A DNA stretch of 31,279 bases from a virus. The notes below the pieces were generated by a model. That model did not search any database. It worked only from the letters and a program-made list of their open reading frames with translations, and was not told the origin of the DNA. The stretch is from positions 2,567 through 33,845 of IMG/VR virus record IMGVR_UViG_3300030117_003097; one strand, given 5' to 3'. Positions within the stretch are counted from its first letter, which is position 1. Each line of letters opens with the position of its first letter. This document shows, piece by piece, positions 1 to 31,279 of the stretch. The translations under genes and the position numbers were made by a program.

Positions 1-77
1 CATATAGTTTCGGTGTGGTGATTGCTGCATCATTTGGTATAAGATCAGCAACTAAATTTTTTGGAGGTAAGAAATAA
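1..77 (+). CDS. Small membrane protein, C-terminal part (cut by window edge)
   Basis: The frame beginning at base 3 is open from the edge and encodes 24 residues ending FFGGKK, with a hydrophobic, Ala/Gly/Ile-rich stretch (FGVVIAASFGI) before a basic tail. Its TAA stop (75-77) overlaps the ATG of the next gene by one base, the translational coupling used throughout this operon. If the window is circular, the frame extends back into the right edge to an ATG at 31261 preceded by AAAGGA, giving a 31-residue single-span membrane peptide. Its place just before the endolysin suggests a lysis role (holin-like or accessory), but no family is recognisable and this is inference. Confidence 0.55.
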   Translation, partial: YSFGVVIAASFGIRSATKFFGGKK

Positions 78-661
78 TGGCTTTTGTTGATGGATATGGA
101 GTAAAAGGTAAGTTTACAGCAAAGACAGGCAAGAAAGCTGCACAGGAAAAAGCAAAGAAAGCAGAAGCTTTTCGCGCTCAAGAGAAATCTTATTTAACAA
201 AATCCATTGGAACAGCTGGACCAAAACCATCTGTAGATATGAGCAGTGGTGGTGATGATGATAAACCAAAAGAAATTAAATCTGTTGACATGGGTGATAA
301 AGACAGTGGAGTTGTAACAAAATCAAAAGCACCTTTACAGAAACCACCTGGGATTGATAAAGAAAATACCTTCATTGAAAGTTTGCAAATGGGTGATAAA
401 GACTCAAGCCCACAAACTATTGCACCGTTGAAACAATCAGAGATTCTTGAACCAGTTATGCTTCTTGAAGAAGATGAAGATATAAGAACAACATCTGGTG
501 TTGAAATACAAAGAGGAGTTGGTTTAGGAATAGGTAGATTTGTAGAAGGTTTGGAATCACAGAAACCTGAAGCTTCATTAAGAGTTAAAGTTGGTTATGA
601 TTTTGATCCCTCAACCAAATTAATTGATAAATTAAGTGTAATCTATAGACAGGATTTTTAA
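77..661 (+). CDS. Hypothetical phage protein with acidic linker repeats
   Basis: 194 residues, family not recognised. The N-terminus (about 1-45) is Lys/Ala-rich and probably helical. Residues about 50-130 look disordered and acidic and hold an internal repeat: MGDKDS occurs twice, and a related SVDMSSGG precedes it. The last 60 residues (EIQRGVGLGIG to YRQDF) look like beta-strand and may be the folded part. The ATG is preceded by TTTGGAGGT, a strong ribosome binding site, and overlaps the previous stop by one base. It lies between the small membrane protein and the endolysin, at the end of the late operon, so a minor virion or lysis-associated role is possible. Confidence 0.75.
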   Translation: MAFVDGYGVKGKFTAKTGKKAAQEKAKKAEAFRAQEKSYLTKSIGTAGPKPSVDMSSGGDDDKPKEIKSVDMGDKDSGVVTKSKAPLQKPPGIDKENTFIESLQMGDKDSSPQTIAPLKQSEILEPVMLLEEDEDIRTTSGVEIQRGVGLGIGRFVEGLESQKPEASLRVKVGYDFDPSTKLIDKLSVIYRQDF

Positions 662-662
662 A

Positions 663-1115
663 ATGTATAAACTTTCACAAAGAAGTAAAGATAAATTAAC
701 TGGTGTAAAGACAGAACTTGTAGCTGTTGTCACCAGTGCCATAGAACACACAACCGTTGATTTCGGAGTGATTCAAGGGCTTAGAACTTTGGAAGAACAA
801 AAGGAACTTGTTGCCAAAGGTGCAAGCCAAACAATGAAATCAAAACATTTGACTGGTGATGCTATCGATCTCATGGCCTATGTTGGTTCGAGGGCATCAT
901 GGGAGCTGAATCTCTATGATAACATTGCAGATGCCATGAAGAGAGCAGCAGAGATATGTGATGTAGGTATTCGTTGGGGTTGTGCCTGGCACATACCAGA
1001 TATCAGAGAGTATGATGGTTCAATGCAAGATGCAATGAATGACTATATTGATCTTAGAAAAGGACAAGGGCGCAGACCTTTTATTGATGGTCCTCATTTT
1101 GAGCTTTCTCAATAA
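663..1115 (+). CDS. Endolysin, M15-family (VanY/L-Ala-D-Glu type) peptidase
   Basis: 150 residues, the normal size for single-domain M15 phage endolysins, which cut peptide bridges in peptidoglycan to release progeny. The diagnostic motif SKHLTGDAID spans residues 60-69 (S-x-H-x2-G-x-A-x-D), giving zinc ligands H62 and D69. Near the C-terminus D142-G-P-H145-F supplies the catalytic acid and the third zinc ligand. There is no signal peptide, so export would need a holin; the neighbouring small membrane protein is a candidate. The last 35 bases overlap, tail to tail, the opposite-strand DUF6378-like gene, so the codon for H145 is also coding on the other strand. Confidence 0.92.
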   Translation: MYKLSQRSKDKLTGVKTELVAVVTSAIEHTTVDFGVIQGLRTLEEQKELVAKGASQTMKSKHLTGDAIDLMAYVGSRASWELNLYDNIADAMKRAAEICDVGIRWGCAWHIPDIREYDGSMQDAMNDYIDLRKGQGRRPFIDGPHFELSQ

Positions 1116-1362
1116 ACTCCATAGCTAATGTAGCATAACCAGCAATATCTTTATATGAATCTTCATGATTAGGCTGTTGTCTTAATCTCATAGCTTTTGT
1201 GAGTATCATCATAATACATACATCAAGGTATGTGAAATGCATATCTTTATATTCTGACCAACACTTAGCTATCGCTCTTAGATTATCAGTTGGATTACCA
1301 TAAACATTTTGTCTTTTATCTAATGTATCTCCAACTTCTCTTAGGAATTGCGCTCTTGTCAT
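1081..1362 (-). CDS. DUF6378-like small protein
   Basis: 93 residues. The pattern Y-G-N-P-x-D-N followed by A-K-C-W, then D-V-C-I-M-M-I-L-T-K-A-x-R-L and finally N-H-E-D-S-Y-K-D-I-A-G-Y-A resembles the phage family annotated DUF6378, whose HEDSxxDxAGYA motif is its best conserved part. The function is not established; the all-helical pattern and conserved Asp/His recall nucleotide-hydrolase-like folds, but that is only an impression. It starts with ATG after GGAGATGTAA and is the last gene of the leftward block, separated from the SSB-like gene by about 100 bases that contain two rightward terminator-like hairpins. Confidence 0.75.
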   Translation of the reverse strand: MTRAQFLREVGDTLDKRQNVYGNPTDNLRAIAKCWSEYKDMHFTYLDVCIMMILTKAMRLRQQPNHEDSYKDIAGYATLAMEFIEKAQNEDHQ

Positions 1363-1380
1363 TTACATCTCCATTTGGGT

Positions 1381-1424
1381 GTATGGCTATGAAAGGAAAT
1401 CGCGACACCATAGCCATACTTTTT
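1381..1424 (+). terminator. Rightward intrinsic terminator T1 (late operon)
   Basis: A perfect 11-bp stem (1381-1391 GTATGGCTATG with 1409-1419 CATAGCCATAC) and a 17-nt loop are followed at once by TTTTT on the plus strand. The minus strand has no T-run after the hairpin, so it acts on rightward transcripts, most plausibly those that end with the endolysin 266 bases upstream. It lies between two leftward genes. Confidence 0.75.
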
Positions 1425-1429
1425 CTGGT

Positions 1430-1470
1430 GAGCATGGCTAGGAAAGGGTGAACCAGCCATGCTCGTTTTT
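1430..1470 (+). terminator. Rightward intrinsic terminator T2, tandem with T1
   Basis: A perfect 10-bp stem (1430-1439 GAGCATGGCT with 1455-1464 AGCCATGCTC) and a 15-nt loop are followed by GTTTTT on the plus strand. The core ATGGCT/AGCCAT is shared with T1, ten bases upstream. The T-run overlaps the stop codon of the leftward SSB-like gene. Confidence 0.75.
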
Positions 1471-1873
1471 AAAACGGTATTTCATCATCAATAATAGAAG
1501 CTTGACTTTCTTCTGTTTTATTTTGTTTAGATAATTTTTCTGAAACTTGCAAGCTCAACATATTCTTTCCATCTTTTGTTTGTCTTTTCCAAGCAGCCAA
1601 TCTCATTGGTTTATCTTTATTAAACATTTCATTCAGCGATCCAGAATATTTTGGTGCGCCCTCACTAACACTATCATTCTCAAACAAAGCACAAAACTCT
1701 GTATATACTTTCAGAATAGTCCTACCATTTTTAGTTTTTTCTTTTACAACTGCAAGCTTATGTTCTTTCCCTTCCATATCCAACTTCCCAGTTAGCATCA
1801 GCTTATCTTCTGAACTGAACGGTGGGAATACAGCTCCCTTGTTTGTATTATCGTACTCATTAGAACTCATCAT
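1469..1873 (-). CDS. Single-stranded DNA-binding-like protein
   Basis: 134 residues. The C-terminus DDEIPF matches the acidic tip by which bacterial and phage SSBs recruit partner proteins. The body has two short beta modules (LTGKLDMEGKEHKLAVVKEK and YSGSLNEMF...RLAAWKRQTKDG) of the SSB/DUF736-like style; the second, G-x-L followed by A-A-W-K-R, is typical. It should coat single-stranded DNA for replication and annealing. Its ATG lies inside the end of the annealing-protein gene (14-base overlap) after TGAAAGGAAACA, and the exonuclease, annealing protein and SSB are co-transcribed. An adjacent second ATG gives a one-residue uncertainty in the start. Confidence 0.78.
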   Translation of the reverse strand: MMSSNEYDNTNKGAVFPPFSSEDKLMLTGKLDMEGKEHKLAVVKEKTKNGRTILKVYTEFCALFENDSVSEGAPKYSGSLNEMFNKDKPMRLAAWKRQTKDGKNMLSLQVSEKLSKQNKTEESQASIIDDEIPF

Positions 1874-2405
1874 TGTTTCCTTTCATATATTTATTGTCAT
1901 CATATTTACCCAAGAATACATCAGCATCAAATCCAAGATGTGATAAACCTTTTGTTAGTGCATCTGTTAGTGCCATCTTTGGAGCATCATCATTTGCTTT
2001 CTTTTTGTTATCAAGATTTACAAATGTTCTTGATCCAGCTATCGGTCCAAAAGATCCGAAATATGTAGTGATAGTTACCTTTGCTACCACCATCATAATA
2101 TTTCCTAATGTGGGATAGTCATACTCTACAGTATATGTCCAGCCATCATTCTTTACATCATTACCAACCGGACCAAGAATAGCAGTAGCTTTCATAATTT
2201 GATACATAGGATCTATTGCATTAAAAGATCTGGCACCAAATGATACTTTACTTATAAAAGCTGGATCTGTTTTGCAAACTGCTTTCCATAATTTTAGATT
2301 GTGGTTTGAAATTGCATCAGCTTTTTTAATATCTTCCCCTAATGTTTTCATAAGATCTCTTCTATCTTTTTGAGGAGTCCAATTATTTCTTCTCATATTA
2401 CCCAT
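1860..2405 (-). CDS. Single-strand annealing recombinase (Rad52/Erf-like)
   Basis: 181 residues from the ATG at 2405. I prefer this to the in-frame GTG at 2414, because the AAAGGG ribosome binding site abuts the GTG but is 8 bases from the ATG. The C-terminal signature A-L-T-D-A-L-T-K-G-L-S-H-L-G-F-D-A-D-V-F-L-G-K-Y-D-D-N-K-Y is characteristic of phage annealing proteins of the Rad52/Erf/Sak superfamily. Such proteins anneal complementary single strands produced by the partner exonuclease and so drive recombination-dependent replication and concatemer formation. It starts one base after the exonuclease stop and overlaps the SSB-like gene, a compact Red-like cassette. Confidence 0.82.
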   Translation of the reverse strand: MGNMRRNNWTPQKDRRDLMKTLGEDIKKADAISNHNLKLWKAVCKTDPAFISKVSFGARSFNAIDPMYQIMKATAILGPVGNDVKNDGWTYTVEYDYPTLGNIMMVVAKVTITTYFGSFGPIAGSRTFVNLDNKKKANDDAPKMALTDALTKGLSHLGFDADVFLGKYDDNKYMKGNNDEF

Positions 2406-2406
2406 T

Positions 2407-2943
2407 TTATTCACCCTTTATTTCTGGCTCTTTATCTTCAATTACATATTGCCAAAACTTGAATACTTTTTCTTTGAGCCGATCAAGAAAAGCTCCATCT
2501 TTAGGTACAGCAATACACTTCCAAGGTTTCCCATTACCAAAAAAGTTTGGGAAATAACACAAGCTGGTATTCGATAACCACATATAAAACTGTAGCTGTG
2601 CATAATATCTGTTTACTTGTGCATCTATTTTAGCAAATGAATTAGTATGTTTGGCTTCTACAATAGCTGATTGACCTACTACAGAAGCATCTATTGTACC
2701 TTTCAATGGTACTCCATTGTAATTCAATGCAAATTCTTTTTGAAAGTTTTCAAGTCCACATTCGTATTCTTTTGCAAACACTTGTAGATTGTAAGCTTCT
2801 GTTAAGATACCGATTTGAACTTGATGATTCTCAGATAAATCCTCTGGTTCTTTTCTTTTTGTTTTGATTTGCCATAGATCATACCAATCATCTCCCATGA
2901 TTTTTGTACAATCAGACCCACCAATAAAACCTATTCTATTCAT
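2407..2943 (-). CDS. YqaJ-family recombination exonuclease (PD-(D/E)XK)
   Basis: 178 residues, slightly short for lambda-exonuclease relatives. The N-terminal GFIGGSDC motif (residues 5-12) is the family's GGSD-type start, followed by G45-x-L-T-E49. The catalytic core is G82-T-I-D85-A and V95-E96-A-K98, the Asp and Glu-x-Lys of the PD-(D/E)XK nuclease fold; YYAQLQFYM at 113-121 is the usual Q-x-Q-x-Y-M helix. It is expected to resect one strand of double-stranded DNA for the annealing protein next door. It is the first gene of the recombination cassette and has its own likely promoter 20-45 bases upstream (2962-2990) and an AAAGGG ribosome binding site. Confidence 0.88.
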   Translation of the reverse strand: MNRIGFIGGSDCTKIMGDDWYDLWQIKTKRKEPEDLSENHQVQIGILTEAYNLQVFAKEYECGLENFQKEFALNYNGVPLKGTIDASVVGQSAIVEAKHTNSFAKIDAQVNRYYAQLQFYMWLSNTSLCYFPNFFGNGKPWKCIAVPKDGAFLDRLKEKVFKFWQYVIEDKEPEIKGE

Positions 2944-2961
2944 GATTTACCCTTTCAATTA

Positions 2962-2990
2962 TTTATACTTTACTTTTTATTTTTATTCAA
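2962..2990 (-). promoter_or_regulatory. Sigma70-type promoter for the recombination cassette
   Basis: On the minus strand, TTGAAT (2990-2985) and TATAAA (2967-2962) are separated by exactly 17 bases. That is 4/6 and 5/6 of consensus, and the expected start lies about 12 bases before the exonuclease ATG. It sits in the only roomy gap (118 bases) of the central leftward block, just after a hairpin that ends the preceding gene group. The A+T-rich context lowers the weight of the -10 match. Confidence 0.5.
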
Positions 2991-3029
2991 GCATAATTGT
3001 TTTATAGAAAACCAACACTTTTCTCCTAT

Positions 3030-3071
3030 GCCACTGCAAAGTACGCCTGTCTTTGTAGTGGCTATTTTTTT
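3030..3071 (+). terminator. Rightward intrinsic terminator T3
   Basis: A 12-bp stem (3030-3041 GCCACTGCAAAG with 3051-3062 CTTTGTAGTGGC, one G-U pair in plus-strand RNA) has a 9-nt loop and is followed by TA and seven Ts. In minus-strand RNA the wobble becomes a C-A mismatch and no U-run follows. Both facts argue for rightward function, although the surrounding genes run leftward. Confidence 0.7.
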
Positions 3072-3274
3072 CTGTTATTTAAAAGCCTGTCATTCCAAGG
3101 AGTGTAGTAAAGATCTTCTTCTTTAGAAAGCTCATACAGATCTTCAGCTGCATACAACCAATCTGGATAATCATTCTTCAACATATTATCCGGCATGGGT
3201 GGTAATGTAATCTTTGTCTTTCTTGATGTTGATCCAACAAGTAATCTTTTGAGTTTAGTCATTTTGTTTTTCAT
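3062..3274 (-). CDS. Hypothetical small protein
   Basis: 70 residues, family not recognised. The N-terminus (MKNKMTKLKRLL) is strongly basic. The rest is Asp/Tyr-rich with DYPDWLYAAEDLYEL and YYTPWNDR, aromatic-acidic patches typical of small phage inhibitors or adaptors, but no function can be assigned. The ATG at 3274 is preceded by GGAGATATTCT, a good ribosome binding site, and lies inside the end of the upstream gene (20-base overlap). It is the last gene before the gap that carries hairpin T3 and the recombination promoter. Confidence 0.65.
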   Translation of the reverse strand: MKNKMTKLKRLLVGSTSRKTKITLPPMPDNMLKNDYPDWLYAAEDLYELSKEEDLYYTPWNDRLLNNRKK

Positions 3275-3467
3275 AGAATATCTCCAGCTTTGGTCTATCT
3301 AATGGTATCTTGGGTGTATCATATGTATCAACATAAGTTACAAAACATTTGGTTCCATCATTATAAATTTGATTATGATACTTTGTACAATCTTCCATTG
3401 TTTCAAAGTTGACTAACAAGATGGTACTGTAAACCATCTTACTTCCAGTTACAAAACTTCCTGTCAT
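3255..3467 (-). CDS. Hypothetical small protein
   Basis: 70 residues, unrecognised. After a short leader the pattern VYSTILLVNFETMEDCTKYHNQI followed by KCFVTYVDTYD suggests a beta-alpha-beta fold, as in many small phage proteins that bring a Cys/Tyr-containing helix between two strands. The start is supported by TTGGAGGATTAAA before the ATG, and the gene begins one base downstream of the preceding stop. An internal ATG at residue 11 is a less likely start because it lacks a ribosome binding site. Confidence 0.65.
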   Translation of the reverse strand: MTGSFVTGSKMVYSTILLVNFETMEDCTKYHNQIYNDGTKCFVTYVDTYDTPKIPLDRPKLEIFYEKQND

Positions 3468-3468
3468 T

Positions 3469-3684
3469 TTAATCCTCCAAGCCTAATGCTTTTCTAGGGT
3501 TATCAAAATAATGCGCTTCATTGTTTTCGTATTCTTTTTTTAAATCTGCTTCCCAATCTTCTAAAGCATCTGCCTTTATAACATACTTCCATTGATTCCA
3601 TATTTTTTTATTCCAAACAATATAACCTTCTCCATTTAAATCATCCCACTTCAATGAAGCTAATGTATGTTTATACTTACTCAT
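3469..3684 (-). CDS. Hypothetical small Trp-rich protein
   Basis: 71 residues, unrecognised. It has five Trp residues (LKWDDLN, VWNKKIWNQW, LEDWEADL), an acidic C-terminal half and an alternating strand/helix pattern. The ATG overlaps the preceding 47-residue gene by ATGA and is preceded by AAAGGGAAAAATAA, so translation is probably coupled. Confidence 0.65.
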   Translation of the reverse strand: MSKYKHTLASLKWDDLNGEGYIVWNKKIWNQWKYVIKADALEDWEADLKKEYENNEAHYFDNPRKALGLED

Positions 3685-3824
3685 TTATTTTTCCCTTTCT
3701 TTAGTTGTTCAATTATCTTCAGTTTTTCTTTCAATGAAACACTGCAAAAGTGTCTTTCCAAAGGTAAGACTTTCTTCCGTTTAAATTTTTTAGTTAAGAT
3801 TCTAAACTCTTCGTAGAGATCCAT
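3681..3824 (-). CDS. Hypothetical 47-residue basic protein
   Basis: The frame begins MDLYEEFRIL, continues through a Lys-rich middle (TKKFKRKKVL) and ends LKKGKNK; the charge is strongly positive, suggesting nucleic-acid contact. The ATG is at 3824-3822, and the TGA stop overlaps the next ATG (ATGA), exactly the spacing used by the rest of this block. Its first 31 bases overlap the end of the upstream gene. The upstream ribosome binding site (AGGTGTTAGATAGCAC) is weak. Without it there would be a 109-base gap in an otherwise gapless stretch. Confidence 0.55.
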   Translation of the reverse strand: MDLYEEFRILTKKFKRKKVLPLERHFCSVSLKEKLKIIEQLKKGKNK

Positions 3825-4426
3825 GTGCTATCTAACACCTCCAAGTATCTTTGTCTGTTTTTGATTCGCCAATTTATTTTCTTAGCAAACTTTGACCAAC
3901 TTGGAAAGTAATCTTCTTCTTCTGCAATCTCTTTGATTGCATGAACAAGAATGTCAGCAGGCACATCCTTTAGATTTTCAACGAAAGCATTCATTCGATA
4001 CTTCAAATCTTTTACTGTTTCACCAAAAGGTGGCTTCAGCAGGGCTGTAAGCTTCACCAAGCGTGCAAGTATTTCTTCCGAGGGTAAAGGTACTAAGGTA
4101 GAAAGTATGGCTTTCCTTGCCCTTTTAAATACATCTTCAGATTCTACAGACATTTCGAGATGTTTGATATGGTGGTCGTTATTCGATATTATTTTCGTAA
4201 TCATTCTTGATTTCGTCAGCGAGTCCAGCAAAGAAGCCATCGCTATGTCCGTTTCGATTGGATATTTTATCTCTCTTAAATTGGTTAAGGCTTGTAATGT
4301 TTCCTCTTTGCTTAAAGTCAACTGCTTTATTGCACCAATTCTGGTAAGCTTTGTCCCAGTCTTTCCATTTTCTTTGCTGGGCTGTGCCAATGTAATATAA
4401 GGTGAAGTTATTCGTTTCATTGTCAT
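3794..4426 (-). CDS. Possible replication accessory/helicase-loader-like protein (start uncertain)
   Basis: 210 residues from the ATG at 4426. The C-terminal half (about 115-200) has the phage pattern I-L-A-R-L-x-K-L-T, then Y-R-M-N-A-F-V-E-N-L-K-D-V-P-A-D-I-L-x-H-A-I and Y-F-P-S-W-S-K-F. This A-L-x-D-x-P-x-D-x-L...FP...EL module is common in proteins encoded beside O-like replication genes; a loader role like lambda P is an inference. The first 248 bases overlap the replication gene in another frame. A strong AAAGGGG lies 10 bases before the 4426 ATG, favouring real dual coding. The alternative is a start at the ATG at 4204 (136 residues), which has no clear ribosome binding site. Confidence 0.6.
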   Translation of the reverse strand: MTMKRITSPYITLAQPSKENGKTGTKLTRIGAIKQLTLSKEETLQALTNLREIKYPIETDIAMASLLDSLTKSRMITKIISNNDHHIKHLEMSVESEDVFKRARKAILSTLVPLPSEEILARLVKLTALLKPPFGETVKDLKYRMNAFVENLKDVPADILVHAIKEIAEEEDYFPSWSKFAKKINWRIKNRQRYLEVLDSTWISTKSLES

Positions 4427-4850
4427 GGTTTATATTCCCCTTTCCATGTTTTTGATTGATCTTTTCGATAGTTTCTGGCTTTGGTTTCCAATCTTCTGTG
4501 ATTACTTTAGTGGGTTTATCTAGGTTAGATGATAGGTTAGTAGCTCTCTCTGAGCCTACGTAGGCTCTCTCTGAGCCTACCTTGTACACTGTTGGATATA
4601 GATGATACCTATTGGACCTTCTTGAATCTCCTGATACTCTAACAATGTATTCTCTATCTTCTAATTTATCCAAGTGTCTTTTGATTGTAGCCAATGCAAA
4701 ACCTGTACGTTTGGATATACTTGTTAAGCTTGGAAAACAATCGAATGTATCATTGTTTGCATAGTCAGCTAAACAAAGCAGTATGAATTTGCTTACACCA
4801 TCATCTATGGTTTCATCATCCCATACTTTAGCCATTAAATGAAAGCTCAT
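4179..4850 (-). CDS. Helix-turn-helix replication initiation protein (lambda O-like)
   Basis: 223 residues. Residues about 1-85 form a winged-helix domain of the phage replication type: SKFILLCLADYAN, then CFPSLTSISKRTGFALATIKRHLDKLEDREYI as the recognition region, then the basic wing SGDSRRSNRYHLYP. A variable linker leads to a C-terminal motif, WKDWDKAYQNWCNKA, typical of phage replisome-recruiting proteins. It probably binds the phage origin and brings in host replication proteins; no phage polymerase or helicase is present in the window. The ATG follows GGAGATTTATTTAC and overlaps the preceding stop by ATGA. The last 248 bases are also open in the frame of the next gene. Confidence 0.78.
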   Translation of the reverse strand: MSFHLMAKVWDDETIDDGVSKFILLCLADYANNDTFDCFPSLTSISKRTGFALATIKRHLDKLEDREYIVRVSGDSRRSNRYHLYPTVYKVGSERAYVGSERATNLSSNLDKPTKVITEDWKPKPETIEKINQKHGKGNINHDNETNNFTLYYIGTAQQRKWKDWDKAYQNWCNKAVDFKQRGNITSLNQFKRDKISNRNGHSDGFFAGLADEIKNDYENNIE

Positions 4851-5410
4851 GTAAATAAATCTCCTTGCGCTGGTGGTTCTCCAAGTTCACTAAGTATATA
4901 TTCTTTTAGTTCATTGGCTTTAATATACTGACTAGCATCTCTTCTAAGTATATGACCAGAGCGATAGCCAGTGCTTGTTGTTGGTAATCGAATAGTATCT
5001 TCTGCGTAATAAAGACCATTTTTTTGTTTTACAAACTCTACTTTATTACCTCTGGCTTCATAAGAATATTCATGGTGATGTGATCCACCATTCTTCTCTA
5101 AACAATATCCAAAGTGAACAATCTTTACATCAATAGTAATTCTATTCCATTCCATTTCAAATGTTTCTATGTTGGTGCCTTCTACAAATCCCCAATAAGT
5201 TGAGTGTTTGTTATACCACCAATCATATTTACAAAATTTTTCATGAACAAATTTTTTTGCATCTTCTTCATAGGTTTCTTCACCTTTGCGATACTTACAT
5301 TTGCCACCGTTGTTACTCCATTTATATTCTGATATATAAAATCTTTTACCAGATTCATTGAGTACTTCAGCTACAAAATCAAGAGGTATTGTCGGTCTTA
5401 ATATTGGCAT
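4847..5410 (-). CDS. Hypothetical early protein
   Basis: 187 residues, family not recognised. It is rich in aromatic residues and Glu/Lys. It has a Cys/Tyr/Trp-rich middle (CKYDWWYNKHSTYWGF), a His cluster (GGSHHHEYSYEARG, about residues 110-123) and a C-terminal helix (ANELKEYILSELG). The His cluster could hold a metal, but no pattern is convincing. The ATG is preceded by TAGGAGAAAAAA. It overlaps the nuclease gene by 32 bases and the replication gene by four. The position between a nuclease and a replication initiator suggests a DNA-metabolism role, by neighbourhood only. Confidence 0.7.
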   Translation of the reverse strand: MPILRPTIPLDFVAEVLNESGKRFYISEYKWSNNGGKCKYRKGEETYEEDAKKFVHEKFCKYDWWYNKHSTYWGFVEGTNIETFEMEWNRITIDVKIVHFGYCLEKNGGSHHHEYSYEARGNKVEFVKQKNGLYYAEDTIRLPTTSTGYRSGHILRRDASQYIKANELKEYILSELGEPPAQGDLFT

Positions 5411-5726
5411 TTTTTTCTCCTAATAATTCTTCAAATATTTCTCCACTCATTATGACTAGAGTGTTTGGTTTACCTGTCTTTCTTTTATACAACGCTATGT
5501 CCCTTTTGTCTAACACATTGAAAGGATTAGGAAAATTATCTTTAGTTCGGTACTTTACCTCGGCAATATAATTTTTGTTCTTTGGGGACAAAATTATATC
5601 ACCTCGGTATTCTCCTCCCAAACTGCCAGAAAGTGGCTGTCGTTTAGCTGCAATGCCAATCTTCTTAAGCCAATCAACAAACCACTTTTCGTGATAGGTT
5701 CCTTTGTTTTTATTTTTGTGTGCCAT
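5379..5726 (-). CDS. Holliday-junction-resolvase-like PD-(D/E)XK nuclease
   Basis: 115 residues, the size of archaeal-type Hjc resolvases and their phage relatives. Catalytic positions are visible: E13 in KGTYHEKW, R29/S33 in KRQPLSGS, D43 in YRGDI, and E56-V-K58 in IAEVKYR. This is the E...D...ExK order of the Hjc/VRR-NUC branch. It should resolve branched intermediates made by the phage recombination system before packaging. It overlaps both neighbours (17 and 32 bases). The ATG lies inside the end of the regulator gene, so translation is probably coupled. A restriction-endonuclease-like protein of other specificity is the main alternative. Confidence 0.75.
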   Translation of the reverse strand: MAHKNKNKGTYHEKWFVDWLKKIGIAAKRQPLSGSLGGEYRGDIILSPKNKNYIAEVKYRTKDNFPNPFNVLDKRDIALYKRKTGKPNTLVIMSGEIFEELLGEKNANIKTDNTS

Positions 5727-5916
5727 TGGGATATATTACTAGTTTACAATTCAAAGCATTGATCCAACATAAAAAGTTATGAAAGCTTGGAGTTCTTGAT
5801 CCATTCTCCCACCTCGAAAGTGTAGATGTTTCAATTCCAATATCAAAAGCTAATCTTTCCTGTGATATTTTTCTATGTTCTCTCAATGATTTTAACATAC
5901 TAAGATACGCTTTCAT
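5710..5916 (-). CDS. XRE/Cro-type helix-turn-helix regulator
   Basis: 68 residues, one complete HTH_3 domain: LKSLREHRKISQERLAFD is helices 1-2, and IGIETSTLSRWENGSRTP is the turn, recognition helix and start of the next helix with the usual W-E-N-G. It is a DNA-binding transcription factor without an effector domain. It lies inside the leftward block rather than as a divergent repressor pair, so it may be a timing regulator rather than a lysogeny switch. The palindrome over the promoter at 7265-7310, upstream in the same block, is one possible operator. The ATG follows GGAGGATAAACA, a strong ribosome binding site. Confidence 0.85.
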   Translation of the reverse strand: MKAYLSMLKSLREHRKISQERLAFDIGIETSTLSRWENGSRTPSFHNFLCWINALNCKLVIYPNGTQK

Positions 5917-6217
5917 TGTTTATCCTCCAGCATACCTCTTGTTTATTCCATTTGTTTAATCTTCTGATATTAGAATCTATTATCCAGCCTTCATTACAAA
6001 GCTCAGTAAGCCTTGGTCTTACTGTCAGTATATTCATAAAACATCTGTCAGCAATCTCAGTACTTGAAGCAGAATTATTTGGTGAATCATAATCAGCTAT
6101 ACTACTAAGATAGTGCAAAACAATTTGCTTTGCACTAAATCTTTTCGTTGGATCTCCAATAGCTTTGAAACTTGTATCGGTTTTTTGGTAGCCGTGACCT
6201 TTTTCTGTATATGGCAT
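5900..6217 (-). CDS. Winged-helix DNA-binding protein
   Basis: 105 residues. The segment ASSTEIADRCFMNILTVRPRLTELCNEGWIIDSNIRR has the MarR/winged-helix layout seen in many small phage proteins: E-I-A-x2-C helix, T-V-R-P-R-L-T-E-L recognition helix, then wing. The end (EVCWRIN) closes the sheet. It binds DNA or acts as an adaptor in replication; which one cannot be decided from sequence. The start follows AGGATTGTACTA, and the gene overlaps the next by 17 bases. Together with the adjacent XRE protein it forms a small regulator pair. Confidence 0.72.
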   Translation of the reverse strand: MPYTEKGHGYQKTDTSFKAIGDPTKRFSAKQIVLHYLSSIADYDSPNNSASSTEIADRCFMNILTVRPRLTELCNEGWIIDSNIRRLNKWNKQEVCWRINNESVS

Positions 6218-6438
6218 TAGTACAATCCTAACTTTTGTTTGATGTGTGATTCATTAAATGGCTCATGATGATCTTCTGTGCCTGGTATAAATTCGATCTC
6301 TTCACCATCACTATTGCTAGCCCACCATACATCAGGATCATATTCGTCTTGGTCCAAGACCCAAGCTTGACCTCTTGTATGTATCATATCACCTTTTGAA
6401 TAGTGACGTAGTTCTCCACAAATATTATAACTTCTCAT
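6217..6438 (-). CDS. Hypothetical small protein
   Basis: 73 residues beginning MRSYNICGELRHY. I place the start at the ATG 6438-6436 rather than an upstream in-frame TTG, because GGAG lies 7 bases before this ATG and the start overlaps the previous stop as ATGA. Family not recognised. The motif KGDMIHTRGQAWVLDQDEYDPDVWWASNSDGEEIEFIPG reads like a small SH3-type beta barrel (KGD...VxxxD...WxxxSDG), a shape common in phage proteins that bind partner proteins. C-terminal residues are His/Glu-rich. Confidence 0.65.
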   Translation of the reverse strand: MRSYNICGELRHYSKGDMIHTRGQAWVLDQDEYDPDVWWASNSDGEEIEFIPGTEDHHEPFNESHIKQKLGLY

Positions 6439-6722
6439 TGTATATCTCCACTCCAATATAAATCACGCTCAACTTTGCCACCAAAAGGTAACACCATAGA
6501 TTTTAACTCGTTCAAATCTACATAGCCTAGCTCAGTTTCATAACCTAGATTGCAATAACCGAAGGCTATATCATTGTCATCTAGTTCTGATAGATACCAA
6601 GTACCTACACCATACGGATTGAATAGTTTTACAATTGGTGCAAATGTTTTGTCGCCATCTGCGTTAGCTTTATGGTTAGCACGCAGTTGGCTTTCTATTT
6701 TCTTTGTTAATAGTTGCATCAT
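6435..6722 (-). CDS. DUF2958 protein
   Basis: 95 residues covering the whole family: LLTKKIESQL at the start, then PIVKLFNPYGVGTWYLSELD, FGYCNLGYETELGYVDLNEL and ERDLYW. The pattern K-L-F-x-P-x-G-x-x-T-W-Y-L-x-E-L-D followed by E-L-G-Y-V-x-L-x-E-L and E-R-D is the DUF2958 signature, known from phages and mobile elements with no established biochemical function. AGGAG lies 3 bases from the first ATG and 6 from the second, so the true start is probably the second Met. It overlaps the next gene by ATGA. Confidence 0.82.
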   Translation of the reverse strand: MMQLLTKKIESQLRANHKANADGDKTFAPIVKLFNPYGVGTWYLSELDDNDIAFGYCNLGYETELGYVDLNELKSMVLPFGGKVERDLYWSGDIQ

Positions 6723-6728
6723 ATTCTC

Positions 6729-6809
6729 CTATGAAATAAAAATTATAAACGAAACGAATGCAATGACAGCGACAGCTGCCATTGCTTCAGTGATGTAATA
6801 CCTAATCAT
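6729..6809 (-). CDS. Predicted 26-residue membrane peptide
   Basis: The frame from the ATG at 6809 reads MIRYYITEAMAAVAVI then AFVSFIIFIS: a short polar start and a single hydrophobic span of about 17-18 residues. It overlaps the end of the upstream gene by eight bases and fills an otherwise empty gap of 79 bases. Early single-span phage peptides often modify the host envelope, but nothing here shows a specific role. Its size and the lack of a clear ribosome binding site make it tentative. Confidence 0.4.
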   Translation of the reverse strand: MIRYYITEAMAAVAVIAFVSFIIFIS

Positions 6810-7011
6810 TGTGGATCTCATTCCATAATTCTGTTACTTGATCCGGTATCATGCTTGGTAAACCTAGCATTGGATTTGTTCTTGACTCACGCACAGCATA
6901 ATCAATTACAGTTTGAAGCTGTTCAACATTGTCACTATTGCGTATCATTTCTGATATAGTTCCCCATGTATTTTCAACTTCATCTAACAACATATCTTTT
7001 ACTTTACCCAT
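6802..7011 (-). CDS. Hypothetical small helical protein
   Basis: 69 residues from the ATG at 7011 (MGKVKDMLLDEVEN). An in-frame TTG at 7077 would add 22 residues, but the ATG is preceded by TTGGAGAGAAACA, a clear ribosome binding site. The sequence is mostly helical with W-G and W-N-E-I motifs and a Pro-rich loop (NPMLGLPSMIPDQ). Family not recognised. It overlaps the upstream gene by eight bases. Confidence 0.65.
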   Translation of the reverse strand: MGKVKDMLLDEVENTWGTISEMIRNSDNVEQLQTVIDYAVRESRTNPMLGLPSMIPDQVTELWNEIHND

Positions 7012-7249
7012 TGTTTCTCTCCAATCTTTGCATTGCAATTTCTTGTTGTTGTTGAATACCATCAAATACAGATTCAATTTCTTGTACGACTCTACTGTTC
7101 TTGTAAGCTTTTTCTTTGAACAAATTCTTAGGAATAGAATCTTCTGTAAATAAAATATCAGCTACTCTATCAATCTCTGTAGCTGTCATCTCAGTACAGA
7201 TATGAAGTGCAATTAATTCTAATTGTCTTTTTGTAAAATATATCGCCAT
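7004..7249 (-). CDS. Hypothetical small helical protein
   Basis: 81 residues, family not recognised. The first half (TKRQLELIALHICTEMTATEIDRVADILF) looks like two helices of an HTH-like or coiled-coil bundle. The second half is Gln/Glu-rich and ends RLERNNG. It is the first gene after the strong minus-strand promoter at 7282-7310, with a leader of about 25 bases and AAGGGG before the ATG. It is therefore probably an early, well expressed product. Confidence 0.68.
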   Translation of the reverse strand: MAIYFTKRQLELIALHICTEMTATEIDRVADILFTEDSIPKNLFKEKAYKNSRVVQEIESVFDGIQQQQEIAMQRLERNNG

Positions 7250-7264
7250 TATAAAACCCCTTTC

Positions 7265-7283
7265 ATTAATTACGATAATTAAT
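7265..7283. promoter_or_regulatory. Palindromic putative operator over a promoter start site
   Basis: ATTAATT (7265-7271) and AATTAAT (7277-7283) form a perfect 7-bp inverted repeat around a 5-base centre. It covers the end of the -10 hexamer and the predicted transcription start of the leftward promoter at 7282-7310, where a repressor would block initiation. The XRE-type regulator in the same transcript is a candidate ligand (inference). The arms are all A/T, so chance is a real alternative. Confidence 0.4.
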
Positions 7284-7310
7284 TCTAAAAAATTCTTACC
7301 ATAGTGTCAA
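7282..7310 (-). promoter_or_regulatory. Near-consensus sigma70 promoter inside the leftward block
   Basis: On the minus strand a perfect TTGACA (7310-7305) is followed after exactly 17 bases by TAGAAT (7287-7282), 5/6 of the -10 consensus. Transcription would start near 7275, giving a leader of about 25 bases before the gene starting at 7249. The -35 lies inside the end of a 37-residue membrane-protein gene. Confidence 0.7.
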
Positions 7311-7409
7311 GCATAATAACACAATACCTACGGACATGATTGAACTAATCACAAATGTTACAGACACTGATAACAATAATAAATTTAAAATTTCTTTTGT
7401 TTGTCTCAT
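7296..7409 (-). CDS. Predicted 37-residue membrane protein
   Basis: The frame from the ATG at 7409 reads MRQTKEILNLLLLSV then TFVISSIMSVGIVLLCLTLW: a short basic N-terminus and a hydrophobic region long enough for one span or a short hairpin. The ATG overlaps the preceding TGA (ATGA) and is preceded by ATGGAGAAAAAA, a good ribosome binding site. It fills the only unassigned gap between its neighbours. The N-in basic start suggests inner-membrane insertion. The promoter at 7282-7310 begins within its last codons. Function unknown. Confidence 0.6.
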   Translation of the reverse strand: MRQTKEILNLLLLSVSVTFVISSIMSVGIVLLCLTLW

Positions 7410-7690
7410 TTTTTTCTCCATTCTCCAGATGCAATCATTCTCTCATATAATGCCATTGCAGCTCCACTCTCATAATACTCCCATAATTTTTGATGAGGAT
7501 TTGGTGTCCTTGATGACTCGAATGATCCAACAGATGTACCACAACCAGTTCTTGTAACTGCATTTGTAAAAATTCTCCAACTCCTATCATCTGGAAATGG
7601 TCTACCATCATTCCAATAATTTCCAATGTATCCAAATGTCCAACCATCTGGTAAGTTATCCTTAAGTTTCTTTTCGTATATATCTTCCAT
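7406..7690 (-). CDS. Hypothetical early protein
   Basis: 94 residues from the ATG at 7690 (MEDIYEKKLKDNL). An in-frame GTG at 7714 lies inside the preceding hairpin, while GGGAG sits 6 bases before the ATG, which fixes the start. It is rich in Trp, Gly and Arg (DGWTFGYIGNYWNDGRPFPDDRSWRIF) and ends GEWRKK. Family not recognised. It is the second gene of the leftward block. Confidence 0.65.
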   Translation of the reverse strand: MEDIYEKKLKDNLPDGWTFGYIGNYWNDGRPFPDDRSWRIFTNAVTRTGCGTSVGSFESSRTPNPHQKLWEYYESGAAMALYERMIASGEWRKK

Positions 7691-7710
7691 TTTAAACTCC
7701 CATAAGGTAA

Positions 7711-7738
7711 GCACCAGCCTTTCGGCTGGTGCGTTTTT
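7711..7738 (+). terminator. Hairpin T4, terminator-like on the plus strand
   Basis: A perfect 9-bp stem (7711-7719 GCACCAGCC with 7724-7732 GGCTGGTGC) has a 4-nt loop and is followed by GTTTTT on the plus strand. In leftward RNA the loop reads GAAA, a GNRA tetraloop closed by C-G, with no U-run after it. It may end rightward antisense transcripts, protect the 3' end of the first early message, or both. Confidence 0.6.
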
Positions 7739-7740
7739 GC

Positions 7741-8121
7741 TTAGGCTACTTTAGCCAAGCTCTCTACAGTTTCACCAGTGTCAACGCACTCTTGAACTGC
7801 TCTGAACACTTTCATCAGACCTTGCTCAGCTTTGAGCTGTGCTTCATACTTTTGATGTGCATCACGAACTGTCTTTTGCATTTCATCAGTGAAAGCGTCA
7901 GGATCAGATTCAAGCTTGCGTTCCATTCCAAGGAATTTCATCTCAGCTTCATCGAATCTTTCTTTAGTACCTTTGTACATACCACCTTTTACTCTTGTAT
8001 TAAGACCATCTGCTACCCACTTAGCTGAGTAAGAGAAGTCACTATATACTTCACACTTACCTAAGAACGTAAGGATTGCATTTGCTAGCTTTACTTCTTC
8101 TTTGCTTAAATCATTTGTCAT
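7741..8121 (-). CDS. First early gene, hypothetical
   Basis: 126 residues, family not recognised. It is largely helical, with a coiled-coil-like segment rich in Glu/Lys (KERFDEAEMKFLGMERKL, then EMQKTVRDAHQKYEAQLKAEQ). Its G+C is clearly higher than that of most genes in the window, like the adjacent terS region. It is the first gene of the leftward block, has a strong AGGAG ribosome binding site and is followed by hairpin T4, which suggests high early expression. Its first bases and upstream region exist again, inverted and decayed, at 8237-8320. Confidence 0.7.
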   Translation of the reverse strand: MTNDLSKEEVKLANAILTFLGKCEVYSDFSYSAKWVADGLNTRVKGGMYKGTKERFDEAEMKFLGMERKLESDPDAFTDEMQKTVRDAHQKYEAQLKAEQGLMKVFRAVQECVDTGETVESLAKVA

Positions 8122-8174
8122 TAGTTTTCTCCTAGTTGTTTATTGATTGAATGGTCACACCTCGATGATTGGGG

Positions 8175-8207
8175 TAGCTATGTCAAGTCTCGCACTTGAC
8201 ATAGCTA
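8175..8207. repeat. 14-bp perfect palindrome between early and late blocks
   Basis: TAGCTATGTCAAGT (8175-8188) pairs with ACTTGACATAGCTA (8194-8207) around a 5-base loop, CTCGC. No T-run follows on either strand, so it is not an intrinsic terminator. The stem contains a perfect TTGACA hexamer on each strand, but I find no good -10 at a suitable distance. A second small hairpin (TTCGGC-TTT-GCCGAA, 8212-8226) follows directly. It could be an operator, an origin element or an RNA stem. Confidence 0.75.
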
Positions 8208-8284
8208 GGCGTTCGGCTTTGCCGAATCCCCTTGCGCCAATCAGCTAGGTTTGAACAGTCAAGGAATGAATAACTAGGAGAAAG

Positions 8285-8308
8285 ATGACAGATTTGCAAA
8301 GGAAGTAA
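8285..8308 (+). pseudogene. Decayed inverted copy of the first early gene's start
   Basis: On the plus strand AACTAGGAGAAAG is followed by an ATG and an 8-codon frame (MTDLQRK, stop). This is the start region of the minus-strand gene at 8121 with small deletions that break the frame; the nucleotide match continues past the stop to 8320. The ribosome binding site is intact, so a 7-residue peptide could still be made, but the frame looks like debris of the inverted duplication. Confidence 0.5.
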
Positions 8309-8410
8309 AGCTAGCAAATGTGATCCTGAAGTCACGCATAGCCACGAATATTTGCCCTCGCCTTGCTTGGCTGTTGACAAGGTTGTTGCAGATACGCTAG
8401 ACACACAGGC

Positions 8411-8794
8411 ATGAACTCGGTGACGAATAACCATGCTAGTCTGACAGCCAAACAAAGGCTACTCGTTGATACGCTCGTAGCAACGGGTTGCTCCATAACT
8501 GAAGCTAGCCAAGTGGCAGGCTATGCTAAGGGCGACTCAGGCAGAGTCAGTGCGAGCAAGGCCTTGAAGGTTCCACACGTGCAAGCTTACATGATGCAAC
8601 AGATAAGTGAGTCCTTAGGATTGAATGCTACGAAAGCTAGTAGAAAGCTTATGGAGCTTAGCTCTGGAGCTAAAAGCGAGTATGTTCAGCTTGAAGCTAG
8701 CAAGGACATTCTGGACAGAGCTGGTTTCAGAGCGGTAGATAAGCATCAGCATATGCTCATTGGTGAGCTTAAAGTGAACATACAGCTTGATTAG
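8411..8794 (+). CDS. terS: Terminase small subunit
   Basis: 127 residues. LTAKQRLLVDTLVATGCSITEASQVAGY is the N-terminal helix-turn-helix of phage TerS proteins. It is followed by GRVSASKALKVPHVQAYM, the helix GLNATKASRKLMEL, and EYVQLEASKDILDRAG, the usual oligomerisation region. It recognises the packaging site and regulates TerL. The gene is about half G+C (45-58% in the rows I counted), far above the structural genes, and lies among palindromes that could include its own binding site. The ribosome binding site is poor (ACAGG). TTGACA at 8374 with TAGACA 18 bases later is a weak promoter candidate. Six small genes separate it from TerL. Confidence 0.85.
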   Translation: MNSVTNNHASLTAKQRLLVDTLVATGCSITEASQVAGYAKGDSGRVSASKALKVPHVQAYMMQQISESLGLNATKASRKLMELSSGAKSEYVQLEASKDILDRAGFRAVDKHQHMLIGELKVNIQLD

Positions 8795-8805
8795 CCCTCA
8801 GAGCG

Positions 8806-8969
8806 GTTGTTATTGTCTAGGCTTCGCCTAGGCTTTGGAGCATAGTCAAGCAAAGCTGACTATGTGTAAAATGTCTAGGCTACGCCTAGGCTATAACAAC
8901 ATGGCATAGCCATGGGGAGCAAAAACGCAAGTTGTTAGTTACTGGGAGATACCATTCTAACATTTTTTT
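8806..8969 (+). ncRNA. Structured region after terS, possible attenuator-like RNA
   Basis: Segment A (GTTGTTAT, 8806-8813) is complementary to B (ATAACAAC, 8893-8900), closing a multibranch fold with three arms: CTAGGC-TTC-GCCTAG (8817-8831), a 10-bp stem with one bulge (8841-8864, CATAGTC...GACTATG) and CTAGGC-TAC-GCCTAG (8875-8889). B can instead pair with C (GTTGTTA, 8931-8937). C overlaps the 5' side of a weak hairpin (GTTAG 8934-8938 with CTAAC 8957-8961, plus an inner TGG/CCA) that runs into seven Ts (8963-8969). A-B pairing would leave that terminator free, while B-C would disrupt it. Function is inferred; packaging-site or origin DNA is the main alternative. Confidence 0.5.
8814..8892. 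repeat. Two 21-base direct repeats of a palindrome
   Basis: TGTCTAGGCT[T/A]CGCCTAGGCT occurs at 8814-8834 and 8872-8892 with one difference, which falls in the hairpin loop. The copies are 58 bases apart, with another hairpin between them. Each includes the 8-base palindrome GCCTAGGC. The retained stems around a changed loop base suggest selection for structure or for a binding site. Confidence 0.8.
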
Positions 8970-9015
8970 CTTGAAAAGCTCTGAAAAATATTTAATGGTA
9001 GGTTAGGAGGTTGCT

Positions 9016-9312
9016 ATGGCAAAAACACCAGCTTGGCAGAGAAAAGAAGGCAAGAACCCTAAAGGTGGTTTAAATCAGCGTGGTAGAGAGTCTGCTAGAA
9101 AGCAAGGTATGAATTTAAAACCACCTGTTCGTTCTGGTGATAATCCTCGCCGTGCATCTTTCTTAGCTCGTATGGGTAATATGCGTGGTCCAGAAAGAGA
9201 TTCTAAGGGAAAGCCAACTAGACTTCTTCTTAGTTTGAGAGCTTGGGGTGCTAGTTCGAAGGCAGATGCTAGAGCCAAAGCAAGAGCAATTAGTAAAAGG
9301 AATAAGGCGTGA
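9016..9312 (+). CDS. DUF6321-like small basic protein
   Basis: 98 residues, very basic. TPAWQRKEGKNPKGGLNQRG, then NLKPPV, GDNPRRASFLARMGNM and TRLLLSLRAWGASSKADAR form the complete pattern of a small family common in marine phages and labelled DUF6321. Its function is unknown; the charge and the position before TerL suggest binding of nucleic acid or a packaging role (inference). TTAGGAGGTTGCT before the ATG is the strongest ribosome binding site in the region. It is the first gene after the structured region at 8806-8969. It ends in a GTGA overlap with the next gene. Confidence 0.8.
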   Translation: MAKTPAWQRKEGKNPKGGLNQRGRESARKQGMNLKPPVRSGDNPRRASFLARMGNMRGPERDSKGKPTRLLLSLRAWGASSKADARAKARAISKRNKA

Positions 9313-9587
9313 AATATAAGCCTATTAAATTTTTAAATATCAAGGAACTTTGTGATGAATTAGATGATCCTAATCATCCAGATCATGATATTGTAGATAT
9401 TAGTTTAGACCCTCCGTACTGTAATATGACAAAAGATGAGTTAGAAAAAGTACATATGGAAGAAGAATCTGAACTTTTAAGTCCAGATGAGATGTCAGAT
9501 GAAGAGATGGTTAATTTCTTGGAAGAAGAAACAAACAAAAGATTAAAATTAATAATGGAAAAGAGAGGATTGTATAAATGGCAGTAA
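9309..9587 (+). CDS. Hypothetical acidic protein
   Basis: 92 residues, strongly acidic (DELDDPNHPDHDIVDIS, then EEESELLSPDEMSDEEMVNFLEEE), family not recognised. It starts with GTG at 9309, overlapping the previous TGA (GTGA), and ends 10 bases inside the next gene. The contrast with its strongly basic neighbours is striking and may mean that it binds them, for example as an acidic partner or DNA mimic; that is inference only. Confidence 0.7.
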   Translation: MKYKPIKFLNIKELCDELDDPNHPDHDIVDISLDPPYCNMTKDELEKVHMEEESELLSPDEMSDEEMVNFLEEETNKRLKLIMEKRGLYKWQ

Positions 9588-9742
9588 ACGCAGCTGGTAA
9601 TTATACCAAACCTTCAATGAGAAAAAGTTTATTTAACAGAATCAAAGCTGGTGGTAAAGGTGGTAGACCTGGTCAATGGTCAGCAAGAAAAGCACAGATG
9701 CTGGCTAGGATGTATAAAGCCAAAGGTGGGGGATATAAGTGA
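9578..9742 (+). CDS. Small basic conserved phage protein
   Basis: 54 residues: MAVNAAGNYTKPSMRKSLF, then NRIKAGGKGGRPGQWSARKA and QMLARMYKAKGGGYK. The KAGGKGGxPGQWSARKAQ motif recurs in marine phages just before the terminase and is sometimes fused to the domain encoded next door (recollection of the family, not a search). The ATG overlaps the acidic gene by 10 bases, and the stop overlaps the next start as GTGA. Gly/Lys-rich, probably contacts nucleic acid. Confidence 0.75.
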   Translation: MAVNAAGNYTKPSMRKSLFNRIKAGGKGGRPGQWSARKAQMLARMYKAKGGGYK

Positions 9743-9972
9743 AAGCTCCTCAACGATCTTTACTTAACTGGGGTAAACAGAAGTGGAGAACTTCTGATGG
9801 TTCTCCATCAAAAGGTAAGAAAAGATATTTACCAGATGCAGCTTGGAAAGCATTAAGTGCATCAGAGAAAGCTGCAACAAATAGAGCAAAGGCAAAAGGT
9901 AATAGAGCTGGTAAACAGTTTGTAAAACAACCTAAGAGTATTGCAAAGAAAGTGAGAAAGTATAGGACATGA
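9739..9972 (+). CDS. Small basic protein, DUF5872-like
   Basis: 77 residues, GTG start overlapping the previous TGA. RSLLNWGKQKWRTSDGSPS, then KRYLPDAAWKALSASEKAATNRAK, GKQFVKQP and IAKKVRKYR match the family generally labelled DUF5872, seen in phages, large DNA viruses and some cellular proteins, with unknown function. It belongs to a cassette with the 98- and 54-residue genes. The C-terminal third is almost entirely Lys/Arg, suggesting binding of DNA or RNA. Confidence 0.75.
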   Translation: MKAPQRSLLNWGKQKWRTSDGSPSKGKKRYLPDAAWKALSASEKAATNRAKAKGNRAGKQFVKQPKSIAKKVRKYRT

Positions 9973-10079
9973 GTATGCTATTTAAAATATTATTTTTTTG
10001 GTTGCCTTCTAAAAAAGAAGAAAAGCCAACTCCACCAAAACCCAAACGTACTGAACGTACTAAAAAAAGGAAAAAGTAA
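9969..10079 (+). CDS. Predicted 36-residue membrane-anchored basic peptide
   Basis: It encodes MSMLFKILFFWLPSKKEEK followed by a Pro/Lys/Arg-rich tail (TPPKPKRTERTKKRKK). The hydrophobic first 13 residues could act as a membrane anchor, and the tail is very positively charged. The ATG overlaps the previous stop (ATGA) and the stop overlaps the next ATG (TAATG), so it fits the tight coupling of this cassette. Family not recognised. Confidence 0.6.
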   Translation: MSMLFKILFFWLPSKKEEKPTPPKPKRTERTKKRKK

Positions 10080-10225
10080 TGGAAAAAATAAAACCAGAGC
10101 AACTTAAATTATTTAAAAGAATTTTTGCAGCATATAAAAAAAATAAAAGAGGTATGACATTTGAAGAGTATTTAAATACACAAGCAAAAATGAAGGCTCA
10201 ACTGGATGCTTTAGGAAGAAAATAA
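10079..10225 (+). CDS. Hypothetical 48-residue basic helical protein
   Basis: It reads MEKIKPEQLKLFKRIFAAYK then KNKRGMTFEEYLNTQAKMK and QLDALGRK. It is highly charged and predicted helical, with FEEYL and a C-terminal AKMKAQLDAL helix typical of small phage proteins placed before terL. Its start overlaps the previous TAA by one base and its stop is three bases before the next gene. No family can be named. Confidence 0.6.
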   Translation: MEKIKPEQLKLFKRIFAAYKKNKRGMTFEEYLNTQAKMKAQLDALGRK

Positions 10226-10228
10226 TAT

Positions 10229-10423
10229 ATGAGTTTTTTGCATACTTTAAATGCTCAAGAAAGAAGAATACTTAGGAACGTAGTTAAGACAGTACATCTT
10301 AAACACTTTCCAAAGCAATTCTGTACGGATTACGAAGCTGATAAATTAATTGCAACGATTGCACCAGAAACAGTTGAGAAGTTAATTCGTGTAGGTGCTA
10401 ACCATAAGATTGATGATAGGTAG
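10229..10423 (+). CDS. Hypothetical small protein upstream of terL
   Basis: 64 residues: MSFLHTLNAQERRILRNVVK, then VHLKHFPKQFCTDYEADKLI and APETVEKLIRVGANHKIDDR. A helical protein with a conserved-looking D-K-L-I...P-E-T-V-E-K-L-I pattern of the type seen in unannotated genes next to marine podovirus terminases. The stop overlaps the GTG of terL (TAGTG). There is little space for a ribosome binding site, so translation is probably coupled to the gene before it. Function unknown. Confidence 0.68.
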   Translation: MSFLHTLNAQERRILRNVVKTVHLKHFPKQFCTDYEADKLIATIAPETVEKLIRVGANHKIDDR

Positions 10424-11943
10424 TGGCTTCTTTTGATTACAAACCAGATGGTAATACTATAAAAGTATTTATGAAGGACTCTAATTTTTTTAGAGGTATA
10501 AGAGGTCCAGTTGGTTCTGGTAAGTCTGTTGCTTGTTGTGTTGAGGTATTTCGAAGAAGCCTTGAGCAAAAGAAAAACAAAGAAGGTATTCGTAAAAGTA
10601 GATGGGCTGTAATTAGAAATACAAATCCACAGTTACGAACAACTACCATTAAGACTTGGCTTGATTGGTTTCCAGAAGATCTATGGGGTAAGTTTCATTG
10701 GTCAGTACCATATACGCATCATGTTCAAAAGAATGATTTGGATATGGAGATAATATTTTTAGCATTAGATAGACCAGAGGATGTAAAGAAGCTTCTTTCT
10801 TTGGAGCTTACTGGTGTTTGGATAAACGAAGCAAGAGAAATACCAAAGAGTATTATTGATGCGTGTACTATGCGTGTTGGTCGTTATCCATCCATGCGTG
10901 ATGGTGGTGCAAGTTGGTCTGGTGTGATTGCAGATACGAATGCTCCAGAAGAAGATCATTGGTGGCCTATTATGGCTGGAGAGGTTCCAATACCAGATCA
11001 TATACCCAAAGAACAAGCAACTATGTTGGTAAAGCCAGATAACTGGGGATTTTTTACACAACCATCTGCTATGATAGAAAACTATGATGATAAGGGTGAA
11101 GTCAAAGATTATTCAATGAATAAAGAAGCAGAGAACGCAAAAAATATATTGGCTACTTATTATCCTAATCTTATTCGTGGTAAGACTAAAAGCTGGATAG
11201 ATGTATATGTTATGAATAGGCTGGGTGCTATACAGGATGGTAAACCTGTATATCCACAGTTTGTAAGCGAAACCCATATTGCAACAGAAGAAATACCCAT
11301 AGCTATTGGTGTACCTCTTTATATTGGACTTGATTTTGGTTTGACTCCTTCTGCGGTATTTGGACAGAAAGTCAGAGGTAGATGGTTGATACAATCGGAG
11401 ATTGTTGCGATTGATATGGGGATTGTTAGGTTTGCAGAATTACTACGACAAGAGATAGCAACACGGTTTGCTGGTTTAGATGTTACCATTATTGGTGATC
11501 CAGCTGGTGATTTTAGAGCGCAAACAGATGAATCAACTCCATTTCAGATATTAAGAGGTGCTGGTCTTAGGGCTATGCCAGCACCTTCCAATAGTGTAGA
11601 TCTGCGTTTAGAATCTGTTTCTTCACAGCTTACTAAGATGTCAGATGGTAAACCAGCTTTTTTGATTGATAGAAGATGCCCTATGTTAATTAAAGGATTC
11701 CAAGGTGGCTATGCCTATAGAAGAATGCAAGTATCAGGTGAGCGTTATGATGATAAGCCAGAGAAGAATATGTACTCTCATATTCATGATGCTTTACAGT
11801 ATTTATTGCTTGGAGCTGGTGAAGGAAGAGAATTAATTTCTGGACAAAAGCCACTACAATCGTTTAATGCTAGAAAAGGGTATGACATTTTTCAACGAAA
11901 GCCTATTAAGAAGCAAGGCTTCTGGGCAAGATTAGGAGGTTAA
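10423..11943 (+). CDS. terL: Terminase large subunit
   Basis: 506 residues, GTG start overlapping the previous TAG. The N-terminal ATPase has Walker A G28-P-V-G-S-G-K-S35 and Walker B V132-W-I-N-E136, where E136 is the catalytic carboxylate and Asn replaces the more usual Asp. The RNase H-like nuclease has its acidic residues in L-D304-F-G, I-G-D359-P-A-G-D and H-I-H-D456-A. The full length and all motifs indicate an active packaging motor that pumps DNA through the portal and cuts concatemers. Whether it makes cos, pac or direct-terminal-repeat ends cannot be read from the protein alone; a TerL tree would help. Confidence 0.95.
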   Translation: MASFDYKPDGNTIKVFMKDSNFFRGIRGPVGSGKSVACCVEVFRRSLEQKKNKEGIRKSRWAVIRNTNPQLRTTTIKTWLDWFPEDLWGKFHWSVPYTHHVQKNDLDMEIIFLALDRPEDVKKLLSLELTGVWINEAREIPKSIIDACTMRVGRYPSMRDGGASWSGVIADTNAPEEDHWWPIMAGEVPIPDHIPKEQATMLVKPDNWGFFTQPSAMIENYDDKGEVKDYSMNKEAENAKNILATYYPNLIRGKTKSWIDVYVMNRLGAIQDGKPVYPQFVSETHIATEEIPIAIGVPLYIGLDFGLTPSAVFGQKVRGRWLIQSEIVAIDMGIVRFAELLRQEIATRFAGLDVTIIGDPAGDFRAQTDESTPFQILRGAGLRAMPAPSNSVDLRLESVSSQLTKMSDGKPAFLIDRRCPMLIKGFQGGYAYRRMQVSGERYDDKPEKNMYSHIHDALQYLLLGAGEGRELISGQKPLQSFNARKGYDIFQRKPIKKQGFWARLGG

Positions 11944-11944
11944 T

Positions 11945-12268
11945 ATGTGTATATTTGGTGGGGGTGGAAGTACATCAGCAGTAACAGATCCACAAGCTGA
12001 AGCTGCACAAGCAGCTCAATTAAAAAAAGAGCAAGAGGAAAAAGCAGCACTGAAAAAACAACAAACTGCACAAGCTGTAACCAGGGCAACACCTTTGGTT
12101 AGTACAACTCCAACAACTCAAATGGCATCAAGTCCAGAACCAGAATCAGATGTTATAAAACAAAGAAAAGAAAGTACAGTGCTACAAAGAAGAAGAATGC
12201 GTAGAGGTAGACGTTCTTTGATAACTGGATCTGGTGGAGGTATTGGATATTATAGAGGAAATGTATAA
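11945..12268 (+). CDS. Hypothetical protein between terminase and portal
   Basis: 107 residues. It starts MCIFGGGG and ends RGRRSLITGSGGGIGYY, with a Gln/Ala/Lys-rich helical region followed by a Thr/Pro-rich linker in between. This head-and-tail pattern is recurrent in podovirus genes between terL and portal, where a minor head or connector role is assumed but not shown. Cys2 resembles a lipidation Cys only superficially, as there is no signal peptide. GGAGGTTAAT precedes the ATG, and its stop overlaps the portal ATG. Confidence 0.75.
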   Translation: MCIFGGGGSTSAVTDPQAEAAQAAQLKKEQEEKAALKKQQTAQAVTRATPLVSTTPTTQMASSPEPESDVIKQRKESTVLQRRRMRRGRRSLITGSGGGIGYYRGNV

Positions 12269-13818
12269 TGCATGATAAAATTGCAAAAGAATATATGGCA
12301 AAATATGAGAAAGCCAAAACATTAAGAGAAAACTTTGTTCCTCTCTTTGAAGAATGTTATGAATTTTCTATGCCACAAAGAGAATCTTTTTATACCGAAT
12401 CTATTGGTCAAAGAAGAGATGAAAAAATATTTGATGAAACAGCCGTTGTTGGTGTACAAGAGTTTGCATCAAGATTACAAGCTGGTCTAGTTCCTAACTT
12501 TGCTAGATGGGCTGACTTTATAGCTGGCTCTGAAGTTGCTAAAGAGCAAAGAGATAGTGTAAATAATGATTTGGATGAGGTGACAGAATATGTATTTGAA
12601 GTTTTACAAAACTCGAATTTTGGTCAGGAAGTTCATGAATCATTTATGGACTTGGCAGTTGGCACAGGCATCCTTCAAATAAGTGAAGGTGATGCTGTAC
12701 AGCCTATTGTATTTAATGCAATACCACTTCCTCATGTTGTATTAGAAACTGGTCCAAATAATCAGATAGATCATGTTTACCGAGAGAGAAATGTACGTTA
12801 TTCTCATATTCCTTTATTGTATGCTGATAGTGATATTTCTCCACAGTTAGCAGATAAAATACAAAAAACACCAGATGCTAAAACAAAAATATTAGAAGTT
12901 GTTTGTCGTGATTATACAAAAATAAATGAAGATGCTTTTTTAGATTATGTTATTGATTGTGAAACATCTACATTAATTAGATCACAAAGATACAAAGGTA
13001 TTGGTTCCAATCCTTTTGTTTGTTTTAGGTGGGCTACTTGTGCTGGAGAAGTCTATGGCAGAGGTCCACTTATGAACGCTTTGAGTGCTATCAAGACTAC
13101 AAACCTTACAGTTCAGTTAGTATTAGAAAATGCACAAATGGCTATATCAGGTATCTATCAGCTAGATGATGATGGCATTGTTAATCCAGATACAATTAAT
13201 CTTGTTCCGGGAACAGTCATACCAAAAGCACCAAACTCTGCTGGCTTGCAACCAATAAGAGCTGCAGGGAGTTTTGATGTTAGTCAGTTTATATTGAATG
13301 ATATGCGTATGAATATCAAAAGAGCTTTGTATAATGAAATGCTAGGTGATCCAAATAAAACACCAGCTACTGCTACTGAGATAGCAGAACGTATGGCTGA
13401 TTTATCTAGGCAGATTGGTTCTGCATTTGGTAGATTGCAATCAGAGTTAGTACAACCAGTATTACAAAGAGTTGTTCATATTCTAAAGAAGCAAGGAAGA
13501 ATTGAAATACCAACAGTAAATGGTAGGCAAGTAAAAGTAAGATCTGTATCTCCATTGAGTCAAGCTCAAGCTAGACAAGATATTAGTGCAACATCACAAT
13601 GGCTACAGCTTGTACAACAAGGATTTGGTCCAGATATTATGAACTTGCTAGTAAGTGGTGAAGAAGTTGCAGCCTATCTTGCTAAGAAGTTTGGTGTACC
13701 AGATAGTCTTATAAGAGATGCTGGTCAGAGAAAACAAATTATGGAGATGATGCAACAAGCACAAATGCAACAACAAATGATGCAACAACAAGGAGGGGAA
13801 CAAGTTGTCCAACAATAA
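12268..13818 (+). CDS. Portal (head-tail connector) protein
   Basis: 516 residues, within the range of T7 gp8-type portals. AKTLRENFVPLFEECYEFSMPQR near the start and RRDEKIFDETAVVGVQEFASRLQAGL are characteristic, as are CFRWATCAGEVYGRGPLMNAL (G-E-x-Y-G-R-G-P) and KTPATATEIAERM in the middle. The C-terminus is Gln/Met-rich (MMQQAQMQQQ), as in many homologues. It forms the dodecameric ring through which TerL packages DNA and to which the tail adaptor binds. Its last codons contain AAGGAGGGG, the ribosome binding site for the following TTG-started gene. Confidence 0.95.
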   Translation: MHDKIAKEYMAKYEKAKTLRENFVPLFEECYEFSMPQRESFYTESIGQRRDEKIFDETAVVGVQEFASRLQAGLVPNFARWADFIAGSEVAKEQRDSVNNDLDEVTEYVFEVLQNSNFGQEVHESFMDLAVGTGILQISEGDAVQPIVFNAIPLPHVVLETGPNNQIDHVYRERNVRYSHIPLLYADSDISPQLADKIQKTPDAKTKILEVVCRDYTKINEDAFLDYVIDCETSTLIRSQRYKGIGSNPFVCFRWATCAGEVYGRGPLMNALSAIKTTNLTVQLVLENAQMAISGIYQLDDDGIVNPDTINLVPGTVIPKAPNSAGLQPIRAAGSFDVSQFILNDMRMNIKRALYNEMLGDPNKTPATATEIAERMADLSRQIGSAFGRLQSELVQPVLQRVVHILKKQGRIEIPTVNGRQVKVRSVSPLSQAQARQDISATSQWLQLVQQGFGPDIMNLLVSGEEVAAYLAKKFGVPDSLIRDAGQRKQIMEMMQQAQMQQQMMQQQGGEQVVQQ

Positions 13819-14059
13819 TAATATTGGAATAGATGGATTACAAAGAAAAAAAGAAGATGATGAGATTATAAGTAAAAATATATTAGCAACATTTAATACG
13901 CCATCTGGTAAAGAAACACTTAGTTATCTTAGAGGTCTTACTCTTGATTCTGTATCTGGACCAAATATATCAGATGGTGAATTACGTCACTTAGAAGGAC
14001 AAAGATATATTATTGCTTTAATAAGTAGAAGAATGAATCATGCAATGAGGGTAAAATAA
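13805..14059 (+). CDS. Bbp19-like small virion-region protein
   Basis: 84 residues starting at TTG (13805). The unusual start is supported by AAGGAGGGG 7 bases upstream and by the absence of any better Met before the conserved part. NILATFNTPSGKETLSYLRGLTL and DGELRHLEGQRYIIALISRR match the pattern (F-x-T-P-x-G-K...L, then L-x-x-x-E-G-Q-R) of small Bbp19-type proteins encoded between portal and scaffold. Their role is not established. It overlaps the portal gene by 14 bases and abuts the scaffold start. Confidence 0.78.
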   Translation: MSNNNNIGIDGLQRKKEDDEIISKNILATFNTPSGKETLSYLRGLTLDSVSGPNISDGELRHLEGQRYIIALISRRMNHAMRVK

Positions 14060-14794
14060 ATGGCTGATGAAGAAGTACAAGAAACACAAGAAGCAACACA
14101 AGATGTTTCACGTGAAACAACTGTAGACGAATATTCTGTTCCAGATAGACCAGAATGGCTACCAGAAAAGTTTAAAACAGAAAAAGATCTAGTTGAATCT
14201 TATCAAAACCTTGAAAAGAAAATGGGTCAGAAAGAGGAAGATTTAAAAAGATCTTGGGAAGAAGAGTTAAATAAAGTTGCTTTTGAAAATAGACCAGAAA
14301 AAAAAGGTGATTATATTCTTCCAGAAAATATAGATCAAACTATGTCAGCAGATAATCCCTTACTAAAATGGTGGGTAGATCATTCATTTGATAATGGTTT
14401 TTCTCAAGATGAGTTTGCTGAAGGTATTAAGATGTATACTGAGGGTCTACAAGCTAATCTTCCTAATGAAGATCAAGAGATTGCTAGGCTTGGTGATAAT
14501 AGCAATGAAAGAATACAAGCAGTAGAACTTTTTGCTAATAAGTTTTTTCCAGAAGATATGCTACCTTCTGTAGAAAAGATAACAGAAACAGCAGATGGTG
14601 TATTTATATTGGAGCATATTATGGAAAAACTAAAAACAAATCAACCTATACAAACTGAACCAGCAAATAGAATAACACAAGAAGGTTTGGAAAGTATGCA
14701 AGCTGATCCTAGATATTGGGATCCAGTAAAAAGAGATCCAGCATTTGTAGAGAAAGTAAGAGAAGGATATACAAAGCTTTACAATGGTGGTTAA
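14060..14794 (+). CDS. Capsid scaffolding protein
   Basis: 244 residues, acidic and mostly helical. Y-S-V-P-D-R-P-E-W-L-P-E-K-F-K-T-E-K-D-L-V-E-S-Y-Q-N-L-E-K-K near residue 30-60 is the hallmark segment of T7 gp9-type scaffolds. The C-terminus WDPVKRDPAFVEKVREGYTKLY is the short helical capsid-binding end. It drives procapsid assembly around the portal and leaves before maturation. The gene lies directly before the gp13-like and capsid genes. It overlaps the next start by 11 bases, and translation is probably coupled. Confidence 0.9.
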   Translation: MADEEVQETQEATQDVSRETTVDEYSVPDRPEWLPEKFKTEKDLVESYQNLEKKMGQKEEDLKRSWEEELNKVAFENRPEKKGDYILPENIDQTMSADNPLLKWWVDHSFDNGFSQDEFAEGIKMYTEGLQANLPNEDQEIARLGDNSNERIQAVELFANKFFPEDMLPSVEKITETADGVFILEHIMEKLKTNQPIQTEPANRITQEGLESMQADPRYWDPVKRDPAFVEKVREGYTKLYNGG

Positions 14795-15305
14795 GAAAGT
14801 AGGTAAGCTTACCTTAAAAAAAGCTAGGCTGAAAGACGTTGAGCCAATAGCTGAAAGTATTCGCAAGAGTGATAGAGAAGAACTTAGGATGCTTGATGTC
14901 GATCCAACTCATGCTTTGATATATCCATTTACACAAAAGAAAAGCACAATATATACATTATTTTCTAAGAAAAAACCTATTGCTATGCTTGGCACTGGTT
15001 GGGATCAAACTACAAAAAATAAAGCTCAAGTCTGGATGTTAGCTACAGTTGACCTTGAAGATAACTACTTTTCTTTTCTTCGTGGGTCAAGAAGTGTTGT
15101 AGATTTGCTACAAGAGGACTATGATAAGATCTATAATTACATCCCAGTTAATGATAGAAGAACTCAACAATGGCTGTGTTTTTGTGGTTTTGAGTTTGAA
15201 ACAAATATTTATAATATAAATAATTATCAATTTATTAAATTTTTTCGTTGTAATTATAAAGAAAATAGTTTTATAAATGAAGAGTCACGACCTGTAATGC
15301 ACTAG
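14784..15305 (+). CDS. gp13-like internal virion protein (GNAT-fold)
   Basis: 173 residues. The first 115 residues have an acetyltransferase-like layout, LTLKKARLKDVEPIAESIRKSDREEL, then KKKPIAMLGTGWDQ and KAQVWMLAT. This is how T7 gp13-type proteins read; family members are virion-associated and not shown to be enzymes. The end (QQWLCFCGFEFETNIYNIN) is the usual terminal strand. I place the start at the ATG inside the end of the scaffold gene, with no clear ribosome binding site, so coupling is assumed. It is followed by an 81-base structured leader before the capsid gene. Confidence 0.75.
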   Translation: MVVKKVGKLTLKKARLKDVEPIAESIRKSDREELRMLDVDPTHALIYPFTQKKSTIYTLFSKKKPIAMLGTGWDQTTKNKAQVWMLATVDLEDNYFSFLRGSRSVVDLLQEDYDKIYNYIPVNDRRTQQWLCFCGFEFETNIYNINNYQFIKFFRCNYKENSFINEESRPVMH

Positions 15306-15386
15306 CAACCCTGTTCGGATAATTGCATTGACGTAGTTAAAGCAGACAATCGAAAGACATTGGTGAAACTTTAACTGGAGAGTATA
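15305..15386 (+). promoter_or_regulatory. Structured leader of the major capsid gene
   Basis: This is the only sizeable gap in the head module. AGTTAAAG (15335-15342) pairs perfectly with CTTTAACT (15369-15376), enclosing a small stem CAAT/ATTG (15347-15350 with 15359-15362). A second short stem, GCAA/TTGC (15305-15308 with 15323-15326), precedes it. The ribosome binding site GGAG begins at the base after the outer stem, 6 bases from the ATG. Translation enhancement, message protection or processing for the most abundant virion protein are possible. A GATAAT at 15318 has no fitting -35. Confidence 0.55.
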
Positions 15387-16202
15387 ATGGCAAACTCTAT
15401 TGATACAGCCTTTATAAAGCAGTTTGAGTCGGATGTGCATTTAGCCTACCAAAGAATGGGATCTAAACTGCGTAATACGGTAAGAACTGTAGGCAACGTT
15501 GCTGGAAACATAGTACGTTTTCAGAAAATCGGAACTGGTTCTGCGAGTACAAAATCTAGAAATGGACTTGTAACTCCAATGGAACTAACACATACAACTG
15601 TAGAAGCTACTATGTCTGACTTTTATGCAGCAGAGTATATCGACAAGTTGGATGAATTAAAAACTAACATTGATGAAAGACAAGCTGTTGCTAAAAGTGC
15701 AGCTGCTGCTCTTGGTCGTAAGACAGATGAAATTCTTATTACTGCTATGGATGCTGGTGCTAATAGTACACAGATCCATGATACAAGTAGTGCATTAGAA
15801 AAAGCTGATCTTTTATCATTATTTGAAACTTTTGGTTCTGCTAATATTCCAGAAGATGGTGGAAGATATTTAGCTATGCATCCAAAAGGTTTTGCAGACT
15901 TATTTTTAATTACTGAGTTTGCAAGTTCAGATTTTGTTGGTGAACAAAACCTACCTTACGCTGGTGGAATGACTATGAAACAATTCTTAGGTTTCAATAT
16001 CTTTTCAACATCAGCAGTAACTGCTGGTAAAAACATGGCATATCATACTTCTGCTGTTGGCTTAGGTGTGAATAGTGATGTTTCTACTGAGCTTAACTAT
16101 GTACCAGAAAGAGCTTCTCATTTGGCAACTTCAATGATGTCAATGGGTGCTGTTGTTATTGATGACAACGGTATTTACGAAGTTCTTGATAATAACAGTT
16201 AG
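15387..16202 (+). CDS. Major capsid protein
   Basis: 271 residues. IDTAFIKQFESDVHLAYQRMGSKLRNTVR at the start, then FYAAEYIDKLDELKTNIDERQ and AVAKSAAAALGRKTDEILI match the podovirus capsid family, presumed HK97-fold. The end (GAVVIDDNGIYEV) is the usual terminal strand of such proteins. It forms the icosahedral shell with the scaffold as assembly partner. Its codon use and the structured leader with GGAGAG before the ATG fit strong expression. It is followed by a small beta-rich gene after 11 bases with its own GGAGG. Confidence 0.93.
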   Translation: MANSIDTAFIKQFESDVHLAYQRMGSKLRNTVRTVGNVAGNIVRFQKIGTGSASTKSRNGLVTPMELTHTTVEATMSDFYAAEYIDKLDELKTNIDERQAVAKSAAAALGRKTDEILITAMDAGANSTQIHDTSSALEKADLLSLFETFGSANIPEDGGRYLAMHPKGFADLFLITEFASSDFVGEQNLPYAGGMTMKQFLGFNIFSTSAVTAGKNMAYHTSAVGLGVNSDVSTELNYVPERASHLATSMMSMGAVVIDDNGIYEVLDNNS

Positions 16203-16213
16203 GAGGTAATCAC

Positions 16214-16480
16214 ATGGCTTTTAGTGCTTCTGGTTTAACCCTTTGGACACAAAATGGAGCTGGACCAAGACTTTGGAACTACTCGACAACAGATACGATT
16301 GCAACTGTTAATAGTGCTGGATATTTTAATAGTGCTGCTAATATGTTGAGTGTTCGTGATGTTATCTGTGTTTCAGATACCAATGCTCCAACAACTCATT
16401 GGGTAAACGTACTATCAAACACTGGTTCTGTAGTAGATGTATCAGATGGTACAGCTATTGTAGAAACAGATGGCGATTAA
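16214..16480 (+). CDS. Putative capsid decoration/head-fibre protein
   Basis: 88 residues, beta-rich. The motif LWNYSTTDTIATVNSAGYFNSAANMLSVRDVICV is a recurrent small phage domain encoded directly after the capsid gene or repeated in virion-surface proteins; it is assumed to decorate capsids. AGGAGGTAATC is the ribosome binding site. The gene begins 11 bases after the capsid stop and is followed by the hairpin at 16488-16508. It could instead be a head-tail joining protein, but the fold pattern and size favour surface decoration. Confidence 0.65.
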   Translation: MAFSASGLTLWTQNGAGPRLWNYSTTDTIATVNSAGYFNSAANMLSVRDVICVSDTNAPTTHWVNVLSNTGSVVDVSDGTAIVETDGD

Positions 16481-16487
16481 AAAAGGA

Positions 16488-16508
16488 GGGGAGGGCATTG
16501 CCCTCCCT
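16488..16508 (+). promoter_or_regulatory. GC-rich hairpin between ribosome binding site and tail-tubular-A start
   Basis: GGGAGGGC (16489-16496) and GCCCTCCC (16500-16507) form an 8-bp stem with a 3-base loop, extendable by a G-U pair. AAAAGGAG lies directly 5' of it and the ATG is 9 bases 3' of it, with no other ribosome binding site near the ATG. Folding would put the Shine-Dalgarno at a normal distance. No T-run follows on the plus strand, so termination is less likely, though attenuation or 3' protection of the capsid message remains possible. Confidence 0.65.
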
Positions 16509-16516
16509 AACATTAT

Positions 16517-17110
16517 ATGGCATTAACAAGTACAACAGCAGATACTCCACTTGATATATGCAGTAGAGCATTGATTCTTATTGGAGCAGATCCTATTAGT
16601 TCTTTTGATGATGGAACAACTGAAGCAACTGTTGCTGTTAATATGTATGAAGATGTTGCACAATCTGCATTAGTTAATACAAGATGGAGATTTGCAACTA
16701 ATCAAAAAGTTTTGAATCAATTATCAGATGAGCCAACTGGTAGATATGATTTAGCTTATCAGCTTCCAAGTGATTTACTTATGCTTCATGCAGTAACAGT
16801 TAATGATAATTTAATTGATTATCAAATGTATGGCGATAAGGTATTTGCAGATACATCTACACAAGATGTTGTTATAGCTGATTATAGCTTTCGAGCAAAT
16901 GAAGAAACATGGCCTTCTTATTTTACATTAGCAGTAGAGTTTTCTCTTGCAATAATATTTGCAACATCTATTGCTAGAGATGCAAACCTTGCAAGCCTAA
17001 TGACTGCTAGAGCTGAAGCTACAATGGCAAAAGCAAGAACAATGGATTCACAACAACAAACTACAAGGAAACTTGTAACAAGTAGATTTCTTACAGCTAG
17101 GAGAAGCTAA
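16517..17110 (+). CDS. Tail tubular protein A (gp11-like adaptor)
   Basis: 197 residues, the T7 gp11 size. The pattern DICSRALILIGADPISSFDD, then EATVAVNMYEDVAQSALVNTRWRFAT and ALQ-like YDLAYQLPSDLL is diagnostic for the dodecameric adaptor ring below the portal. The C-terminus is helical (MDSQQQTTRKLV). Its stop overlaps the ATG of the nozzle gene. The start depends on the unusual Shine-Dalgarno/hairpin arrangement at 16483-16519. Confidence 0.9.
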   Translation: MALTSTTADTPLDICSRALILIGADPISSFDDGTTEATVAVNMYEDVAQSALVNTRWRFATNQKVLNQLSDEPTGRYDLAYQLPSDLLMLHAVTVNDNLIDYQMYGDKVFADTSTQDVVIADYSFRANEETWPSYFTLAVEFSLAIIFATSIARDANLASLMTARAEATMAKARTMDSQQQTTRKLVTSRFLTARRS

Positions 17111-19590
17111 TGCAAGTTGTAAGAATACCTTTCACTAATTTTCAGTTTGGGGAAATTAGTCCTTCTTTAATTGGTAGAACTGATACGCAAGTTTATACAA
17201 ACTCTGCACAAAAGCTTACTAATTTTTTATTGAGAGCAGAAGGTGGTGTTATCAAAAGAATGGGTACAAAGTTTTTACATAACTTTGGAACAACAGTAGA
17301 TGACAATGTAGAACAACAAGTAAGATTAATACCATTTATATTTAGTGATGATGAAAGATACATCATTGCTTTATCTGCTGGTAAAATAGAAATATTTATT
17401 CTTGATTTTGATTCAAGTGGTAATGCTTCTGCTGGAGCTGTAACACATCTATCTTCTACAGATATTACTGCTGATACAGATGGTACTTCAATAAGTGCAA
17501 GGATAACAGCAACAAGATTAAAACAGATTACTTATGCACAATCTGGTGATGTTTTATTTCTTTGTCATAATGCTTTCATGCCCTTGCGTTTAGTAAGAAC
17601 TGGTTTACTTACTTTCGAGCTTTCTGTGTTTGCATTTGATTTAAAGGGAGATGCTAAAAGAATATACCAACCTTATTATCATTTTCAACAAACTGGTTTT
17701 ACATTAACTCCAAGTGCTTCAACTGGATCTGGTGTAACTTTAAAGATTAAACCACCTGGTACGGATCGTGGTAATTGGGCTGCAACAACAGCTTATGCTA
17801 TTGGTGACTTTGTTGAACATAGTAATCAAATATATAAAGTAATAGCTGCAAGAGATAATTCTTCATCTACTGTACCAAGTTCTGATACAACACATTTTTC
17901 ACCAATATTATATTTTGATGATGGATCTACTAATGGGGGTGGATATGGTAATTCATTACATACTGGGATTACTCTTCGATACAGAAAGCAAGAGATTGAA
18001 CTTACAGGAGTTACATCTGGATCTCATGCTACTGGTACTATTACTGATAGTTTGTTTACTAAGTTAGGTGTAAATGCTTTTAGAACAATAAATGGAAGTA
18101 CAACTGTTGAAGTAACTATGCCTTTACACGGTTTGGCTGTAAGTGATTCTATTACCATTTCTGAAGCCAATGATGTAGGTAATATATCTGCTAGTAATTT
18201 AAATGGGTCAAGAACTGTTTCTGGTATTATTGATGATAATACATTTACATTTACTGCTGGTGGTTCTGCAAATACTTCTGTTGATGGAGGAGGTGCGCCA
18301 AAGATTGTTACAAATGGTCCAACAACTGATTGGGAAGAACAGTCTTATTCAGCAATAAGAGGTTTTCCAGCAGCAATATGTTTTCACGAAGGTAGGCTTT
18401 GGTTTGGTGGCACATTATCTCAACCAGATGGAATATGGGCTTCTATGTCTGGAGAGTTTTTTAATTTTAATACTGGCACTGCGTTAGATAATGAGTCTAT
18501 TGTTTTAAGCTCTAGTGTTGGTCAGCTAGATCAAATCAAACATTTAGTATCTAATCGTGATTTACAAGTATTTACAGTTACCTCTGAGTTTATTGTTCCA
18601 GCTTTTGAGAACACTCCAGTAACACCAACAAATGCTATGGTTCGTAGACAAACACCTTATGGCATAGCAGATGTAAAACCTTATGTGTTTGATGGAGCAA
18701 CTATTTATGTACAAAGATCTGGTACTGTTGTTCGAGAGTTTATCTTTTCTGATGCTGAAGCTGCTTATGTTGCTAATGCAGTTTCTTCTATTTCTTCGCA
18801 TTTAATTAAAACACCAGTGCAAATGACAACATTGCAAGCGGCAATAGAAAGACCAGAATCTTATATATTTATGATAAATAGTGATGGCACTATAGCAACA
18901 TTTAATTCTAATCGTTCTGAGAAAAGGGCTGGATGGACAGAGTTTACGACACAAGGAATGAAAGGTACAAATACTGTTACATCTGGATTATTTCATTCTA
19001 TCTGTACTGTAGACGAAAGAGTTTTTGTTATTGGTAAATATGATAAAGGTGCTGGAACCAAGAAACTTTGTTTGATGGAGTTCAAAGATAATTTAAATAT
19101 GGATCATTCATTATCCTATACAAATGGAAACTCTGGTGTATTTACTGTAAGTAGTCAGTTTGATAATGGAGCTAGAGTAGATGTAATAAATGGAAATGAC
19201 TATCTTGGAAGCTTTGCAGTATCAGGTGGTCAAGTAGATGTTTCTGCTGTAGATAACTCCCTGACTACAGCAGAAATAGGATTTTCTTTTCCTATTGAAT
19301 TAAAAACAAATCCGTTAGATATACAAAGTGCATCTGGTCCAACTACTGGTATGTTAAGAGGATTAGGAAGAGTTATTCTTGATTTAAATAATACCTTATC
19401 TATTTCTGTGAATAATAAAGTATTACAAACAAGGAATGTTACAGATGATTTTTCTGTGGCAAGAACACCTATCACTGGTAAAAAAGAAATGCGATTACTT
19501 GGATATAGTAGAGATCCACAAATCACAATTACACAGTCAGCACCATTAAGTGTGCAAGTTAATAGTATAATAGCGGAGGTACAAATATAA
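17110..19590 (+). CDS. Tail tubular protein B (gp12-like nozzle)
   Basis: 826 residues, similar to T7 gp12. NFQFGEISPSLIGRTDTQVYTNSAQKLTNF and LRAEGGVIKRMGTKFL at the start are the signature (GEISP...GR-D...GG...R-x-GT). Further markers are GFPAAICFHEGRLWFGGT and the inserted beta-rich segments at about residues 220-420. It forms the hexameric nozzle at the tip of the tail. The first and last codons overlap the neighbouring genes by one base each, indicating coupled translation. One segment (about 225-265, WAATTAYAIGDFVEHSNQIYKV) resembles a carbohydrate-binding-like beta module. Confidence 0.92.
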   Translation: MQVVRIPFTNFQFGEISPSLIGRTDTQVYTNSAQKLTNFLLRAEGGVIKRMGTKFLHNFGTTVDDNVEQQVRLIPFIFSDDERYIIALSAGKIEIFILDFDSSGNASAGAVTHLSSTDITADTDGTSISARITATRLKQITYAQSGDVLFLCHNAFMPLRLVRTGLLTFELSVFAFDLKGDAKRIYQPYYHFQQTGFTLTPSASTGSGVTLKIKPPGTDRGNWAATTAYAIGDFVEHSNQIYKVIAARDNSSSTVPSSDTTHFSPILYFDDGSTNGGGYGNSLHTGITLRYRKQEIELTGVTSGSHATGTITDSLFTKLGVNAFRTINGSTTVEVTMPLHGLAVSDSITISEANDVGNISASNLNGSRTVSGIIDDNTFTFTAGGSANTSVDGGGAPKIVTNGPTTDWEEQSYSAIRGFPAAICFHEGRLWFGGTLSQPDGIWASMSGEFFNFNTGTALDNESIVLSSSVGQLDQIKHLVSNRDLQVFTVTSEFIVPAFENTPVTPTNAMVRRQTPYGIADVKPYVFDGATIYVQRSGTVVREFIFSDAEAAYVANAVSSISSHLIKTPVQMTTLQAAIERPESYIFMINSDGTIATFNSNRSEKRAGWTEFTTQGMKGTNTVTSGLFHSICTVDERVFVIGKYDKGAGTKKLCLMEFKDNLNMDHSLSYTNGNSGVFTVSSQFDNGARVDVINGNDYLGSFAVSGGQVDVSAVDNSLTTAEIGFSFPIELKTNPLDIQSASGPTTGMLRGLGRVILDLNNTLSISVNNKVLQTRNVTDDFSVARTPITGKKEMRLLGYSRDPQITITQSAPLSVQVNSIIAEVQI

Positions 19591-20045
19591 TGCCAGTTTT
19601 CTTATCTATTTTAGGAGGTTTTCTTTCATTAAGTTCATCTATATCAGCAGCAGACGAAAGAAGAAGGCAAGCTGAGCAAGCAGCTTATGATACTGAGTTA
19701 GAAAAAAAACAATTAGAAATACAAGCAATTGAAGAAGAAAATGAAAGAGTAAGAGCTTATGATGAATTAGTCAGAACAGCATTAACTATGAGTGCTTATA
19801 CTGGTAATGAAATTAATATAGATACAGCATTACAGCGTGGGTATAAAGCTTTTAAGAGAGATATTATAAGGGTTCAAAGTCAATCATTATTGCAAACAAG
19901 AAGAATGCAAACAAGAGCAAATGAATTTAGAAGATCAGGAAGAGCTGCACAAAGAGCTGGTTATACATCTGCTTTTGCTAATTTAATAACTTCAGGATTA
20001 AGACAGCAAGATGCAATATATCCAGAATTATTTAATAAGGACTAA
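19590..20045 (+). CDS. Internal virion protein, gp14-like
   Basis: 151 residues. A hydrophobic N-terminus (MPVFLSILGGFLSLSSSIS) is followed by a long charged helix (ADERRRQAEQAAYDTELEKKQLEIQAIEEENERVRAYDEL) and an Arg-rich C-terminal half. This is the layout of T7 gp14-type ejection proteins, which leave the capsid first and form a channel in the outer membrane. It is located between the nozzle and two very large internal proteins, as in T7. Sequence identity to gp14 itself is not evident to me, so the call rests on layout and order. Confidence 0.7.
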   Translation: MPVFLSILGGFLSLSSSISAADERRRQAEQAAYDTELEKKQLEIQAIEEENERVRAYDELVRTALTMSAYTGNEINIDTALQRGYKAFKRDIIRVQSQSLLQTRRMQTRANEFRRSGRAAQRAGYTSAFANLITSGLRQQDAIYPELFNKD

Positions 20046-20047
20046 TA

Positions 20048-23000
20048 ATGGTTAAAGTATATAAAAGCCAAGTTAGAACAGGAAATATTGGAGTCAATGT
20101 TTCTTCAGCAAATAGTGTTGCTAATTCATTAGAAAGACAAGCTCAAGCATTCAATAATTTTTCTAATGAACTTACAGCAAGAGCTACAAGTATTGCAAAA
20201 GAAAAAGGAATACTTGCAGCACAAGAGGCAACTTTATCTGATATTATAACAATAGATACTAAAACAGGTAATCCAATAGCTTATGCTAATGAAGATATGT
20301 TTACAGGAAGATCATATAGATTAGCAAAAAATGAAATTATAGATCAAAGATATGAACTTGCAATAACAGATGATTTAAAAAGAAAACAAATTGAACTTGT
20401 AAAAAAATACTCTTTTAATCCAAAAGCTTTTACAGAAAGTTTTGCAAGTTATTATACTGGTAAAGTAAATGGTGCAAATCCTAAATTTACTAATATTGCA
20501 AATCAGCTTGGTGAAACTCTTTCTATAAAAGGCAATGCAACTATTCAAGCTAATATTGTTGCTGAAGAAAATAAACAAAACAGAATAACGCTTGGTATTG
20601 TTAATGAAGATTATTTAAGAAATGCAAGTATTGCTGGAGTTAATGGTGTTAGTAAAGAAAAAATAAATCAAATGGCTAACTCCTTTTCAGAATCACATAA
20701 GCCACATATTGAAACTGGATTGATTACATCAGGTACTTCACAAGAATTAAAAAATAAAGGTTTGATTCAATGGGCTGGAAGTAGTTTAACACATTATATT
20801 ACAAAAATTTTACCACAAGCAGATATTATTAAACAGTTAGAGGGTAAACTTTTTATTCAAAGGGCAATTACTGAAGGATTAATAAAAACTCCAGAGGGTT
20901 TACCAAATGAAAATTATTTAAAAGATATATTAGAAACATATTATGGATCAAGACCAGATAGAGATGATCAACAAAATGTAATTAATAAAATTAAAAATGC
21001 TGAGCTTATTGTTGGAAAACAAAATGATTTAGAACTTGCTAGGCAAACATTAAGTGCCAATGTTTTATTAGAAGATATACAAAAAGATTTTACGAATATT
21101 GAAAATATTGAAACAGAATTAGAAGAAAGAAAGATTACAGATGATAAGTTAGTTAAAGAAATTATAAAAAATTATCAAACAGAAAAAAGAACAAGAATTT
21201 CAAATCAATATAATGATATTAATCCAGCAGACGGATTATTTCAAATTGAAAAATTTAATTTTGAAAGCAGTCCAGACGATTATTCAGATACAATAATACC
21301 AATAACTAATCAACTTATTCAAAAAGGATTACTTTTATCTCAATCAAATATAAAAGATAAATCAAAAGAATATACAAAATTACAAAACCAAAAAGAAGTA
21401 ATTATAAGAACTTTAAATACTGAACTAACTGATTTGTTACTTGATGGTATAAAGAAAGATCCATCTAAAGTTCAAGAAAAAATTAATACATACAATCTTT
21501 TTGTGAGCCAAGGTTTTAAAATATCAACAAAAGCAACTGAACAAGAAAAAGCTTTGATGATTAATATTGCTCAATTTACAAAGGATAAAGATCTTATTAA
21601 AGCAATAAAAGGTGACTATTATGCAAATATATCTGAAGTTACTAAGTTTTCTAAAGAATATTTTGCAGAACTTACAACCAATATTATTAAGCAGCAAGAA
21701 GATATAGATAAAAAATTTGAATCAGAATTAAAGAATAAAAAAATAAATCTCATTGATAAATTAATAAGAGATCAACCAGCATTTTACGAAAACAAACAAA
21801 TGATGGCTGCAAATAATGCTCATAACTATCTGTTAGAACAAATAAAAATGATGCAAATATCTGGTCAATTAACAACTAATGAAGCAAATAATAGAACAAA
21901 TAAATTATTAGATTATAGACACGCTTATTTAGCATCTGCAACAATATCTGCTGTTTTGCAAAGAAATCATACTGAGCAAGAATTAAACTCTTTAAAGAAT
22001 TTTTTTAATGGTGATTTGAATGCAATAGATAATGTAGCACCTGATTTAAAAGATTGGTATTTAGCTTTAAATAAACAAACTCAAAATTCTATTTTTGATA
22101 ATAATCAACGATTCCAAAATATGATAGAAATAGCTAGAAAAAATAACAATATAACAAATACACAAAATAAAGATATTTTAAAAAGTTTAAGTTTAAGAAA
22201 TGGAGATATTACTGGTGAAACCAGCAATATATATAAATATCTTGTTCCAGATAGCAATGGAGATGGAATACCTGATGTGTTACCAAGAGATTATTTTAGT
22301 AGTCCTGATTTATTAAAATCACCTATTTTCTTAGATTTTATATCTAATGGAAACATTCCAAATGAAATGTATAATCTTCTTAGTGCTTTAGAAAATGGTA
22401 ATTGGTATGAGTTTGGAGATGCAGACCCAAGACAATTTTTAATGAATATAGAATTTATTTTAAATTACAGAGATCCTGATAGGGAATCAGACTCTCATAA
22501 TATTGTTCCTATTGATTTTATTAAACAAAATTCAAAAAATAAATGGATAGCTTTATTAGATATGTTTGCTGGTGACAGTATAATGGGTTTGACAGAAGAT
22601 TCTTTTAAGCAAGCTATTGAATCAAGAAAGAAAAGACTTGAAAATCATCAAGAAAGAAAAGCACAAATTGTAGACGATAAACTTAATAAAGGAAAAAATT
22701 TAGATCAAAAATTCAGAAATTTTATTATTAAAACCTTAAAATTAAATTCAACAGATTTTGAAACAATAAATATGTATGAAGGGATATTAAACTCTGGTAT
22801 TGAATTTTTTATTAATGATAAAGATGAAGCTGAAACATATTTAAAAAATATGCATAACAAAATTTTTGTTGAAACTAAAACAGTTTATGATAATCCAAAC
22901 TCTGTTGATAAAATAAATGTCAATGCTTATGCACTTAAAAAATATGTGCCAGAAAAAAGAGTTTTGACAAATACCATGACTGATATAATGATAAGCGATA

Positions 23001-24151
23001 TTTATCCAGCTCTTTTAGATTATGCTTCTAGTCAGTCAACTGAAGAAGAACAGCAAAGAAATTTTGTAAATCAAGTATTAAATAGACCAGTTGTTATGGA
23101 TGGATATAAAGCATTTATGCCAACAGGTGTAGATAAAACAGGTCAAATTAATACAATGATTCCTACAACAGATACAAATAATGCAATTCGGTTTAGATTA
23201 GTTCCTTTAAAAAATTATAATAGACAAAGTGTTGAACAGTTTACAGATGAAGATTTTCCAAGAGGTATGGATTATTATGCTTTGAAACCTAAGGAAAATG
23301 AATATGCAGTATTTGTAGATATTGATGGATCAAAAGAAAATCCTATGTTTGTTCCTCTTATATCAGGTCAAAGACAAACAGACTTAGATTCATTATCTTT
23401 ACATCACTATAAAAATATTGAAAAAGGTCAAGCTATAAGAAATAAAGATGGGTCTTTATCAACTGTTATGTCAGCTACTTTTTCTATGAGTATTGGTGAA
23501 AATATGCCAGAATATCATTTTATTGTACCAACTGTTTTTGATGGACAAATTTATCCAATAGAAACAGATGAACAAATAAATACACTATTTAAAAGAATTA
23601 ATCAGGATTACAACCTTCTTGATTTTCCACATTTTTTAGATGCAAAAGAAGCAAATGCCTTTTATGACAATTTAAAACAAACATGGCTTGACATTGGAGA
23701 TAATCCAAATTTGGCTAAAATCATTTTAGAAAGTTACAATACAGAAGTAAGAGATATAAAAGTTATAGATATTGCTGGTCGTGCTAATAAATATTTTAGA
23801 GAAGATGCTTTAAAAATATTAGGTGAAGTTGATCTTGGATCTGATAGTGCTTCACAAATGTTACAAAGAGGTATTGCTAATTTAAATTTTAAAAAAGATC
23901 TATCAAGAGAAAATATTTTATTAGAAGAAATAATAATAGATGGTGGTGATTATTCTGATAAATTAATTAACATACCTCCAAAATCAAAAGGGACTTTAGA
24001 CTTACAATCAGGAAGTCAGTGGTGGCAAAATTGGTTTAAAAATAATTTTGGTAATAGTGTTGATACTTTTTATAAAAATGTTGGTGAAGCTTTAGAAGCA
24101 TCACCAGAGTTTAAAAATAGAATACATAATTTCTTTTATAGAGAACAATAA
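20048..24151 (+). CDS. Large internal virion (ejection) protein, gp15-like position
   Basis: 1367 residues, among the most A+T-rich genes here, mostly helical and rich in Asn/Lys/Ile. It follows the gp14-like gene, as the gp15-type ejection protein does. Near residues 1125-1215 is a recognisable phage module: DGSLSTVMSATFS, then FIVPTVFDGQ, I-E-T-D-E-Q and FPHFLDAKEANAFYDNL. This pattern is widespread in virion-internal or tail-associated proteins, but its function is unknown. I see no lysozyme or peptidase motif. It probably travels into the cell envelope with the genome and helps form the trans-envelope conduit. Stop and next start overlap (TAATG). Confidence 0.7.
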   Translation: MVKVYKSQVRTGNIGVNVSSANSVANSLERQAQAFNNFSNELTARATSIAKEKGILAAQEATLSDIITIDTKTGNPIAYANEDMFTGRSYRLAKNEIIDQRYELAITDDLKRKQIELVKKYSFNPKAFTESFASYYTGKVNGANPKFTNIANQLGETLSIKGNATIQANIVAEENKQNRITLGIVNEDYLRNASIAGVNGVSKEKINQMANSFSESHKPHIETGLITSGTSQELKNKGLIQWAGSSLTHYITKILPQADIIKQLEGKLFIQRAITEGLIKTPEGLPNENYLKDILETYYGSRPDRDDQQNVINKIKNAELIVGKQNDLELARQTLSANVLLEDIQKDFTNIENIETELEERKITDDKLVKEIIKNYQTEKRTRISNQYNDINPADGLFQIEKFNFESSPDDYSDTIIPITNQLIQKGLLLSQSNIKDKSKEYTKLQNQKEVIIRTLNTELTDLLLDGIKKDPSKVQEKINTYNLFVSQGFKISTKATEQEKALMINIAQFTKDKDLIKAIKGDYYANISEVTKFSKEYFAELTTNIIKQQEDIDKKFESELKNKKINLIDKLIRDQPAFYENKQMMAANNAHNYLLEQIKMMQISGQLTTNEANNRTNKLLDYRHAYLASATISAVLQRNHTEQELNSLKNFFNGDLNAIDNVAPDLKDWYLALNKQTQNSIFDNNQRFQNMIEIARKNNNITNTQNKDILKSLSLRNGDITGETSNIYKYLVPDSNGDGIPDVLPRDYFSSPDLLKSPIFLDFISNGNIPNEMYNLLSALENGNWYEFGDADPRQFLMNIEFILNYRDPDRESDSHNIVPIDFIKQNSKNKWIALLDMFAGDSIMGLTEDSFKQAIESRKKRLENHQERKAQIVDDKLNKGKNLDQKFRNFIIKTLKLNSTDFETINMYEGILNSGIEFFINDKDEAETYLKNMHNKIFVETKTVYDNPNSVDKINVNAYALKKYVPEKRVLTNTMTDIMISDIYPALLDYASSQSTEEEQQRNFVNQVLNRPVVMDGYKAFMPTGVDKTGQINTMIPTTDTNNAIRFRLVPLKNYNRQSVEQFTDEDFPRGMDYYALKPKENEYAVFVDIDGSKENPMFVPLISGQRQTDLDSLSLHHYKNIEKGQAIRNKDGSLSTVMSATFSMSIGENMPEYHFIVPTVFDGQIYPIETDEQINTLFKRINQDYNLLDFPHFLDAKEANAFYDNLKQTWLDIGDNPNLAKIILESYNTEVRDIKVIDIAGRANKYFREDALKILGEVDLGSDSASQMLQRGIANLNFKKDLSRENILLEEIIIDGGDYSDKLINIPPKSKGTLDLQSGSQWWQNWFKNNFGNSVDTFYKNVGEALEASPEFKNRIHNFFYREQ

Positions 24152-27100
24152 TGGTTGAATACAGAAATCCTATATTAAATAGAGGTTATACTTTTTCAAC
24201 AGAACCAAAAGAAAAACCTACATTTGTTCAGACTGTTTCAGCAATGAATAGAGAAAGATATAGCTCTATTTTAGATAATGCAATTAATTTTATGGAATTT
24301 GGTCATGTAGTTGCTGAAGAAGGTATTCATCCAGATGAACCTAAATATAAAGTTTGGACAGCTTGGGAAGATGAAGATACAAGAGATTATTATTTTGATC
24401 CAAAATATTTTGGTGTACGCAAAGATCTTACAGAAGCAAGAAATAAAGATCATTTTTTTAGAATGATTGAACATATAGATCAAAAACATACAGATTTAAA
24501 TACAATACAAAATTCTACTTGGGGTAATTTTATTGGTGGATTAGTATTAGATCCAGTAAATGCTGTTACAATTCCTATTCCTATAGCAAAAAGTAAAAGT
24601 GTTTTTGATGCTATTGTAAAATCAAGTTTGTTTGCTGGAGCTACAGTTGCACCAATAGAACTTGCACGCTGGCAAACAGATCCTTTAGTAACAGGTGAAG
24701 AAGCAGCATTAAACACAGGTGGATCTATTTTATTGTCTGCTGGTATTGTTGGTGGTTTAAAAGGGATAGGTAATAGATTTAGAGCAAAAGCTATAAAACA
24801 AGCTGAAAGAGAAACACAAGCTTTTTTTAAAGCTGTTTATGCAAATGATACTCCTATGTATAAAACAGAAACTGGTGAAGTTGTAAGTGGAGCAAGACTT
24901 GCTAGAATGAAAGAAATAGATATGCTTCCTACAATAGAAAAACCAGAAGCAATACATCCAAACGCATATCTAAATAGTTTTTTATATAAAGGATTAACAA
25001 ATCCAGAAAAAAGAATATTACTTGATATGAAATTACCAAATATAGTTCATTCTACTTTTAATAAATTAGGAAGTTCTTGGACATATTTATTAAATAAAAA
25101 TGTAGCTGGTGTCCCAACTGAAATTTCTGTAAATTTAAAAGCTGGTCCTAATAGAGCAAAATGGATAAGTATTGAAGATCAATTAAGAGATTTATATAGA
25201 AAAGATACTGGGATAACACCTATTGGTGCAATGGATTATAAAATATATGGATGGGGTGGATTTAGAGAATGGACTAAAGATATTAATAAAAAATATGTTA
25301 CTGGTAAAGTAAGTGAGCTTACCAAAACTCAAAAAGAAGGTTTAGATATTATGATACCTTTTTGGAAAGATTGGGGTGCAAAGCTTGAAGAAGTTGGAAT
25401 GATTGGAACACGAAGATCAATTACATTTAGACTTGAATCAACAAAAGCACATTTAGCAAGACTACAAGATGATTTGTCATTTGCTCAAAAAGATGCAAAG
25501 TTAAAATCAAGTGTAAATTGGTATAAACAAGCTATAAAAGATACTCAAGAAAAAATACAAAGATTCCAAAATAGTTTAGATAATATAACAAAAGAAGTAA
25601 TGCCAGCAAATGAGGTTTTTTATTTTCCTCGTTTTTGGAATTATTCTAAAATAAATGCAAATCGCCAAGAATTAGAATCAATCATAACAGATTGGTTTGA
25701 AAAAAATCCTTATGTTTGGAAAGATGGCAAACAAGTAAAAATGCCGTTTGATAGAGCAAGTGCCTCAAAAAGAGCAAAAGAAACAGTTACAAATATTTTA
25801 AATGAAAGAGATTGGACATTCGATAGTACATATTCTGGCTCAAAATCAATGCACACAAAACATAGAGTTTTAGATATACCAAACTACCTAGTCTATGAAT
25901 TTATAGAACAAGACCCTATACAAGTAATGCAAGCTTATACTTCCAAAATTGCACCACAATATGAATTTAGAAAAGCTTTTGGTGGTAAAACATTTGAACA
26001 GTTAATGCACAATATCAGAGCAGAAGTAGAAAAAACAAATGGAATTAAAAGAGCTAACCAGGTTGTAAGAGATTTTGATACTGTTTATAGAAGAGTTGTT
26101 ACAAGTGTATTAGATGAACCAGACTCAATGAGCCAAAAAATAAGAAGGGTATTAGTTGATATGGCTCAGTTTAATTTTTTAGGTTCTGCTGGATTTTCAA
26201 CTTTACCAGATTATGCGGCAATATTAATGCAAAGAGAAATGGGTGCTTTTTTCAAATTAGCTTTTAGTATTTTGGAAAAAGATAAAATTTTATTAAATGC
26301 AAAAGAAGCAAGGCTTTCTGGCGAAGCTATTGATATTAGATTAGGACAAGTTCAACAGAGATTAGCTGATGAAATATCAAATAGTCCTTTTGATAGAAGT
26401 GTTTATGATCGTTTGTCAGGTAAAGCAAAACAAGTTTATTTTGCAGCAAATTTACTTGCACCTATGACTACGATAGCTAAAAAATTAGAAGGAACATTAA
26501 GAGCGCATCAAATTATAGAGGATAGTATTAAATGGTCTAAAGGAAATTTATCAGCAAAAGATATAAAAATAAATGCAAGCATGGGTTGGAGTATAAAAGA
26601 AGCAAAAGAAATTGCAAAACTTGTAGAAAAAGGAGTTGCAATACAAAAAACAAATGCTGGGTTGTGGATTCCAAACAGTACAGAATGGTTAGAAAATGGA
26701 ATAAAGCAAACAACATTAGATAAATTTAGATCACACATGAATGCTGGAATATTTAATACAGTTATAATGTCATCTCCAACAGATAAACCTATTATTATGG
26801 ATGGAGTTGTTTATGTTCCATGGAAAGTAGCTAAGCTTATACCATACATGAAAGAAGATAAAATTGTAAAAGGATATTCAAGAATTGAAAATGGTTTATT
26901 AGCAACACCATTTACTTTTTATTCTTATACTTTTGGAGCATTAAGTAAAATTACAGCAAGAATGACACAAGGTACTCTTCATAATAGAGCCATAGGTATT
27001 GTAGCTGCAATGGGTCTTGCTTATATGGGATTGCAGTTAAGATATAGGAATAAACCATATATTTTAGAAAATATGTCTATGCCAGATAAAATAGCTAGAT

Positions 27101-27426
27101 CTTTTGATTATTCTGGTTTAGGTGCTATTTATTCAGATTTATTTTATAAAGCAATAACAACAGCAGAAAATTTAGGTTATCCAAACCAATATATACAGCC
27201 AAAATATATAAGTCGTGATGAATCAGAAAGAATGGCAGATGCTTTATTGGAACCTGCTGGTGCGCCATTATCTTGGGCTTTTGATGTAAGCAGATCAGTA
27301 AGAAAAATAGCAGAAGGTGATTTTGGTGAAGGCACAAATGATCTTTTAAGAACTATGCCATTTTGGAGATTGTGGTTTTTAGAAAATGAAACAAAAGAGT
27401 TAGGCAGAGTATTAAACAGATTTTAG
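24151..27426 (+). CDS. Large internal virion (ejection) protein, gp16-like position
   Basis: 1091 residues. Two hydrophobic segments lie near the N-terminus (GGLVLDPVNAVTIPIPIA, about 130-150, and GGSILLSAGIVGG, about 190-205), and another near the C-terminus (SYTFGALSKI, then IGIVAAMGLAYMGL, about 925-960). The middle is helical and charged. The position after the gp15-like gene matches T7 gp16, but the N-terminal transglycosylase domain of T7 gp16 is not recognisable. Peptidoglycan opening during entry may depend on another protein. It ends near the putative promoter-like bases before the fibre gene, with a 34-base gap. Confidence 0.7.
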   Translation: MVEYRNPILNRGYTFSTEPKEKPTFVQTVSAMNRERYSSILDNAINFMEFGHVVAEEGIHPDEPKYKVWTAWEDEDTRDYYFDPKYFGVRKDLTEARNKDHFFRMIEHIDQKHTDLNTIQNSTWGNFIGGLVLDPVNAVTIPIPIAKSKSVFDAIVKSSLFAGATVAPIELARWQTDPLVTGEEAALNTGGSILLSAGIVGGLKGIGNRFRAKAIKQAERETQAFFKAVYANDTPMYKTETGEVVSGARLARMKEIDMLPTIEKPEAIHPNAYLNSFLYKGLTNPEKRILLDMKLPNIVHSTFNKLGSSWTYLLNKNVAGVPTEISVNLKAGPNRAKWISIEDQLRDLYRKDTGITPIGAMDYKIYGWGGFREWTKDINKKYVTGKVSELTKTQKEGLDIMIPFWKDWGAKLEEVGMIGTRRSITFRLESTKAHLARLQDDLSFAQKDAKLKSSVNWYKQAIKDTQEKIQRFQNSLDNITKEVMPANEVFYFPRFWNYSKINANRQELESIITDWFEKNPYVWKDGKQVKMPFDRASASKRAKETVTNILNERDWTFDSTYSGSKSMHTKHRVLDIPNYLVYEFIEQDPIQVMQAYTSKIAPQYEFRKAFGGKTFEQLMHNIRAEVEKTNGIKRANQVVRDFDTVYRRVVTSVLDEPDSMSQKIRRVLVDMAQFNFLGSAGFSTLPDYAAILMQREMGAFFKLAFSILEKDKILLNAKEARLSGEAIDIRLGQVQQRLADEISNSPFDRSVYDRLSGKAKQVYFAANLLAPMTTIAKKLEGTLRAHQIIEDSIKWSKGNLSAKDIKINASMGWSIKEAKEIAKLVEKGVAIQKTNAGLWIPNSTEWLENGIKQTTLDKFRSHMNAGIFNTVIMSSPTDKPIIMDGVVYVPWKVAKLIPYMKEDKIVKGYSRIENGLLATPFTFYSYTFGALSKITARMTQGTLHNRAIGIVAAMGLAYMGLQLRYRNKPYILENMSMPDKIARSFDYSGLGAIYSDLFYKAITTAENLGYPNQYIQPKYISRDESERMADALLEPAGAPLSWAFDVSRSVRKIAEGDFGEGTNDLLRTMPFWRLWFLENETKELGRVLNRF

Positions 27427-27460
27427 TTGAGAAAATAAATAAAAAGGATATGATTTAGCC

Positions 27461-30400
27461 ATGACTATAGATTTAACAGATAATGCACCTAGAGTTTCAT
27501 ATACAGTAAGTACATCAACAACGTCATTTGCTGTACCTTTTGAGTTTTTTGATGATGCAGATTTAGTTGTAGTTGTTGGTGGTACAACAAAAACACTTAC
27601 TACACATTATACAGTATCTGGTGGAAATGGTGCCACTGGCACAGTTACTATGACATCTGGAAATGCAGTATCATCTGGTACTGTTATTATATTTAGGGAC
27701 ATAGATTTTAAAAGGACAACAGATTTCCCAACATCTGGTGCTTTTCCAATAGCTACATTGAATACAGAGCTTGATAGAAACATAGCTTTGTTTGATGACT
27801 TACAAGATCGTATTGATAGATCAGTAAGATTAAACGATAATGATGATGCTGCTTCAATGGTATTGCCATTAAAGGCAAGTAGAAAAGGTACTGTACTGGG
27901 TTTTAATGCAACTACTGGTGCAGCTGAAGCTGGACCAACTATTGCAAATGTAAATTCACTTGCTGATATTACAACAAATATTAATACAGTAGCTGGTATA
28001 TCAAGTAATGTAACAACAGTAGCCGGAATAAGCAGTAATGTGACAACAGTAGCTGGTATATCTTCTGCTGTATCTAGTGTTGCTGGAGTAGCTTCTTTAA
28101 TTACAAGTGATTTTGTATCTGATCTAAACACACTTGCTACATCTGCAATCGTAGAAGATTTAAATATATTAGCAACAAGTGATATAGTTTCTGATCTGAA
28201 TACATTAGCTACTACTGATATTGTTAGTGATTTAAATACATTAGCAACAGCCGATATAGTGAGTGATCTTAATACACTTGCAACGTCTGATATTGTTAGT
28301 GATCTTAATCAATTAGCAACAAGTGACTTTGTTTCTGATTTAAATGCTATTGAAGCTATTAAAGCAAACGTAACTTCTGTTGCTTCTAATATATCGAATG
28401 TAAATACTGTTGCTACTCAATTATTAAGTTCTTCACCTACATTTACTGGTACAATAAGTGCTGGAGGTTTAAATATTGATAGTGATGGATCAGTATTAAA
28501 TGACATATCTTTAACTTTCCAACAAACAGAAGCACAATCAAATGTTGGTACTTTACCACAAGTTGTGTTTAAAAGTAAAACAGCAAACAAAGAAGGTGTT
28601 ATTCAACAAAGTTTGGGTACGTTAAATATAATTTCTAAAGACAGTGGTTTAGGAAACTACGGTACTGTAGATATTTTTGTACAAGATAGTGATGCAAGCA
28701 ATTTAACAAGAGTTGTTTCTTTTGGAATACTCGAGCATGATCTTTATAAACGACTTCATCTTGCTTTAGATGGTACTTCAATTAAATTTGGTAATGATGG
28801 TGAGGTAACAATTACTCATGTTCATGATACTGGATTATTACTTAATTCAACAAGTCAATTACAATTTGGTGATAGTGGTACATACATTCATCAATCTGCT
28901 GATGGTGTTTTAGATTTAGTTTCTGATACAGAGATTGAGATAAATGCAACAACAATAGATATGAATGGTGCAGTAGATGTCAGTGGTAATGCTACTTTTG
29001 GTGGTGCAATCACTGCTAATCTTGCAACATCTACAGATGCAAATACAAGCACTACTGGTTCACAAATAAACTCAAGAACATTACATTTTAGAACAAGAGG
29101 AGATAGTGCAGGTATTAGTGGGCAAACTTATTCAAACCAAATTATAAGTTCAAATGGTACGAATGTAGCTCTTGAAATATATACTATCGGTGCAACTGGT
29201 ACACCTGTTGTATTTGGAACTAACTCTACAGAACGGATGAGGATTGATAGCTCTGGTCGTGTAATGATTGGTACTACTACTGAAGGTTATGCACCTAACG
29301 CTGAATTGTTTACAATTTCAAATACAGCTAGTACTTCATCTGATGCAGGGATGACAATTAGAGCAGGATCATCAGGTGAATCTTCTATTTATTTTAGTGA
29401 TGCTACAAGTGGTGGAGGAGAGTATCAAGCTTCTATTTGGCAGAATCATGGTACTAATGAGTTTAATATTCGCACTGTTGACACCATGATATTATACGCA
29501 GGTAACGCTGAAGCTATGAGGATAGATACCTCTGGTAGAGTTGGTATTGATGTAAGTAATATGAGTGCTTATTACGCAACTGATTTTGTTGTTGGTTGTG
29601 CTGATGAAGGTGGTATTACCATATCTGGTGGAGATAGTCATAGAAATTATATTATGTTTGCAGATGGTGCTAGTGGTGGTTCAGAAAGATTTATGGGTCA
29701 AATTAGTTATGACCATGCAGATGATAGTATGGCTTTTGCTACAAATGCAAATACACGCATGACCATAGGATCAAGTGGTCAAGTAGCAATAGATACTGAT
29801 ACTTTTTACGTAGATGCAGCTAATAATAGAGTTGGCATTGGTTCAACTAATCCTCATGCTATTTTTGATGTAAAACCTTGCACAGATGGTAGAATTTTGT
29901 TTGTAAACAATAGTAATGATCCAGACATTGTTGCTGTAAATAATGCAAATTCAGCTTATGCAAATCTTAAACTTGAAGGTGCTACTGTTCAATTTAGAAT
30001 TGCTGGTGGTGAAAAAATGAGGATAGATAGCTCTGGAAATCTTGGTATTGGCACGACTAGTCCTACTTCAATGCTACAAATTAATCAATCTGATAGCACT
30101 GCTTCTCAAGCACATTTTACAAATAGTACAACAGGTTCAACTATAAATGATGGCCTTCTTGTTGGAATTGATCTAAATGAGGAAGGTGCATTTTGGAATA
30201 GAGAAAATACGGCTATAAAATTTGCTACTAATAACTTAGAACGAGTAAGAATAGAAAGCTCTGGTACTGTTTCTTTGCGTAGCCAAACCAATTTGTTTTT
30301 TTATAATGGAAATAATGATAATTACTCAAAAATTTTAAATGGTTCTAACGCATCTGGAAATACATTAGAATTTTATACCAATGCACTTGCTATGACTATT

Positions 30401-30910
30401 GATATTAATGGTAATGTATTGGTGGGAACAACTGCTACTTTAGGTGGAGCTACTGATGATTTTATGACTGTTGCCAATTCAAATGGAGGTAGGGGTGGTA
30501 TTCGTATTGGAAATACTGGTGGTTCAAGTAATACAACTTGCATGAGGTTTCATAATTCAAATGGCAATGTTGGTACTATTAGAACTGATGGCTCTACGAC
30601 TCACTATGACACATCATCAGATTATAGATTAAAAGAAAATGTATCTTATGATTGGGATGCAACAACACGACTTAAAAAACTCAAACCTGCACGATTTAAT
30701 TTTATTGCTGAGTCAGATGAAACAGTTGATGGTTTTCTTGCACATGAAGTTCAGTCAGTCGTACCACAAGCAGTTTCAGGAACACATAATGAGGTAGATG
30801 ATGATGGCAATCCTGTACATCAAAGTATGGATGCTTCTAAACTAGTACCATTATTAGTAAAAACAATACAAGAACTTGAAGCAAGAATAGCTAAATTAGA
30901 AGGAGCTTAA
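27461..30910 (+). CDS. Tail fibre with self-cleaving S74 intramolecular chaperone
   Basis: 1149 residues. The first ~160 residues resemble the T7 tail-fibre attachment domain (VSYTVSTSTTSFAVPFEFFDD, then DFPTSGAFPIATLNTELDRNIALFDDLQDRI). Residues 176-215 are four 10-residue repeats (TVAGISSNVT-like) and 216-299 seven 12-residue repeats (SDIVSDLNTLAT-like), probably a trimeric stalk. About 300-1040 is beta-rich with recurring M-R-I-D-S-S-G-x-x-x-I-G units, likely the receptor-binding part. The C-terminus is a peptidase S74 chaperone with S1053-D-Y-R-L-K1058. In the endosialidase family the equivalent Ser and Lys form the cleavage dyad, predicting a cut between S1052 and S1053 and release of 97 residues after trimerisation. 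Confidence 0.92.
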   Translation: MTIDLTDNAPRVSYTVSTSTTSFAVPFEFFDDADLVVVVGGTTKTLTTHYTVSGGNGATGTVTMTSGNAVSSGTVIIFRDIDFKRTTDFPTSGAFPIATLNTELDRNIALFDDLQDRIDRSVRLNDNDDAASMVLPLKASRKGTVLGFNATTGAAEAGPTIANVNSLADITTNINTVAGISSNVTTVAGISSNVTTVAGISSAVSSVAGVASLITSDFVSDLNTLATSAIVEDLNILATSDIVSDLNTLATTDIVSDLNTLATADIVSDLNTLATSDIVSDLNQLATSDFVSDLNAIEAIKANVTSVASNISNVNTVATQLLSSSPTFTGTISAGGLNIDSDGSVLNDISLTFQQTEAQSNVGTLPQVVFKSKTANKEGVIQQSLGTLNIISKDSGLGNYGTVDIFVQDSDASNLTRVVSFGILEHDLYKRLHLALDGTSIKFGNDGEVTITHVHDTGLLLNSTSQLQFGDSGTYIHQSADGVLDLVSDTEIEINATTIDMNGAVDVSGNATFGGAITANLATSTDANTSTTGSQINSRTLHFRTRGDSAGISGQTYSNQIISSNGTNVALEIYTIGATGTPVVFGTNSTERMRIDSSGRVMIGTTTEGYAPNAELFTISNTASTSSDAGMTIRAGSSGESSIYFSDATSGGGEYQASIWQNHGTNEFNIRTVDTMILYAGNAEAMRIDTSGRVGIDVSNMSAYYATDFVVGCADEGGITISGGDSHRNYIMFADGASGGSERFMGQISYDHADDSMAFATNANTRMTIGSSGQVAIDTDTFYVDAANNRVGIGSTNPHAIFDVKPCTDGRILFVNNSNDPDIVAVNNANSAYANLKLEGATVQFRIAGGEKMRIDSSGNLGIGTTSPTSMLQINQSDSTASQAHFTNSTTGSTINDGLLVGIDLNEEGAFWNRENTAIKFATNNLERVRIESSGTVSLRSQTNLFFYNGNNDNYSKILNGSNASGNTLEFYTNALAMTIDINGNVLVGTTATLGGATDDFMTVANSNGGRGGIRIGNTGGSSNTTCMRFHNSNGNVGTIRTDGSTTHYDTSSDYRLKENVSYDWDATTRLKKLKPARFNFIAESDETVDGFLAHEVQSVVPQAVSGTHNEVDDDGNPVHQSMDASKLVPLLVKTIQELEARIAKLEGA
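27986..28357 (+). repeat. In-frame tandem repeats in the tail-fibre stalk
   Basis: Four units of 30 bases (27986-28105) encode TVAGISSNVT-like decapeptides, and seven units of 36 bases (28106-28357) encode SDIVSDLNTLAT-like dodecapeptides. The codons differ between units while the residues are kept, so the repeat is under protein-level selection rather than newly expanded. Unit number could vary between related phages and change stalk length. Confidence 0.85.
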
Positions 30911-30911
30911 T

Positions 30912-31223
30912 ATGGCAGCAACATGGACAATCGTAAACACAGAGTATGACGTAAAAGGGTCAAAAGGTGATAATCAAATAACTACATTACATTGGGAATG
31001 TACTGATGAGGATGGAGAACATAGAGGTAGAGTTTATGGCTCAATAGCCATACCAGAACCATCAGGTACATTCATAGAATATGCAAAGGTAACACATGAG
31101 AACTGTGTAGCTTGGTGTAAAGCTATCATAGGTTCAGATCAAGTAACAGCTTACGAAACTTCTGTACAAAATCAGATAAATCTATCAAAAACTCCCACAC
31201 AGGGATCAGGAAAACCGTGGTAA
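30912..31223 (+). CDS. Conserved phage protein of unknown function after tail fibre
   Basis: 103 residues: MAATWTIVNTEYDVK, then VTTLHWECTDED-type N-Q-I-T-T-L-H-W-E-C-T-D-E-D-G and YGSIAIPEPSGTFIEYAKVTHENCVAWCKAIIG. This is a recurrent small marine-phage family downstream of fibre genes. It is mixed alpha/beta, with one Cys in each half. The role is unknown; a fibre-assembly or minor tail function is suggested only by position. The ATG is one base after the fibre stop, with GGAGC upstream. Confidence 0.75.
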   Translation: MAATWTIVNTEYDVKGSKGDNQITTLHWECTDEDGEHRGRVYGSIAIPEPSGTFIEYAKVTHENCVAWCKAIIGSDQVTAYETSVQNQINLSKTPTQGSGKPW

Positions 31224-31238
31224 TAAAGGAGGACTAAT

Positions 31239-31279
31239 ATGCCAATGGGAAAAGGAACCTATGGTTCAAAAAGAGGTAG
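31239..31279 (+). CDS. Start of a short conserved phage protein (cut by edge)
   Basis: It reads MPMGKGTYGSKRG and then runs off the end; the last two bases are the start of another codon. AAAGGAGGACTAAT gives it a strong ribosome binding site. Small proteins that begin this way and continue into a basic Pro/Lys tail are frequent in marine podoviruses. If the window closes directly on its first base, the frame would add Ser-Ile and stop (15 residues), shorter than usual. A second frame starting at the ATG at 31261 would then continue into the membrane protein at the left edge. Confidence 0.55.
   Translation, partial: MPMGKGTYGSKRG

Follow-up and report, generated by a model that had tools for sequence, protein, structure and literature searches.

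What lies between the small terminase gene (terS) and the structural genes of this phage, and does it act as RNA or as DNA? The window, the whole 31,279-nucleotide stretch analyzed here, comes from a 33,845-base virus contig of a podovirus-like phage, an assignment based on the presence among the window genes of a T7-type head–tail connector, tail proteins, and a Terminase_2 small terminase. The large terminase is PBSX-like by a weak match, and the closest isolate found is Pelagibacter phage EXVC031P Hodr, in which the element described below is also present. A sequence-only reading of the gap behind terS had proposed an attenuator made of three complementary segments, in which pairing of A with B permits termination ahead of the structural genes and pairing of B with C prevents it. 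On comparison with relatives, gathered via TerS, DUF6321, and TerL, this RNA switch, plausible in a single sequence, dissolves and a different signal emerges. That signal is a previously unannotated element, 8914–8983, that is always found behind terS in a large group of marine phages.

The element has a fixed order: a G-run, an A-tract, an unconserved spacer of constant length, a box containing GGTC, CAC, and ACATTATT, and a AAAAAGGTTCG box (Table 1). Within box 1, the A-tract is the most invariant part among relatives, a few of which carry a C-run in place of the G-run. The spacer amounts to about 18–20 unconserved bases, and the A-tract lies 39–40 nt from ACATT in 128 of 139 copies. Box 3 is frequently repeated about 35–42 nt further on in relatives.

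Table 1. Features of the window from terS to the DUF6321 gene.
Feature	Positions	Strand	Description
terS	8411–8794	+	Small terminase subunit, 127 aa; PF03592 Terminase_2, Pfam E 7e-9; PHROG 2538/51
Palindromic insert	8806–8900	+	A (8806–8813) pairs with B (8893–8900); palindromes flank a middle hairpin
Small hairpin	8900–8914	+	CATGGC-ATA-GCCATG
Box 1	8914–8925	+	G-run, short gap, A-tract; GGGGAGCAAAAA in the window
Spacer	8926–8943	+	Unconserved, fixed length, at most 0.30 bit in each of columns 49–67; includes segment C (8931–8937)
Box 2	8944–8970	+	AAGnGGTCYnnCACnnACATTATTT in relatives, GGGAGATACCATTCTAACATTTTTTTC in the window; holds the T-run
Box 3	8973–8983	+	AAAAAGGTTCG in relatives, GAAAAGCTCTG in the window
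DUF6321 gene	9016–9312	+	Next gene after the element in the window; Pfam PF19846

A profile of the element matches the window once (8914–8981, E 1.6e-7) and gives one match per locus in 233 loci, the scan covering the collected loci of relatives. Because the profile was derived in part from these same loci, a blind pattern scan of 2.9 million viral contigs serves as an independent test. It returned 21 matches. In 19 of them the element comes immediately after a terS of the same orientation, 10–122 nt away; the other two are on contigs that start inside a truncated terS. When bacterial genomes were scanned with a pattern, two sites matched, neither accompanied by terS, and we take both as chance. 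The element stays behind terS while the gene that follows changes in identity and distance (0 to 2 kb), and in relatives other genes intervene before DUF6321, whose distance from the element ranges from 0 to about 2 kb. No similar element was seen in the isolates HTVC204P and HTVC034P behind the gene initially taken for terS; that gene belongs to a different family, phrog_2524.

Base-pair covariation is absent from the element, both in 78 copies and in 160 distinct copies (Neff 91), and its folding shows no pronounced bias (mean z from −0.4 to +0.5). The element therefore looks like a DNA site, and from these alignments we regard 8914–8983 as almost certainly a conserved DNA element. A conserved hairpin between the G-run and the C-rich box 2, seen by eye in three loci (L012, L023, and L040), was rejected because no paired columns covary and folding is hardly better than that of shuffles. 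Words of the AAAGGTTCG type number 66 in 160 elements and 21 within the 250 nt after them, compared with 43 on the plus strand and 10 on the minus strand in the remaining 1 Mb or so, where they are mostly coding coincidences. Given this near-confinement to the site, we rejected the idea that box 3 is no more than a ribosome site or a word spread over the genome. Second words of this type, 21 among the 160 elements, do not occur in the window.

What would such a site be for? An element that follows terS in a single copy, has rigid spacing and no conserved structure, and repeats a word in some of its copies is what is expected of a site where DNA packaging begins, and a candidate packaging-initiation site of pac or cos type is the most likely reading of 8914–8983, with a probability of roughly 0.5. 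In this scheme, TerS, which its family predicts to be a helix-turn-helix ring, would contact the A-tract and GGTTCG boxes at their fixed spacing and bend the DNA at the element; it would also guide the large terminase to a nearby position on the concatemer, where the first cut would be made. Linkage to the terminase extends to all 21 blind matches with one element per locus, and the site has the character of DNA without conserved RNA structure. Only 1 of 233 loci has a contig end within the element (L115, which starts inside it); metagenome contigs make this a weak test, and the count gives no sign of fixed physical ends. Since the assembled contigs do not break at the element, a pac-type (headful) site is slightly favored over a cos site. 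One genome that appeared to end just past terS (L272/G001) was set aside, as its two ends overlap by 127 nt and represent an assembly circle. In the source record of the window, both contig ends carry near-copies of a 103-aa gene and tail-fibre-like sequence with no overlap common to the two ends, and the assembly may have been broken there by a repeat.

Several observations weigh on the other side of the packaging-site reading. A packaging site might be expected, although not by strict definition, to vary in sequence with the type of TerS, and no such dependence shows in the element. Its similarity tracks that of TerL and portal (r about 0.5), and any extra correlation with TerS is absent (partial r 0.01 given TerL), which leaves TerS-specific co-evolution without support. 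TerL and portal are tracked equally, which does not single out any one protein as the partner of the element. Also counting against this reading are the location 3′ of terS, as the pac sites of SPP1 and P22 are on the 5′ side of terS or within it, and the place it occupies, where the late genes begin, which suits a promoter as well. We found no literature on pelagiphage genome ends.

A separate reading concerns the fold upstream of the element and is compatible with either a packaging site or a promoter at 8914–8983. Segments A (GTTGTTAT), B (ATAACAAC), and C (GTTGTTA) are where the sequence-only reading placed them, and the two arms it called near-identical palindromes are CTAGGC-TTC-GCCTAG and CTAGGC-TAC-GCCTAG. 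Folding of 8795–9015, which it had suggested, gives −79.6 kcal/mol (z −5.5), a value reached by 0 of 200 shuffles. Closure by A–B holds up, but the three-armed form does not come out as the best one: the best prediction is a single long hairpin that pairs one palindrome with the other. In the window and the two relatives that keep the fold (L352, TerS 96%; L353, TerS 88%), the three-armed form is weaker than the long hairpin by 6–9 kcal/mol as RNA and by 1 to 4 kcal/mol as DNA. A–B is contained in a 31-nt inverted repeat (8806–8836/8870–8900); no longer one was found in the window among repeats with spacings of at most 120 nt. The region is G+C-rich as claimed (42.1% versus 33.8% for the window), but terS itself is at 47.1% and the stretch upstream of it at 45.7%, and the rise is thus regional.

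The pairing of A with B appears to be maintained. The helix is GTTGTTA/TAACAAC in the window and GGTGTTA/TAACACC and GTTAAAC/GTTTAAC in L352 and L353; all 7 pairs form in each of the three carriers, none is broken, and at 5 of the 7 both partners have been exchanged in at least one of the two relatives, a comparison of three sequences aligned by hand. The small hairpin after B likewise retains its self-complementarity in L353, where CATGGC/GCCATG has become GGGGGC-TAT-GCCCCC. A near-perfect hairpin of 95–100 nt is present in the three phages, with z of −7 to −11 when the spacer is folded by itself. Judged from these compensatory changes, the A–B fold is very probably real.

The same fold is dispensable. 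L001, whose TerS is 94% identical, has a gap of 139 nt compared with 221 nt in the window and is missing A, B, and both arms, so that the segments are not all kept in close relatives. From the terS stop codon to the element, the median spacer is 7 nt, and 38 of 162 spacers are at least 60 nt long, several of these containing unrelated strong palindromes. Short palindromes occur at 5.2 per kb in the terS–element spacer versus 1.3 per kb downstream. Such spacers are palindrome-rich and hypervariable, and the fold of the window is therefore one clade's version of them: 8806–8914 is a clade-specific palindrome cluster inserted behind terS, dispensable and without a three-segment switch. Its role may be that of an RNA hairpin behind terS, in processing or stability, or it may act as DNA. 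More specifically, it could be a processing or stabilizing hairpin at the 3′ end of the terS mRNA, an RNase III-type substrate. A near-perfect, compensated hairpin in three phages immediately after the terS stop codon is consistent with this proposal; its absence from L001 and most relatives counts against it, and the same compensatory changes would also preserve a DNA cruciform or a palindromic repeat. We consider this RNA-level role less likely than not.

The palindromes of this region have some further properties. On the bottom strand, many arms (window 8806–8900 and the spacers of L022 and L352) have GNA triloops (GCGAAGC, GCGTAGC, and GCGCAGC), a type known for very stable DNA minihairpins. 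A palindromic core, GATCCTAGATC or AATCCTAGATT, recurs in the spacers behind terS in L068, L070, L286, L317, and L329, which are otherwise unrelated, a pattern suggestive of a palindromic repeat that travels from phage to phage. On the other side of terS, between it and a leftward gene (7741–8121), is a 256-nt imperfect palindrome (8072–8327; 70% identical to its reverse complement, E 2e-20) that includes an inverted copy of the start of the leftward gene. Portions of it also match L352 in inverted order, and a perfect 14-bp hairpin, TAGCTATGTCAAGT/ACTTGACATAGCTA, is located near its center (8175–8207). The element of the window has matches of two kinds: its 5′ half matches L001, with near-identical TerS, and its 3′ part together with the DUF6321 gene matches L004, with a DUF6321 protein 99% identical. 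Over 8900–9312, the window thus looks recombinant, with the change falling within the element.

An activator-dependent late promoter is the main rival to a packaging site for the element itself. CATTAT of box 2 would be the −10 hexamer, box 3 the transcript start and ribosome site, box 1 an activator site about 50–60 bp upstream, and the further repeat a second promoter. The position between terS and the structural genes and the rigid spacing would fit this arrangement, box 3 often stops a few nucleotides ahead of an ATG, and element similarity tracks the structural module. However, there is no conserved −35 beside the −10-like CATTAT, the first position of that hexamer is a conserved C (81%), the boxes are absent elsewhere in the window, and box 3 is retained where the gene start is distant. 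In L028, moreover, a convergent 185-aa ORF follows directly behind the element (20 to 577 nt past it, opposite strand). This last point is tempered by the antisense genes that occur in the late operons of phages. The same locus has no same-strand ORF of at least 50 aa wholly within the first 660 nt past the element. The convergent ORF, the missing −35, and the lack of other copies all speak against a promoter, none of them decisively, and we consider this explanation unlikely.

The attenuator fares worst. Trp-type transcription attenuators have complementary segments upstream of a T-run, and the window resembles them in this respect. The segments are there, A–B is a real helix, and the hairpin at 8934–8961, which runs into the T-run ATTTTTTT as described, folds at −7.4 kcal/mol. 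The window differs from those systems in that the alternative pairing and the terminator are unconserved and no leader peptide was identified. B–C pairing has a probability of 4e-7 in the window, forcing it costs 9.7 kcal/mol, and its pairs decay from 7 of 7 in the window to 5 of 7 in L352 and 2 of 7 in L353, neither of the relatives with the fold thus retaining the helix. The B–C match is not confirmed beyond chance, because a 7-bp match between the halves arises 36% of the time when the 3′ half is shuffled with its dinucleotides kept (1.9% for B specifically). Among 85 sequences, the window and 84 relatives, the window is the only one with an A/B/C trio of at least 7 nt; this count predates L352 and L353, which were judged separately by pair counts. 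Nor is there a conserved terminator: the stem is weak and broken in relatives, and a hairpin below −8 kcal/mol is combined with a T-rich tail in only 10 of 132 element copies. The T-run belongs to a conserved DNA box, where most relatives have ATTATT, and C falls in the unconserved spacer, so that the element overlaps both. An Rfam search of the window and 14 loci found no family above its gathering score. With the fold also missing from most relatives, a three-segment switch is very probably absent here, and A–B and B–C control of termination at 8934–8969 is highly improbable.

Returning to the packaging-site reading, one can imagine a broader version in which a tripartite site with fixed-spaced A-tract and GGTTCG boxes serves the whole marine phage group 3′ of terS, and some lineages add palindromes, preserved for their ability to form cruciforms or hairpins, through which terminase loading or the terS mRNA is tuned. 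As a whole, this picture is speculative and we would not call it probable. Marine viral collections contain many phages of this group, and the packaging start of their genomes is unmarked in the database records examined. A terS-linked element of fixed architecture offers a concrete DNA target for end mapping and Terminase_2 binding tests.

How TerS recognizes DNA has been described as elusive and controversial (PMC9611059), and the known systems resemble the candidate site to different degrees. At a cos site, TerS provides the binding and TerL the nick (PMC9611059). Those of lambda and PaP3 are, like the element, terminase sites with a G+C-rich run beside other boxes, whereas no fixed ends were seen in the contigs here, and no match to the sequences printed for PaP3 and lambda is evident (PMC9611059, PMC7672466). 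The pac site of P22 is also a terS-linked start site for headful packaging, but it is a 22-bp asymmetric sequence inside the gene (PMC9611059), a comparison made here by description. In SPP1, pac has direct repeats at the start of terS, and a bend in the DNA is the proposed basis of its recognition (PMC4737164). SPP1 pac spans promoters and the 5′ start of terS, whereas our element is 3′ of the gene; the likeness to SPP1/SF6 pac is one of plan, in that both adjoin the small-terminase gene, direct repeats occur in the pac site and in some copies of the element, and recognition by shape and bending is proposed for both (PMC4737164).
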